Positions 1 to 57,657 of a DNA stretch of 57,657 bases are shown here, piece after piece. Under the pieces are notes generated by a model that was not told the DNA's origin, searched no databases, and saw only the letters and a program-made list of their open reading frames with translations. The stretch lies in NCBI GenBank assembly GCA_945910395.1, contig CAMDYX010000012.1:1-57657 (forward strand), written 5' to 3'. This DNA is from an uncultured Agathobacter sp. (GTDB lineage: Bacteria; Bacillota; Clostridia; Lachnospirales; Lachnospiraceae). Position 1 is the stretch's first letter. Each line of letters opens with the position of its first letter. A program made the position numbers and the translations under genes.

Positions 1-1
1 C

Positions 2-553
2 TATTATCTCAAACTAAAGCTGCATAGGGTAGGTACTCGTGATGGAGCGTTTACTAATGTATTACGTCAGGGCGAGAAAATTCAAATGGACAGAATTCCA
101 TTTCATTACTCATGTGCAGATAGTGAAATTCTGCGGGAAAGAGGATATACGATATTATATATACAAATTTATTGTAATAATCAGAAATCGACTCTATTAA
201 AGTATCGCATTGAGGTCGAAGAATATGATTTGGGGGATTATAAGTATAGTGAGAGAACGGAAGAAGTTGATATTATAAATTTGTTGAGAGATTTTATTAG
301 AGAACATTGGCAAAATGACAGCGAATTGATTGTTAATGAGTATAACTATTATTATATAATAAATCCGTATTTGATGGAGAAGAATGGGGATATCCAATCA
401 TGTAAAAAACTCTATGAATATTATTGCTCCAAGGACTTAGATAAGATGGTCTTTTGGGGAAGGATGTATTATAGAGCGTTGGGGGAAAAAAAGAAAAACA
501 TTGAAGCGATTTTGCAAACGGAGATATTAAAATTAAATGTAAAGTCAAAGTAG
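2..553 (+). CDS. Hypothetical protein, 5' end cut by window edge
   Basis: The reading frame is open from base 2 to the stop at 551-553, so at least 183 codons are present and the true start lies outside the window. An internal ATG at 86 lacks a convincing ribosome binding site, which argues that the gene began earlier. The visible part is rich in Tyr, Ile, Glu and Asn. It has no signal peptide, membrane span or motif I recognise. Base composition is AT-rich like the next two genes and unlike the housekeeping genes after 3.6 kb, which suggests an accessory region. I assign no function. Confidence 0.5.
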   Translation, partial: YYLKLKLHRVGTRDGAFTNVLRQGEKIQMDRIPFHYSCADSEILRERGYTILYIQIYCNNQKSTLLKYRIEVEEYDLGDYKYSERTEEVDIINLLRDFIREHWQNDSELIVNEYNYYYIINPYLMEKNGDIQSCKKLYEYYCSKDLDKMVFWGRMYYRALGEKKKNIEAILQTEILKLNVKSK

Positions 554-662
554 AATGGATTGATAAAATTTCTGTCACTTTTTCTAATTTACAATTACAT
601 ACTCAAGAGTTACAATCACCCTAATCTTTGGAGGGGGGAATTAATATACGGAAAAAACGAAC

Positions 663-770
663 ATGGAGAATAATAGGAAAAAATGGAAATATTTTTGTTT
701 TAGCAAAGATGGCTGGTACAATGCATGTAATGAAGAAGTAGACGGAGCAATTGAAAGGTTGTTAAATTAG
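663..770 (+). other. Possible 35-codon remnant ORF
   Basis: A short frame from ATG 663 to TAG 770 encodes a small peptide ending in a helix-like acidic stretch (EEVDGAIERLLN). A strong GGAGGGGGG lies at about 630-638, but it is too far from this ATG and no start codon follows it at normal distance. This may be a decayed gene whose start has been lost. The rest of the 554-798 gap shows nothing else. Confidence 0.15.
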
Positions 771-798
771 ATTAATAGATAAGTGAGGGGGAACATTC

Positions 799-1749
799 AT
801 GGAAAAGGTTCAATTTCAAAACTTATATAATCATCCGAGGTTGCTATATAAATTTTTCCCCTTATCGAAAGAATATGCATGCAAATATCTGAAGAGTGAT
901 ATACCAGCATATATGTTTACTCCGAACATTGCTAGAGCAGAAATGGAAAGCAGTGGAAGTTTTGAGATGGTAGATAAGTGGCGTGTGATAGCTCTTGAGG
1001 GGGTCCTTTTTTATACATCCCCGATATTTTTTAATGATCCTTTTGATGCAGTTTTACCCAGTGCTCCTGAAGTAATTCCGACGCTTGAAGAAAGAAAGCA
1101 AGTGATTGAATCATTGAATTTGATTCGGCGTGTAAAAAAAGATGATGAGAATAGGTTGCTATATTCAGATGATTTTGATAGCGCATTATTGTTTGTGTTT
1201 AAAGAAATGGGATTGGACGTGAATTGTCAAAATGATTTGTATCAGCAAATGAAAAAAGAATTTATACGATATAGAGAAGAAGTTGCGATCTCCTGTTTTA
1301 CAGAAGTTAATAATTCAAAACTTATGTGGGCGCATTATGCTGATAATTACAAAGGTTTTTGTATTGAGTATGATTTTTCAAAATCACATGATGTTGAATT
1401 CCAAAAAGGGATTGGCAAAGTATTATATACCAATAAGAGGCCGTGCCAAGAGGATTATGAGGATTATGCACAGTATGAGAAGATGCTATTATGTACAAAA
1501 GCAGAATGTTGGTCATATGAGAAAGAATGGCGTTCGATAAATATATTACCGTACAAACAGTATATTAATAAATTTTATCCCATAGTTGACGCAAAGCAAT
1601 GTATAACAGCTATATATTTAGGGTGTAAAATGCCTCAAGAATATCAAGATGAGATTGCACAGCATTATAAAGATTCCGGTGTTAAAATTTATAAAATGAT
1701 ATTGAAAGACAATTATTTTGATTTTTATTTCGAAGAATACAATGTATAA
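799..1749 (+). CDS. DUF2971 domain protein
   Basis: A 316-residue soluble protein. The central and C-terminal part matches my recollection of the DUF2971 family: a phrase around residues 75-85 (LFYTSPIFFNDPFDA), then ISCFTE, LMWAHYADNYKGFCIEYDF, and later WSYEKEWR followed by an AIYLGCKM segment. The biochemical activity of the family is not established. The start is supported by a GAGGGGG ribosome binding site ending about 8 nt before ATG 799. The gene is AT-rich and lies among remnants and an AlbA_2 regulator, so I read it as part of an accessory or possibly defence-related patch. That reading is inference only. Confidence 0.7.
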   Translation: MEKVQFQNLYNHPRLLYKFFPLSKEYACKYLKSDIPAYMFTPNIARAEMESSGSFEMVDKWRVIALEGVLFYTSPIFFNDPFDAVLPSAPEVIPTLEERKQVIESLNLIRRVKKDDENRLLYSDDFDSALLFVFKEMGLDVNCQNDLYQQMKKEFIRYREEVAISCFTEVNNSKLMWAHYADNYKGFCIEYDFSKSHDVEFQKGIGKVLYTNKRPCQEDYEDYAQYEKMLLCTKAECWSYEKEWRSINILPYKQYINKFYPIVDAKQCITAIYLGCKMPQEYQDEIAQHYKDSGVKIYKMILKDNYFDFYFEEYNV

Positions 1750-1872
1750 ACGAGTAATACGTTGGAGCATGGAACTGGTTTGAAGAGGTTATACATATTT
1801 CGTCAGTAATGCTATGGTGCATCAGTGTTGAGTCCGATATAATCTCTTTATCAAAAAGACGGTGATTTTTAT

Positions 1873-1968
1873 ATGATAAAACCAATATGTAAATTAATCG
1901 GAGAATATGGATGCCCTCATTTTGTTGACCAAAACATGGAAAGATATGCAAATTCATTTAAAACATAA
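1873..1968 (+). other. Possible remnant of a small mobile-element-type ORF (31 codons)
   Basis: ATG 1873 to TAA 1968 encodes a peptide starting MIKPICKLIGEYG. This resembles the N-terminus of small hypothetical proteins common on Firmicutes conjugative elements (K-P-I/V-C-K-L-I-G), but the frame then loses similarity. The ribosome binding site is weak. The 1750-2171 gap otherwise contains only the iterons described separately, and I see no other gene in it. Confidence 0.2.
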
Positions 1969-2065
1969 ATCTGAAATGAGAATAGCATTTTTAAAGTAAC
2001 CGCTTCATAGGTCACAGATAACAAACAAAGGATAAAAGAAAAAGATAACGAGCATAATGGATATT

Positions 2066-2150
2066 ACTTCAAAGTAAATTGAAGATTTCTTGAACTAACT
2101 TTGAAGTTGACTTTGAAGTGGCTTTGAAGTAAAATAAAATTACTTCAAAC
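2066..2150 (+). promoter_or_regulatory. Iteron cluster ACTTTGAAGT upstream of AlbA_2 regulator
   Basis: Copies of a 10-bp word occur at 2066-2075 (ACTTCAAAGT, inverted), 2098-2107 and 2110-2119 (both ACTTTGAAGT), 2121-2130 (GCTTTGAAGT) and 2142-2150 (ACTTCAAAC, inverted, truncated). The three direct copies start 12 and 11 bp apart, about one helical turn. The cluster ends 21 bp before the start codon of the winged-helix protein at 2172. An operator for that protein is the simplest reading. Confidence 0.6.
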
Positions 2151-2171
2151 AAGAATGTCGGAGGTAACAGC

Positions 2172-3614
2172 ATGTATTTAGAAGAAATCATTGAAAATGT
2201 ACAGCTGGAAAGTGATAAATTTGAATGTAAAGCAAAATTGAATCGAGATGATGTTGTGGGATGGCTTAAGACAATTGCTGGTTTTGCAAACGCATTTGGT
2301 GGAGATTTTTATATCGGTGTAGAGGATAAGACAAATAAGCTGATAGGCTTTGACAGGATTGAAGCGGATAACGAACGGAACTATTTCAACAATCAGGTAA
2401 ATGAGCATCTTGTGCCTAGGCCACAGATGGCAATATCTTTTATTCGCTATGAAATTAAGGGAAAAGAGAGATTTGTTATTCGTGTTCAAGTCGGGAACTC
2501 TGTTATTAAGCCGGTAATTCTTAAATATAAGAATGTACCATCCATTTATATGAGACGAGATGGTTTTACCAATGGAGCAACGTATGAAGAAATTATTGAT
2601 ATGAGTGTGAAAAGTAAAAATACTCAATATGATATTCTTACGTCAGATGTAAAGTATGATGCGGCAAAATTTACAATGCTTCGTGAGTTTTACACATCAC
2701 ACAATGATGGAAAAGAGTTAACGGAAAAAGCATTACAATCGATGGGATTTTATAATGAAGAGGGATTGCTTGCAAATGGTGCATTGTTGTTTGCAGATGA
2801 TTATCAGGATAAGAAAACAGAGATTCAATGCTCAGTATTTTCCGGTTTTAATAAGGGGAGTGAGCGAATTGTTACTATAAACCGATTTAACGGAAATATT
2901 ATTTCTGCAATCAATTATGTTATGGAATTTGTTACTCAGAGAATGAATCATTCTATGATCAAACTGGGAGATACAAGAAAGAATATCGATGCATACCCGC
3001 AGAGAGCGTTATTTGAAGGCGTAATCAATGCAGTGGCACATCGAGATTACTTTTTGGATGGCACACAGATTCAAGTCGATATGTTTAAAGATAGGCTGGA
3101 AATTTCATCTCCAGGTAGCTTTTATAGAGGAGAAAAACTGGGTAAAACCTATGAGTTATCAGGAATTATTTCAAAAAGAAGGAATTCTTTGATTGCTTCT
3201 GTATTAGTAAGTTGTAATGTAATGGAGGCGGCAGGAACCGGATTTGATAAAATTGTAGAGGAGTATAAGGGAGAGAATGAGACGCATCGCCCATATATCT
3301 ATTCTTCCTCGGACCATTTTACTCTTGTATTGCCGGATTTAACTTATATGGATGGCGTTGAAGATAGCAGTACTCCGATTCTTACGTTCGTGCCAGTGGC
3401 AGATGGCACAGACTTAGATGATAAGGTTCTGTCATTTTGTTATTATCAGGCGCACAAAGTTTCTGAAATTGCAGAGTATTTGGGAATCAGCGATTCGACC
3501 TATTTAAGAAAGCAAGTACTTGGTAATTTGGAGAAACAGGGATATTTAGAATCAAGTAAGATTTCAAGAGCAATGTATTTCAAGACAAATCCAGATATGG
3601 TAACGGTAAACTAG
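2172..3614 (+). CDS. AlbA_2 / HATPase_c_4 / winged-helix putative transcriptional regulator
   Basis: A 480-residue cytoplasmic protein. Residues ~10-115 form an AlbA_2 (Schlafen-like, nucleic-acid-associated) domain with the typical E-KAKL...IAGFANAFGGDFYIGV core. Residues ~265-370 form a GHKL ATPase-like domain (HATPase_c_4) with a FEGVINAVAHRDY helix and a C-terminal ISPG-like segment. Residues ~415-470 look like a winged helix (VSEIAEYLGISDSTYLRKQVLGNLE). Proteins of this layout are annotated as ATP-binding transcriptional regulators, and their ligands are unknown. A GGAGGTAACAGC ribosome binding site supports the start. The iterons immediately upstream suggest autoregulation. It is AT-rich, like the accessory genes before it. 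Confidence 0.82.
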   Translation: MYLEEIIENVQLESDKFECKAKLNRDDVVGWLKTIAGFANAFGGDFYIGVEDKTNKLIGFDRIEADNERNYFNNQVNEHLVPRPQMAISFIRYEIKGKERFVIRVQVGNSVIKPVILKYKNVPSIYMRRDGFTNGATYEEIIDMSVKSKNTQYDILTSDVKYDAAKFTMLREFYTSHNDGKELTEKALQSMGFYNEEGLLANGALLFADDYQDKKTEIQCSVFSGFNKGSERIVTINRFNGNIISAINYVMEFVTQRMNHSMIKLGDTRKNIDAYPQRALFEGVINAVAHRDYFLDGTQIQVDMFKDRLEISSPGSFYRGEKLGKTYELSGIISKRRNSLIASVLVSCNVMEAAGTGFDKIVEEYKGENETHRPYIYSSSDHFTLVLPDLTYMDGVEDSSTPILTFVPVADGTDLDDKVLSFCYYQAHKVSEIAEYLGISDSTYLRKQVLGNLEKQGYLESSKISRAMYFKTNPDMVTVN

Positions 3615-3651
3615 TAGTGTGAATCAAGGAAAATTGAGGTTATACTAAAAT

Positions 3652-4140
3652 ATGCAAAGAAAAGTAAAAGTCCTATTCGTCTGTTGGGGCAACATCTGTC
3701 GTTCCCCAATGGCAGAGTTTGTCCTAAAGGACATGGTACAAAAGAGAGGCATAGCAGATCAGTTTTATATTGCATCTGCTGCTACAAGTACAGAAGAAAT
3801 CTGGAACGGTGTCGGAAATCCGGTATATCCACCGGCCCAGGAGGAGCTTGCAAGACACGGAATTTCCTGTGAAGGGAAGCGCGCTGTGCAACTAAAAAAG
3901 TCAGACTATGAAAAGTATGACTACATCATCGGCATGGAGAAGATGAATCTAAGATATATGAATGGAATTTTGGGAGGCGACCCGGAGGGAAAAGTAAGCC
4001 TTTTGCTAGATTACGCGGATGAGCCGGGAGATATAGCAGATCCTTGGTATTCCGGCAATTTTAAAGCAACCTGGAACGATGTTGCACGGGGGTGTGAAGG
4101 TTTCCTGAACTATCTAGAGAAAGAAGGAATTCTTGGGTAA
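3652..4140 (+). CDS. Low-molecular-weight protein tyrosine phosphatase
   Basis: A 162-residue cytoplasmic enzyme that should hydrolyse phosphotyrosine on proteins. The P-loop C-x5-R signature is at C11-R17-S18 (CWGNICRS; the family usually has CLGNICRS) near the N-terminus. The general-acid aspartate sits in DPWY at residues 130-133. The length is typical. It is not arsenate reductase-like, because the DPWY acid loop is present. A weak GAGG lies about 12 nt before ATG 3652. It converges on the minus-strand prs gene, with repeat copy A between them. Its substrate cannot be inferred from the neighbours. Confidence 0.9.
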   Translation: MQRKVKVLFVCWGNICRSPMAEFVLKDMVQKRGIADQFYIASAATSTEEIWNGVGNPVYPPAQEELARHGISCEGKRAVQLKKSDYEKYDYIIGMEKMNLRYMNGILGGDPEGKVSLLLDYADEPGDIADPWYSGNFKATWNDVARGCEGFLNYLEKEGILG

Positions 4141-4142
4141 AA

Positions 4143-4523
4143 AATCTCCCATTTCAGATTTGTGTTTCTATAAATGAATTTTGCTATTCGAATCAGAATT
4201 GTGGAATTTGGCAAGATTTGAGGTTCTAGAACTGCCGTATACCTAAAATCCTTGAAAAACAGCTTCAAATTGCGGATTTTTCATGCGAATTGTATTATTC
4301 GAAGGAGTGGACTTCGCTGTATACCTAATATTTGGAATTTCTTAGGTACAGGCTAAAAATGATCCGGCAAAAATATACAATCGGCCTCCAAAATCGCTTA
4401 AAATGCCGCTTTTTCCATAGATTTTAGGTACTGGAAGAAAATCAACCAGCGAAATAATACAATTTACCAAGCAAGCATGAAGCAAAATTCATTTTCAGGA
4501 ACACAATTCCGAAATAAGAATAG
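4143..4523. repeat. Dispersed palindromic intergenic repeat, copy A (~380 bp)
   Basis: Nearly the same sequence recurs at 12608-12994, about nine positions in ten by eye. The ends are imperfect inverted repeats: 4151-4185 pairs with 4481-4515 at 30 of 35 positions. Inside are nested inverted pairs: TACCTAAAATC 4240-4250 with GATTTTAGGTA 4430-4440, and TACCTAA 4322-4328 with TTAGGTA 4342-4348. The pairs share roughly one centre (~4335), so the whole unit could fold as one long hairpin. It has no coding capacity. It lies between the convergent phosphatase and prs genes, before the prs terminator. It may be a MITE-like non-autonomous element or a structured RNA. Confidence 0.85.
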
Positions 4524-4544
4524 TATTTTTGAACAATAAAAGAC

Positions 4545-4600
4545 AAAAAAATATCGGTTTGACATTTTTGCGAAGCACTTTTGTCAAACCGATATTTTTT
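4545..4600 (-). terminator. Rho-independent terminator of prs (also workable on plus strand)
   Basis: A perfect 19-bp inverted repeat, 4545-4563 against 4582-4600 allowing for the A/T ends, has a core ATATCGGTTTGACA and a 17-nt loop. On the minus strand it ends in a T run just past the prs stop at 4617. The symmetric A/T flanks would also end transcripts coming from the phosphatase. Confidence 0.9.
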
Positions 4601-4616
4601 CTTTTATTATTAAAAA

Positions 4617-5804
4617 CTATTTATTTCTTTTCTGCTCTTCATTGTACTTATTGACGTAATTCTGGATGCGGTCATAAGGATTCAATAGATCGCTGATGGA
4701 TGCATCATGATTTAATGTGTCAATAAGGTATGCAATGTATTTACTCATGTCGCAGCTGATGTAATACTCTCTGGAGAGAAGCTCCGGAGTCTGGTAGATC
4801 AGGTTGGTTGTTACGACACGATAGATCAGGCCTTCCTCGTATGCCTTATCGAAGGATGCAAGACCATTTGTAAATAAACCGAAGGTAGAGACAACGAAGA
4901 TTCGGTTTGCCTTACGCTTCTTTAATTCTCTTGCGGTATCGATCATGCTTTCACCGGAGGAGATCATATCATCGATGATAAACACATCCTTGCCCTCTAC
5001 ATTGGAGCCTAGGAACTCATGGGCAACGATTGGATTACGGCCGTTTTCAATCTTGCTGTAATCACGGCGCTTATAGAACATACCCATATCTACCCCAAGA
5101 ACGTTTGCAAGATAGATGGCACGGGCGGTAGCACCTTCGTCCGGGCTGATGATCATAAGATGATCGGAATCAAGGGTAAGGTCTTTTACATTTTTCAGAA
5201 TGCCTTTGATGAACTGGTAGGAAGGCATTACGTTTTCAAATCCATGAAGAGGAATTGCGTTTACCACACGTGGATCATGGGCATCAAAGGTGATGATGTT
5301 GTCAACGCCCATGTTTACTAATTCCTGAAGGGCAATCGGACAGTCAAGGGACTCCCGGCCGGTACGTCTGTGCTGGCGGCTCTCATACAAAAATGGAAGA
5401 ATTACGGTGATTCTGCGGGCTTTTCCGCCAACTGCAGCGATTACACGCTTTAAATCTGCATAGTGATCATCCGGAGACATGTGGTTCGTCTGTCCGCATA
5501 CAGAATAGGTTAAGCTGTAGTTGGTTACATCCACCATAATGTATAAGTCATATCCGCGGACGGATTGATTGATGACACATTTGGCTTCGCCGGAGCCGAA
5601 TCGAGGGGTATAAGGCTTGATAATGTAGCTTTCTTTATAGTAATCCTTAAAAGCTGCTTCGTCCTGATGCTGATGCTCCCGGTTCTCCCGCCAGGTGGCA
5701 AGATACTGGTTTACCTTTTCGCCGAGCTCTAAGCAGCTGTCGGTGGGAATAAGACCTAAGGTTCCGGTAGGCATTGTCTCTAAAATTCTTTCATCGTTTG
5801 GCAT
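4617..5804 (-). CDS. prs: Ribose-phosphate pyrophosphokinase (PRPP synthetase)
   Basis: Makes PRPP from ribose 5-phosphate and ATP for nucleotide, His and Trp synthesis in the cytoplasm. Visible features are SRQHRRTGRE in the flexible-loop region, TFDAHDPR (the HDP ribose-5-P/Mg site), and the PRPP-binding loop VFIIDDMISSGES. It is about 395 residues, longer than the ~315-residue classic enzyme, as in other Clostridia. I chose ATG 5804 because GGAGGA sits 7 nt upstream; an in-frame ATG at 5831 has no ribosome binding site. It is the last gene of a dnaD-dnaI-prs run (32-nt gap) and is followed by a strong terminator. Confidence 0.93.
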   Translation of the reverse strand: MPNDERILETMPTGTLGLIPTDSCLELGEKVNQYLATWRENREHQHQDEAAFKDYYKESYIIKPYTPRFGSGEAKCVINQSVRGYDLYIMVDVTNYSLTYSVCGQTNHMSPDDHYADLKRVIAAVGGKARRITVILPFLYESRQHRRTGRESLDCPIALQELVNMGVDNIITFDAHDPRVVNAIPLHGFENVMPSYQFIKGILKNVKDLTLDSDHLMIISPDEGATARAIYLANVLGVDMGMFYKRRDYSKIENGRNPIVAHEFLGSNVEGKDVFIIDDMISSGESMIDTARELKKRKANRIFVVSTFGLFTNGLASFDKAYEEGLIYRVVTTNLIYQTPELLSREYYISCDMSKYIAYLIDTLNHDASISDLLNPYDRIQNYVNKYNEEQKRNK

Positions 5805-5836
5805 GATGAGTCCTCCATAAAGTGTTTTCATTTATA

Positions 5837-6823
5837 TTATTGATGCAATTTCCGCTTTTGTATACGAATATCATCACCAAAGAGCTTGATAATATTGTAA
5901 TTATTTGAAATACGAGAAAATGTTCGTTCAGAGTACAAATCTCTTAATTCAACAAGATTTAGATTTGTGGAAATTATCGTTGATTTTTCTCGAAGAATTC
6001 GCTCATTTACGCATAAGAATAGTTGAGATACGGTAAAAGCGTTCGATAGCTCGGTACCCAAATCATCAATGATCAAAAGGTCACAATCAAATATATTCTG
6101 ATGCGCTGCAATCGCGTCTGCATCCTTTTCAAAAACGCCCTTGCTTAATATATCAAACAACTGAAAGGCTGTAAAGTAGATTACAGAATAACTTTTTTCT
6201 AATAGTTCTTTTGCAATACAGTTTGTGAAAAAGGTTTTTCCCACGCCGGTATTTCCGTAAAATAAAAGGTTTTGGGAAGTGGTTCCAAAGTCTGCAATGA
6301 AGCGTTCGCACTCGGCGACGGCGCGCTTTGCAGTTTCCAAAGAGGTAAGACCGGTCTTTGGGTCCTTTTGGGTGTCGGAATAGTAGTCATAAGAAAAAAC
6401 ACTGAAATTTTCTCTTTCCAGTATGTTTTTTACATTGGATTGTGTATAGATGGTATCAATAATCGCCTGTTTTAAGCAGTGACATTTCTCGCCGTCCATA
6501 TATCCGGTGTCCTTACAGTCCGGGCAGGTATAGATGGGAGAAAGGTAATCTGCCGGATAGCCCTGGGAGAGGAGAAGCTGTTCCTTCTCTTTTTTTAAGG
6601 AAGCAATCTCCTGCCGAAGCCTTGCGAGGGCAGTATGGTCCCCATCTATCAGCCTTTTGGCACAAGTGACAGAATAGGTGGAGATGGAATCATCGATTTC
6701 CTTGATCCGGGGCACTAAGGCATATAGTTTTTCTCGTCTTTCGCTTTGCTTATGCTTGTTTTTAAGCTGGCGAGCCTCGTAGCCACGCATGATTTCATCA
6801 TATTGTGAATTGGTAAGCGACAT
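5837..6823 (-). CDS. dnaI: DnaI/DnaC-like helicase loader ATPase
   Basis: A 328-residue AAA+ ATPase expected to load the replicative helicase DnaB/DnaC onto DNA. The N-terminal part is helical. A zinc-binding cluster follows at C100, C103, C114 and C116 (CPDC...KCHC), as in DnaI. Walker A is at 190-197 (GNTGVGKT) and Walker B is LLIIDDLG near 249-256. A C-terminal arginine-rich segment carries the likely sensor/Arg finger (SERTFSRI). It starts 16 nt after dnaD, which supports a joint replication-initiation role. Generic DnaC-like ATP-binding proteins of mobile elements look similar, but the dnaD neighbour favours the chromosomal loader. Confidence 0.88.
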   Translation of the reverse strand: MSLTNSQYDEIMRGYEARQLKNKHKQSERREKLYALVPRIKEIDDSISTYSVTCAKRLIDGDHTALARLRQEIASLKKEKEQLLLSQGYPADYLSPIYTCPDCKDTGYMDGEKCHCLKQAIIDTIYTQSNVKNILERENFSVFSYDYYSDTQKDPKTGLTSLETAKRAVAECERFIADFGTTSQNLLFYGNTGVGKTFFTNCIAKELLEKSYSVIYFTAFQLFDILSKGVFEKDADAIAAHQNIFDCDLLIIDDLGTELSNAFTVSQLFLCVNERILREKSTIISTNLNLVELRDLYSERTFSRISNNYNIIKLFGDDIRIQKRKLHQ

Positions 6824-6839
6824 AAAGTCCTCCTGAGAA

Positions 6840-8006
6840 TTATTGAACTGAGGTGGTGAGAAGCATTTTTTCTAATTCGTCAAAGTCATAGTCTCTCTGC
6901 TCGAAATTATTAAAACGGTTCCGTTTGCTTGTGGATGAAGCCTGGGTATTTCCGGAAGTGTTTTTCCGGGTCTTACTAAAGCTTGCATCGATATTTTTTA
7001 CGTCCTCTAAAGTATGTACTCCGTTTTTGTACCAATTGCTTAATATCGTATCGGTATATTCAAAGCTTGGCTGATGGGTTGCTGCTATGGTCCGGCTGCA
7101 GGCCTCCTGGATCAGCGAAAGATCAAAGGCATATTCCTTGCTCCATTTATTTACAAAGGCGATTTCGCTGTCTACAAGATTCCGGCCGGAGATACCAAGG
7201 GCTTTTATTACGCCGTAATATGCCTGACTGTGGATGGCAGCGTTTTCCTTTGCTTCTTCAACAGAAGTAATGTTATTTTCATGCCAGCCCATTGCGACCT
7301 TGTCCATATAGCGGGTGCTGGAATGCCCCTTGCTGATGCAGTACTCCACGAGATACTCGATGAGTTCCGGAGAAAAATGCAAGCTGTCATACCAGAAGAG
7401 AATCGTGTTGGTATCCGTTGAGGACAATGGGTGCTTTAAATAGGTTTCTATAATAAAGAACAGCTCGGAGATATTCGGGTCCTTTCGGAAGGCCTTTACT
7501 TCATCTAAGGTATAATTCTTTCGAGCTTCCTTTTTGCGGATGGGAGTAATGTTGCTTGCTTCCGGGACCTTTTCGACAGAGCTTTCAAAAGCAGAGTTCT
7601 CAAAACCAGAGTTCTCAAAACCAGATCTCTCCAGTGCAGAAGCATCCAAGACAGAATCTTCCTGACCGGACACGTTCTCCTGAAGAGAATCGGAAGAAGC
7701 GGTAGGGCAATCAATATTGTACATATGGATACCGCTAAGGGTCTTGTCCGGACTATATTCAATATGAAGAAGCTTCATACGCTCCCAGTATTTGAGCGCG
7801 CGAACAACATCTTTTTCCGTATGGTTAAAATTATCTGCAATAGCAGAGATGGACAATTCGAAGGCATGATTTCCCAAGTGTCGCAATAAGTATAGATAGA
7901 CCTTTACAAATTCTCCGTTTGCATCTGCCATATATTCGTCGATAAATTTATTTGAAACAAGTGTTGCTGAAATCGGACAATCACTATGCAGTTGAATGGT
8001 TGCCAT
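6840..8006 (-). CDS. DnaD/DnaB-type replication initiation protein (two DnaD domains)
   Basis: A 388-residue protein. The N-terminal ~100 residues look like a winged helix (LHSDCPISATLVSNKFIDEY...). Two DnaD-type helical domains follow: ~170-240 (ending MDKVAMGWHENNITSVEEAKE) and ~255-335 (ending YTDTILSNWYKNGVHTLEDV). Such proteins bridge DnaA-bound origins and the helicase loader. A low-complexity linker at ~120-150 contains an exact 15-bp tandem duplication in the DNA (7596-7610 and 7611-7625), giving repeated FENS units; this could vary in copy number. It heads the dnaD-dnaI-prs run. Strict homology to Bacillus DnaB or DnaD is uncertain. Confidence 0.85.
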   Translation of the reverse strand: MATIQLHSDCPISATLVSNKFIDEYMADANGEFVKVYLYLLRHLGNHAFELSISAIADNFNHTEKDVVRALKYWERMKLLHIEYSPDKTLSGIHMYNIDCPTASSDSLQENVSGQEDSVLDASALERSGFENSGFENSAFESSVEKVPEASNITPIRKKEARKNYTLDEVKAFRKDPNISELFFIIETYLKHPLSSTDTNTILFWYDSLHFSPELIEYLVEYCISKGHSSTRYMDKVAMGWHENNITSVEEAKENAAIHSQAYYGVIKALGISGRNLVDSEIAFVNKWSKEYAFDLSLIQEACSRTIAATHQPSFEYTDTILSNWYKNGVHTLEDVKNIDASFSKTRKNTSGNTQASSTSKRNRFNNFEQRDYDFDELEKMLLTTSVQ

Positions 8007-8042
8007 ATAAAATCCTTCTTTCCTAAGTTAAGCCTGTGAGAG

Positions 8043-8051
8043 ATTATAGCA
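8043..8051 (-). promoter_or_regulatory. Extended -10 promoter of dnaD-dnaI-prs
   Basis: On the minus strand TGCTATAAT occurs about 37 nt before the dnaD start. It is a perfect -10 with the TGn extension. No good -35 is present 16-18 bp upstream, as is common for extended -10 promoters. Confidence 0.65.
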
Positions 8052-8117
8052 CAAGGTTTTTGAAAAGAAAAGAGCGGGAAGCTAGGAAAATCAAGGGTTT
8101 TAGCTCCTTGTGAACAT

Positions 8118-8135
8118 TGTGGATAATGTGGATAA
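8118..8135. promoter_or_regulatory. Two tandem perfect DnaA boxes upstream of dnaD
   Basis: TGTGGATAA occurs twice head-to-tail with no gap (8118-8126 and 8127-8135). This is the exact complement of the consensus DnaA box TTATCCACA. The pair lies about 70-90 bp upstream of the dnaD -10. A further TGTGGATAA (8227-8235) and TGTGGACAA (8236-8244) lie farther up, but the first is part of the murC terminator stem. Confidence 0.6.
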
Positions 8136-8185
8136 ACATGGAAAATATTTCAAAAATGCCGAAAAGTCAAGGGATAGATATCCAA

Positions 8186-8233
8186 TAAAAAATCCACATA
8201 AATCTTGGGGCATTCCCAAAGCTTTATGTGGAT
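8186..8233 (-). terminator. Rho-independent terminator of murC
   Basis: An inverted repeat pairs ATCCACATAAA (8192-8202) with TTTATGTGGAT (8223-8233), with an inner TTGGG/CCCAA stem. On the minus strand it is followed by a T run (8191-8186). It begins 12 nt after the murC stop. Confidence 0.85.
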
Positions 8234-8244
8234 AATGTGGACAA

Positions 8245-9624
8245 CTATTTTCCAAGGAGCGATTCTCCTATTTCTACAACGTTTCCTGCACCCATAGTTA
8301 TCAACAGGTCTCCGTTCATACATTTTTTTAATAAAAATTTTTCAATTTCTTCGAAAGAAGGAAAATAGTAACATTCTGTACCCTTTTCTTCCAGTAAACG
8401 CAGAATATCCTTCGAGCTGACTCCGTAGGTATTCTTTTCCCGTGCAGCGTAGATATCGGCAAGAACAACCACATCTGCCAGGGACAGTACCTCGGCAAAG
8501 TCCTGCAAAAAGGCCTTGGTGCGGGAGTAGGTATGGGGCTGGAAAACCAGTACAAGCCGGTCATGAGGATAGTTTTTGGCAGCAGTTAAGGTTGCCTTAA
8601 TCTCCGTTGGATGATGTGCGTAATCGTCGATAATGGTTACGCCGTCTACCGCTCCCTTATACTGGAATCGACGGTTGGCACCGCCGAAGGCCTCTAATCC
8701 GGCAGCGATGCAGGAAAATGGAATACCGGCTTCCAGGCAGCAGGCAATTGCGGAGAGGGCATTGGTTACGTTATGTACACCCGGAACGGAAAGCTGGATC
8801 TTCCCTAAGGTCTCTCCCTTATGCATTGCGGTAAAACCTGCGCAGCCCTTTTCGTTATACACGATATCGGTGGCATAGTAGTCATAGCTGCTCTCTAAGC
8901 CATAGGTCAGTACCTTGCAGGAAAGACCTTCTGTGATTTCAGTATAGTTTTCGATGGCACCGTTAATAATCAGCGCGCCGTCTTCCTTGGTGTTTTGGGC
9001 AAACTGGCGGAAGGAATGGCGGATATCGTTTAAATCCTTGAAAAAGTCCAAATGCTCCGCTTCTATATTTAAAATGATGCTGTATCTTGGCCGGAAATTC
9101 AAAAAGCTGTTGGTATATTCACAGGCCTCCGTAATAAAGGTTTCGGAATTGCCTACACGAAGATTTCCATCCAGAATGGGAATAATTCCGCCAACCGTAA
9201 TGGTTGGGTCAGCATCCGCCGCAAGGAGAATGTGGCTGATCATGGATGTGGTGGTGGTTTTTCCGTGGGTTCCGGAAACCGCGATGGAGCGCTCATAATT
9301 GTCCATAATCTGTCCTAACAGCTCTGCACGGGTCAGCATCGGAAGCTGTTTTTCTTTTGCGGCAATCCACTCTTCATTATCCTCACGGATTGCTGCTGTA
9401 TATACAACGAGGTCAATGCCGGGAATAATATTAGAGGCTTTTTGACCATAAAAGATTTGTATGCCTTTGGATTCCAAATGGCGGGTCAGATCCGATTCCT
9501 TTGAGTCGGAGCCTGAGATGGTAAATCCTTCTTCGGCGAGGATTTCCGCTAGTCCGCTCATACTGATTCCGCCAATTCCAATAAAATGTACATGAATTGG
9601 TTCATGAAAGTTTAATTTATACAT
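8245..9624 (-). CDS. murC: UDP-N-acetylmuramate--L-alanine ligase
   Basis: A cytoplasmic peptidoglycan precursor enzyme that adds L-Ala to UDP-MurNAc using ATP. It has 459 residues, typical of the family. The N-terminal Rossmann motif HFIGIGGISMSGLA is characteristic of MurC. The ATP loop is GTHGKTTT at 118-125, followed by EACEY and a DDYAHHPTEI segment near residue 340 that is typical of Mur ligases. It is transcribed alone from its own promoter, divergent from glgC. The ribosome binding site (AGGTAGG) is modest. Confidence 0.96.
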   Translation of the reverse strand: MYKLNFHEPIHVHFIGIGGISMSGLAEILAEEGFTISGSDSKESDLTRHLESKGIQIFYGQKASNIIPGIDLVVYTAAIREDNEEWIAAKEKQLPMLTRAELLGQIMDNYERSIAVSGTHGKTTTTSMISHILLAADADPTITVGGIIPILDGNLRVGNSETFITEACEYTNSFLNFRPRYSIILNIEAEHLDFFKDLNDIRHSFRQFAQNTKEDGALIINGAIENYTEITEGLSCKVLTYGLESSYDYYATDIVYNEKGCAGFTAMHKGETLGKIQLSVPGVHNVTNALSAIACCLEAGIPFSCIAAGLEAFGGANRRFQYKGAVDGVTIIDDYAHHPTEIKATLTAAKNYPHDRLVLVFQPHTYSRTKAFLQDFAEVLSLADVVVLADIYAAREKNTYGVSSKDILRLLEEKGTECYYFPSFEEIEKFLLKKCMNGDLLITMGAGNVVEIGESLLGK

Positions 9625-9660
9625 AAAATGTACCTACCTGATGAAATAAATGTTCTTTTT

Positions 9661-9688
9661 ATTATACCCCCATTCGCCCATTTTGCAA
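9661..9688 (-). promoter_or_regulatory. Sigma-A promoter of murC
   Basis: On the minus strand TTGCAA (9688-9683), a 16-bp spacer, then TATAAT (9666-9661). It lies about 37 nt upstream of the murC start. Confidence 0.65.
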
Positions 9689-9764
9689 ATAGATAGAATT
9701 AGGAATAAAAATTGTGGAAAATGACAAAAAATGACAGATTTTTCAATAGAATTTGTGAATTATG

Positions 9765-9793
9765 TTGTACAAATTAAGGCCCTATGGTATAAT
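9765..9793 (+). promoter_or_regulatory. Sigma-A promoter of glgC-glgD
   Basis: TTGTAC at 9765-9770, a 17-bp spacer, then TATAAT at 9788-9793 with a TGG extension. It lies about 40 nt before the glgC GTG. Confidence 0.8.
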
Positions 9794-9832
9794 GAAAGAA
9801 CTAAAAATCTGTGAAAGACGAGGAGTGGTAAA

Positions 9833-11107
9833 GTGATTAAAAAGGAAATGATTGCCATGCTGTTAGCAGGCGGTCAGGGCAGCCGTTTAGGCGTACTTAC
9901 AGCAGATGTAGCCAAGCCGGCAGTTTCTTTTGGAGGAAAATATCGTATTATCGATTTCCCTCTAAGCAATTGCATTAATTCCGGAATTGATACGGTGGGT
10001 GTATTGACGCAGTATCAGCCATTGCGCTTGAATACACATATCGGAATCGGTATTCCGTGGGATTTGGATCGCAATAATGGTGGAGTAACGGTGCTTCCGC
10101 CTTATGAGAAAAGTGCCAACAGTGAATGGTATACCGGAACGGCAAATGCGATCTATCAGAATATGAGATACATTGACACTTACAACCCGGATTATGTATT
10201 GATTCTTTCCGGAGATCATATTTATAAGATGGATTACGAGGTAATGCTGGATTTCCACAAAGAGAATCATGCGGATGTTACCATTGCAACCATGCCGGTT
10301 CCCCTTGAGGAGGCCAGCCGCTTTGGTATTGTAATCGCAGATGAGGAAAAGAAAATCTTAGAATTTGAGGAGAAACCGAAGAATCCGAGAAGTAATTTAG
10401 CTTCCATGGGCATCTACATATTCTCATGGCCGGTACTTAAAAAGGCATTGATTGAGATGAAGGATCAATCGAGCTGCGACTTTGGTAAACATATTATTCC
10501 GTATTGCTTCGAGCATGAAAACCGGATGTTTGCATATGAATATAATGGCTACTGGAAGGACGTCGGAACACTTGGCTCATATTGGGAAGCCAACATGGAG
10601 CTGATTGACCTGATTCCGGAGTTCAATCTGTATGAGGAATACTGGAAGATCTATACGAAGTGCGACACCATCGAGCCACAGTACATTGCACCGGAGGCCT
10701 ATGTGGAAAGGTGCATTATCGGTGAAGCCGCTGAGATATATGGAACGGTGATCAATTCCGTCATCGGACCGAATGTGCGGATTGGACGAGGAACCGTGAT
10801 CCGGGATTCCATCATTATGAAGGATACCGTAATCGGAGAGGATGCCACCATAGACAAGTCTATCGTTGCTGAAAACTGTCAGCTTGGAGACGGAGTAGTG
10901 CTCGGTATCGGAGAAGCGGCACCGAATAAGCTCAACGCAAGTATTTATTCCTTCGGACTGGTAACAATCGGTGAAGATTCCGTGATTCCTGACCGTGTGA
11001 AGATTGGAAAAAATACTGCAATTTCCGGAGTGACAGAAGAGAAGGACTATCCGGACGGAGTACTGGCGAGTGGAGAAGTAATTATTAAGGCAGGTGAGAG
11101 CAAATGA
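9833..11107 (+). CDS. glgC: Glucose-1-phosphate adenylyltransferase, catalytic subunit
   Basis: Makes ADP-glucose from glucose-1-phosphate and ATP, the committed step of glycogen synthesis. It has 424 residues. The nucleotidyltransferase start is [12 protein letters not shown]; then come [15 protein letters not shown], the [12 protein letters not shown] segment and the catalytic [10 protein letters not shown]. The C-terminal ~130 residues form a left-handed beta-helix with hexapeptide-like I-G repeats. The GTG start is supported by GAGGAG about 10 nt upstream. It overlaps glgD by 4 nt (ATGA), which implies translational coupling and a mixed GlgC/GlgD enzyme. Confidence 0.95.
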
Positions 11108-12222
11108 AGGCAATAGGAATTATTTTAGCCGGCGGCAACAGCAATCGCATGAAGGAGCTTTCAAAAAAACGTGCAATATCAGCGATGCCAATAGGCGGAA
11201 GCTTCCGCTGCATTGATTTTGCTTTAAGTAATATGAGCAATTCCCACGTGCAGACGGTTGCGGTCTTAACTCAGTATAATGCGAGATCTCTCAATGAGCA
11301 TTTGAGCTCATCAAAGTGGTGGGATTTCGGAAGAAAACAGGGTGGTCTGTACCTGTTTACGCCAACGGTAACTGCGGAAAACAGCGACTGGTATCGGGGA
11401 ACCGCAGATGCTATGTACCAGAATATTGATTTCCTAAAGAGACGCCATGAACCTTATGTCATTATCTCCAGCGGAGATCTGGTATACAAGATGGATTTTA
11501 ACGAGCTTCTGGATTATCACATTGACAAGAAGGCGGATATTACCGTGGTGTGCAAGGATATGCCGGCACAGGCGGATGTGAGCAGATATGGTGTCATCCG
11601 AATGAACGAAGATTCCAGAATCATTGAATTCGAAGAAAAACCGCTTCTTGCACAATCCAATACCGTATCAGCCGGAGTCTATGTGATTCGAAGAAGACAG
11701 CTCATTGAGATTTTGGAAAAATCTGCGGAGGAAAACCGGTTTGATTTTGTCAGCGATATTTTAGTAAGGTACAGAAACGTAAAACGAATTTACGGATATA
11801 AGCTGAAGACTTACTGGAGCAACATTGCAAGTGTTGACGATTATTACCGTACAAATATGGATTTTCTTCGACCGGATGTCAGAAATTATTTCTTCCGCCA
11901 GGAACCGAAGATCTATTCCAAGGTGGATGATCTTCCGCCGGCGAAGTACAATCCGGGCTCAGACATCAGTAACAGTTTGATTTCCAGCGGATGTATTATT
12001 AACGGTAAGGTTGAAAATTCCATTTTATTCAAGCAGGCGTTTATCGGAAAGAATTGTGTAATCAAGAATTCCATTATTTTAAACGATGCCTACATCGGAG
12101 ACAATACCCATATTGAGAACTGTATTGTAGAGAGCAGAGGTACGCTGAAACCAAATACATATTATAGCGGTGATGATGGAATCCGAATTGTTTCGGAAAA
12201 CAATGAGCGCTATATTTTGTAA
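11104..12222 (+). CDS. glgD: Glucose-1-phosphate adenylyltransferase, regulatory subunit
   Basis: A 372-residue paralogue of GlgC, found in Firmicutes as a partner that modulates GlgC. It keeps the fold ([47 protein letters not shown]-terminal hexapeptide helix). The glycine-rich loop lacks the GQGSRL arrangement of GlgC, consistent with weak or no catalysis. It overlaps glgC and precedes spoVG by 42 nt with no promoter evident between, so spoVG may be partly cotranscribed. Confidence 0.93.
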
Positions 12223-12264
12223 AAAGTTCAATAAAAAGAGAGGAACTAAAAGGGGGATAAAGAT

Positions 12265-12528
12265 ATGAATATTACGGATGTTCGAATTCGCAAGGTGGAC
12301 AAGGAAGGCAAGATGAAAGCCGTTGTTTCCATCACAATTGAGGATGCACTTGTTGTACACGACATCAAGATCATTGAGGGAGAGAAAGGTTTATTTATTG
12401 CCATGCCAAGCCGCAAGGCCAGCGATGGGGAGTACCGCGATATAGCTCATCCAATTAACTCTGCAACAAGAGAAGAACTGCAGAACCTGATTTTAAGCAA
12501 ATACAAAGAAGAATTTGGAAACGAGTAA
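12265..12528 (+). CDS. spoVG: Septation/sporulation regulator SpoVG
   Basis: An 87-residue SpoVG, typical in length, starting [11 protein letters not shown]. The conserved core includes [21 protein letters not shown] and the [10 protein letters not shown] segment. SpoVG proteins bind nucleic acid and affect sporulation, septation and exoprotein expression. The ribosome binding site is AAGGGGG about 10 nt upstream. In Bacillus spoVG precedes glmU, prs and pth; here the nucleotidyltransferase pair glgC/glgD precedes it and pth follows after repeat copy B. It ends in a strong terminator. Confidence 0.95.
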
Positions 12529-12533
12529 AAATG

Positions 12534-12571
12534 TACCGGCACCTTAAAAAGCAAGGTGCCGGTATTTTTTT
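12534..12571 (+). terminator. Rho-independent terminator of spoVG
   Basis: A perfect 12-bp stem, TACCGGCACCTT (12534-12545) with AAGGTGCCGGTA (12553-12564), a 7-nt loop and a T7 run. It starts 5 nt after the spoVG stop. Confidence 0.95.
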
Positions 12572-12607
12572 GCTTTAAAATATGCTACAATGAAAAATAA
12601 TGTAAAC

Positions 12608-12994
12608 AATCTTCTATTTCATATGTAAAATATATCGATAAAAATGAATTTTGCATATTTGAATCAGAATTGTGGAATTGGGCAAGATTTGAGGTGCTAG
12701 GACTGTCGCATACCTAAAATTCTTGAAAAACAGCTTCAAATTGCGGCCTTTTCGTGCGAATTGTATTATTTTGAAGAACTGATTTCGCTGTATACCTAAT
12801 ATTTGCAATTTCTTAGGTACAGGCTAAAATTGAACCGGCGAAAACATACAATCGACCATAAAAAGGGCTTAAAATGCCGCTTTTTTCAATGATTTTAGGT
12901 ACTGGAAGAAAATCAACCAGCGAAATAATACAATTTACCAAGCAAGCATGAAGCAGAATTCATTTTCAGGAACACAATTCCGAAAAGGGAGATT
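12608..12994. repeat. Dispersed palindromic intergenic repeat, copy B (~385 bp)
   Basis: Second copy of the unit at 4143-4523, in the same orientation. The aligned cores 12642-12985 and 4172-4514 have practically equal length and match at about nine in ten positions by eye. The right end is intact and extends to GGGAGATT, complementing AATCTCCC at the left end of copy A. The left terminal repeat is more diverged. The nested TACCTAA/TTAGGTA pairs are retained. It fills most of the spoVG-pth gap, so the pth promoter must lie upstream (a TGCTACAAT extended -10 at 12583-12591 is a candidate) or within the repeat. Confidence 0.85.
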
Positions 12995-13036
12995 CATTTT
13001 AATTAAGATATGTAAATAGAAAAAATGGAGGCATAT

Positions 13037-13612
13037 ATGTTTGTAATTGTTGGACTTGGTAATCCGGATAAAAGATATGAAAAGACCAGACACAATATCG
13101 GATTTGATGTCATTGATGCATTAGCAGATCAATATAATATAGTAGTAAAAGAAAAAAAGCATAAGGCATTATGTGGGACAGGCGCAATCGAAGGAAGGAA
13201 AGTCCTTCTGGTAAAACCACAGACCTATATGAACTTAAGTGGGGAGAGCGTTGCGGAAGTAATCCAATTCTACAAGATTGACCCCGAAAGTGAAATGCTG
13301 ATTATCTTTGATGATATCAGTCTTGCGCCGGGAAATATCCGGGTGCGCAAAAAAGGAAGCGCCGGCGGGCATAATGGAATCAAGAGCATTATTGCACATA
13401 CAGGGACACAGAATTTTATGCGAATCAAGGTCGGAGTAGGAGAGAAACCACAAGGATGGGACCTGGCAGACCATGTCCTGGGCCGTTTTTCTTCCGAGGA
13501 CCGCAAAAAAGTAGATGAAGCCATAAAGGATGCCATTTCTGCAGCAGTACTCATGATGCAGGGTGACGTAGACCGGGCTATGAATTTATATAACGCAAAG
13601 AAACAGGAGTAA
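13037..13612 (+). CDS. pth: Peptidyl-tRNA hydrolase
   Basis: Recycles peptidyl-tRNA released by stalled ribosomes. It has 191 residues. The start MFVIVGLGNP is the family N-terminus. The catalytic His follows in KTRHNIGFDVID, then PQTYMNLSGESV (Asn for tRNA binding), DDISLAPGNIRVRKKGSAGGHNGIKSI and the lid residues. ATG 13037 is preferred over an in-frame ATG at 13025 because GGAGG lies between them, 5 nt before 13037. It is followed after 3 nt by mfd, as in Bacillus. Confidence 0.95.
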   Translation: MFVIVGLGNPDKRYEKTRHNIGFDVIDALADQYNIVVKEKKHKALCGTGAIEGRKVLLVKPQTYMNLSGESVAEVIQFYKIDPESEMLIIFDDISLAPGNIRVRKKGSAGGHNGIKSIIAHTGTQNFMRIKVGVGEKPQGWDLADHVLGRFSSEDRKKVDEAIKDAISAAVLMMQGDVDRAMNLYNAKKQE

Positions 13613-13615
13613 TTT

Positions 13616-16600
13616 GTGAAAGCATTTTTAGAACCACTCCGGGAACTTTCCGGATTTGAAGAAATGATTCGTGTGACATCAAAACAGAAGGGACTTGCCA
13701 CCATTACCGGCTGTATTGATGCCCAGAAGCCGCATATGATTTACGCATGTAACAATGGCAGAAAGAATAAGGTCATTGTTACTTTTCATGAGCAAAAAGC
13801 AAAAGAGCTGTGGGAAGAGTATTCTTTTTTTGACCCGAACGTGGTGTACTATCCTGCGAAGGATGTGCTTTTTTATCAGGCAGACATCCGGGGGAATCTG
13901 CTTACGGCCCAGAGAATATCTGCCCTTGCTGCCGTTTTCGAGCAGGAGTCCGTAACCCTGATTACCACATTTGATGCCCTCATGAATACCATGACGCCAC
14001 CTCAGAAGATTTTAGATTCGGTAGTGCATCTTTCTGCCGGCGACACCGTTGATTTGGAAAAGCTTCAGCAGAAGCTGATCGAGATGGGCTATGAGAAGGA
14101 ATATCAGGTGGAAGCGGTAGGACAGTATGCGCTGCGGGGAGGTATTCTGGATATTTTTCCGTTAACCGAAGAGCTTCCGGCGCGAATCGAACTCTGGGGA
14201 GATGAAATTGACACGATCCGTTCCTTTGACGTGGAAAGCCAGAAATCCATCGAGAGCATCCAGACGGTTACCATCTATCCGGCGGCGGAACTGGTTCTTT
14301 CCCGGGAGGAAAAGCAGGAAGGAATCGAAGCGCTTCTTGCAGAGGCTAAAAAGGTGTCTGACCAGCTTCGGAAGGACTTTAAGACCCAGGAAGCATACCG
14401 GATTATGACAACCGCAGAAACTCTGGCGGAAGAGTGGGGAGAGCTGTCCATATCTGCCGGAATGGATGCGTATCTTTCCTATTTCTGCAAGGAGAGAACC
14501 TGTCTTTTGGATTATTTTGATCCGATGGATACACAGATCTTTTTTGACGAGCTGGGAAGATGTGTGGAGCGGGGGACACAGACGGAGGTGGAATTTTCCG
14601 AGAGCATGAAGCAGCGCCTTGCCATGGGATATATTCTGCCGGGACAGATGAAGGAGCTGTTCACCCAGAAGGAAATCATGGGAAAACTGGATAAATTTTC
14701 CGGTATTACAATCGCTGCATTGGATACCAAAGCCTATGGTCTGAAAGCCGTCGGGCAGTATGGCATCCACGTAAAAAGTGTAAGTGCGTACAACAACAGC
14801 TTTGAGCTGCTGATCAAGGATTTAAAGCAATATAAGAAAAACGGGTATCGAATTATCTTACTTTCCGGTTCGAGAACCAGAGCGAGGCGCCTGGCGGAGG
14901 ATCTGATGGCGGAGGACTTAAACAGCTTTTATACAGAGGATTATGACCACGAGGTTCTGCCGGGACAGATTATGGTCTGCTTTGGAAAAGTAAAAAGAGG
15001 ATATGAATATCCGATTTTACAATTTGCTGTGATCACAGAAAGCGATATTTTCGGAGCGGAGAAGAAAAAGAAGAAGCGGCATCGAACCTATGAGGGTGAG
15101 AAAATCCAGAGCTTCACGGATATTTCGGTGGGAGACTATGTGGTTCATGAAAACCATGGACTTGGTATTTACCGCGGTATCGAAAAAATCGAAGTAGACA
15201 AGACTCTGAAGGATTACATTAAAATAGAATATGCCGGAGGCTCGAACCTGTACATTCTTGCAACCCAGCTGGAGCAGATCCAGAAGTATGCGGGGAAGGA
15301 TGCAAGAAAGCCGAAGCTGAACAAGCTGGGGGGACAGGAATGGACAAAAACCAAGACAAGAGTGCGGGGGGCCGTAAAGGAGATTGCCCAGGATCTTGTG
15401 AAGCTGTATGCCGAGCGGGAAGAAAAGAATGGTTATGTGTATGGGAAGGATACGGTATGGCAGAGAGAATTTGAAGAATTGTTCCCCTTTGAGGAGACGG
15501 AGGATCAGGTATTAGCCATCGAAGCCACCAAGCGGGATATGGAAAGTACCAAGATTATGGACCGACTGATCTGCGGAGATGTGGGCTATGGAAAGACGGA
15601 GATTGCCATCCGCGCAGCCTTTAAAGCCGTTCAGGAAAATAAGCAGGTGGCATATCTTGCACCTACAACAATTTTAGCCCAGCAGATATACAATACCTTT
15701 GCCCAGAGAATGAAGGATTTTCCGGTAAGGGTTGATTTGTTATGCCGTTTTCGAACAAGCGCCCAGCAGAAAAAGACCATCGAGGATCTGAAGAAAGGAC
15801 AGGTAGATATCATCGTCGGAACCCATAGACTTCTTTCTAGGGACGTGGGCTTTAAAGACTTAGGTCTTCTCGTAATCGACGAGGAACAGCGGTTTGGTGT
15901 GACCCATAAGGAAAAGATCAAGCAGATGAAGACCAACGTGGATGTACTTACTCTTACGGCCACGCCGATTCCGAGGACACTCCATATGAGCCTGATCGGA
16001 ATCAGGGACATGAGTGTATTGGAAGAACCGCCGATGGACCGCCTCCCGATTCAGACCTATGTCATGGAATACAACGAGGAAATGGTGCGGGAAGCAATTG
16101 TCAGAGAATTGGGACGAAACGGACAGGTATATTATGTATATAATAAGGTAAAGGATATTGACGAAGTGACCACAAAGATTCAGGCTCTTGTTCCGGATGC
16201 AAATGTTGCATTTGCCCATGGGCAGATGAAGGAATCCGACCTGGAGAGAATCATGTACCGCTTTATCAATGGGGAAATCGATGTCTTAGTTTCCACAACC
16301 ATTATTGAAACCGGAATGGATATTTCAAATGTTAATACGATGATTATACATGATGCTGATAATATGGGCTTGTCCCAGTTATATCAGCTTCGCGGTCGTG
16401 TGGGAAGATCCAACAGGACAGCATATGCGTTCTTAATGTATAGAAGAAACAAGATGCTAAAGGAAATCGCGGAGAAGCGTCTGGCTGCAATCAAGGAATA
16501 CTCGGAGCTTGGAAGCGGCTTTAAGGTGGCTATGCGGGATCTGGAAATCCGGGGTGCAGGAAATCTTCTCGGCGCAGAGCAAAGCGGCCACATGGAAGCT

Positions 16601-17140
16601 GTAGGATATGACCTGTATTGCAAGATGCTGAATGAGGCGGTAAAGGAAGCAAAGGGAATTGTGCCCGAGGCACAGTTTGAAACCTCCATTGATGTGGTGG
16701 TGAATGCTTTTATTCCGTCCACCTATATATCCAATGAGCTGCAAAAGCTGGATATTTACAAGCGAATTGCGGGGATTGAGTCTGATGAAGAGGCAGATGA
16801 GATGCTAGAGGAGCTCATTGACCGGTTCGGGGATCCCCCGAAATCGGTATTGAATCTGCTTACCATTGCATGCCTGAAGGGAAAGGCGCATAAATTATAT
16901 ATCCGTGAGATTACCCAGAAGCAAAAAGAAATAAAGCTTGTGCTGTATGAAAAGGCCCTGATTGATCCGGCAAGGATTCCGGAACTTATACAGGAGCTTT
17001 CGCCGGCCTTAAAGTTTGCTGCGGATATGAAAAATCCCCATTTCTTATACACGATGCAGGTAAATTCCATGGATAAAAATGCGGATGTTCTGACCGCGCT
17101 ATCAGACCTTTTAGAACGCATGAAACGCATCCTGTTATAG
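13616..17140 (+). CDS. mfd: Transcription-repair coupling factor
   Basis: A 1174-residue ATP-dependent DNA translocase. It dislodges RNA polymerase stalled at DNA damage and recruits UvrA. The N-terminal ~350 residues are UvrB-like (LRGGILDIFPLTEELPARIELWG). The RNA polymerase-binding CarD-like domain is near 500-560 (DISVGDYVVHENHGLGIYRG). Helicase Walker A GDVGYGKT is near 655 and the DEEQRFGV Walker B near 755. Motif VI includes QLYQLRGRVGRS, and a TRCF C-terminal domain closes the protein. The GTG start has CAGGAGT upstream and follows pth closely. Confidence 0.97.
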   Translation: MKAFLEPLRELSGFEEMIRVTSKQKGLATITGCIDAQKPHMIYACNNGRKNKVIVTFHEQKAKELWEEYSFFDPNVVYYPAKDVLFYQADIRGNLLTAQRISALAAVFEQESVTLITTFDALMNTMTPPQKILDSVVHLSAGDTVDLEKLQQKLIEMGYEKEYQVEAVGQYALRGGILDIFPLTEELPARIELWGDEIDTIRSFDVESQKSIESIQTVTIYPAAELVLSREEKQEGIEALLAEAKKVSDQLRKDFKTQEAYRIMTTAETLAEEWGELSISAGMDAYLSYFCKERTCLLDYFDPMDTQIFFDELGRCVERGTQTEVEFSESMKQRLAMGYILPGQMKELFTQKEIMGKLDKFSGITIAALDTKAYGLKAVGQYGIHVKSVSAYNNSFELLIKDLKQYKKNGYRIILLSGSRTRARRLAEDLMAEDLNSFYTEDYDHEVLPGQIMVCFGKVKRGYEYPILQFAVITESDIFGAEKKKKKRHRTYEGEKIQSFTDISVGDYVVHENHGLGIYRGIEKIEVDKTLKDYIKIEYAGGSNLYILATQLEQIQKYAGKDARKPKLNKLGGQEWTKTKTRVRGAVKEIAQDLVKLYAEREEKNGYVYGKDTVWQREFEELFPFEETEDQVLAIEATKRDMESTKIMDRLICGDVGYGKTEIAIRAAFKAVQENKQVAYLAPTTILAQQIYNTFAQRMKDFPVRVDLLCRFRTSAQQKKTIEDLKKGQVDIIVGTHRLLSRDVGFKDLGLLVIDEEQRFGVTHKEKIKQMKTNVDVLTLTATPIPRTLHMSLIGIRDMSVLEEPPMDRLPIQTYVMEYNEEMVREAIVRELGRNGQVYYVYNKVKDIDEVTTKIQALVPDANVAFAHGQMKESDLERIMYRFINGEIDVLVSTTIIETGMDISNVNTMIIHDADNMGLSQLYQLRGRVGRSNRTAYAFLMYRRNKMLKEIAEKRLAAIKEYSELGSGFKVAMRDLEIRGAGNLLGAEQSGHMEAVGYDLYCKMLNEAVKEAKGIVPEAQFETSIDVVVNAFIPSTYISNELQKLDIYKRIAGIESDEEADEMLEELIDRFGDPPKSVLNLLTIACLKGKAHKLYIREITQKQKEIKLVLYEKALIDPARIPELIQELSPALKFAADMKNPHFLYTMQVNSMDKNADVLTALSDLLERMKRILL

Positions 17141-17147
17141 AAAATGG

Positions 17148-17176
17148 TTGCCAGTTGAAAGAAAAAGCACTATAAT
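17148..17176 (+). promoter_or_regulatory. Sigma-A promoter of the PrsA-like gene
   Basis: TTGCCA at 17148-17153, a 17-bp spacer, then TATAAT at 17171-17176. It lies just after the mfd stop and 53 nt before ATG 17229. Confidence 0.75.
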
Positions 17177-17228
17177 AGATGAGCAATATTTTAGAAATCA
17201 GGGGAAAACCCCATTTTATGGAGGTTAT

Positions 17229-18263
17229 ATGAACGCAAAGAAATTAGCTGCACTCTGCATGACAGGCGTAATTACCGCTTCTATGCTGAGTGGATGTGGA
17301 ATAAATGCAAATCAGACAGTTGCAACAATGGAAGGACAGACCGTAACCTTAGGACTTGTGAATTTTATCGCACGTTTCCAGCAGGCCATCAGCGATGATA
17401 TGTACCGGGCATACTTTGGTGAGGATGTCTGGGAGCAGGATCTCTATGGAAACGGAAGTACCATGGCAGATACATTCAAGCAGAATGTGGTGGATTCCCT
17501 TCATGAGATGTATACCTTAAAGGCGCATATGGGAGAGTACAATGTAGCACTTTCTGCAGAGGAGACCGCAGAGATTGATGAAGCGGTTGCTGCATTTATG
17601 GCTGCAAATTCAGCAGATACCTTAAAGGAAATGGGCGCCACCGAGGAGCTGGTAAAAGAATATCTTACCCTTTCAGCGATCCAGCAGAAAATGCATGAGG
17701 CAATTATTGCAGAAGCAGATACCGATGTGTCGGATGAGGAAGCGAACATGAGGGGATATACCTATGTTCAGGCCGGAATTGTCGGATACTATGGTGAGGA
17801 TTCCAATTATACCTACTATACAGAGGATGAAGTGGCAGCACTTAAGGCAGAATTCAATCAGATGTATGAGGAAATTACCGATCCGTCTGAACTGGAAGCC
17901 GTTGCCGAAGGCTATGGATATAGTGCAACAGCTTCAGCCTATGGCACAGATGATGATACCTTGGATGAAAATGTAAAGGCTGCTTTGGATGCGCTTTCCG
18001 AAGGACAGCTTTCTTCCGTAATTACAACGGATTCGGCACTTTATATTGTGCGTGTGGATAGCGAGACGGATGTGGATGCAACGGAAGAAAACCGCCAGAA
18101 TATCATTGAGACACGTCAGGAGACTCTATATGCAGACACAGTTTCTGCATGGCAGGAGAATGACGGCTGGGAGGTAAAGGAGAAGGCACTTCAAAAGATC
18201 AGCTTTAAGAACGGATTTACTGCGCCACAAGAGGAGACCGAGACAGAAAGTGCAGCACAATAA
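17229..18263 (+). CDS. PrsA-like peptidyl-prolyl isomerase lipoprotein
   Basis: A 344-residue exported lipoprotein foldase. The signal peptide ends in a LSGC lipobox at about residues 20-23. The N-terminal part is SurA/PrsA-like helical chaperone sequence. A parvulin-like segment lies in the second half (EVAALKAEFNQMYEEI...SEGQLSSVITTDSALYIVRV), and the C-terminus is a Glu/Ser-rich tail. The parvulin domain is diverged, so isomerase activity is uncertain. ATG 17229 is chosen over an upstream in-frame start at 17148 because GGAGG sits 5 nt before it and a signal peptide begins there. Its end overlaps the next gene by 14 nt. Confidence 0.85.
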   Translation: MNAKKLAALCMTGVITASMLSGCGINANQTVATMEGQTVTLGLVNFIARFQQAISDDMYRAYFGEDVWEQDLYGNGSTMADTFKQNVVDSLHEMYTLKAHMGEYNVALSAEETAEIDEAVAAFMAANSADTLKEMGATEELVKEYLTLSAIQQKMHEAIIAEADTDVSDEEANMRGYTYVQAGIVGYYGEDSNYTYYTEDEVAALKAEFNQMYEEITDPSELEAVAEGYGYSATASAYGTDDDTLDENVKAALDALSEGQLSSVITTDSALYIVRVDSETDVDATEENRQNIIETRQETLYADTVSAWQENDGWEVKEKALQKISFKNGFTAPQEETETESAAQ

Positions 18264-18759
18264 CATTATTCTGATTGGTATGCCGGGGGTGGGCAAGAGC
18301 ACAATCGGAGTTATCCTGGCAAAGCTTTTGGGCTATCAATTTGTGGACGCGGATCTTCTGATCCAGCAGCAGGAGAAAAAGCTTTTAAAAGATATTATAA
18401 ACGAGCGGGGAACCGATGGGTTTATTGAAGTCGAGAACCGCGTAAATGCCGGAATTGTTGCAGAGCATACTGTAATAGCCACCGGTGGAAGCGTGGTGTA
18501 TGGCAAAGAGGCCATGCGGCATCTGAAAGAGATTGGGACGGTTGTTTATTTAGAAGTTTCTTATGATACAATAAAAAAGAGACTTGCAGATATCAAAGGA
18601 CGTGGAGTGGTACTTCGAGAAAATCAGTCACTCCTGGATCTGTATAAAGAAAGAACTCCTCTTTATGAAAAGTATGCGGATGTTAAAGTGACAGAAGAAC
18701 ACTTGAATGTGGAGCAGACGATAGAGAGATTAGTGGAAGAACTTGGCTTTGATAAATAA
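18250..18759 (+). CDS. Shikimate kinase-like P-loop protein
   Basis: A 169-residue cytoplasmic kinase of the shikimate kinase fold. Walker A is GMPGVGKST at 10-18, DADLLIQ (D-x-D) is at 33-39, and the C-terminal RTPLYEKYAD is conserved. Two substrate-site features depart from AroK: the FR-x-x-E shikimate-binding Arg is absent (here GFIEVEN) and the GGG motif is GGS. It may act on another substrate. The GTG start lies inside the preceding gene, with a poorly placed GAGGAG upstream, so expression is probably coupled. No other aromatic-pathway gene is nearby. Confidence 0.75.
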   Translation: MQHNNIILIGMPGVGKSTIGVILAKLLGYQFVDADLLIQQQEKKLLKDIINERGTDGFIEVENRVNAGIVAEHTVIATGGSVVYGKEAMRHLKEIGTVVYLEVSYDTIKKRLADIKGRGVVLRENQSLLDLYKERTPLYEKYADVKVTEEHLNVEQTIERLVEELGFDK

Positions 18760-18784
18760 AATGATTGGTTCTTAGAGGTGACCT

Positions 18785-20074
18785 ATGGAACAGTATGTAA
18801 TTAAGGGCGGAACTCCGCTTACCGGAGAAGTGGTAATCGGTGGTGCAAAAAATGCTGCACTTGCGATTCTTGCTGCCGCTGTCATGACAGATGAGACGGT
18901 TACAATTGAAAATTTACCGAATGTTAGAGATATAAATGTACTACTTGAGGCAATTGATGAAATCGGTGCGAAGGTGGAGCGTGTAAATGCCCATAAGGTC
19001 CGCATCAATGGATCTTTTATCAAGGATGTCCGTGTAGACAATGAATTCATCCGAAAAATTCGCGCTTCCTATTACCTGATCGGAGCTTTGCTTGGAAAGT
19101 ATAAGCGTGCCCAGGTGGCACTTCCGGGTGGATGCGATATCGGAAGCCGTCCGATCGACCTTCATCTGAAGGGCTTTAGGGCAATGGGCGCAAAGATTGA
19201 CATCGCAAACGGAATTATAAAAACAGAAGCAGAGCATTTAGTGGGAACCCACATTTACCTGGATAAGGTATCTGTTGGTGCAACCATCAATATTATGATG
19301 GCAGCAGCAATGGCAGAGGGAAAGACGGTTATTGAAAATGCCGCAAAGGAGCCTCATGTCGTTGACGTGGCAAACTTCTTAAATGGTATGGGTGCCAATA
19401 TTCGTGGTGCAGGTACGGATGTCATTCGTATTGTGGGAGTGGAGAAGCTTCATAAGACAGAGTACTCCATTATCCCGGACCAGATTGAAGCTGGAACCTT
19501 TATGTTTGCAGCAGCAGCAACCGGCGGAGATGTCCTTGTGAAAAATGTGATCCCGAAGCATTTGGAGGCAACCACAGCAAAGCTGATAGAGGTGGGCTGT
19601 AAGGTTTTGGAATATGATGATTCGGTCCGTGTCATCGCCCCAAAGAAGCTGCAGCACACCCAGGTAACAACCCTGCCCTATCCGGGATTCCCGACAGATA
19701 TGCAGCCCCAGATGGCAGTTCTTTTAGGAATCGCAGAGGGAACCAGTACGGTAACGGAGAGCATTTTTGAAAACCGTTTTAAGTACGTGGATGAGCTGAC
19801 CAGAATGAGCGCTGAAATTAAGGTGGAGAGCAATATCGCCATCATTACCGGAGTGAAAAAGTATACCGGAGCAAGAGTGAATGCACCGGATCTTCGGGCG
19901 GGAGCAGCCCTTGTCATTGCCGGACTTGCAGCGGAGGGTGTTACTGTAGTAGATGATATTTACTATATCCAGCGTGGATATGAGGACTTTGAAGGAAAGC
20001 TGGCAGGACTTGGAGCTGTCATTGAGAAAGCAGATGACAGCACACTTCAGAAAGCAATTTTAAAGATATCTTAA
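18785..20074 (+). CDS. murA: UDP-N-acetylglucosamine 1-carboxyvinyltransferase
   Basis: Transfers enolpyruvate from PEP to UDP-GlcNAc, the first committed peptidoglycan step, and is the target of fosfomycin. It has 429 residues. K22-N23 are in GGAKNAALA. The catalytic loop Cys is C117 in LPGGCDIGSRPID, so the enzyme should be fosfomycin-sensitive in principle. The PGFPTDMQPQ segment typical of MurA is present. Ribosome binding site AGAGGTGACC. Many Firmicutes carry two paralogues, and I cannot tell which this is. It ends at a terminator and converges on the HD-GYP gene. Confidence 0.95.
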   Translation: MEQYVIKGGTPLTGEVVIGGAKNAALAILAAAVMTDETVTIENLPNVRDINVLLEAIDEIGAKVERVNAHKVRINGSFIKDVRVDNEFIRKIRASYYLIGALLGKYKRAQVALPGGCDIGSRPIDLHLKGFRAMGAKIDIANGIIKTEAEHLVGTHIYLDKVSVGATINIMMAAAMAEGKTVIENAAKEPHVVDVANFLNGMGANIRGAGTDVIRIVGVEKLHKTEYSIIPDQIEAGTFMFAAAATGGDVLVKNVIPKHLEATTAKLIEVGCKVLEYDDSVRVIAPKKLQHTQVTTLPYPGFPTDMQPQMAVLLGIAEGTSTVTESIFENRFKYVDELTRMSAEIKVESNIAIITGVKKYTGARVNAPDLRAGAALVIAGLAAEGVTVVDDIYYIQRGYEDFEGKLAGLGAVIEKADDSTLQKAILKIS

Positions 20075-20090
20075 AAACAAAAGGGAAAAT

Positions 20091-20142
20091 AAAAAAACAT
20101 CTCCTTCCTACTAATAATAATCGTAGGACGGAGATGTTTTTT
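20091..20142. terminator. Bidirectional terminator after murA
   Basis: The inverted repeat ACATCTCCTTCCTAC (20097-20111) and GTAGGACGGAGATGT (20123-20137), with one mismatch, is flanked by A7 and T6. It can serve murA on the plus strand and the HD-GYP gene on the minus strand. Confidence 0.9.
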
Positions 20143-20188
20143 ATTCACCCTTTTTCAAAGCGTTTTATATAAATTCCCTTTTAAACTT

Positions 20189-20242
20189 GCGTTCCTTAGA
20201 ATGAATTTTGCTATTCGAATATGCAAACTCATTCGGAAACAC
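20189..20242. repeat. Miniature palindromic form of the dispersed repeat
   Basis: The left half shares the 20-nt run from ATGAATTTTGC through TATTCGAAT with copy A (4174-4193). The right half is the inverted complement of the same end, in the variant GCATATTCGAAT also seen in copy B and at the window end. The result is a ~54-bp near-perfect palindrome centred on ATTCGAAT: two left ends joined head to head with no interior. It lies between convergent murA and the HD-GYP gene. Confidence 0.75.
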
Positions 20243-20257
20243 ATTTTAAAGACGGTT

Positions 20258-21391
20258 TTAAATTACTGCTGTAATATACAGATCCCGGTGTGTGGAAAGA
20301 TCTAAGCACTCGTTATCATCGAACTGAATGACCGGACGGGACAGATCATTTGGATTGATCATTACAATTTTTCCTCCCCGACCATCACTTAGTACCACAC
20401 GATTGCTCTGATAGGTTGCGGCAATCTGCTTTAAGAAGGTGGTAATGTATTTAGCGTGATATTTCTGGTAGCCATCCTTTTCGAAATTGCTGATAACCTG
20501 GAATGCACACAATGGAGCACGGTAAGAGCGGGCTGCAGTCATGGCATCATATACATCCGCAATTCCAACGATCATGGCGTATTCGTCAATCAGATCTTCG
20601 TCCAAACCGGAAGGATATCCGCTTCCGTCACATCTTTCATGGTGCATGAGCGCAGCCTTTTTGATGTGTGGATCAATGTTTTGTGGCTTTAAGATATCGT
20701 ATCCCTTCTTTGGGTGACTCTTGACCAGCTCAAATTCCTCGTCGGTCAATTTCCCGGATTTATTTAGGACTTCCTCCGGAATTAAAACTTTTCCTATATC
20801 GTGGAAAAGACCTGCACAGGTCAGTACATCCAGATTATGACTATCCAGCTTCAGCCAGCGGCCCAGCATTCTGGATATGAGGGCAACATTTAAGCTGTGG
20901 GCGTAAACAGAATCATCAAGGGCACGCATGTTATTTAACATGTCGAATAATTCGATGATGGTATTCCTTGTCCGAAACAGCGTAGCAACCTTTTCCACTA
21001 ACGCATCCTGCTGAAGGGGTTTATTTTCATTGATGATTTCATTGAACACTACCTTTAGATCTTCCAGAATCATGTAATACTGCAGCTGGAAAGAACGGAA
21101 AGCATCGGAAGATGCAACCTTTTGCTTTACGGTCTTGGTTTCCTGTATATAGGTCTTCGGGACCGGAGCAGATTCTGGTTTTTTGACCGGGGTGGCTTCT
21201 GAACTGGAAGATGCTTCTGCAAAAGCTTCACCTTCTACTACGGCAAAATCAACACGATATAATTTCATTCGGTTGATCAGCTGTCTTGTTACCTCGCTGC
21301 CGGGAGTGGCAAGAATCTGACCACTCGGTGTCTTTACTGCTTCTGCAACGATCATACCTTGTTCCAACTCGTGTGGAGTCAGCGTCCGCAT
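20258..21391 (-). CDS. HD-GYP domain cyclic-di-GMP phosphodiesterase
   Basis: A 377-residue cytoplasmic protein expected to degrade cyclic-di-GMP. The N-terminal ~55 residues (TPHELEQGMIVAEAV...TPGSEVTRQLINR) resemble the small domain often placed before HD-GYP. A Ser/Pro-rich linker follows. The HD pair is H197-D198 (FHDIGK), and the GYP signature is HHERCDGSGYP at 250-260, so metal-ligand residues are intact. The ribosome binding site AAGGAGG precedes ATG 21391. It could counterbalance the GGDEF protein at 27.1 kb; that link is inference. Confidence 0.9.
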   Translation of the reverse strand: MRTLTPHELEQGMIVAEAVKTPSGQILATPGSEVTRQLINRMKLYRVDFAVVEGEAFAEASSSSEATPVKKPESAPVPKTYIQETKTVKQKVASSDAFRSFQLQYYMILEDLKVVFNEIINENKPLQQDALVEKVATLFRTRNTIIELFDMLNNMRALDDSVYAHSLNVALISRMLGRWLKLDSHNLDVLTCAGLFHDIGKVLIPEEVLNKSGKLTDEEFELVKSHPKKGYDILKPQNIDPHIKKAALMHHERCDGSGYPSGLDEDLIDEYAMIVGIADVYDAMTAARSYRAPLCAFQVISNFEKDGYQKYHAKYITTFLKQIAATYQSNRVVLSDGRGGKIVMINPNDLSRPVIQFDDNECLDLSTHRDLYITAVI

Positions 21392-21426
21392 GGCATAATC
21401 CTCCTTTTACATATACTCCATTAAGA

Positions 21427-21455
21427 AGTATAAATTTTCTGTCAAAGAAAGTCAA
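21427..21455 (-). promoter_or_regulatory. Sigma-A promoter of the HD-GYP gene
   Basis: On the minus strand TTGACT (21455-21450), a 17-bp spacer, then TATACT (21432-21427), about 36 nt before the start codon. Confidence 0.75.
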
Positions 21456-21530
21456 TAAATTTACACTTGACATTAGAAAGAAATGAGAGTATCGTATCAG
21501 ACGAAGATTTTAAATTTAATATTGTAGTTT

Positions 21531-21629
21531 TCTCTTATTCAGAGTGATGGAGATACATAGGATCTGTGAAGTCACGGCAACCCCTGTTTGGAAGGTGCCA
21601 ACCTGAGCGAGTAATCGAACAATAAGAGG
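21531..21629 (+). ncRNA. SAM-I (S-box) riboswitch aptamer before metK
   Basis: The conserved S-box signatures are present in order: the P1 strand CTCTTATT (21532-21539), AGAGTGATGGAG, the GAAGTCACGGCAACC core, GGAAGGTGCCAACCTGAGCGA, and the closing P1 strand AATAAGAG (21621-21628). SAM binding stabilises P1 and lets the terminator at 21651 form, shutting down metK. A TTGACA at 21468-21473 is a possible -35, but no clean -10 follows. Confidence 0.95.
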
Positions 21630-21650
21630 ATTTAATTATCTTTGGTAGTG

Positions 21651-21678
21651 AATCCGCTTATTTTAGGCGGATTTTTTT
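21651..21678 (+). terminator. Riboswitch-controlled terminator
   Basis: AATCCGC (21651-21657) pairs with GCGGATT (21667-21673), with a possible inner CTTA/TTAG extension, and is followed by a T run. It is the expression platform of the SAM-I riboswitch, 37 nt before metK. Confidence 0.9.
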
Positions 21679-21714
21679 ATTGACTGTTTTTAGAAGAAAA
21701 GGAGACAAAAGAAA

Positions 21715-22896
21715 ATGGAGAAATTGTTATTTACTTCTGAGTCGGTAACAGAAGGCCATCCGGACAAGGTCTGTGATGCTGTGTCTGACGCAATTCTTGA
21801 TGCATGTATGGAACAGGACCCAATGAGCCGTGTTGCATGTGAAACCGCAAGCTGTACCGGATTTGTCCTTGTAACCGGAGAAATCACCACAAAGGCAAAG
21901 TTAGATATTCCGGCAATCGTTCGCAAGACTGTTCTTGAGATCGGATATGATGACGGAAAGAAGGGACTGGATGGAAATTCCTGTGCCGTTATGGTAGCGC
22001 TTGACCAGCAGTCCGCTGATATTGCCATGGGTGTTGATAAGGCTCTTGAGGCAAAGAAGGGAGATCTTACGGATGATCTGGATACGGGAGCCGGCGACCA
22101 GGGTATGATGTTTGGATATGCAACCAACGAGACTCCGGAGCTTATGCCATATCCAATCGCCCTTGCTCATAAACTGGCACGAAAGCTTACCGAGGTTCGT
22201 AAGAACGGTACTTTAAACTACTTAAGACCGGACGGAAAAACTCAGGTTTCTGTAGAGTATGATGAGGATGGAAACCCAAAAAGATTAGAGGCCGTTGTCC
22301 TTTCTACACAGCATGACGAGGATGTTACCCAGGAGCAGATTCATGAGGATATCAAAAAATATGTTTTTGATCCGATCCTTCCAAAGGAGCTTGTGGATGC
22401 GGATACAAAATTCTTTATCAATCCGACCGGACGTTTCGTAATCGGTGGACCCCACGGGGATGCCGGACTTACCGGACGTAAGATCATCGTAGATACCTAC
22501 GGCGGATACGCTCGTCACGGCGGCGGAGCCTTCTCCGGAAAAGACTGCACAAAGGTAGACCGTTCAGCTGCATATGCAGCCCGCTACGTTGCAAAGAACA
22601 TTGTTGCGGCAGGACTTGCCGATAAGTGTGAAATCCAGCTATCTTATGCCATCGGTGTGGCACAGCCAACCTCTGTCATGGTAGATACCTTTGGAACCGG
22701 AAGGGTTTCCGACGAAAAGCTGGTAGAGATTGTCCGTGCAAACTTTGATCTTCGTCCGGCAGGAATTATTAAGATGCTGGATCTGAGAAGACCGATTTAT
22801 CGTGGAACAGCAGCCTACGGACATTTCGGACGTACGGATCTGAATCTTCCATGGGAAGCAACAGATATGGTAGACACATTAAAGAAGTATTTATAA
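21715..22896 (+). CDS. metK: S-adenosylmethionine synthetase
   Basis: Makes S-adenosylmethionine from methionine and ATP. It has 393 residues, typical. Signatures are [20 protein letters not shown] (catalytic His and Asp), [33 protein letters not shown] (the phosphate-binding region), and the C-terminal TAAYGHFGR. Ribosome binding site AAGGAGA. The upstream SAM-I riboswitch gives end-product control. A hairpin at 22954 follows as the probable terminator. Confidence 0.97.
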
Positions 22897-22944
22897 AAAA
22901 TTTAGAATACTTTATCGGTTTTTCCTAAAAAATAGAGAAAATCA

Positions 22945-22953
22945 TGGTATAAT
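22945..22953 (+). promoter_or_regulatory. Extended -10 promoter of the sensor kinase operon
   Basis: TGGTATAAT, a perfect -10 with the TGn extension, directly abuts the metK terminator hairpin. The -35 region (CTAAAA-like, 17 bp upstream) is weak. The predicted start (~22960) falls inside the hairpin, so the operon transcript would not contain the complete stem. Confidence 0.55.
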
Positions 22954-22992
22954 GGGGCATAGGGTATATTCCTATGCCCCATTTTTGCTTTT
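22954..22992 (+). terminator. Rho-independent terminator of metK
   Basis: A perfect 10-bp stem, GGGGCATAGG (22954-22963) with CCTATGCCCC (22971-22980), has a 7-nt loop and ATTTTTGCTTTT after it. Confidence 0.85.
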
Positions 22993-23004
22993 GGGAGAAA
23001 AAAT

Positions 23005-24177
23005 ATGAAGATAAAGACAAAGCTCATTATTTCATTTTGTATTATTTTATTTGTTCCTTCCGGATTGGCGTTTATGACTATTGTTTTCTTTCAGAAAATC
23101 CAAATGGCGGAATTTGCAAGACTTCACGGACTGACAGAATTGGAAGGAGATGCCATTCAGGAATCTCTTCGGGTGCTGAATCAGTTGCCGCCGGAAGAGC
23201 TGAGGGAAATCTGCGGACATTTTATCTTGACAATACTCCTTATTCTGGGTGTAACAGCGGCTCTTCTGATTGGATGGATTTATCAGAGTATGATTACACC
23301 AATGAAAAAGCTTCAGATTGCAGCAGACAACATCCGGGATGGTAATCTGGATTTTTCTGTGGACTATCAGGAAAAGGATGAAATCGGACAGCTGGCAAAA
23401 AGCTTTGAGGAAATGCGGCAGAGGCTCAAGGACAGCGCAGAGGAGAAAATCAGCAACGAAAAAGAAAACCGTGCCCTCATCAGCAATATCGCCCATGATC
23501 TGAAAACTCCCATCACCGCCGTCAAGGGCTATGCGGAAGGAATCATGGATGGGGTTGCCAATACGCCGGAAAAGGTTGATAAGTATGTCCGGACCATATA
23601 CAATAAAGCAAACGAAATGGATACACTGATCAATGAGCTGACGTTCTATACAAAGATCGATACAAACCGGATTCCATACAATTTCGCAAAATTAAATGTA
23701 TCAAAATATTTTGCGGATTGTGTGGAAGAAATCGGAATGGATCTGGAATCCAAAGGAATCGGGTTGTCCTATTACAATTATGTGGATGAGGACGTGCTGA
23801 TTATTGCGGACCCGGAACAGCTTCGAAGAGTGGTGGGAAATATCATCAGCAATTCCGTTAAATATATGAATAAGGTAAATGGATTTATCAATATCCGAAT
23901 CAAAGATGTGGGAGACTTTATCCAGGTGGAGATGGAAGACAACGGAAAGGGAATTGCGCAGCGGGATCTGCCATACATTTTTGACCGGTTTTACCGGACA
24001 GATTCTTCCAGAAATTCTGCCACAGGCGGAAGCGGTATAGGGCTTTCCATTGTGAAGAAAATTGTGGAGGATCATGGAGGAAAAATCTGGGCGACCAGTA
24101 AAGAGGATACCGGAACAATTATGTATTTTGTAATCAGAAAGTATATGCAGGAAGAACCACAGACTGTGGAGGTTTAA
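23005..24177 (+). CDS. Membrane sensor histidine kinase
   Basis: A 390-residue class I histidine kinase. TM1 spans ~7-29. A short extracytoplasmic loop of about 40 residues follows, then TM2 at ~72-94, HAMP ~95-147, HisKA with H164 in IAHDLKTPI, and an HATPase domain with the N box (NIISNSVKYM), G1 (DNGKGI), F box (FDRFYR) and G2 (GGSGIGLSIV). The short loop suggests it senses something at the membrane rather than binding a large ligand. Partner: the regulator 10 nt downstream. The signal is unknown. Confidence 0.93.
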   Translation: MKIKTKLIISFCIILFVPSGLAFMTIVFFQKIQMAEFARLHGLTELEGDAIQESLRVLNQLPPEELREICGHFILTILLILGVTAALLIGWIYQSMITPMKKLQIAADNIRDGNLDFSVDYQEKDEIGQLAKSFEEMRQRLKDSAEEKISNEKENRALISNIAHDLKTPITAVKGYAEGIMDGVANTPEKVDKYVRTIYNKANEMDTLINELTFYTKIDTNRIPYNFAKLNVSKYFADCVEEIGMDLESKGIGLSYYNYVDEDVLIIADPEQLRRVVGNIISNSVKYMNKVNGFINIRIKDVGDFIQVEMEDNGKGIAQRDLPYIFDRFYRTDSSRNSATGGSGIGLSIVKKIVEDHGGKIWATSKEDTGTIMYFVIRKYMQEEPQTVEV

Positions 24178-24187
24178 GGAGGATATC

Positions 24188-24877
24188 ATGAGTAGGATTT
24201 TAATCGTAGAGGACGAGGTCGATATTGCTGATTTAGAGAAGGATTATCTGGAACTCAGCGGGTTCGAGGTGGAGATTGAAAATGATGGAGATGCCGGCTT
24301 AAAGAGGGCGTTGGAAGAGGATTTTGATCTATATATCCTGGACCTTATGCTGCCCGGAATGGATGGCTTTGATATCTGTAAGGAAATCCGGGAAAAGAAG
24401 AACACACCGATTCTTATGGTTTCCGCAAAGAAGGATGATATCGATAAGATCCGGGGACTTGGACTTGGGGCGGATGATTATGTGACAAAACCATTTTCGC
24501 CAAGTGAACTGGTGGCCAGAGTAAAGGCACACCTTGCCAGATATGAGAGATTAATCGGAAGCAATGTGGTAGAAAATGATATGGTGGAAATCCGGGGAAT
24601 CAAGATCGATAAAACCGCCCGCCGGGTATGGGTAAACGGGGAAGAAAAGCAGTTTACCACGAAGGAGTTTGACCTGCTTACCTTTTTGGCAGAAAATCCA
24701 AACCGCGTGTTTACCAAGGAGGAATTGTTCCAAAAGGTATGGGATATGGAATCCATCGGCGATATCGCTACCGTAACCGTGCATATTAAGAAAATCCGTG
24801 AGAAGGTGGAGCTTGATACTTCAAAGCCGCAGTATATCGAGACAATCTGGGGCGTGGGCTACCGCTTTAAGCTGTAA
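24188..24877 (+). CDS. OmpR/PhoB-family response regulator
   Basis: A 229-residue regulator. The receiver domain has E8/D9 and phospho-acceptor D52 (YILDLMLPGMDGFD), K102-region TKPF, and a winged-helix DNA-binding domain from ~130 (TKEFDLLTFLAENPNRVFTKEELFQKVW...VHIKKIREKVE...YIETIWGVGYRFKL). It pairs with the upstream kinase; AAGGAGG lies before the start. The layout of this pair resembles short-loop cell-envelope systems such as VanS/VanR-like pairs, but no target site is visible. Confidence 0.95.
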   Translation: MSRILIVEDEVDIADLEKDYLELSGFEVEIENDGDAGLKRALEEDFDLYILDLMLPGMDGFDICKEIREKKNTPILMVSAKKDDIDKIRGLGLGADDYVTKPFSPSELVARVKAHLARYERLIGSNVVENDMVEIRGIKIDKTARRVWVNGEEKQFTTKEFDLLTFLAENPNRVFTKEELFQKVWDMESIGDIATVTVHIKKIREKVELDTSKPQYIETIWGVGYRFKL

Positions 24878-24889
24878 AGAGGGAATAAA

Positions 24890-25573
24890 ATGACAGATTT
24901 GGACATTCTCTATGAGGATGATGAGATTATTGTGTGCCACAAGCCGGCAGGGATTGCGACCCAGACCAAGAGACTTGGGAAACCGGATATGGAAAGTCTG
25001 CTGAAAAATTATCGCGCAAGAAAGCAGGAGCCTCCGTATATCGGTATCATACACAGGCTGGACCAGCCCGTAGAGGGGGTGATGGTCTTTGCAAAAAATC
25101 AGAGGGCTGCGGCAGAGCTGTCGAAGCAGGTAAAGGAAAGAACCATCGGAAAGCACTATTATGCGGTGGTAAAAAAGACGGAGGCGTGCAGCTTAAAGAA
25201 ACAGGGCGTCCTAAAGGACTATATATTGTCGGATGAACGCGGCAATATTTCCCGAATTGTGAAAAAGGACACTCCAAAGGCAAAGGTGGCCAAATTGGAA
25301 TATCGGATCATTGGGCAGGCGCAGGAGCTTTTGTGCGCAGATATCCTTCTGCATACCGGAAGGCATCATCAGATCCGCTTACAGTTTTCAAATGCAGGGG
25401 CTCCGATTCTTGGGGATACAAAGTATGGAAATGAGAAAAATATCCATCTGGCTTTATGCGCATACCGTTTGGAGTTTTTGCACCCGGGGACGAAGGCAAG
25501 TATGGATTTCTGCGTGCCTCCAAAGGGCTCGTTGTTTGCCGGATTTCTTGACAATATAGGAAATATGGCATAA
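24890..25573 (+). CDS. RluA-family pseudouridine synthase
   Basis: A 227-residue RNA-modifying enzyme. The catalytic motif is HRLDQPVEG with D58; most RluA proteins have HRLDRxTSG, so the Q-P-V-E replacement is a subgroup trait. Later GRHHQIRLQFSNAGAPILGD is conserved. There is no N-terminal S4 domain, so this is the short RluA type. The RNA target is not predictable. It starts 12 nt after the response regulator and is probably cotranscribed. Confidence 0.88.
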   Translation: MTDLDILYEDDEIIVCHKPAGIATQTKRLGKPDMESLLKNYRARKQEPPYIGIIHRLDQPVEGVMVFAKNQRAAAELSKQVKERTIGKHYYAVVKKTEACSLKKQGVLKDYILSDERGNISRIVKKDTPKAKVAKLEYRIIGQAQELLCADILLHTGRHHQIRLQFSNAGAPILGDTKYGNEKNIHLALCAYRLEFLHPGTKASMDFCVPPKGSLFAGFLDNIGNMA

Positions 25574-25618
25574 TATAAATTTGAGTGAATTTTCGAAGAA
25601 AAGAGGAGTTTAGCAGTC

Positions 25619-27058
25619 ATGGCTAAGGACAAAAAAATGGTAGAGGCAATTACCTCTATGGAAGAGGATTTTGCACAGTGGTATACCGATGTAGTAATTA
25701 AAGCAGAGCTCATTGATTATTCGTCGGTAAAGGGATGTATGATTATTAAACCGGCAGGATATGCAATTTGGGAAAATATCCAGAGGGAGTTAGATAGAAG
25801 ATTTAAAGAAACCGGAGTAGAGAATGTTTATATGCCGATGTTTATTCCGGAAAGCTTACTTCAGGTAGAGAAGGATCATGTGGAAGGATTTGCACCGGAA
25901 GTCGCATGGGTTACCCATGGCGGATTAAATGAGCTGCCGGAGCGCCTTTGCGTAAGACCGACCTCAGAGACTCTGTTCTGTGATTTTTATAAGAACCTGA
26001 TTCAGTCTTACAGGGATCTGCCAAAGGTATATAACCAGTGGTGTTCTGTTGTAAGATGGGAAAAGGAAACAAGACCGTTCCTTCGTTCAAGAGAGTTTTT
26101 ATGGCAGGAAGGACATACGGCACATGCAACCGCAGAGGAAGCAGAGGAGCGTACGGTACAGATGCTGAATCTGTATGCGGATTTTTGCGAGGAGGTCCTT
26201 GCAATGCCGGTGGTACGCGGCCGTAAAACCGAGAAGGAAAAGTTTGCGGGGGCAGAGGCAACCTATACCATCGAAGCGCTGATGCATGATGGAAAGGCTC
26301 TGCAATCCGGTACAAGCCATAACTTTGGGCAGAATTTTTCAAAACCATTTGGAATTCAGTATACGGATAAAGAAAACAAATTGCAGTATGTATACCAGAC
26401 CTCCTGGGGTATGACAACCCGTCTGATCGGCGCCATCATCATGGTTCACGGGGATGATTCCGGGCTGGTCCTTCCTCCTTATATCGCACCGGTACAGGCA
26501 ATGGTCATTCCGATTCAGATGAAGAAAGAAGGCGTACTGGAAAAGGCAGAGGAAGTCTGTGAGAGACTTGGAAAGGTGTGCCGTGCGAAGCTTGACGATT
26601 CCGATAAGAGTCCGGGATGGAAATTCTCAGAGGCAGAGATGCGTGGAATCCCGGTTCGAATTGAACTTGGACCAAAGGATATCGAGAATCAGAAATGCAT
26701 CGTAGTAAGAAGAGACACCAGGGAAAAGATCGAAGTATCCTTAGATGAGATTGAAAGCAGAATACCGGAAATCTTAGACACCATACAAAAGGAAATGTTT
26801 GAGCGGGCAAAGGCCCACAGAGATGCCCATATCTGGGATGCCCACAACTATGATGAACTTACGGATATCGCTGAAAATAAGCCGGGATTTATCCGGGCAA
26901 TGTGGTGTGAGGAGCAGGCCTGTGAGGATAAGATCAAAGAGGACTTTGCGGTTACTTCACGCTGCATGCCCTTTGAGGATCAGGAAAAGATATCGGATGT
27001 ATGTGTTTGCTGCGGAAAGCCTGCCCGCAAGCTGGTATACTGGGGCAAAGCATACTAG
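25619..27058 (+). CDS. proS: Prolyl-tRNA synthetase, archaeal/eukaryal type
   Basis: Charges tRNA-Pro. At 479 residues it is the short ProRS lacking the bacterial editing insert (INS). Class II motif 1 includes [16 protein letters not shown], motif 2 [26 protein letters not shown], and motif 3 [12 protein letters not shown]. The zinc-domain C-terminus ends in [18 protein letters not shown] with the terminal Tyr typical of this type. Ribosome binding site GAGGAG. No T-box precedes it, and it follows the pseudouridine synthase by 45 nt. Confidence 0.96.
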
Positions 27059-27108
27059 AACAACACAAAAGAAGAAAGAACATCAATTTTGGCTAACGGG
27101 GGGCAACC

Positions 27109-30100
27109 ATGGTTGATAAGTATTATAATGGTGTAATTGAACAGGTATACAGCCACGTGGGAAAGGACGAACGTAATATAGTTATGGTAAACTATAACAA
27201 CGACTTTTCCATCCGTGGCCTGGAAATGATTAAACGTTATTCGAAGGAGGAGAATAACGTTCATTTTTCCTGGCATGAATTCAGTTATGATACGGTTCCG
27301 GGGGCTTATGAACCATTTTTGGATATCATATGTACCATGTACCGCAAGTGCGTGAACGAAAGCTTCAGTGAATTCTTAAAAAAGTGTGGGGTATATTATT
27401 TACAGCAGGGAATTCTGGAATCCTATTATAATTACGGAGTCTGTGTCCGGGAGGAAGAAATTCTTCTGGATGAAGTGGAGTATGAGCAGGAAAAGATGGT
27501 GGATGCCATCTGTGGAATGCTAAAGGCCATCGCAGAGGTGGAACCCATCGTGGTTGTCATCAATCGTTTTCAGATGGCGGCAAAAAGCACCATGATGGTT
27601 GTGCAGGAGCTGTTAGAAAACCCCTGCAGAAATATCGGAATCATCCTTGGCGTCAATGAGCTTCGCATCCGAAGGGAGGGTGATGGTGCCATCTGGGAAT
27701 CGATCAAAGAGCATATCAACGATTCCAGCCAGCTTTACCACATTGGAAGCACCGGAATCCGAAGAACGGAAGATGCGGGAGATTGGCAGCAGTTTTCGGA
27801 CTTTGAAAAAGACTTCGTAAAGATTAAAAACGCAATTGAACTGATGGATTATGATCTTGCAAAACAATTTTTTGCCAGCGTGGATCACCGAATCAAGTTT
27901 GAGGACTTTGAACTGGATGACAGCATAAAGCTGTTGTTTTATACCTCCTATGCAAAAACCGCCATTCTTTTAGGGGATATGTCGAAGGCCTTAGAGCTTT
28001 TGGAGGAAGTATCCAGAATGCATATGCTGGAGCAGGAAAAATCCCTGCTCTTTGAGTGTGAATATCTTACGGCAAACTGCTATATGTATCAGGGAAAGCT
28101 TGAGAAGGCACAGAAATATGCAAAACAAGCTAAAAAAATTGCAGAAGAATGTAATAATGAGCTGGCGGTATTCCGGGCAGAGCTTTTAATGATTCAGGCC
28201 CAGATGTCCGGCTGGCACAATATCTTTTTCTGTGTTCAGGATATCCCCATCGAAGCCAGCCTGATTGAACGAATGATTCGTCATAATTACAAAAACCATT
28301 TGGCATATGTGTACATATTTGCATACGATAACCGTCCGGAGATGATTGCAAGAGCCTATCGTTCGGAGGCAGCTCTTGTGTATTTCAGCAAAGGTGTTGC
28401 CCTTGCAAAGGAAATCGGAAACGAGCACCTTGTGTACAATGCATATCAGAAAAATATCATGATGGCATCTACCAACGGTATGAATGAAATTGCCATGCTG
28501 TACCTGATTCGTTCTTATCAGTTTCTGAAGGATAAAAAACTGGATTATGAGGGAAGAAGCTATAGTGGTATCGGATATAATTTAAGCGCCCTTGGGCATA
28601 ATGAAAAGGCAGAGCAGTACTATAATGTCGCAATTGAAAAATTTTATGAAAAGCGGCAGCTCGAAGACATTGCCGAGGTGTTTTATAATCGGGCACTAAA
28701 CCGAATCATGCTTGGAAAATACGAGGCAGCAGTACACGATCTGCAGACGGCCATGAAGATCATAGAGCGACTGCATTTGAACAGTCTTCGTGTATGTAAC
28801 ATGTCGAAGCTGTATGCGCTGCTTGCCCTTTCCTATATTCTACAGGGCGACCGTTTCAACAGCGAACGGTATCTGATGAGCTGTAAACAGTTTTTAAACT
28901 ACATTATCGAGAAGGAAAAGGATTCGGAAAACTCAGAAATCATTCATGATTATGCAAAGAGCGACGATGACCTGTTCCTGTATGCCTTTTCATCCGCCCT
29001 GTTTGCCTGGACGGAGAGCGATATGGAAAAGGCATTTACCGAGTATGAAGAAGCAGAAAAGTATTTTGCCAATGCGGAAGGAAACCAGTACTATGTGCAT
29101 GAGATATACCGAAGAAAGCGCATGGAGCTGTATGAGTGCATGGGCAGAATGGAGTTGTACGAGCAGGAACGCCTGACGTTAGAGCAGCACAACGAAGTGA
29201 GTGTGCAGATTAAAAACAGTGTATCCATGGAAAGCATAAAGGAACTGGAGCTGGATGAAGGCAGTACCTGCTGCAGGATAACGGAAGCCCAGATCGATGA
29301 GCTGGCAAAGCAGGAGGGACTGGCAAAGGATTATCAGACCAGTAAAAAACAGATGGAGTTTATTTCCTCCTGGCAGAAAATTATTGATGTCAGCGGAACC
29401 GGCATAGAAGAGATGGTTCAGAACGCCATGACAGCGTTTATCAATCATTTCAGTGTGGATAAGGTGCTTTATGTGTGGTATGCAGGAGAGCATCCGAGAA
29501 CCCTCTATAATGATACCGGAGTCACCATTGATGATGAGATATTAAAGAAGCTTGAATCCATCATGAAGGAAAACTCTCAGGGCTTTGCGACTTCGAAAGT
29601 AAGTGACAGCTTTTTGGACCATATGGATGTCATCGACTTGTTTGATGCCAATGATGTCTGCTCCTTTGTTGCAGTTCCGTTTTATAAAAATGAAAAGCTC
29701 ACCAGCTTACTGATTACCTATGTGCAGATGAAGGATAACTGGCATTCCTCCATTGACCGGTATATGCTAAACGATGATGACAGGAAGATCTATCAGCTGT
29801 TATTCCGGGAGATGAATTACTCCATCAAGCGTATGGAGGCAAATAAAAAGATTATCGAAATGAATCATAAGCTTCAGGCCGTTGCGGTAACGGACCTGCT
29901 TACCGGAATCTATAACCGAACCGGATTATATGAAGAGATTCACCGGATGGCAGAGGTGTGGAAAAAGGAAAACAAGGCTCATCCACTGGGACTGATGTTT
30001 ATCGATCTGGATAATTTTAAAAAGTACAACGATACCTTCGGACATGATGTAGGAGATCTGATCTTAAAAGAAATGGCGGCGGTCTTTACCGGTGTAGTGG

Positions 30101-30420
30101 AAGACAAGGGCTTTGTAAGCCGCTATGGTGGAGATGAATATATTATCCTGCTTAATACCGAAGACCGGGAGGAGCTGGAGGATATCGCAAAAGAGATCTA
30201 CAGACGCATCGACACCAGTGAAGGCTTCCGGGAATCCATAGAGAAGTATATGGGCCGGGAAATTGAAGTACAGAAGGAAAACCGGATTACCTGCTCCATT
30301 GGAATTGCCATGGCATCCGACGTAAAATCAGAGGACGAGGTTACAGAAATGATTAAGCTTGCGGATGACAGACTATACTCCGTAAAAACGTCAGTAAAAG
30401 GACGCTATGCATTTATATGA
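27109..30420 (+). CDS. Large TPR-GAF-like-GGDEF protein (probable diguanylate cyclase)
   Basis: A 1103-residue soluble protein. Residues ~1-210 look like a STAND/AAA-type ATPase core without a recognisable P-loop (a Walker-B-like VVVINRFQMA strand remains). Residues ~230-700 are helical TPR-like repeats (AKQFFASVDHRI, LEKAQKYAKQAKKIAEE, GHNEKAEQYYNVAIEKF). Residues ~760-900 resemble a GAF-type sensor. The C-terminal GGDEF domain has the intact active site YGGDEY near 1006-1011, without an RxxD inhibitory site. It should make cyclic-di-GMP. It overlaps cca by 4 nt. Confidence 0.87.
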   Translation: MVDKYYNGVIEQVYSHVGKDERNIVMVNYNNDFSIRGLEMIKRYSKEENNVHFSWHEFSYDTVPGAYEPFLDIICTMYRKCVNESFSEFLKKCGVYYLQQGILESYYNYGVCVREEEILLDEVEYEQEKMVDAICGMLKAIAEVEPIVVVINRFQMAAKSTMMVVQELLENPCRNIGIILGVNELRIRREGDGAIWESIKEHINDSSQLYHIGSTGIRRTEDAGDWQQFSDFEKDFVKIKNAIELMDYDLAKQFFASVDHRIKFEDFELDDSIKLLFYTSYAKTAILLGDMSKALELLEEVSRMHMLEQEKSLLFECEYLTANCYMYQGKLEKAQKYAKQAKKIAEECNNELAVFRAELLMIQAQMSGWHNIFFCVQDIPIEASLIERMIRHNYKNHLAYVYIFAYDNRPEMIARAYRSEAALVYFSKGVALAKEIGNEHLVYNAYQKNIMMASTNGMNEIAMLYLIRSYQFLKDKKLDYEGRSYSGIGYNLSALGHNEKAEQYYNVAIEKFYEKRQLEDIAEVFYNRALNRIMLGKYEAAVHDLQTAMKIIERLHLNSLRVCNMSKLYALLALSYILQGDRFNSERYLMSCKQFLNYIIEKEKDSENSEIIHDYAKSDDDLFLYAFSSALFAWTESDMEKAFTEYEEAEKYFANAEGNQYYVHEIYRRKRMELYECMGRMELYEQERLTLEQHNEVSVQIKNSVSMESIKELELDEGSTCCRITEAQIDELAKQEGLAKDYQTSKKQMEFISSWQKIIDVSGTGIEEMVQNAMTAFINHFSVDKVLYVWYAGEHPRTLYNDTGVTIDDEILKKLESIMKENSQGFATSKVSDSFLDHMDVIDLFDANDVCSFVAVPFYKNEKLTSLLITYVQMKDNWHSSIDRYMLNDDDRKIYQLLFREMNYSIKRMEANKKIIEMNHKLQAVAVTDLLTGIYNRTGLYEEIHRMAEVWKKENKAHPLGLMFIDLDNFKKYNDTFGHDVGDLILKEMAAVFTGVVEDKGFVSRYGGDEYIILLNTEDREELEDIAKEIYRRIDTSEGFRESIEKYMGREIEVQKENRITCSIGIAMASDVKSEDEVTEMIKLADDRLYSVKTSVKGRYAFI

Positions 30421-31757
30421 GAATTGAATTACCGGAACATGTAAAGAAAATAATATACGGATTGGAAGCTGCTGGCTTTGAAGCCTATGCAGTAGGCGGC
30501 TGTGTGAGGGATTCCATACTGAGCAGAAGGCCACAGGACTGGGATATCACAACCTCGGCAAGGCCGGAGGAGGTTAAGGCGCTTTTTCCCCATACCATTG
30601 ATACCGGAATCGCCCACGGAACGGTAACCATCATGATGGACCACATGGGATATGAGGTTACCACCTATCGGATTGACGGGGAGTATGAAGACTCCCGGCA
30701 TCCGAAGGAGGTCATCTTTACCGGAGAGCTTGTAAAGGATTTACAGCGCCGGGATTTTACCATTAACGCCATGGCCTATAATGAAGAGAAAGGCCTTGTG
30801 GACGCTTTTGACGGAATGGGCGATTTAAAGCGGGGCATCATCCGCTGCGTTGGAAATCCCATAGAACGCTTTACAGAGGATGCGCTTCGCATGCTTAGGG
30901 CAGTACGCTTTGCAGCACAGCTGGGATTTACCATTGAAGAGACCACAAAAAATGCCATTGCAAAGCTGGCGTCTTCCATCGAAAAAGTCAGCGCAGAGCG
31001 CATTCAGACGGAGCTGATAAAGCTTCTGGTATCAGGACACCCGGAGGAACTGAAAACAGCATATGAGCTTTCCCTTACCAAAGTTTTTCTGCCGGAGTTT
31101 GACGTGATGATGGAAACAGCTCAGAAGAATAAGCATCATTGCTATACGGTGGGACAGCATACCATTGTTGCTCTCTGCAATGTCAGACAGGATAAAGTTC
31201 TTCGCCTTGCAATCCTGCTTCATGATGTGGCAAAGCCCTGCTGTATTACCACAGACGAAAAGGGGCAGAACCATTTTAAAGGGCATCCTGCTGTTGGCGC
31301 TAAGATGACCAGGGACATCCTAAAGCGTTTAAAGTTTGATAATGACACGATAGACAGGGTCTGTGTACTGGTGGAGAACCATGATGAGCGGCCAATGCTT
31401 ACGGAAAGGAATGTAAGACGTGCGGTCAATCGTGTGGGAACAGAGCTTTTTCCGTTGCTTTTGGAAGTAAAGGAAGCGGATACTTTAGCCCAGAGCGACT
31501 ACAGGCGGGAAGAAAAATTAAGCTATATCAAAGAGTACCGGGAACTTTTCGAGAAAGTGATCCGGGAGGAGCAGTGCGTAAAAAAATCCGATATGAACAT
31601 CAAAGGAAAGGATCTGATCGCACTGGGAATGAAGCCGGGAAAAGATCTGGGAACGGTGTTGGATCAGCTGTTTGAGCTGGTTCTGGAAGACCCCCGGAAA
31701 AATACAAAGGAAAACTTAATAGAAGAGGCACATAAATTAATCACCCCTTTCATATGA
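30417..31757 (+). CDS. cca: CCA tRNA nucleotidyltransferase with HD domain
   Basis: Adds or repairs the 3' CCA end of tRNAs, or one part of it. It has 446 residues. The nucleotidyltransferase head has GGCVRDSIL, the catalytic DWDIT (D-x-D), RRDFTINAM and the ERFTEDALRMLRAVRFA helix. A C-terminal HD domain carries LLHDVAKP and HPAVGAKM. I cannot decide between a full CCA enzyme and an A- or CC-adding enzyme. The start overlaps the preceding stop (ATGA). The 3' end forms the ascending arm of the hairpin at 31744. Confidence 0.93.
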   Translation: MRIELPEHVKKIIYGLEAAGFEAYAVGGCVRDSILSRRPQDWDITTSARPEEVKALFPHTIDTGIAHGTVTIMMDHMGYEVTTYRIDGEYEDSRHPKEVIFTGELVKDLQRRDFTINAMAYNEEKGLVDAFDGMGDLKRGIIRCVGNPIERFTEDALRMLRAVRFAAQLGFTIEETTKNAIAKLASSIEKVSAERIQTELIKLLVSGHPEELKTAYELSLTKVFLPEFDVMMETAQKNKHHCYTVGQHTIVALCNVRQDKVLRLAILLHDVAKPCCITTDEKGQNHFKGHPAVGAKMTRDILKRLKFDNDTIDRVCVLVENHDERPMLTERNVRRAVNRVGTELFPLLLEVKEADTLAQSDYRREEKLSYIKEYRELFEKVIREEQCVKKSDMNIKGKDLIALGMKPGKDLGTVLDQLFELVLEDPRKNTKENLIEEAHKLITPFI

Positions 31758-31793
31758 TAAATAGACAAACAGGTCATATGGAGGGGATTTTTT
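31744..31793 (+). terminator. Terminator-like hairpin whose 3' arm holds the next gene's ribosome binding site
   Basis: CCCCT-TTCATATG (31744-31756, inside the end of cca) pairs with CATATGGAGGGG (31775-31786) with one bulged base and one G-U pair, then ATTTTTT. The GGAGGGG is the ribosome binding site of the TTG start at 31792, and the start codon is part of the T run. Confidence 0.75.
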
Positions 31794-32763
31794 GTATATT
31801 CAGCCGGAAACCATAGTAGAACAATACGAGCTGTCAGTAAGCCAGATTACAAAGGGCAGGGGTACATATATTTGCAAAACAGAGGGGAAGGATATGGTGC
31901 TTGTGCCGTTTCGGGGCTCCAATGAACGGGCGGAATTTTTAAAGAGTGTCATGGAATACCTCTGTGAAAACCACATTATTGTTGAAAAAATTTATCGTAC
32001 AAAAGATGGCTCTGCGGTTGCACAGGATGAGCTGGGGGGAAAATATATCTTAAAGGAAATGTTTTCGGGAACGGAATGCAATATTAAGAATGTAGGGGAT
32101 ATCAGGGAAGCGGTGACGCAGCTGGCTTTTTTGCATGCGGCACTGTTTTCCTGTCCACTTCAGGTTCCGCAGTTTATGAAACAGGAGAAGGAGACTCTGC
32201 TATCCACCTATGAGAAGCATGACCGGGAGCTGATTAAGGTGAAAAACTATATTAAAAACAAAAAGAAAAAGAATGAATTTGAAAGGAAATTTCAGGAACA
32301 CTATCCAAGGTTCATAAAGATGGCCAATCAATCCGTGCAGCTTCTGGAAAAAAAACAGACGGATGGTTTTGCTTTAAACCACGGAGATTTCAATCAGCAT
32401 AATGTAATCAAAACCCCGGAGGGCTATCGAATCATACATCTGGAAAACTTAAGCTTTGGCATAGCGGTAAATGATCTGGTAAATTTTCTCCGCAAAACCA
32501 TGGAAAAAAACAACTGGGATGAAAAGCTGGGGCTTACTATGCTAAAATGGTATGAGGAAGTGCTTCCGCTTTCGAAGGAGGATTACACACTGGTCTATAC
32601 CTTATTACTTTTTCCGGAAAAGTTCTGGAAGATTGCAAACCATTATTACAATTCCCATAAGGCATGGCTGTCTGGCAGAGATATAGAGAAGCTGGATAAG
32701 GTGATTGAACAGGAGACCGCAAGAATTTCCTTTTTGGAAAAATTGTTTTCTTTTATTGCGTAA
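31792..32763 (+). CDS. CotS/YutH-like spore coat kinase-fold protein
   Basis: A 323-residue protein of the aminoglycoside phosphotransferase fold, similar to CotS-family spore coat proteins. The Brenner-type motif HGDFNQHNV is at 197-205. The Mg-binding Asp that should follow in I-D-F/W is replaced (RIIHLENLSFG, ~213-222), and no clear N-terminal VLK lysine is visible, so it may be a pseudokinase. The TTG start at 31792 has GGAGGGG 5 nt upstream, embedded in a hairpin. Assignment to spore coat rests on family similarity. It is followed closely by a PEGA lipoprotein. Confidence 0.7.
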   Translation: MYIQPETIVEQYELSVSQITKGRGTYICKTEGKDMVLVPFRGSNERAEFLKSVMEYLCENHIIVEKIYRTKDGSAVAQDELGGKYILKEMFSGTECNIKNVGDIREAVTQLAFLHAALFSCPLQVPQFMKQEKETLLSTYEKHDRELIKVKNYIKNKKKKNEFERKFQEHYPRFIKMANQSVQLLEKKQTDGFALNHGDFNQHNVIKTPEGYRIIHLENLSFGIAVNDLVNFLRKTMEKNNWDEKLGLTMLKWYEEVLPLSKEDYTLVYTLLLFPEKFWKIANHYYNSHKAWLSGRDIEKLDKVIEQETARISFLEKLFSFIA

Positions 32764-32780
32764 TCCATTATACTTAAGGC

Positions 32781-34001
32781 ATGAGAACGAATAGAAAAAA
32801 ACGGTTAATTGTATATATGATAGGAGGACTGATGCTTCTTCTAGTGGGCTGCGGCTCAAAGGATGCATCGAAAGAGGGAAGCACCATCTATTACTACCCA
32901 AAGGATACACAGGAAGCAGAGAGTAAAACGCAGGAAGAACGGGAACTGTATGTCATTGCTTCTATGGATACGGCCTCGGAAGAAATACGCTTGTACCGGT
33001 ATGCGAACCAAATGGCGTATCAGTACCATTATACTCTGGATACGGTTTTTCTGGACCGCTATGGAAATTATTACAGTGCAGCAAACTTCGTGCCCGGAAA
33101 GGTGATCTACATTGATCAGGTGGATGAAGAGGGCTGTATAGGAAAAATCCAGATAGCGGACAGCGTGTGGGAATACACCGAGGTGGAGAAGTTTTCCGTG
33201 GACGAGGAACGGGGGATCTTCTATATCGCAGATACCAAGTATGATTATGATGACCAGCTGCAGGTGTTCTCGGACCAGAGCCAGTTGAAATTGTCGGAGC
33301 TGACCGAAAATGATATTTTGACGGTCATTGGAAAAGATAAAAAAATTTTGTCCATTCTGGTTACCACCGGTCACGGGAAGCTAAAGCTTTTGAATACCGA
33401 ATTGTTTGAGGGCAGCTATCTGCAGCTGGACACCAGTATTTTTGCCATGATAACCAGCAATATGTCCATGGAGCTTCCGGAAGGGGATTATACGCTTTCT
33501 GTGGCAAATGACGGCTGGGGTGGTCTCACCGAAATCTCAATCCAGAGAGGGAAGACCACCGAGGTGGATCTGGATACCTTAAAGGGGGAAGGTCCGCAAT
33601 ACGGCAATATCCTGTTTCTGGTGGACTTAGAGGATGCTGTTGTCCGGGTCGATGGGGAGAAGGTTAATACGGGACTTCCCGTAAAGCTTCGTTATGGCTG
33701 GCATTCCCTGGTGGTTTCCTCATCGGTGTACGAAGACTGGTCGAAAAAGCTGTATGTGAATTCGAAGGAGGCTACCATATCCATTGAACTGGACGACGGA
33801 AGCCTTGAGCGGACTGACAAGACAGATAGCGGGGCAAAGACAGAAGAGACAGAGAGTGAGACGGAGACTGCTTCGGAAACAGAGAAGAAAAACAGCCAGA
33901 AGGACTCAGAGACCAAAGAAAATTCATCCGAAGGATTGACGACGGAGGACGTGATGGAAGAATATTTGTCAACATTGACAGAATTGCTGGATTCATTATA
34001 G
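32781..34001 (+). CDS. PEGA-domain lipoprotein
   Basis: A 406-residue lipoprotein. The positively charged n-region (RTNRKKR), a hydrophobic stretch and a LVGC lipobox give a mature Cys near residue 24. The middle is beta-rich. A PEGA domain lies near 285-335 (VRVDGEKVNTGLPVKLRYGWHSLVVSS...KKLYVNSKEATISIEL). The last ~60 residues are low-complexity Glu/Thr/Ser, probably an extended tail, and the protein ends in a short amphipathic helix. Function is unknown; it is probably an envelope or spore-surface protein. It follows the CotS-like gene by 17 nt with a weak AAGG. Confidence 0.75.
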   Translation: MRTNRKKRLIVYMIGGLMLLLVGCGSKDASKEGSTIYYYPKDTQEAESKTQEERELYVIASMDTASEEIRLYRYANQMAYQYHYTLDTVFLDRYGNYYSAANFVPGKVIYIDQVDEEGCIGKIQIADSVWEYTEVEKFSVDEERGIFYIADTKYDYDDQLQVFSDQSQLKLSELTENDILTVIGKDKKILSILVTTGHGKLKLLNTELFEGSYLQLDTSIFAMITSNMSMELPEGDYTLSVANDGWGGLTEISIQRGKTTEVDLDTLKGEGPQYGNILFLVDLEDAVVRVDGEKVNTGLPVKLRYGWHSLVVSSSVYEDWSKKLYVNSKEATISIELDDGSLERTDKTDSGAKTEETESETETASETEKKNSQKDSETKENSSEGLTTEDVMEEYLSTLTELLDSL

Positions 34002-34029
34002 TTAAAATACCAAAAATCCTTGATTTTCC

Positions 34030-34058
34030 TTGACAACATAAGGAAAAACAAGTATATA
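34030..34058 (+). promoter_or_regulatory. Sigma-A promoter of hupB
   Basis: TTGACA at 34030-34035, a 17-bp spacer, then TATATA at 34053-34058. An overlapping TATAAT at 34057 has a 21-bp spacing. It lies 72 nt before the HU start. Confidence 0.75.
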
Positions 34059-34130
34059 TAATGATGTAGATAATTCAAGAAAACAACTCGAATTATTATT
34101 TATATGAATCCAGAGGAGGAATTTATAATC

Positions 34131-34403
34131 ATGAACAAAGCAGAGTTAGTTGCAGCAGTTGCAGAGAAGGCAGGACTTTCTAAGAAGGATGCAGAGGCTT
34201 CTGTAAAGGCTTTTACCGACGTAATCGCTGAGGAATTAAAGAAAGGTGAGAAGGTTACATTAGTTGGATTTGGTACTTTCGAAGTATCTGAGAGAGCAGC
34301 TAGAACCGGACGTAACCCACAGACCGGAGCAGAGATGAAGATCGCAGCTTCTAAGGCTCCTAAGTTCAAAGCTGGTAAGGCTTTAAAAGACTCTATCAAC
34401 TAA
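34131..34403 (+). CDS. hupB: DNA-binding protein HU
   Basis: A 90-residue nucleoid protein of standard length, beginning [22 protein letters not shown]. The DNA-binding arm has [15 protein letters not shown] with the intercalating Pro. The ATG at 34131 is preferred over an in-frame ATG at 34104 because GAGGAGG sits between them, about 10 nt before 34131. It has its own promoter and terminator. It is placed just before rqcP-yabP, as in other Clostridia. Confidence 0.96.
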
Positions 34404-34426
34404 TCTAGACAGATAAGGATAGTAAC

Positions 34427-34461
34427 GGACCTGGCAAGCAAGCTTGTTAGGTCCATTTTTT
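34427..34461 (+). terminator. Rho-independent terminator of hupB
   Basis: GGACCT..CAAGC (34427-34438) pairs with GCTTG..AGGTCC (34442-34454), followed by ATTTTTT. It limits readthrough into rqcP. Confidence 0.85.
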
Positions 34462-34491
34462 ATCATATAACAGAGTAATTTGGGAGGAAAT

Positions 34492-34734
34492 ATGAGACTG
34501 GACAAATTTTTAAAGGTCTCCCGACTGATCAAGAGGCGTACCGTCGCCAACGAAGCCTGTGATGCCGGACGTGTCATGGTAAACGGAAAGCCGGCAAAGG
34601 CATCCGTAAACGTAAAGGTGGGAGATGAAATAGAAATTCTTTTTGGACAAAAATCGGTAAAGGTGCGGGTTCTCGACATTGTTGAGACCACGAAAAAGGA
34701 CGAAGCAAAAGATTTATTCGAATATATATCATAA
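34492..34734 (+). CDS. rqcP: S4-domain ribosome-associated quality-control factor RqcP (YabO)
   Basis: An 80-residue protein, nearly all S4 RNA-binding domain: MRLDKFLKVSRLIKRRTVANEACDAGRVMVNGKPAK. In Bacillus this protein works with RqcH in C-terminal alanine tailing on stalled 50S subunits. ATG 34492 follows GGGAGG by 5 nt; a TTG at 34480 in frame is less likely. It is followed by yabP, the conserved order. Confidence 0.9.
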   Translation: MRLDKFLKVSRLIKRRTVANEACDAGRVMVNGKPAKASVNVKVGDEIEILFGQKSVKVRVLDIVETTKKDEAKDLFEYIS

Positions 34735-34737
34735 AGT

Positions 34738-34782
34738 AACGGACTCTCTAATAAGATGATAAAAAAGGGGGTCTGTTTTTTT
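34738..34782 (+). terminator. Terminator-like hairpin whose 3' arm holds the yabP ribosome binding site
   Basis: AACGGACTCTCT (34738-34749) pairs with AGGGGGTCTGTT (34766-34777) through 12 pairs, three of them G-U, with a 16-nt loop, followed by the rest of the T7 run. The GGGGG is the only ribosome binding site for ATG 34783, which directly follows the T run. Confidence 0.65.
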
Positions 34783-35070
34783 ATGGAAGAAAAAGTAATT
34801 GCGCAAAAGTCGCACAGAGCGTTATTAAATAATCGGAAAAGCGGAAGCTTTACCGGCGTTTTGGATGTGCTGTCCTTTGATCTTTCGGAAATTTTATTGG
34901 AGACGGAAATGGGAATGCTTCATATCAAAGGAAAGGATCTTCATGTGAATCGGCTAAACTTGGAAAAGGGTGAAGTGGACCTGACAGGACAGATTAACAG
35001 TATGGAGTATTCGGAGATTGGAAAGGTAAAAGAATCAGGGGAAGGTTTCTGGGGGAAGATGTTTAAGTAA
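34783..35070 (+). CDS. yabP: Sporulation protein YabP
   Basis: A 95-residue protein of the YabP/YqfC family. The core is TGVLDVLSFDLSEILLETEMGMLHIKGKDLHVNRLNLEKGEVDLTG, and the GFWGKMFK C-terminus is typical. In Bacillus yabP is made in the mother cell under sigma-E. I take ATG 34783; an in-frame ATG at 34756 lies in the hairpin loop and lacks a ribosome binding site. It overlaps yabQ by 1 nt. Confidence 0.9.
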   Translation: MEEKVIAQKSHRALLNNRKSGSFTGVLDVLSFDLSEILLETEMGMLHIKGKDLHVNRLNLEKGEVDLTGQINSMEYSEIGKVKESGEGFWGKMFK

Positions 35071-35414
35071 TGCAGGTTGATGCAAACATAATGGAAGAGA
35101 TTAAGATATTCCTCCAGGCGATTGGACTGGGGGGAATCATGTCCATTGTCTATGATGTGATTCGCTTGACCAGGAGAATACTTCCGAGAGGGTTGGTGTG
35201 GATTTCAATAGAGGATGTTTGCTTTTGGTTGTTTTTTGGCCTTCTGTTTTGGAATATGACCTATTGCTATATGGACGGAGAGCTTCGCTTTTACGTCATC
35301 CTATCGATTCTTCTTGGAGTGGTAATATATTACAGTATAAAAAAGACATTGAAAAAGAGGATGAAACTGGCTACAATGAAATGGAAGGAACGTTTTCATA
35401 AGAAAGGGGAATAA
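35070..35414 (+). CDS. yabQ: Spore cortex protein YabQ
   Basis: A 114-residue membrane protein. An N-terminal helix (IKIFLQAIGLGGIMSIVYDVIRLTRR) is characteristic of YabQ. Two further hydrophobic spans follow at ~45-64 and ~70-88, and the tail is basic. In Bacillus it is needed for cortex assembly in the forespore outer membrane. The TAATG overlap with yabP implies coupling. It is followed by ftsB after 1 nt. Confidence 0.88.
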   Translation: MQVDANIMEEIKIFLQAIGLGGIMSIVYDVIRLTRRILPRGLVWISIEDVCFWLFFGLLFWNMTYCYMDGELRFYVILSILLGVVIYYSIKKTLKKRMKLATMKWKERFHKKGE

Positions 35415-35415
35415 C

Positions 35416-35712
35416 GTGAGCTCCAGAAGGAAAAAAAGGCGAAACGCCGGTACGGTAAGTATAGGAATCATTGTTCTTGCATTTCTTGCAATTATGTCCG
35501 TACAGATTGTAAAGCTAAAGCAGAAAGTGGATCTTCAGAATGAACAGATTGAAGAATGGAACGAAAAACTGGCAGCGGAATCCGAGCGGGGCGAGGAGAT
35601 CAAGCAGTTAGAGGAATCCATGCAGGATACACAGTTTATAGAGGACCAGGCCAAGAGTAAATTGGGGCTGGTCTATGATAATGAGATCATATTTAAGGAA
35701 AAAGAAGATTAG
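35416..35712 (+). CDS. FtsB/DivIC-like septum formation initiator
   Basis: A 98-residue bitopic membrane protein. A basic N-terminus (SSRRKKRRN) precedes one TM helix (~13-31), then a Leu/Glu-rich coiled coil and a conserved end (IEDQAKSKLGLVYDNEIIF) typical of FtsB/DivIC. It works with FtsL and DivIB/FtsQ in the divisome. The GTG start has AAGGGG about 10 nt upstream. Position between yabQ and spoIIE matches divIC in Bacillus. Confidence 0.9.
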   Translation: MSSRRKKRRNAGTVSIGIIVLAFLAIMSVQIVKLKQKVDLQNEQIEEWNEKLAAESERGEEIKQLEESMQDTQFIEDQAKSKLGLVYDNEIIFKEKED

Positions 35713-35745
35713 GGGATGTAAACCTCTTAATCTTCTCTTTTTTTA
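35703..35745 (+). terminator. Rho-independent terminator after ftsB
   Basis: AGAAGATTA (35703-35711), overlapping the ftsB stop, pairs with TAATCTTCT (35728-35736), with inner GG/CC pairs, followed by a T-rich run to 35745. It separates the yab operon from spoIIE. Confidence 0.85.
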
Positions 35746-35782
35746 TTTTGCCGTCGAAATGTTTTTTTTTTCTGGTAATTAT

Positions 35783-35816
35783 TTTGACAAACATTTTAAG
35801 AACCCCTTCGTATAAT
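35783..35816 (+). promoter_or_regulatory. spoIIE promoter with 21-bp spacer and 0A-box-like -35
   Basis: TTGACA (35784-35789) and TATAAT (35811-35816) are separated by 21 bp. TTTGACA at 35783-35789 is the complement of TGTCAAA, close to the Spo0A box TGTCGAA. The Bacillus spoIIE promoter likewise has consensus-like sigma-A elements 21 bp apart and needs phosphorylated Spo0A. Confidence 0.75.
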
Positions 35817-35868
35817 CGGAGTCACTTGCCATTTAGCAGGAGAATACAGGATTTGGAGGACTCTTAAA

Positions 35869-37743
35869 ATGAAAGAGAAACATGTATTACAAAAGATTGC
35901 AAAGGAAGTACTTCGGGGGGCAGTAGGCTTTTTTTGCAGCATGATCAGTCTGATGGGATACTATCCTTTTGTGCCGGCTTTTTTTGCTGCCAACTGTCTG
36001 ATTCCCGGCTACTCCGTGCTTTTGTACATAGGGATGATTGCAGGAATTATCTATTTTATGACGCTTACCTCTGTTGTAAAATATATCTTCCTGCTTGCGG
36101 TAATCGCCATCTCCATTCGTTTTTATTTTTGGGCGAACGGACGCTGTAAAGGAAGTGTGGCAGGAATCCTTGCCGGCTGTGTTACGGTGATCTTAAATCT
36201 GTCGGGAAGCGTATTTGCAGGGAATGATAAGAATGAGCTGGTGCTGGGCATCAGCGAAGGGCTGGTGGTAATCGGTCTTACTATTGCGCTTCACTATCTG
36301 ATATCCATGCTGTCGGAAATGAAGGGCAGCCTTTTCCGTGGAAAAAAAGAAATGGAGATACAGATTATGGAGAGTAAGGCGGCGGATGGAAAGGTGGCTG
36401 CCTTTGCCAATGCGGTGGATGGACTGGCTGTTGCATTTGCCGGCATGAATAAGGGAAAGGAAACCGCAAAGACAGAAAACCTCGGGGCGTTGCAGCAGGA
36501 GCTGGTGGGAACGCTGTGTGCGTCCTGCGACGGATGTGCCATTTGCTGGAAGGAGAATCCGATTTCCATCTCCTCGAAAATCAAAGAAATGCTGCAGGCT
36601 GTTGTGGAGCATCAGAGCAAAGAAAATATCCTGAAAAAAGCCTATGTTGCGGAGTGCCCAAGGTATCCGAACATGGTGGAGGAAGCCATCCATGCCTTCG
36701 GAAGAATGGAGCTGAACCAGGCCTGGTATAAAAGACTGCTGGAAAACCGGCGGATTATCGCAGGACAGCTGGATGCCATGGCGGAGCTTTTATGCGATTG
36801 GACAAAAAAGGATAGTAATCTGGATGAAAGGATGCGCCTTACCATTGCAAAGATATCCTACGAGGCAAAGGAATACGGTCTTTTGGCAGAGGACATTCAC
36901 ATTTTTCAGAATGAAGACAACCGGAAATATGTGGTGGCAGATGTAAGAAGCAAATGGGGAGGCGGAATACCCAGCAAAAGCTATGTAAAGGCATTGGAAA
37001 AGGCACTAAAGCTTCCGATGCGGCTCCAAAGGGAGGCCAAAAGCATTCTGACTCAGGAGCCGGTAACACTGATCGCCTATGAGGATACGCAGTACTATGT
37101 GATGAGCGGGGTAGCAGCAAAGAAAAAGAATGGCTCCTCCGTCAGCGGAGACAGCTTTGCATTTTTTGAGCTGGACAACGGAAAGCATTATGTATGCCTT
37201 TCGGATGGAATGGGCTCCGGTGGATATGCCAGCAAAGAGAGCGAGCTTGTGGTGGATCTTCTGCAAAAGTTCGTGGAGGCGGGATTTCCAAAGGAGACTG
37301 CAATAAAAATGATGAACTCCGCAATGGTTTTACAGGGGGAGGACAACTCCTTTTCTACCTTTGATCTGGCGGAGATCAACCTATACACAGGGGATCTGGA
37401 GCTTACGAAAATAGGAGCTGCGGCAACCTTTATCAGGTCAAAAAACAGGGTGGAATGTGTGATGTCAGATACGCTTCCCACTGGAGTGGATATCTGCCCG
37501 CAGGAGGAGAACACACAAATGAAGCTTTCCGAAGGCGATTTTCTTGTAATGGTAACAGATGGTGTGCTAGAATATTTACATGTGAAAAAACCGGAAGAGA
37601 AGATGAAGGATCTGATCTTAGATATCCAGACCGATCATGCCGGAGCCTTTGCAAAGGAGCTTTTGGATCGGGTTCTTCTCTATACCGGAAATTATGCAAT
37701 GGACGATATGACGATTCTGGTAATCGGAATGTGGGAGAAATAA
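35869..37743 (+). CDS. spoIIE: Stage II sporulation protein E (PP2C phosphatase)
   Basis: Dephosphorylates the anti-anti-sigma factor SpoIIAA so that sigma-F becomes active in the forespore, and acts at the polar septum. It has 624 residues, shorter than the ~830 of Bacillus, mainly through fewer N-terminal membrane spans; hydrophobic stretches fill ~15-155. The central region has a Cys-rich motif (CASCDGCAICW, ~218-228). The PP2C domain carries SGDSFAFF, LSDGMGSG (Asp near 445) and MVTDGVLE (Asp near 564), all intact. GGAGG precedes ATG 35869. Its own Spo0A-type promoter lies upstream. Confidence 0.95.
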   Translation: MKEKHVLQKIAKEVLRGAVGFFCSMISLMGYYPFVPAFFAANCLIPGYSVLLYIGMIAGIIYFMTLTSVVKYIFLLAVIAISIRFYFWANGRCKGSVAGILAGCVTVILNLSGSVFAGNDKNELVLGISEGLVVIGLTIALHYLISMLSEMKGSLFRGKKEMEIQIMESKAADGKVAAFANAVDGLAVAFAGMNKGKETAKTENLGALQQELVGTLCASCDGCAICWKENPISISSKIKEMLQAVVEHQSKENILKKAYVAECPRYPNMVEEAIHAFGRMELNQAWYKRLLENRRIIAGQLDAMAELLCDWTKKDSNLDERMRLTIAKISYEAKEYGLLAEDIHIFQNEDNRKYVVADVRSKWGGGIPSKSYVKALEKALKLPMRLQREAKSILTQEPVTLIAYEDTQYYVMSGVAAKKKNGSSVSGDSFAFFELDNGKHYVCLSDGMGSGGYASKESELVVDLLQKFVEAGFPKETAIKMMNSAMVLQGEDNSFSTFDLAEINLYTGDLELTKIGAAATFIRSKNRVECVMSDTLPTGVDICPQEENTQMKLSEGDFLVMVTDGVLEYLHVKKPEEKMKDLILDIQTDHAGAFAKELLDRVLLYTGNYAMDDMTILVIGMWEK

Positions 37744-37747
37744 AAGC

Positions 37748-39187
37748 ATGGTACAAAAGATGTGGGAATACGTCTGCAAAAATCAGATGATCTGCTCCGG
37801 GGATACGGTGCTTATGGGCTGCTCCGGGGGAGCGGATTCCGTAGCGCTGCTTCTTGCGTTAAAGGAGCTGCAGGAAAAATGTGACTTTTCCCTGCAGGCA
37901 ATCCATGTAGAGCACGGGATTCGGGGAGAAGAAAGTAAAGAAGACCAACGGTTTGTGGAGGCACTTTGTAAGAAGTGGGATATTCCTCTTAGGGTGGTCT
38001 GCGTAGAGGCAAAAAAGTATGCAGATGATTGCCATGTAGGATTGGAAGAAGCGGCACGAGTGTTAAGGTATGAGGCTTTTTCGAAGGAAGCCGAAAGGCT
38101 TGGAGGAAATGTAAAGCTTGCCCTTGCGCATCATATGGAGGATAATGCGGAAACCATATTGTTCCAGCTTGCGAGAGGAAGCGGAATTGCCGGCCTATGC
38201 GGCATGCCAATGGTCCGAAGGGAAGAGCATTATACGCTGATCAGACCTCTTCTTTCCAATACAAGAGAGGAAATCGAAGACTATCTTGCAGACAGAAATC
38301 AAGCTTTTTGCGTGGATTCCACCAATTCGGATGAAGGCTATAGCAGAAACCGGATTCGAAGACAGATCCTGCCACAGCTTGCCCTTGTAAATGGTAAGGC
38401 AGTTTTGCATATGAACCAAAGTGCCATGCAGCTGTGCCAGATCAACGATTTTCTGGAAAAGGAAACAGAGCGGGCATACAGGCTGTGCTTTGAGAAAAAG
38501 GAATGCGGGTATCTGGATATCCCCGCATTATCGAAGCTGCATCCGGCAATAAGAACCGGTGTGGTGCGCAGATGCATCTTTGAAATGACCGGAAAGCGTA
38601 AGGATATCAACGCGATCCACGTGCAGGAGGTACTTTCCCTTTTGGAAAAGCAGACCGGAAGCCGGGTAAATCTTCCCTACCGGCTGCAGGTAACTGTCAC
38701 ATATGATAAGCTATGCTTTGAAACTATAAATGAGAAATCAGATCAAAGGGAAGCATATGCGATAGATGAGGCATTGCTATTGGAGCTGAAGGAATCGGGA
38801 AGAACCTTTGTTTTTGGTTTGGGAGAGCAGAAGGAAACGCTATCCATCCGGGTAGAGGCTTGTAACATAGCACCGGAAGAAATTGAAAAAAAAGCATATA
38901 CGAAAATTCTTGATTATGATAAGATAAGAGAAGGCTTTGTAATACGAAATCGCAGATCCGGGGATTATTTTATTATGAATGAAAATGGGAACCGGAAAAA
39001 GCTTGCCAGTTTTTTTATCGATGAAAAGATTCCTGCCAGAGAGCGGGAACGGATGTATCTTCTTGCAAAGGGAAGTGAAGTGATCTGGCTGATCGGCGGC
39101 AGAATCAGTGAAAATTATAAAGTGACAGCAAATACAAAGTATATTCTTATCATAGAGTACCATGGAGGAGCTAAAGATGGATTGTAA
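37748..39187 (+). CDS. tilS: tRNA(Ile)-lysidine synthetase
   Basis: Converts C34 of the CAU-anticodon tRNA-Ile to lysidine, making it read AUA. It has 479 residues. The PP-loop is CSGGADSVALL (~25-35), then HVEHGIRGEESKEDQRFVE and ALAHHMEDNAETILFQLARGSG, followed by the TilS C-terminal domain (RRSGDYF...KKLASFFIDEKIP). It starts 4 nt after spoIIE with GGGAG inside the spoIIE end, and overlaps hpt by 11 nt. Confidence 0.95.
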   Translation: MVQKMWEYVCKNQMICSGDTVLMGCSGGADSVALLLALKELQEKCDFSLQAIHVEHGIRGEESKEDQRFVEALCKKWDIPLRVVCVEAKKYADDCHVGLEEAARVLRYEAFSKEAERLGGNVKLALAHHMEDNAETILFQLARGSGIAGLCGMPMVRREEHYTLIRPLLSNTREEIEDYLADRNQAFCVDSTNSDEGYSRNRIRRQILPQLALVNGKAVLHMNQSAMQLCQINDFLEKETERAYRLCFEKKECGYLDIPALSKLHPAIRTGVVRRCIFEMTGKRKDINAIHVQEVLSLLEKQTGSRVNLPYRLQVTVTYDKLCFETINEKSDQREAYAIDEALLLELKESGRTFVFGLGEQKETLSIRVEACNIAPEEIEKKAYTKILDYDKIREGFVIRNRRSGDYFIMNENGNRKKLASFFIDEKIPARERERMYLLAKGSEVIWLIGGRISENYKVTANTKYILIIEYHGGAKDGL

Positions 39188-39713
39188 TGTAAAGCATAAG
39201 ATTTCCGTTTATTTGACAGAAGAACAGTTAAATAAAAGAATTGCAGAAATAGGAAAAGAAATCACAAAAAGATACAAAGGGGAGTCCGTAATTCTCATTG
39301 TAATATTAAAAGGCTCCATCTTTTTTGCAACAGAGCTTGCAAAGCGCATCGATCTTCCCATGAACATTGAGTTTATGAGTGTATCCAGCTACGGATCCGG
39401 TACAGAATCCTCCGGAGTAGTAAAAATCAAGAAGGATATCGATGCTTCCATCGAAGGGGAAAATGTAATTATTGTTGAAGATATTATCGATTCCGGGAAT
39501 ACCCTAAGCCGTCTGATGCCAATGCTGAGGGAGAGAAAGCCAAAGAGCCTTACGCTTTGCACGCTGCTTGACAAGCCGGACCGCCGCGTGGTGGATGATG
39601 TGGTCTGTGACTTTACCGGCTTTGTGATTCCGGATAAGTTCGTGGTAGGATTTGGTCTGGATTTTGACCAGAGATATCGGAATCTGCCATATATAGGGTT
39701 TGTGGAAGACTAA
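39177..39713 (+). CDS. hpt: Hypoxanthine phosphoribosyltransferase
   Basis: Purine salvage: hypoxanthine or guanine plus PRPP gives IMP or GMP. It has 178 residues. The PRPP-binding motif is VIIVEDIIDSGNTL, the LKGSIFFATEL segment binds pyrophosphate, and the C-terminal VGFGLDFDQRYRNLPYIG is typical. ATG 39177 is chosen because GGAGG lies about 8 nt upstream; an in-frame ATG at 39162 precedes that site. It overlaps the tilS 3' end, the same order as Bacillus tilS-hprT-ftsH. Confidence 0.95.
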   Translation: MDCNVKHKISVYLTEEQLNKRIAEIGKEITKRYKGESVILIVILKGSIFFATELAKRIDLPMNIEFMSVSSYGSGTESSGVVKIKKDIDASIEGENVIIVEDIIDSGNTLSRLMPMLRERKPKSLTLCTLLDKPDRRVVDDVVCDFTGFVIPDKFVVGFGLDFDQRYRNLPYIGFVED

Positions 39714-39752
39714 AATTACGAAAGACAGAAATAGAAAAAAGGAGAACTTGTT

Positions 39753-41576
39753 TTGAACACGAAAAAAAATAAAATGTATCGCGGATATGGCGTATATATG
39801 CTGCTGATCCTTGCGGTAATTCTCATCTGGTATGTGATGAGCGAAAACAGTACAACGAATTCCTACACAAGCAGAGAATTTGAACAGGCGCTGGATAACA
39901 ACAGTGTGGCTGCGGTAAGCGTTGTACAGAACCGGGAGGTTCCCACGGGAAGTCTGGTTATCAAATATACCGACGGAAGTGAACATGTGCTGTTTGTGTC
40001 CGATGTCAATGAGGCACAGCAGTTAATGAGGGACAAAGGATACAACGATTTTATCTGCCAGAAGCTTCCGGCAGAAAACTGGATCATGACGCTGCTGCCC
40101 TATCTTTTGATCTTTGGAGCAATTTTTATTCTCTTTGTCATCATGAACAACAATGCAGCAGCTCAGGGCGGCGGAAACAAGATGATGAATTTCGGCAAGA
40201 GCCGGGCAAGATTGTCAACGGAAGAGGACAACAAAGTAAAGTTCGATCAGGTGGCAGGCCTTGCGGAGGAAAAGGAGGAATTGGAGGAAATCGTAGATTT
40301 CCTTCGTGCACCCAAAAAGTATACCCAGCTTGGAGCCCGGATTCCCAAGGGCGTTCTTCTTGTAGGACCTCCGGGAACAGGAAAGACCCTTCTTGCAAAA
40401 GCAGTTGCGGGAGAGGCAGGAGTGCCCTTCTTTAGTATCTCCGGATCTGATTTTGTGGAGATGTTTGTGGGAGTCGGAGCCTCCCGTGTAAGAGATCTTT
40501 TTGAGGATGCAAAGAAAAATGCCCCCTGTATGGTATTTATCGATGAGATCGATGCAGTGGCTAGACGGCGTGGAACCGGTATGGGCGGTGGACACGATGA
40601 ACGGGAGCAGACCTTGAACCAGATGCTGGTAGAGATGGATGGCTTTGGCGTAAATGAAGGTATTATCGTAATGGCTGCGACAAACCGTGTGGATATACTG
40701 GACCCGGCAATCATGAGACCGGGACGTTTTGACAGAAAGATCGTAGTGGGTAGACCGGATATTGCGGGAAGAGAAGAAATACTAAACGTTCACGCCAAGA
40801 ACAAGCCCCTTGGGGATGATGTGGATTTAAAACAGATTGCCCAGACCACCGCAGGCTTTACCGGAGCAGATCTGGAAAATCTGTTAAATGAGGCTGCCAT
40901 TCGGGCGGCCAGGGAAAACCGTGCCTATGTGACTCAGGAGGATATCCGTAAATCCTTTGTCAAGGTTGGAATCGGAGCGGAGAAAAAGAGCCGCATTATC
41001 TCAGAAAAAGAAAAGAGAATTACTGCATTCCATGAGGCTGGGCATGCCATTCTGTTCCATCTACTGCCGGATGTGGGACCGGTCTATACCGTATCCATCA
41101 TTCCTACCGGTGCTGGAGCAGCGGGATACACTATGCCGCTTCCGGAAAAGGATGAAATGTTCAACTCCAAAGGACGGATGCTGCAGGAGATTATTGTGGA
41201 CCTGGGCGGACGTGTAGCGGAGGAATTGGTGTTTGATGATATTACTACCGGTGCATCCCAGGATATCAAGCAGGCCACCAAGCTTGCAAAGAGTATGGTT
41301 ACCAAATACGGAATGTCTGATGAAATCGGTCTGATCTGCTATGGGGATGATGACGATGAAGTGTTTATCGGACGGGATCTGGCACACACCAAAGGCTATA
41401 GTGAAAGTGTGGCAGAAAAGATCGATGGGGAAGTAAAGCGCATCATAGATGAAGCCTATAAGAAAGCAAAAGCAATGATCTGTGAGCATAGGGAGATCTT
41501 AGATGCCTGTGCAAACCTTCTTCTTGAGAAAGAAAAGATTACAAGGGAAGAGTTTGAGGCCCTTTTTGAAGCATAA
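39753..41576 (+). CDS. ftsH: ATP-dependent zinc metalloprotease FtsH
   Basis: A 607-residue membrane AAA+ protease that degrades unfolded and regulatory membrane proteins. TM1 is ~11-29 and TM2 ~109-130. Walker A GPPGTGKT is at 205-212, Walker B MVFIDEID is near 260, the SRH has [19 protein letters not shown], and the zinc site HEAGH is at 427-431. The TTG start is supported by AAAGGAGAAC. Two hairpins follow before the convergent lipoprotein gene. Confidence 0.97.
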
Positions 41577-41590
41577 TCCAAAGAATTTGT

Positions 41591-41648
41591 AAAGTGTGCA
41601 CAGAAAAATCACGAAAAAATTGTGAAGTTTGTGCACACTTTTCTATTG
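41591..41648 (+). terminator. Terminator hairpin after ftsH
   Basis: A perfect 12-bp stem, AAAGTGTGCACA (41591-41602) with TGTGCACACTTT (41630-41641), has an inner TCAC/GTGA pairing and a TTCTATT tail. Confidence 0.7.
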
Positions 41649-41731
41649 GGCCATGATATTATAATAACCGTAAAACCCCCCAATACATTATATAGTTTTT
41701 GCTATACCCCATAGTAAAAATACCTTCTCCT

Positions 41732-41760
41732 AAAAAGACAGCATTGCAGCTGTCTTTTTT
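41732..41760. terminator. Bidirectional terminator between ftsH and the minus-strand lipoprotein
   Basis: AAAAAGACAGC (41732-41742) pairs with GCTGTCTTTTT (41749-41759) around a 6-nt loop. The A and T runs let it work in both directions, 21 nt after the minus-strand stop. Confidence 0.85.
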
Positions 41761-41780
41761 ATTTTGTCTCATTACGATTC

Positions 41781-43808
41781 TTATTTTTCTTTTAGGATTT
41801 CCCAGGGCATGATTTCTTCCCATCCGGTGGTGTCAAATCCATCCCGGATGCAGTCACAATAATACAGATACTTTTGGTTGAGGGGATTATCTCCGGTAAA
41901 ACGCAGATCCTCCGACCAGCCGCTGTGATAGTTGAATACTGCATTTCCGAAAATTTCTGCACGATCCTCTGTGGCGTAGGTAATGGAATAGGCGCTTAGA
42001 AAATAGGTTCCTTCCCAATCCTTTGACCAATTTTGCTTAATTCCTTTATAGCTGTCTAAATATCCGAAATCCGTGGGATTATAGCTGTTCCAGATAGCTT
42101 CGGAGAAAAGAGCATTTTCCACATACCGGCTTCGAAAGGCAAGACGCCGGTCGATGGCATGGGAAAGCTCGTGGGCAACAGTGCGGTCCCATTCACTGCA
42201 GCAGTTGGTATCCAGCACCATAACGAGATGGGAATCAATTTCACTCAGGAAGCCTCCCGGGTTCTCAAGCTGTTCTCCGGTAGTTGCTGTCAGTGCGTCG
42301 GTGAGATAGATTTCCATATCATGATTCATGCCATAACATAACTGGTCAATAAAGTTTGCAGGAAGGAACGAGAGCGTGCGGTCAAGGGTATCCAGTGCTG
42401 TGGAAATTTTAGCAACCGAAAGCTGCTGCTTCGTCTCAAAGGAACCTACCGATTCCGGAATTTCATCCCCTAAAAAGATGGTTACACCGTATTTCTCTTC
42501 CAGTTCATCCGCATAAGACCGGACTTCCTGCAATCCGCTTAGAGTGGAAGAAAATTGAGCTTTGCGAATCGCTTTTTCGGAAGAATAAAAATCAATCTGT
42601 GCCAAAGGGGTGGAATCTTCCTTGTAGTTCCATACAAGAAGCTGAGGGGAACTGGTTGGTGAATAGGCCAGAATAAAGCATAGACCCAGATCTTCAAAGA
42701 CCACCTGATTCGTGGAAAGATATATGGAATTTGAGGAACTCATATCCCCGCAGTCATAAGTAAAAGCGGCATCTATCGTGCCATCGCTTAGGATATGTGA
42801 GAATGTAACAGGATAATTGGAAACGGAATAATCGTAATCCTCCTGAACGAGGATAAAGCTTTGATCGGAAAGCAGCAGGGCATCGGAGCCCTTCGGATAT
42901 ACAAAATAGCGGGGATTTGAATCTGTTGTATCATACACCCAGTAGTCCTCATAATAGCTGGTTCTTCCTATAAATGCATCATCATTTACATCTCCTGCGA
43001 AAAAGGAGTCTGCCTCAAAACCGGAGATGATGCTTCCGGTGGAGGTATCAACGATCATCTGACGGTAATCAAAATTTACTTCGTCTATACAGGAAAGTGC
43101 AGCAACACTTCCGGAAGGCGAAGAGGCCTGATAGGAAGGCTCCAGTATAGGCAGTTCATACCCGCAGGAAAAGGAGAGCTCGTCATAAAAAGACAAAGCG
43201 TCAAAGGTTTTTGTGGTTTCATTGTAGGAATAAACACAGAAATCCTGATCCGTGGGATAGAGCTTTTGGGAATAGTGTTCAAAAAAGTAAGGGGAATCGT
43301 AGGCCTTGACAAGCTTTAAGGCATGGTCGTAGATGCTTATTGTCTGGGCAGATTCATCAAACAGATATAAAAAATCGCCGATTACCTGATAAGAACTGCA
43401 GGAAGTCTTTTCATGGGGGAGTTCGTACAGAACAATATTCTGCCAGGGACTGTACACTTCAAAGGAATATTCAAAAGGAATGTCCTCTTTGTTCCCGTAC
43501 TTTTCCATTTCTTCCAAGGTGCCGTAATAGGCATTGCCCACAAACAGAATATCTTCCCCGAAATGAAACATATTGTTATAGGGCTTGGAATAGAAAAGAT
43601 CGTTATTGATAATTGAAAGATTCTCGTTTCCATTGCAGGAGGAGGCATCGTACCAGAATTTGGGGTCCTCCTTGGCCTTGCGGTCTATTTCCTCAACATC
43701 GGTAAAAAAAGACTCGACATCTCCCATGCTGCACCCTGTAAGCGGCAGAACCGCAAACAGGGCAGTAAATACACAGATGAAATGACGAGTACAAAAAGAA
43801 TATTTCAT
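41781..43808 (-). CDS. Lipoprotein with C-terminal HExxH metallopeptidase-like domain
   Basis: A 675-residue exported lipoprotein of no family I can name. The signal peptide ends in a PLTGC lipobox near residue 26. Residues ~50-430 are beta-rich, with Tyr/Asp/Ser-rich repeats that suggest a propeller-like domain. The C-terminal ~230 residues contain HELSHAIDRR near 545-555, a zinc-peptidase HExxH, followed by a glutamate in ALFSEAIWN. ATG 43808 is chosen because GGAGA lies 6 nt upstream; an in-frame ATG at 43859 lies inside lacI. It starts 16 nt after the regulator and is probably in its operon. A surface hydrolase role is inference. Confidence 0.75.
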   Translation of the reverse strand: MKYSFCTRHFICVFTALFAVLPLTGCSMGDVESFFTDVEEIDRKAKEDPKFWYDASSCNGNENLSIINNDLFYSKPYNNMFHFGEDILFVGNAYYGTLEEMEKYGNKEDIPFEYSFEVYSPWQNIVLYELPHEKTSCSSYQVIGDFLYLFDESAQTISIYDHALKLVKAYDSPYFFEHYSQKLYPTDQDFCVYSYNETTKTFDALSFYDELSFSCGYELPILEPSYQASSPSGSVAALSCIDEVNFDYRQMIVDTSTGSIISGFEADSFFAGDVNDDAFIGRTSYYEDYWVYDTTDSNPRYFVYPKGSDALLLSDQSFILVQEDYDYSVSNYPVTFSHILSDGTIDAAFTYDCGDMSSSNSIYLSTNQVVFEDLGLCFILAYSPTSSPQLLVWNYKEDSTPLAQIDFYSSEKAIRKAQFSSTLSGLQEVRSYADELEEKYGVTIFLGDEIPESVGSFETKQQLSVAKISTALDTLDRTLSFLPANFIDQLCYGMNHDMEIYLTDALTATTGEQLENPGGFLSEIDSHLVMVLDTNCCSEWDRTVAHELSHAIDRRLAFRSRYVENALFSEAIWNSYNPTDFGYLDSYKGIKQNWSKDWEGTYFLSAYSITYATEDRAEIFGNAVFNYHSGWSEDLRFTGDNPLNQKYLYYCDCIRDGFDTTGWEEIMPWEILKEK

Positions 43809-43824
43809 GGAAATCTCCTTAAAG

Positions 43825-44820
43825 CTATTTCGAAACTTTGGCGGTGGAGCCTCGCTCAACCAAGATCGGGCGCATTAATGTTTTGCTGATCGGGATATGA
43901 TGGATCAGGGAATTCAGCAAGACATATGCACAGCGGCCAATCTCATTTCTTTCCTGCCGGATTGTGGTGAGAGGCGGATTTAACACTTCGGCCATTGGAA
44001 TATCGTCAAAGCCCACAACGCTGATATCCTCCGGAACGCGAAGTCCTCTGGCGTTGCATTCGCTGATTACACCCTTGGCAATCAGGTCGTTACCGCAGAT
44101 AATTGCAGTAGCTCCGGCTTTTAAGAAGCCCGGCACATGATATTTTGCACTTTCGGAAACATAATAGCCGTTTGCCATAAGCTCTTTTTTGAGAGGAAGT
44201 CCCTCTGCAGTCATGGCGCTTTCGTAGGCTTCCTGACGCTGGTTAGAAACCAGGGATCCTTCGGAACCGTTCAGAAAAGCGATTTTTTTGTGACCGAGGT
44301 TATGAAGGTGGGACACAATCATGGCGATTCCTTCATAGCTGTCGGTACCTACGCAGCAGACATTTGGATTGCGCTCAATGAAGTTGTCAAGCAAAACTGT
44401 GGGCATAGTGGTGTTTAAAAGCTGTGCCATCCATTCATCCTCCAAGGCAAATCCCACAAGGAAAGCTCCGCAGAAACCGTTCTTTAGCAGATAGGTATCG
44501 TATTTTTCCTGAGCCTGAAGCTCTGGTGTAGCAGGAACAATGGTGACATCCCATTTGTTTTTAAAGGCATTCTGCTTAAACCCAAGAACAATGTCATAGC
44601 CGAATTCGCCGGGGATATCATAGTTCATATTTTCTATAAGGAGGCAAAGCTTCCTGTTTTCCTCTTTTCTGGAACGCTTTGTGCTGTAGCCCATCTCAAC
44701 CGCGGTATCTAGAACAGTCTGCCGGAGATCCTCGCTAATGTCACTTGCACCGTTTAAGCCTTTGGATACAGTGCTGACAGAAACCCCAAGCTTATTTGCA
44801 ATATCTTTAATTGTAGCCAT
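43825..44820 (-). CDS. LacI-family transcriptional regulator
   Basis: A 331-residue sugar-responsive repressor. The N-terminal helix-turn-helix is ATIKDIANKLGVSVSTVSKGLNG, followed by the periplasmic-binding-like effector domain (DNFIERNPNVCCVGTDSYEGI, VVGFDDIPMAEVLNPPLTTIRQ). It is divergent from malE across a 444-bp gap containing palindromes and two malE promoters, so it is the likely maltodextrin regulator. Ribosome binding site AGGAAAG. A GTTTTCG word just before its own start may belong to the same operator family. Confidence 0.92.
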   Translation of the reverse strand: MATIKDIANKLGVSVSTVSKGLNGASDISEDLRQTVLDTAVEMGYSTKRSRKEENRKLCLLIENMNYDIPGEFGYDIVLGFKQNAFKNKWDVTIVPATPELQAQEKYDTYLLKNGFCGAFLVGFALEDEWMAQLLNTTMPTVLLDNFIERNPNVCCVGTDSYEGIAMIVSHLHNLGHKKIAFLNGSEGSLVSNQRQEAYESAMTAEGLPLKKELMANGYYVSESAKYHVPGFLKAGATAIICGNDLIAKGVISECNARGLRVPEDISVVGFDDIPMAEVLNPPLTTIRQERNEIGRCAYVLLNSLIHHIPISKTLMRPILVERGSTAKVSK

Positions 44821-44859
44821 ATGCTTTCCTCGTTTTCGTAAATTATAGTAGATAGCTTT

Positions 44860-44888
44860 ATTATAAAAAATTGCGCAGATTCTTTCAA
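44860..44888 (-). promoter_or_regulatory. Sigma-A promoter of the lacI-type gene
   Basis: On the minus strand TTGAAA (44888-44883), a 17-bp spacer, then TATAAT (44865-44860), about 40 nt before the start codon. A second TATAAT lies nearer the gene without a -35. Confidence 0.65.
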
Positions 44889-44896
44889 TATTTTAA

Positions 44897-44942
44897 CGAA
44901 AAAATTTTCGAAAAAAAATTTTTTCGAAAAAAAACGAAAATT
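44897..44942. promoter_or_regulatory. Overlapping CG-flanked A/T palindromes
   Basis: CGAAAAAATTTTCG (44897-44910) and CGAAAAAAAATTTTTTCG (44909-44926) are near-palindromes sharing a CG. A CGAAAAAAAACG unit (44925-44936) follows. They sit just upstream of the lacI -35. They could be operator half-site arrays or a curved UP-like tract. Confidence 0.45.
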
Positions 44943-45011
44943 TTATGTATATTATTTACAAAAAAGGAGGACAAAAACAGTTAAAAACAGCGAAATTCAA
45001 TCCTATATCGG

Positions 45012-45048
45012 GAAAAACGTTGACAAACAAAAAATCAAAAACTAAAAT
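45012..45048 (+). promoter_or_regulatory. malE promoter P1 with GAAAAACGTTG motif
   Basis: TTGACA (45020-45025), a 17-bp spacer, then TAAAAT (45043-45048). The word GAAAAACGTTG at 45012-45022 overlaps the -35. Confidence 0.65.
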
Positions 45049-45101
45049 TGGGAATACAGCGAACGAAAAAATAGGAAAATTTAGACAATCGGTTGTTCTA
45101 C

Positions 45102-45130
45102 TTGCAAAATGACGAAAAACGTTGTATAAT
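45102..45130 (+). promoter_or_regulatory. malE promoter P2 with GAAAAACGTTG motif in the spacer
   Basis: TTGCAA (45102-45107), a 17-bp spacer, then TATAAT (45125-45130). The same word GAAAAACGTTG (45114-45124) fills the spacer up to the -10, a position suited to repression. The leader to malE is about 125 nt, and I see no strong structure in it. Confidence 0.75.
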
Positions 45131-45264
45131 CTCTATAAGTTTTTGGGAAGATGCCGAAAATAGGACAGAAAGCCTAGTACAGTCTTCCGTAAGGACGATA
45201 TAAGATGCTTTGCATTTTATATATAAATACTTTTTCAATATCATTATAAAAGGAGAGGAAAACG

Positions 45265-46590
45265 ATGAAAAAGAAAGTATTATCTTTAGTGCTCGTTGCA
45301 GCAATGGCAGCTTCTATGGTTGCATGTGGCAGCAATGATGCAGCAACAAACGATGCAAACGCAACAGCTCCTGAGACACAGGCTCCGGCAGCAGATGCTC
45401 CGGCAGCAGATGCTCCGGCAGCAGATGCTCCGGCAGAAGAATTTGATTACGGCTCAGGCTCCATTACCATCTGGGTTGCTGATGCAGTAGTTGACTTTAC
45501 AAAGACTCAGGCAGAGCAGTTCATCGCTGACAAGGGTGTTGATTACACAATCACCGTTGAGCCAGTTGGTGAAGGAGATGCAGCTGGTAACGTTATTACT
45601 GACGTTGAGGGAGCAGCTGATATCTACGGATTTGCACAGGACCAGACAGCACGTCTTGTTTCTGCAAACGCTTTACAGCAGATTTCCGGAACAGGATTTG
45701 ATGAGTGGATCGCAGCAGAGAACGATGCTGGTGCAGTTGGAGCAGCTACCGTTGGTGATACCATTTATGCGTTCCCATTAACATCTGATAACGGATACTT
45801 CTTATATTATGATAAGTCTGTTGTCACAGATCCTACATCTCTTGAGACAATCCTTGCTGATTGTGAAGCTGCTGGAAAGAGCTTCTACTTTGATCTTGGT
45901 GCTTGGTACAATGTAGCATTCTTCTTTGGTACAGGATGTACAGCAACTTATGAGACAGACAACGATGGTAACTTCGTTGCTACCGATATTGACTATGCTA
46001 CAAATCCACAGGCTGTTGTAGCTCTTAAGGAAATCGCAGACATGGTTGCTTCAAGTGCATACCAGCAGGGATCTTCTGTAGACGCTGCAGATGCTACAAA
46101 GCTTGCTGCAATCGTTGACGGAACATGGGATGCTGCTTCAGCTCAGAAGGTATTTGGCGACAACTATGCATGTGCAGAGCTTCCTTCCTTCGAAGGATCT
46201 GATGGCGCTACATACCATATGGCTGGTTTCTCTGGAAACAAGCTTCTTGGTGTTAAGCCACAGACTGATGCTGGAAAGCTTAAGCTTTGCTTAGAGCTTG
46301 CTCAGTACTTAACAAGTGCAGATGTTCAGACCGCTCGTTTCGAACAGGTAGGCTGGGGCCCATCTAACATGACCGCTCAGGCTAGTGATGCTGTTCAGGC
46401 TGATCCGGCACTTTCAGCACTTGCTGCTCAGATGCCATACTGTATTCCACAGGGACAGTATCCACAGGGTTACTGGGATGCTGGTACAGCACTTATCGAT
46501 GATGCTAAGAGCCTTGTAGGAGCATCTGATGAGGATATTCAGGCATACCTTGAGAAGTATGTTGCAACATGTACTGCTGATATTCAGTAA
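45265..46590 (+). CDS. malE: Maltodextrin-type ABC transporter substrate-binding lipoprotein
   Basis: A 441-residue solute-binding lipoprotein. The signal peptide ends in a SMVAC lipobox (Cys 21). A linker of tandem Ala-Ala-Asp-Ala-Pro units follows (exact 15-bp DNA repeats at 45382-45426). The rest is a family 1 binding protein (SITIWVADAVVDFTKTQAEQFI, ADIYGFAQDQTARLV). Codons are strongly biased toward GCT/GCA/GTT and differ from the flanking genes, suggesting high expression. AGGAGAGG precedes the start. Sugar preference is inferred from the amylase and LacI context. A strong terminator separates it from malF. Confidence 0.88.
   Translation: MKKKVLSLVLVAAMAASMVACGSNDAATNDANATAPETQAPAADAPAADAPAADAPAEEFDYGSGSITIWVADAVVDFTKTQAEQFIADKGVDYTITVEPVGEGDAAGNVITDVEGAADIYGFAQDQTARLVSANALQQISGTGFDEWIAAENDAGAVGAATVGDTIYAFPLTSDNGYFLYYDKSVVTDPTSLETILADCEAAGKSFYFDLGAWYNVAFFFGTGCTATYETDNDGNFVATDIDYATNPQAVVALKEIADMVASSAYQQGSSVDAADATKLAAIVDGTWDAASAQKVFGDNYACAELPSFEGSDGATYHMAGFSGNKLLGVKPQTDAGKLKLCLELAQYLTSADVQTARFEQVGWGPSNMTAQASDAVQADPALSALAAQMPYCIPQGQYPQGYWDAGTALIDDAKSLVGASDEDIQAYLEKYVATCTADIQ
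45382..45426 (+). repeat. Three tandem 15-bp repeats in malE linker
   Basis: The unit GCTCCGGCAGCAGAT occurs three times in tandem, followed by a partial fourth copy. It encodes A-P-A-A-D repeats between the lipobox Cys and the folded domain; copy number may vary between strains. Confidence 0.9.
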
Positions 46591-46618
46591 TTACGTGACT
46601 GAAAAATAAGATAGAAAG

Positions 46619-46657
46619 AGCATTAGTGGGGAGAAATTTCTCCCCCCCAATGCTTTT
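46619..46657 (+). terminator. Intra-operon terminator between malE and malF
   Basis: AGCATT-GTGGGGAGA and TCTCCCCCC-AATGCT form a stem of about 14 bp around 46619-46653, followed by TTTTTT. Partial readthrough would give much more MalE than membrane subunits. Confidence 0.85.
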
Positions 46658-46731
46658 TTGTGATTTAGCACACTGTAGGCCAATTGCTATACCATGGTTA
46701 CCTGCAGAATACGTGTGGAGTTGGAGGAGCT

Positions 46732-48108
46732 ATGAAAAAGATTGCAAGCTTTTTTAAGTGGATCGGAAAAGACTTAAAAGACATCGGCATTACTTTTGGA
46801 GATGGCGATTGGAAAACCCGTATATCTTACCTGATTATGGGATTTGGCCCTTTGGTAAGAGGGTATTTTGCCAGAGGAATTGCGTTCCTGGCATTAGAAG
46901 TATTGTACATTTTGTATATGGTTTCTTTTGGCGCTGACTATCTTGCCAAAATTTCTAGTCTGGGTACAGTAGAGACCCATATGGATTTGACAACATTTGT
47001 AACTGTATATGGGGACAACAGCTTCCTGATTCTGTTATATGGTGTATTGTCAATCATTATCACTCTGGCCTTTATTCTGGCATGGCGGATGAACCTGAGG
47101 GAGAATCGTAACGAGGAACTCGCTGCAAGAGAGAATCGTAAGGTTCCGACTGTGAAGGAAGATTTACATCAGTTATTGGATAACAAATTCCATGTAACTC
47201 TTCTTGCTCTTCCTACACTTGGAATTTTCACCTTCATGATCGTTCCGATTATTTTCATGGTGTGTGTTGCTTTTACCAATTATGATAAGCAGCATCAGGC
47301 ACCAAGCAACCTGTTTACCTGGGTGGGCTTTGAAAACTTCAAGAAGCTGGTTTCCTTTGGAGGAAGCGGATTCGGAAGTACCTTCTTTAGTATATTAGGT
47401 TGGACATTAGTTTGGGCATTCTTTGCAACCTTCCTGAACTATTTCTTAGGAATGGCAGTTGCAATTCTTATAAATAAAAAATGTGTAAAGTTTAAAAAGC
47501 TCTGGAGAACAATCCTTGTAATGACGATTGCTATTCCTCAGTTCGTTTCTTTACTTTATGTTTCAAAGATGTTTGCACCGGATGGAATCATCAATTCCAA
47601 GCTCCTTGAATGGGGATGGATATCTCAGGCACTTCCATTCTGGAAGGACCCAATGTGGGCACGAGTTACAATTATTGTAATCAACTGCTGGGTAGGTATT
47701 CCGTACTTGATGCTTATTTCTACCGGTATTCTTATGAATATTCCGGAGGATCTGTATGAGAGTGCAAGAATTGACGGTGCAAATGGATGGCAGATGTTCC
47801 GTAAGATTACTCTTCCTTATATGTTATTCGTAACCGGACCATACTTATTGACTCAGTTTACCGGTAACTTAAATAACTTCAACATTATTTACCTGCTATC
47901 AGGCGGTGCACCGCAGTCTATTGATATGACAGGTAGTGCAGGTAAGACAGACCTTCTGGTAACCTGGTTATATAAGATGACTTTGGATGATACAAATTAT
48001 TGTATGGCAGCAACAATCGGTATTGTGGTATTCCTTGTTACAGCCGGTATTTCGCTGGTTGTATATGGTCTTTTACCATCCGTTAAAGATGAGGAGGGAT
48101 TCCAATAA
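46732..48108 (+). CDS. malF: Maltodextrin ABC transporter permease MalF
   Basis: A 458-residue membrane permease. The N-terminal part holds extra spans (FGPLVRGYFARGIAFLALEVLYILYMVSFG; a second near 105-125). The conserved permease domain begins near 165 and has the EAA loop DLYESARIDGANGWQMFRKITLP. ATG 46732 is chosen because GGAGGAGC lies directly upstream and the protein then starts MKKIASFF. It overlaps malG by 1 nt. No ATPase gene is in the cluster, so a shared MsmK/MalK-type ATPase elsewhere is expected. Confidence 0.92.
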   Translation: MKKIASFFKWIGKDLKDIGITFGDGDWKTRISYLIMGFGPLVRGYFARGIAFLALEVLYILYMVSFGADYLAKISSLGTVETHMDLTTFVTVYGDNSFLILLYGVLSIIITLAFILAWRMNLRENRNEELAARENRKVPTVKEDLHQLLDNKFHVTLLALPTLGIFTFMIVPIIFMVCVAFTNYDKQHQAPSNLFTWVGFENFKKLVSFGGSGFGSTFFSILGWTLVWAFFATFLNYFLGMAVAILINKKCVKFKKLWRTILVMTIAIPQFVSLLYVSKMFAPDGIINSKLLEWGWISQALPFWKDPMWARVTIIVINCWVGIPYLMLISTGILMNIPEDLYESARIDGANGWQMFRKITLPYMLFVTGPYLLTQFTGNLNNFNIIYLLSGGAPQSIDMTGSAGKTDLLVTWLYKMTLDDTNYCMAATIGIVVFLVTAGISLVVYGLLPSVKDEEGFQ

Positions 48109-48980
48109 TGGCAAAGGAAAAGAAATTACACAAACAGCATAGAACATTGGATAGCGTAATCTCACATGCAGTGTTGATTTTAATCAGTATCGTCTGGTTA
48201 TTCCCATTTATATGTATCGTTTTGCAAAGCTTCCGGTCTTATGATACAGAAATCGGAGGAATGGTTGGATACATCATTCCAAAGCATTTTTCTTTGGATT
48301 CCTACGCATGGCTGTTCAGTAAAGACAGTCAGTTTGTAAGGTGGTATTTGAATACCTTTATCATTGCGCTCTTTGTTGCAATCGGTCAGACCTGTATGGT
48401 TCTTATGGTAAGCTACTCGCTTTCAAGAATGCGCTTTAAGGGTCGTACTCTTTGGATGAGAATATGTCTGATTCTTGGAATGTTCCCGGGATTCTTGACC
48501 ATGATCTGCTTATACTTCCTGTTGAAGCAGTTCGGATTGACCCAGCAAGGTGCAATTCCCGGATTGATTCTTATCGGTGTGGCAAGCTCCGGTATGGGAT
48601 ATTATGTATGTAAGGGATTCTTTGATACGATTCCAAAATCCTTGGATGAGGCCGCAAGAATTGACGGCGCTTCCCGTGCAAGAATTTTCTTCACGCTTAC
48701 GATACCGCTTTCAAAACCGATTATCATCTATACTGCATTGACTGCATTTATGGCACCATGGTGTGACTATATTTTTGCATCCTATGTAGCATTTGGTTAT
48801 AGTGATAGCTATAACGTAGCGGTTGCACTTTATCGTTGGGTAAATACCAATGACTATCAGGGATATTTCACAAGATTCTGTGCCGGCGGCGTTTTAATTG
48901 CTATTCCAGTTACCATCTTGTTCATGTGCTTACAGAAGTACTATGTAGAAGGTGTAACCGGTGGAGCTGTAAAAGGCTAA
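48108..48980 (+). CDS. malG: Maltodextrin ABC transporter permease MalG
   Basis: A 290-residue permease with six predicted spans. The first is VLILISIVWLFPFICIVLQSF. The EAA motif is SLDEAARIDGASRARIFFTLTIPLSKP, and the usual C-terminal end is present (KYYVEGVTGGAVKG), which strongly suggests the MalG/GanQ group. Translationally coupled to malF (TAATG). A terminator follows before the amylase gene. Confidence 0.93.
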   Translation: MAKEKKLHKQHRTLDSVISHAVLILISIVWLFPFICIVLQSFRSYDTEIGGMVGYIIPKHFSLDSYAWLFSKDSQFVRWYLNTFIIALFVAIGQTCMVLMVSYSLSRMRFKGRTLWMRICLILGMFPGFLTMICLYFLLKQFGLTQQGAIPGLILIGVASSGMGYYVCKGFFDTIPKSLDEAARIDGASRARIFFTLTIPLSKPIIIYTALTAFMAPWCDYIFASYVAFGYSDSYNVAVALYRWVNTNDYQGYFTRFCAGGVLIAIPVTILFMCLQKYYVEGVTGGAVKG

Positions 48981-48994
48981 TATTCGAGTAATTG

Positions 48995-49028
48995 AATCGG
49001 CAGTCATGCATATGACTGCCGATTTTTT
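48995..49028 (+). terminator. Rho-independent terminator after malG
   Basis: AATCGGCAGTCAT (48995-49007) pairs with ATGACTGCCGATT (49012-49024), followed by a T7 run. It is the second in-cluster terminator, just before the amylase gene, which shows no clear promoter of its own in the 24-nt remainder. Confidence 0.92.
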
Positions 49029-49051
49029 TCAAATTGGGAAAGAAGTGTAAG

Positions 49052-50719
49052 ATGAAAAAAAGAATACAGAAAATAACCGGTCTTATGATGGTAGCGGCCC
49101 TCATGCTTGGCCTTCTTGCAGGATGCGGCAATCAGGAGCAGGAACAGACAGAAGTGCCGGAAGCCACTCAGAATCAGGAAGCAGCTGTTACTGAGGAAAA
49201 TGAATATGTGTATGAGTATGAACAGGAATTAAATATCCCAGATGACAATTATCGGAATTATTACGAGATTTTTGTTGGTTCCTTCTATGATTCTGACGCA
49301 GATGGAATGGGCGATTTTAATGGAATTACAGAAAAGCTGGATTATATACAAAATTTGGGATTTAATGGAATCTGGCTTATGCCGATTATGCCATCTCCGT
49401 CCTATCATAAGTATGACACCACGGATTACAAGGCTGTGGATGAAAAATACGGCACCATGGAGGATTTTCGAAATTTGGTGGATGAATGCCATAAGAGGGA
49501 CATCCACATCATTATAGATTTTGTGGTCAATCATTCTTCCAATGAGCATCCATGGTTTAAGGAGGCGTGTGCCTACTTAAAGACGCTGGGACCGGAGGAA
49601 GAACCGAATGTTAATGAGTGTCCATATGTGGATTACTATCATTTTACGAAGGATTCACAGGGTAGCGGCTATGCTTCTGTGTCCGGCACGGATTGGAAGT
49701 ATGAGGCTGTTTTTTACTACACACAGCCGGATTTGAACTGGTCAAATGAGTCACTTCGCAAAGAGATGGAGGACTGTATCGACTTCTGGGTAACGGATGT
49801 GGGAATCGATGGATTCCGTGTGGATGCAGCGGCACACTTTGAGGAGAACGATACCGCCTACAATACAGAAGTGTTAAGCTGGATTTATCAGGCTTGTAAA
49901 GCAAGAAATCCGGAATTTTATATGGTTTCGGAAGTTTGGTCTGCGAAATCCACCATTGCATCCTACTATGAAAGCGACACGGACAGTATGTTTAATTTTG
50001 ATGCTGCCCAGGCAGAAGGAAAAATCATAAAGACCGTCAATAACGGCAATGTAAAAGCTTTTGTGGAGTCTATGGCCGGTTATGAAGAGGAATTTGGCAG
50101 TGTGTATCCGGACTATATCGATGCTCCGTTTATTACCAATCACGATATGGTTCGGGTTGCAAACAGCCTGATGAGTGATGAAAGTAAGCTGAAGATGGCG
50201 GCAGGCCTTCTGATGACTATGAATGGAAGCCCATTTGTATATTATGGGGAAGAAATCGGAATGAAGAGCTTCGGCAAAGAGGATGAGAATAAGAGACTGC
50301 CGATGCAGTGGTCTGTAGCGGATAGTACCGGTATGACAGAGGGACCTGTAGGCTGTGAGAAAAATGTAGAATACACATTCCCTGCAGCGGATGAGCAGCT
50401 AAAAGATCCGATGTCTTTGCTTAACTATTATAAGAGAGCAATACGAATCCGAAACGAAAATCCGGAAATCGCGAGAGGGCATATTGAAATAGTAAGTGCC
50501 TTGTGTGATGGAAAATATGCGGCGATTACGAAAGCTTATGATGAAAGTACGATTGGAATCGTGTATAATGCAGGAGAAGAGGAAATTACACTGAATCTTA
50601 CTGATACGGTTCTGTCAGAAATGAATATCCGGGGATATCTCACAACAGACGGTAGTGTAGTTACGTTGGAAGAAAAGAGTTTAACACTTCCGGCACGATC
50701 CATATGTATTCTAAAATAG
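49052..50719 (+). CDS. Lipid-anchored GH13 alpha-amylase-family enzyme
   Basis: A 555-residue surface lipoprotein hydrolase acting on alpha-glucans. The signal peptide ends in LLAGC (Cys ~25), then comes an acidic linker. The (beta/alpha)8 catalytic domain carries all four GH13 regions: DFVVNHSS (~156), GFRVDAAAH with nucleophile D258, SEVW with acid/base E294, and FITNHD with D365. A C-terminal beta domain follows, and no separate starch-binding module is visible. ATG 49052 is preferred over an in-frame TTG at 49034. It should feed oligosaccharides to MalEFG. The exact bond specificity is unclear. Confidence 0.93.
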   Translation: MKKRIQKITGLMMVAALMLGLLAGCGNQEQEQTEVPEATQNQEAAVTEENEYVYEYEQELNIPDDNYRNYYEIFVGSFYDSDADGMGDFNGITEKLDYIQNLGFNGIWLMPIMPSPSYHKYDTTDYKAVDEKYGTMEDFRNLVDECHKRDIHIIIDFVVNHSSNEHPWFKEACAYLKTLGPEEEPNVNECPYVDYYHFTKDSQGSGYASVSGTDWKYEAVFYYTQPDLNWSNESLRKEMEDCIDFWVTDVGIDGFRVDAAAHFEENDTAYNTEVLSWIYQACKARNPEFYMVSEVWSAKSTIASYYESDTDSMFNFDAAQAEGKIIKTVNNGNVKAFVESMAGYEEEFGSVYPDYIDAPFITNHDMVRVANSLMSDESKLKMAAGLLMTMNGSPFVYYGEEIGMKSFGKEDENKRLPMQWSVADSTGMTEGPVGCEKNVEYTFPAADEQLKDPMSLLNYYKRAIRIRNENPEIARGHIEIVSALCDGKYAAITKAYDESTIGIVYNAGEEEITLNLTDTVLSEMNIRGYLTTDGSVVTLEEKSLTLPARSICILK

Positions 50720-50748
50720 CAAGGTAAATGGCAATGGAGGAATTGGGG

Positions 50749-52833
50749 ATGAAGAAGAACAATATGAAGACGCGTACCGGCGCAAAGAAAAAGGAAAAGA
50801 GAAGTGTGCCAGTGGGGCGCGGTATAGCATTTAAGCTGATTTCAAGCTTCCTGATTCCGGTAGTCGGAATTGTAATACTTGGAACGGTTTCCTATCAGAA
50901 AGCATCTTCAGCACTTATTGCAAATTATCAGAACTCTGTGGAACAGACGGTTGATATGATGCAGCAATATATCAGTTTGATTTTGTCTAGTGAAAAGGAT
51001 GAGTTTAAGACCTACCTTACGGATTCGGATATGACCGGATATATTGCAGGCGCCATAAGTGCAGATAACGAAGGAAGCACCAGACGGGATTTTCAGGGAA
51101 AATTCAGAAACAAGCTGGCAATGGACAGTAAGCTGGCAAGTGTCATGATTCTTCTGGACAATGACAGAACAATCGATAAGAGCGACAGCCAGATCGCAGG
51201 AGATTTGTATTCGGCATATGGAGCAACAGAACAGGGAAGCTATGTGATTGAGAATGGTGCCGTCTGGCATGTATTCGGAAAAAATGAAGAGGCAGATGCA
51301 TCCGTTACCGTTGACACCGGAGACTATGCACTTCGAATTGCAAAGCGCATGGGTGAGCAAAAAGGCGTTATGCTTATTAATATCAGCAGTACATATATAA
51401 AAAATGCTTTGGAGTCCTTAGATCCGGGAGAAGGAGGTTATGTAACCTTAATTACCTCCGATGGCAGAGAGTTTTATGGGAATGAAGAGACCGCCCCGGA
51501 GAATGCTCTTGTGTATGGAACCGATTTTTATAATGCAATCATGGAGGGTGAGGATATATCCGGAAATATGACCATTTCCATGAACGGACAGAAATACATC
51601 GTTGTATACAGCAAGCTGTCTGTTGGAAATGTTTTGGCAGTAGGCTTGATCCCGGAGAAAAATCTTTTGAGCCAGTCCGATGACATTAAGAAGCTTTCTA
51701 TGGTATTGACCGTAGCATTTGCGGCAATTGCGCTGTTACTGGGGGGACTGCTTTCAAAGAGTATGTCCGGAACCATTCAGTACATACTTCGTCAGCTTCG
51801 CAAGGTGTCACAGGGAGACCTGACGGTTCACCTGACTTCTAAGAGAAAGGATGAGCTGGGGCTTTTGTGCGTGGGCATCAATGATACGGTAACCCATGTG
51901 AAAGCATTGATTCAGGATGTCAATGAAGTAAGTACAAAGCTAAAGGATTCTGCAGCCTATGTCAGTCAGGCTGCCGGAACCTTTGTGGAAACCTCTCAGG
52001 ATATCCAGAATGCGGTATCAGAGATTGAGATCGGAGTGAATAAACTGGATTCCGGTTCCGAGGATTGCTTAAATCAGATGGATTCTCTGTCGGATAAGAT
52101 TACGAATGTATCTGATAATACAGATGAAATCGGAAAACTGACTTCTTCAACCGGATATACCATCAACAGTGGAATTGAATCTGTTCAGGGACTTACAGAG
52201 AGCGCAAAATCCACAACGGAAATCACACAGAATGTTATTCGGGCCATCGGAGAACTGGAGGATAAGTCCAAATCCATCAACAAGATTGTATCTGCCATCA
52301 ATGACATTGCAGAGCAGACCAATCTCTTATCCTTAAATGCATCCATTGAGGCCGCAAGAGCTGGTGAAGCAGGCAAAGGATTTGCAGTCGTTGCAGAGGA
52401 AATCCGCAAGCTCTCTGACCAATGTCTGGATTCTGCCGGACAGATTTCAGATATTGTAAATGAGATTGTCAGACAGACAGAGGATGTTGTGGGAATCGCA
52501 CAGCAGGCTGCAGCGGTGGTGTCCACACAAACCGGTGCTGTGGAAGAGACTACCCAGTCCTTTAAGATGATCGATAAACAGGTAGAGTCTCTTCTGAAAG
52601 CTCTTGCAACAATTTCCAATAATGTGGCAGATATGAACAGCTCCCGGGCGGAAACTCTAGAGGCTATCGAGAGTATTTCAGCTGTTTCTGCGGAGACGGC
52701 AGCCTGCTCAACTACCGTGTACGCCAGCGCCGGTTCACAGCTTGATGCGGTAAAAGACCTTGACAAGGCGGCACAGGAGCTTCATGATAGATCTGAAATG
52801 TTAGCGGAAATTTTGTCAACATTTATAGTTTAA
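50749..52833 (+). CDS. Methyl-accepting chemotaxis protein
   Basis: A 694-residue chemoreceptor. A basic cytoplasmic N-terminus of ~25 residues leads into TM1 (~27-47), a ~250-residue extracytoplasmic sensor of Cache-like type, TM2 (~300-320), HAMP, and a long helical signalling domain whose tip has [40 protein letters not shown]. It follows the amylase by 29 nt, so maltodextrin chemotaxis is plausible but unproven. GGAGG lies 8 nt before ATG 50749; an ATG at 50728 is possible. Confidence 0.92.
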
Positions 52834-52851
52834 TAAGGTGTTGGTGGAACA

Positions 52852-53589
52852 ATGAGAGTTATCTTAGCAATAGTTTTTATATTCTTTTACTTACTATTTG
52901 GATTCCCGATTCTGGGAGTAGAATGGATCATTGCAAAGTATAATCGGAAAGCGGCAGATATGAGCCAGCTTCGAATGGTGCAGTGGGCATTTCGCTGTGT
53001 ACTGTTTCTATGCGGAGTAAAGGTAGAGGTGTACGGGCATGAAAAAGTGCCGAAGGATGAGGCTGTTTTGTATGTTGGTAACCATAGAGGAATATTTGAT
53101 GTCATTGCGACATATCCGCAATGCGAAAATCTAACCGGATATATTGCAAAGGATTCCGTTCGTAAGGTCCCGGGTTTAAATTTGTGGATGAAAAGACTGT
53201 ACTGCCTGTTCATGGTCAGAGAGGATGTCAAACAGAGCCTGAAGGTTATTCTTACAGCTATTGACCAGATTAATCAGGGGATTTCCATCTGTGTTTTTCC
53301 GGAGGGAACCAGAAATAAAGACAGGGAGCATCCACTAAAGCTGCTTCCGTTTAAAGAAGGAACCTTCAAAATCGCCCAGAAAACCGGATGTAAAATTGTT
53401 CCCATGGGAATCCTTGGAAGTGACGAGATTTTTGAGAATCATAAGCCTTGGATAAAAAAAGGGAAGATTACTATTGTGTATGGAGACCCAATTGATCTAA
53501 AAGATCTTGATAAGGAAACGGCAAAGAGACTCGGAGCTTATTGTCAGGATATCGTAACAGATCTTGTGAAAGAAGCCATGAATAAGTAA
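52852..53589 (+). CDS. plsC: 1-acyl-sn-glycerol-3-phosphate acyltransferase
   Basis: A 245-residue membrane-associated acyltransferase making phosphatidic acid. An N-terminal hydrophobic anchor (~2-25) is present. Motif I is NHRGIFD (N77-D83, canonical NHx4D), motif III FPEGTRN (~149-155) and motif IV IVPMGI. It starts 18 nt after the chemoreceptor with a GGTG-type ribosome binding site, so may be cotranscribed without functional linkage. Confidence 0.92.
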   Translation: MRVILAIVFIFFYLLFGFPILGVEWIIAKYNRKAADMSQLRMVQWAFRCVLFLCGVKVEVYGHEKVPKDEAVLYVGNHRGIFDVIATYPQCENLTGYIAKDSVRKVPGLNLWMKRLYCLFMVREDVKQSLKVILTAIDQINQGISICVFPEGTRNKDREHPLKLLPFKEGTFKIAQKTGCKIVPMGILGSDEIFENHKPWIKKGKITIVYGDPIDLKDLDKETAKRLGAYCQDIVTDLVKEAMNK

Positions 53590-53668
53590 AATATGTAATC
53601 CTGCAAAAAGGAGTTCTATCTTATCTGATTTTCCCATAGACTATTAGAAATAGCGTAGGGAAGAAAAC

Positions 53669-54079
53669 ATGGGTAGACGATTTTTTGCAGGATTATTTTG
53701 CTTTTTTATGATATTTGCTTTATGCTCCTGCTCTTTTACGGAGGGGAAAACAAAAAAGATAAGAGATATTGAATATACGGTTGTAAAAGAAAATGAAATT
53801 CCGGAGTTGTTGATGGAGAAAATTGAGGAGCAGAAAGAGGAAGCTATGAAGCTTACCTATATGGAAGATGAATATTTATACATTGTAAAAGGGTATGGAA
53901 TGCAGGATACCGGGGGCTACAGTATTTCGGTAAAAGAGCTCTGCTTAACGGAGAATGCAATCTATTTTTCAACAGATTTCCATGGACCGAAAAAGGGAGA
54001 GGTCGTTGCAGATTCCCGAAGCTATCCGTATATTGTGATTAAATTGGAAAAAATAGAGGAACCCGTAGTTTTTGAATAA
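53669..54079 (+). CDS. PrcB_C-domain lipoprotein
   Basis: A 136-residue lipoprotein. The signal peptide ends near LCSC (Cys ~21). The C-terminal part fits the PrcB_C family (TGGYSISVKELCLTENAIYFST...VVADSRSYPYIVIKLEK). PrcB was described with a protease complex in Treponema; here no protease is adjacent, so the role is open. The start has GGGAAG upstream. The 114 nt to veg contain TACAAT (54152) and TATAAT (54166) as candidate -10 elements. Confidence 0.72.
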   Translation: MGRRFFAGLFCFFMIFALCSCSFTEGKTKKIRDIEYTVVKENEIPELLMEKIEEQKEEAMKLTYMEDEYLYIVKGYGMQDTGGYSISVKELCLTENAIYFSTDFHGPKKGEVVADSRSYPYIVIKLEKIEEPVVFE

Positions 54080-54193
54080 AAATGCATTATAGTACTTATG
54101 TACCATTGCCAAAACTTTAACACTTTGCTAAACTAAAACCACTAGATGTTGTACAATGTCTGGAATATAATCGCTAAATAGAGGAGGCCCGTC

Positions 54194-54436
54194 ATGGAGC
54201 AGGAAATTTTAAAAAAGGTACGTTCATCCATCCGTCAGCAGTGTGGAAATCGAGTAAAAATTCAGCTTGACCGTGGACGTAACAAAGTAGATATTCAAGA
54301 GGGCGTCATTCAGGAAGCGTATCCAAGTGTATTTACCATATTAGTGGATGATGAGAGAGATACCAATCCTCCACAGTTATTATCTTTTAGCTACAAAGAT
54401 GTGATTACCAAAGACATTCGTATGAAGCTTTGCTAA
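54194..54436 (+). CDS. veg: Veg protein
   Basis: An 80-residue protein of the Veg family. The conserved centre is VKIQLDRGRNKVDIQEGVIQEAYPSVFTILVD, followed by LLSFSYKDVITKDI. In Bacillus Veg is abundant in vegetative cells and influences biofilm formation. AGAGGAGG precedes the start. In Bacillus veg also lies in the chromosome region near spoVG. It is followed by a terminator hairpin that carries the next gene's ribosome binding site. Confidence 0.93.
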   Translation: MEQEILKKVRSSIRQQCGNRVKIQLDRGRNKVDIQEGVIQEAYPSVFTILVDDERDTNPPQLLSFSYKDVITKDIRMKLC

Positions 54437-54461
54437 TTCGTTTTAAAAATAATGAATAAAT

Positions 54462-54513
54462 GACCTTCGGTTCGAATATGTATTTATACAAAGTTCGAAA
54501 CGGAGGTCTTTTT
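54462..54513 (+). terminator. Terminator hairpin of veg whose 3' arm holds the SPOCS-LysM ribosome binding site
   Basis: GACCTTCGGTTCGAA (54462-54476) pairs with TTCGAAACGGAGGTC (54494-54508) at 14 of 15 positions, one of them G-U, followed by TTTTT. The GGAGG within the 3' arm is the ribosome binding site of TTG 54516. Confidence 0.8.
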
Positions 54514-54515
54514 AT

Positions 54516-56075
54516 TTGGAATTAAAGAAGCAAATTATAAAAAAAGTAAAGAATAAAGGAAAGGAGTTTTCTCAGATTACATTAGATGATGACTATATCG
54601 TAAAGGACAGCAAACCGGATGTAATCAAAATCATTCATTCCCAGGGAAATGTGTCAGTGGAAGAAACGAGAATCAATTCCGGGGCAGTTTGGATCAACGG
54701 AAGAATGGATTTTATGGTCTTATATCGGAGTGACGACGAGTATAACAAGACGGAAGTGTTAAGCGGGGCAATTCCGTTTCAGGAGAAAATATCCATGGAT
54801 GGCATTAACGAGGTGGACCAGCCGCAGCTGATCACGGAGCTGGAGGACCTTTCTGTGGGGTTGATTAATTCCAGAAAGCTTACCATTCGTTGTGTAATCA
54901 ATGTCTGGCTGATGGCGGAAGAGGAGGAAGAGGATGAGCTGGTAAGTGCGGTTGAAAAATCCGGTGGGTATCAGCAGAAGCAGTCCGAGAAGGAGATGCT
55001 TTCCCTGATTTCTGCAAAGAAGGATGTTTGCCGCGTCAAGAAGGAAATCGTGCTGTCCAACAGCAAACCGAACATAAGAAGAATTTTGTGGCACAGCGTG
55101 GATGTAAGAAATCTGGATAACGGGGTAAACGGAAATAAGATACAGATACAGGGAGAATTGTATCCTACCGTGCTATATCAGAGCGAAGAGGATCAGCTGG
55201 AGTGGGTGGATACGATGCTTTCCTTTTCGGAAGAAATCGAGGCTATGGGAGCGGATAATCCGGATGTGTACTGGATAAAACCGATTCTTACCGCAACTGA
55301 GGTGGAGGCGAAAAATGACTCCGATGGAGAGTGCCGGAAAATTGCAATTGATATGACCTTTGAGGTGTATTATAAGCTCTGGAAGGAAGAAAAAATTAAT
55401 CTTCTGGAGGATCTGTATGCTCTGGACCGTGAAATTGTGCCGAAGAAGGAAAGAACCCTTCTGACCTGCTTTCGGATGAAAAATGTAGCAAAGGTAAGAG
55501 TGGCGGATACATTTACGCTGGAGAATAATCAGGAAAAGATTTTGCAAATCTGTTCCTATAAAGGAAATGTCCGTATTGATCGTGCAACGATTACGGAACA
55601 GGGAATCAGCTTTGAGGGAATCCTTCAGGTACATATTCTATATTTGACTGCAGAAGACAATTTTCCTCTTGCACATCTGGAAGAGGTACTGCCCTTTGAA
55701 CAATTGGTGGAAGTGGATCGGATTACTGAGAATACCTGGTATGAGTATAGGGAAGCAATTGATCAGCTTCAGGTGAATCTGCTGGATAACAGTGAATATG
55801 AGATCAAAGCACTCCTTAGAATTGCAGTCCTTGCTTTTGAGGAAGAAAGCATAGAAAAAATATGTGATGTGGAGGAGACGGAGGAAAATATCGCGAATCT
55901 GATGGAGAGACCGGGACTGATTGGCTATGTGGTAGGGGAGCAGGAGGATCTGTGGGATGTGGCGAAGGCTTACCATACAACGGTCGCGGATATTATGGAA
56001 ACGAATGAGCTGAAAACGCGCAAATTAAAGCCGGGGACGAAAATAATTATTGTAAAAAGCGTATCTGCATGTTAG
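54516..56075 (+). CDS. SPOCS (DUF3794) repeat protein with C-terminal LysM
   Basis: A 519-residue protein common in Clostridia and linked to spore outer layers by family (SPOCS, also found in SpoVID/CotE-like morphogenetic proteins). Three DUF3794 units are seen: the first from ~30 (VKDSKPDVIKIIHSQGNVSV), the second from ~185 (SNSKPNIRRILWHSVDV), and a third from ~340 (FTLENNQEKILQICSYKGNV). A LysM domain lies near 470-515 (GYVVGEQEDLWDVAKAYHTTVADIMETN), for peptidoglycan/cortex binding. The TTG start lies 9 nt after GGAGG within a hairpin. There is no signal peptide. Confidence 0.88.
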   Translation: MELKKQIIKKVKNKGKEFSQITLDDDYIVKDSKPDVIKIIHSQGNVSVEETRINSGAVWINGRMDFMVLYRSDDEYNKTEVLSGAIPFQEKISMDGINEVDQPQLITELEDLSVGLINSRKLTIRCVINVWLMAEEEEEDELVSAVEKSGGYQQKQSEKEMLSLISAKKDVCRVKKEIVLSNSKPNIRRILWHSVDVRNLDNGVNGNKIQIQGELYPTVLYQSEEDQLEWVDTMLSFSEEIEAMGADNPDVYWIKPILTATEVEAKNDSDGECRKIAIDMTFEVYYKLWKEEKINLLEDLYALDREIVPKKERTLLTCFRMKNVAKVRVADTFTLENNQEKILQICSYKGNVRIDRATITEQGISFEGILQVHILYLTAEDNFPLAHLEEVLPFEQLVEVDRITENTWYEYREAIDQLQVNLLDNSEYEIKALLRIAVLAFEEESIEKICDVEETEENIANLMERPGLIGYVVGEQEDLWDVAKAYHTTVADIMETNELKTRKLKPGTKIIIVKSVSAC

Positions 56076-56125
56076 AATAGTAGCGTTTATGGAGTTTAGT
56101 ACATTCGCATACAAAGGAGAGAAAA

Positions 56126-57457
56126 ATGGATAACAATAATTTTAACAATGATCCAAATTATGGTGCGTCGAATAATGATGACTACAGTGCTCCACAGCAG
56201 GACTACAGTGCACCGCAGCAGGACTACAGTGCACCCCAGCAGGATTATAGTGCTCCACAGCAGACATATGGACAGTATACGAATAGTGATGCACAGAATA
56301 ATTCCTATAATTATTATTCTCAGAATAATGAGCAGCAGTACAATGGACAGCAGTATGGCGAACAACAGTACAATAGTCAGCAGTATGGCACTCAGCAGTA
56401 CAATGGTCAACAGTACAATTCATACAATAATGGCCAGTACACAAATACCTATGGTACTTACGGAAATCTAGGTGGTGTGCCTGTAGATGGGAAAGGACAG
56501 CCGCTTAAGAACCGTTTTGGCATGAAGCTGACATTCTCAATCCTAGAGATTATCAGTTGTAATTTAATTAGCCTTATCATGGGTATCCTCGGATGTGTAT
56601 TTACATCAAAAGCGAATACCGCATACAAAGAGGGACGATGGGAGGATTTTAAATCAGCAGCAAAAACTGCTACCATTGTTCTTTGGGTAGGACTTGGCGG
56701 AATCATTCTTTCTGTCATTATGAGTGTTGTTACATTAGTTGCAGTTTTTCAGGAGCTTGAGCCGTATCAGGATGAGATTTCCACAATCATTGAAAATGAT
56801 GGAAATATTGACTATGATGATCTTTATGATCAAATGATGCAGGACCCTGAGTTTTCAGATCTGATGAATGAAATCGAAGAAAACTACAACGATGGAAGCT
56901 ATGGTGATAGCTATAGCAATGAGGGCAATGCAGATTCCTTTGATGTGTCAGGCTCTGCTTCTATGGGAGAGTGGTATACCTTCTCAATCAATGGACAGAT
57001 TTATTCCGTTCCAAACTATCCGGAAACATTTGTACAGTCCGGACTTACCTGGGAAGACTGCTATTATACGGATAAGATTGCAACTGATGATTACGAATTG
57101 TATTATTGGGATGATCCTGTAACCGATGAGCATATCGGACTTGTATGGATTGCAAATGTCGGTGAAGAACCGTGTTCCCCGGCAGATGGAATTGCCTTTG
57201 AGGTCAATATTGAGAATTCAAGTGTCTATGGTGGATATAAGCCGGATCTTGTATTTGGTGATGGATTAACCTTTGATTCTTCCTTAGAGGAAATCATTGC
57301 ATATTTCGGAGAGCCGGATGATGAGTATCACTACTCAGATTCTTCCTCCTCTTCAGACACCTATTACTGGTATATGGACGATGATTACTGTGGTATCGAA
57401 GTCGATTTTTACGACGGACAGTTCTATGAGCTCTATATCGAATACTATGGTGACTAA
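56126..57457 (+). CDS. CD225/dispanin-like membrane protein with Gln/Tyr-rich N-terminal repeats
   Basis: A 443-residue protein. The N-terminal ~110 residues are low complexity: four tandem S-A-P-Q-Q-D-Y units, then Q-Q-Y-N/G repeats. Two membrane helices follow (~133-155 and ~175-210), separated by FTSKANTAYKEGRWEDFKSAAKTATIV, a pattern of CD225/dispanin-like bacterial proteins. The last ~170 residues form an acidic extracytoplasmic domain rich in Tyr, Asp and Ser with no family I recognise. AAGGAGAG precedes the start. A strong terminator follows. Confidence 0.7.
   Translation: MDNNNFNNDPNYGASNNDDYSAPQQDYSAPQQDYSAPQQDYSAPQQTYGQYTNSDAQNNSYNYYSQNNEQQYNGQQYGEQQYNSQQYGTQQYNGQQYNSYNNGQYTNTYGTYGNLGGVPVDGKGQPLKNRFGMKLTFSILEIISCNLISLIMGILGCVFTSKANTAYKEGRWEDFKSAAKTATIVLWVGLGGIILSVIMSVVTLVAVFQELEPYQDEISTIIENDGNIDYDDLYDQMMQDPEFSDLMNEIEENYNDGSYGDSYSNEGNADSFDVSGSASMGEWYTFSINGQIYSVPNYPETFVQSGLTWEDCYYTDKIATDDYELYYWDDPVTDEHIGLVWIANVGEEPCSPADGIAFEVNIENSSVYGGYKPDLVFGDGLTFDSSLEEIIAYFGEPDDEYHYSDSSSSSDTYYWYMDDDYCGIEVDFYDGQFYELYIEYYGD
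56180..56263 (+). repeat. Four tandem 21-bp coding repeats
   Basis: Units 56180-56200, 56201-56221, 56222-56242 and 56243-56263 each read GAYTAYAGTGCNCCNCAGCAG and encode D-Y-S-A-P-Q-Q. Silent differences show they are not a very recent expansion. They are part of the CD225-like gene, not a CRISPR. Confidence 0.9.
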
Positions 57458-57491
57458 TATTTTCATAAGAAATTCATAAAACCCAGAATAT

Positions 57492-57550
57492 AAAAGGATA
57501 TCCGTTCATTTTATGAAATGCTTCATAGAAATGGATGGATATCCTTTTTT
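57492..57550 (+). terminator. Terminator after the CD225-like gene
   Basis: AAAAGGATATCC.T.CATTT (57492-57511) pairs with AAATG.A.GGATATCCTTTT (57529-57548), followed by further T. It ends 93 nt after the stop. Confidence 0.85.
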
Positions 57551-57580
57551 GTTCTTTTATTTCGTGATTTATGTTACTAA

Positions 57581-57632
57581 AATTCCATCTCGAAATTGTA
57601 TTCCTAAATGAATTTGCATATTTGAATCAGAA
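57581..57632 (+). repeat. End fragment of the dispersed repeat at window edge
   Basis: The sequence from AATTCC through GAATTTGCATATTTGAATCAGAA matches the left terminal repeat of copies A and B with small changes, and then diverges from both. It may be a solo end or a more diverged copy that continues past the window. Confidence 0.6.
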
Positions 57633-57657
57633 CCCACTCTCGTTTGTAAAAAGCGTA

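Follow-up and report, generated by a model that had tools for sequence, protein, structure and literature searches.

A composite palindromic repeat of an uncultured Agathobacter is built on a 182-bp MITE whose hairpin core recurs in different palindromes of Lachnospiraceae

The window, which is the whole stretch of 57,657 nucleotides analysed here (contig CAMDYX010000012.1 of an uncultured Agathobacter sp.), contains two copies of a long repeat, A and B, each lying between genes (Table 1). Copy A starts directly 3′ of the stop of the LMW phosphatase gene and has the convergent gene on its far side, as expected from the first-pass annotation, which had placed both copies in intergenic DNA next to gene 3′ ends; for copy B this description is incomplete, because it lies between spoVG and pth, so that a gene start also follows about 30 bp downstream of it. 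A strong hairpin with 30-nt arms at 87% (positions 4535–4611) separates copy A from the convergent gene and is probably a terminator for both genes. Copy B aligns with positions 27–372 of copy A at 91% identity, in line with the earlier estimate of about nine in ten positions, and the coordinates and anatomy given at that time were correct. These include the imperfect inverted ends of copy A (4151–4185 and 4481–4515; 35 nt, 30/35 or 86% complementary), of which just 14 nt (93%) were found in copy B, whose outer left end has decayed, and the two nested TACCTAA/TTAGGTA pairs of copy A with a common centre (outer, 4240–4246/4424–4430; inner, 4322–4328/4342–4348). An extra inverted pair, AATTGTATTATT/AATAATACAATT at 4288–4299/4453–4464, has a different centre and crosses the outer TACCTAA pair. 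No open reading frame of at least 90 aa was listed over either copy, as had been noted before, and no clear target duplication was seen at A or B. Copies A and B have folding z-scores of −3.7 and −3.3, respectively, and none of 100 shuffles of each copy was equally stable.

Table 1. Genes and repeat features of the window (E, the 182-bp element; K, the 277-bp body of copy A)
Feature	Position	Strand	Basis
LMW phosphotyrosine phosphatase (PF01451), before copy A	3652–4140	+	
Copy A, long composite element (E ends and K)	4143–4523	+	one of at least 32 matches covering 270 bp or more
Left E terminal arm, copy A	4146–4198	+	nhmmer end profile, E=7.5e-12
K body of copy A, replacing the E core	4200–4476	+	full-length matches in own genome only (299 family genomes)
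Outer TACCTAA of K, partner 4424–4430	4240–4246	+	7/10 helix pairs invariant, 28 copies
Inner TACCTAA/TTAGGTA hairpin of K	4322–4348	+	read in the sequence; K-copy alignment
Right E terminal arm, copy A	4481–4515	−	nhmmer, E=4.8e-9; inverted repeat I1
Ribose-phosphate pyrophosphokinase-like, convergent, after copy A	4617–5831	−	
SpoVG (PF04026), before copy B	12265–12528	+	
Copy B, long composite element, spoVG-pth interval	12608–12994	+	repeat match and locus comparison
Left E arm, copy B, decayed	12642–12669	+	nhmmer, E=0.014, partial
Right E terminal arm, copy B	12952–12991	−	nhmmer, E=6.5e-11
Peptidyl-tRNA hydrolase (PF01195), pth, after copy B	13025–13612	+	
Arms-only E remnant, 60-bp palindrome without core	20187–20246	+	nhmmer, E=5e-7 and 1.6e-6, convergent pair
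Short-form E truncated by contig end; left arm and start of core side	57582–57657	+	nhmmer, E=1e-10

A search with copy A in its own genome (G000, a 3.14-Mb draft in 127 contigs, 89% complete) gave at least 78 matched places, of which at least 32 covered 270 bp or more of the query, and these are lower bounds, 40 of the 337 first-look candidates having been scored. The terminal repeats were found 160 + 161 times at up to three mismatches (reversed control, 0), and these 321 ends, together with the long copies, bear out the early impression of a dispersed, mobile-looking palindromic family. The ends, NTCCCWTTTCGGAA, delimit a parental element of 182 bp, here termed E, that is almost wholly palindromic; in the first 441 kb sampled, 47 end pairs had a spacing of 178–182 bp, to which one variable base is added at either end. 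A larger sample of 790,118 bases, made of 40 stretches partly chosen for holding matches and the window, contained 102 copies of the hairpin core of E, 93 with both E ends, eight with one end and one with none. Perfect 8-bp, A/T-rich target duplications flanked 16 of the 93 E (shuffled mean 0.31, maximum 4) and were absent from the other 77, and flanks matching at 7 or more of 8 positions were found in 23 (shuffled mean 1.57, maximum 6). None of the 93 overlapped a called ORF (simple ORF calls) by more than 100 bp, with median distances of 16 bp (gene 3′ ends) and about 100 bp (gene starts); this set supersedes an earlier, smaller gene-context set (n=47; five ORF overlaps of more than 60 bp, orientation 22:6). 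In the 790 kb of the 3.14 Mb, convergent end pairs were short pairs only, and no autonomous element with E ends was found among them. End pairs 3–4 kb apart in one stretch (L062), considered as an autonomous E, were read instead as separate elements.

Among 60 genomes of the genus, own included, copy A matched the own genome and G055 only, and in G055 the ends only; locus L040 of G055 and locus L080 carry the same element and flank. No E was found in phages, and the exact pattern had no match in viral contigs. The site of copy B was compared at 13 congeneric loci, two of which lacked pth, leaving 11 with both genes. The spoVG-pth distance (matched parts) was 88–225 bp at nine of these and 656 and 768 bp at the remaining two, against 500 bp with copy B; the nine short intervals are taken as empty sites in relatives, which the first-pass annotation had named as a mark of mobility. 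By the features tested, i.e. inverted ends, fixed duplications, no coding capacity, dispersed copies and empty sites, E is a MITE, and for annotation it accounts for more than 100 intergenic repeats in its own genome. In the cited passages of PMC10969869, bacterial MITEs are short, ORF-less elements with terminal inverted repeats, target duplications and many intergenic copies, and E is like them in all these respects; it differs in its conserved apex hairpin, which is common to MITEs with unrelated ends, and in that a parental insertion sequence was not found.

The unit of about 380 bp, previously regarded as the basic element, is instead a composite in which E ends surround K, itself built of palindromic motifs, and copies A and B are without the hairpin core of the short parental E. 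In the 30 long copies, K runs straight into the right arm of E with the core gone in nine (A and B included), is followed by the E interior in 12 and is unclear in nine; the left junction classes were set aside, because the loose motif also matches the E end. Outside the own genome, K had no full-length match in 299 family genomes, with two candidates scored per genome, and two genomes had matches of 24 and 45 bp. In an alignment of 28 of the 30 K copies (those with an aligned span under 235 were left out), 20 of the 27 counted pairs never varied and two-sided changes numbered 0. K therefore gives no evidence for selection on pairing, and the proposal that its TACCTAA pairs are under selection for folding was not upheld by this check; the invariant short motifs of K would fit protein-binding sites. 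In keeping with the early impression of a new-looking repeat, the element had no Rfam match at gathering scores (11 sources). Up to E=1, the stretch of copy A had eight Rfam matches, all below gathering scores, and one of these, RNAI (E=0.95), was inside the copy.

Strong structural conservation was found in the core of the short E, which A and B lack. A covariance model of this core had no match in the window up to E=10 with default filters, and with filters off the best match was E=0.18, at the hairpin after copy A, and E=2.5 within K. The core has about 89 nt, CGGTACTAAATTCG-apical hairpin-CTCATTAAGTRCCG, and features common to the aligned cores are an ACGCTYTCGCT-like motif, unpaired and on the 5′ side of the stem, an AR bulge, and A.A and TC/TC mismatches; the apical and basal helices are variable in sequence yet paired, and the conservation of the central strands is by construction in this pattern-selected set. 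In L107 and L128, from two genomes, the ACGCTYTCGCT motif is interrupted at a similar point by related insertions of about 60 nt. The exact core pattern was found in at least 79 stretches of 84,980 species genomes, at least 35 of them from one genome, CAJTEN. The covariance model, which used 35 of the 36 aligned sequences (L098 was left out), had at least 150 matches in the own genome and matched 125 of 299 family genomes (about one genome per genus; about four in ten). Class-wide, 12 of 391 genomes matched, 12/12 of them in the same family, Lachnospiraceae; filtering was strict in these two wide searches, with no more than 14 or 11 candidates scored in any genome, and weak or extra copies were therefore missed. 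A further search of related loci covered 64 loci, with one of the 35 CAJTEN loci and two G000 stretches.

In 83 aligned core matches (82 distinct), 97.9% of cells were paired and 268 cells had two-sided changes, compared with 64.5 after shuffling and at most 34 after sliding, in an alignment whose fitting to the model favours pairing. One pair was T.G in 29 of the 82 sequences, and all other G-U cells totalled six. The core was not found in plasmids. A 38-nt core match at 288–324 of MT839396.1, a 4.3-kb record of a human faecal phage that carries no annotation, was the sole phage match. Outside G000, none of 94 cores lay within a called ORF, and no gene at a fixed distance was found among the core loci. 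As for candidate gene partners, the largest recurrent neighbour cluster (14 loci) proved to be a translation of the repeat itself, and the largest cluster of a second comparison, with six genome labels, had no fixed distance or strand.

The sequences around the core were compared through an arm match score. In 95 distinct elements outside G000, the median score of an arm with its own partner was 19.5, and that between genomes was 6.5 (90th percentile 9.0). Among 15 multi-copy genomes, the median between copies was at most 10 in ten, 11.5–17.5 in three, 28 in a genome resembling G055 and 45.5 in CAJTEN, whose copies have arms in common; those of G000 share arms as well. With arms that vary from genome to genome and frequently from copy to copy, the core is embedded in many different palindromes. 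Inspection by eye of L084, L091, L102, L149, L159, L162 and CAJTEN often showed GGACG at the left limit of the arms and CTGTG or similar at the right limit, which is a possible further conserved boundary. CAATGTC ends flank 25 of the 29 distinct cores of CAJTEN and may resemble IS231-type ends; 14 of these 25 (13 distinct sequences) have perfect 10-bp duplications (shuffled mean 0.96, maximum 6). The fitting length is 10 bp, and 9-bp flank repeats, with four cases against a shuffled maximum of 4, did not exceed the control. Five of the 25 (L075, L076, L079, L109 and L142) are centred in a TTACTATTCACGGC-type palindrome and have no duplications, and in four more (L077, L082, L088 and L118) an arm of the TTACTATTCACGGC-type hairpin is duplicated over 9 bp. 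Since E has 8-bp duplications and other ends than the CAJTEN element, the two would use different transposases. An element of G166 (L157) has 82-bp arms that are 96% alike. Neither its arms nor its core are present at the corresponding site of G365, where the flank is 91% identical, or in seven further congeners, and across 13 genomes of the genus, own included, its arm matches its partner only. The joint absence of arms and core indicates that this element arrived as a unit; a comparison of G249 with three congeners is compatible with unit arrival and less clean, with flanks at 74–75%.

Ten core loci of G266 were compared with 18 congeneric loci (genus g208), and eight of the ten are common to G266 and G547. 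At these eight loci the core is identical at 622 of 633 positions (98.3%) with one gap, the arms at 615 of 780, and the aligned 10-kb surroundings are 89–95% identical. Conservation as high as in these cores, with twelve changes over eight loci, was reached by 0.005% of random coding sets and by 0.4% of intergenic ones. The comparison is biased in that each locus had a model match in both species; within that limit, so few changes make selection on the core likely. The arms are little changed at five of the eight loci. At two loci both arms have changed, with own pairing scores of 19 and 21 against cross-species scores of 10 and 6 (L229/L235), and of 17 and 21 against 10 and 9 (L230/L239); at a third (L225/L234) the diverged arms still pair in one species (23) and scarcely do so in the other (9). 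In total, 20 arm changes were concerted and 98 one-sided, with 14 of the 20 concerted changes at L229/L235. The change of arms around an unchanged core at two loci implies that arms need not date from insertion, and the apical stems stay locus-specific, which makes homogenisation between copies unlikely. G744 seems to have an empty site where G266 and G547 carry one of their cores (75 bp versus 327). A steady core with rewritten and re-paired arms at two loci offers a natural system for measuring the upkeep of palindromes in bacteria.

Taken together, A and B are probably decayed members of a composite MITE family, in which E was moved in trans and carries a portable core acting at the DNA level, with arms that may at times be rewritten by template switching. 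A DDE transposase would move E in trans and give the 8-bp duplications of A/T-rich intergenic targets. K may have entered E near the apex, resulting in the 380-bp form, one class of which, A and B included, would then have lost the E core. The core itself is portable and occupies the centre of unrelated palindromes across the family, at least two of them being different MITEs (with 8-bp and 10-bp duplications). A protein of Lachnospiraceae might recognise its folded DNA on one strand, MITEs might carry it since it helps their spread or upkeep, and the flanking arms could sometimes be rewritten and re-paired via template switching. Both the transposase of E and the DNA-level function of the core are what we infer here. 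The wide occurrence of the core, its presence in MITEs with different ends and its slower change than neighbouring coding DNA point to a common binding partner. Several observations count against this explanation: no autonomous element with E ends was found in the 790 kb sampled and no gene at a fixed distance from the core, a clear target duplication was not seen at A or B nor a perfect one at 77 of 93 E, E in G000 is oriented with its neighbour genes, the one T.G core pair would be tolerable in RNA, and re-paired arms are clear at two of the eight loci. A more specific version, in which the core is a DNA-level element of one family, under purifying selection and acquired by unrelated transposons, and the cell rewrites its flanks into matched arms by template switching, is put forward tentatively.

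Template switching at hairpins is described in the cited passages of PMC8794818 and would account for double changes that keep pairing and skip a G-U intermediate; it is a mutational mechanism rather than a mobile element, and in our case it would affect the arms and spare the core. The core is also similar in its logic to MRSC-65-2, which in the cited passages of PMC11109978 has a long covarying stem and dozens of copies per genome and is proposed to be selfish or to act at the DNA level. According to these descriptions the two are set apart, MRSC-65-2 by its diverse phyla and UYCCGG repeat, the present core by having been found in one family and by CGGTACTAA...TTAAGTACCG. No description of the portable core was found by core strings or by topic in literature other than subscription journals and preprints, nor in the consulted passages of PMC2267715.

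It is doubtful that the arms are target sequence, i.e. that the core inserts at the tips of existing palindromes or copies its flank inversely. This idea is favoured by the variation of arms between copies in one genome, by the five of 25 CAJTEN elements that are symmetrical within another palindrome, and by two cases seen by eye, the upstream terminator at L160, which has an inverted copy beyond the core, and L229, where one of the species alone has an inverted repetition of about 10 of 13 nt of the conserved flank. However, the arms of L157 are absent together with the core at the G365 site and are unmatched elsewhere in the genus, and two orthologous loci have changed arms around a steady core.

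A structured RNA (sRNA, 3′UTR element or cis-regulator) with the arms as its stem is unlikely. On the one hand, the covariation is strong, there are conserved unpaired motifs, and E in G000, with its short distance to gene 3′ ends, is co-oriented with tandem neighbour genes (45:13, p=3e-5). On the other hand, the orientation of cores to tandem genes is 19:19 outside G000 and 6:8 in CAJTEN, few G-U cells were counted apart from the one pair, one core searched in Rfam up to E=1 had no match, and no gene at a fixed distance was found. The near absence of G-U and the lack of core orientation outside G000 favour a hairpin at the DNA level, and the orientation bias in G000 is the main result against it. 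E in G000 is also oriented with the local GC-skew sign (68:25), and its bias with respect to neighbour genes suggests that transcription or replication matters there.

It appears quite improbable that the core is just a neutral leftover of an old MITE and owes its conservation only to the youth of related copies. The copies are alike within G000 and within CAJTEN, as such a relic would predict, but the core changes less than the surrounding coding DNA at the eight orthologous loci, model-matched loci only being compared, and the locus-specific apical stems speak against homogenisation. Movement of a REP/REPIN-like hairpin by a Y1 (RAYT or IS200-type) transposase is disfavoured to the point of being hardly credible: GYAR stands just 5′ of a conserved mismatched hairpin that is intergenic and in high copy, but PF01797 was not found in G000 (a draft, 89% complete) and occurs in 68 of 125 core-positive versus 106 of 174 core-negative genomes (p=0.29), and E makes 8-bp duplications. 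Intergenic hairpins with a short 5′ tag and high copy number are shared with REP/REPIN and RAYT as given in the cited passages of PMC3733652, from which the present elements are distinguished by 8- or 10-bp duplications, long arms and no Y1 association.

In addition to these repeats, the window contains a SAM riboswitch aptamer at positions 21532–21628 (+; 67.5 bits), and the related loci also contain a T-box leader (L063, 7575–7879), a TwoAYGGAY RNA (L125, 386–547) and an FMN riboswitch (L072, 4909–5058).
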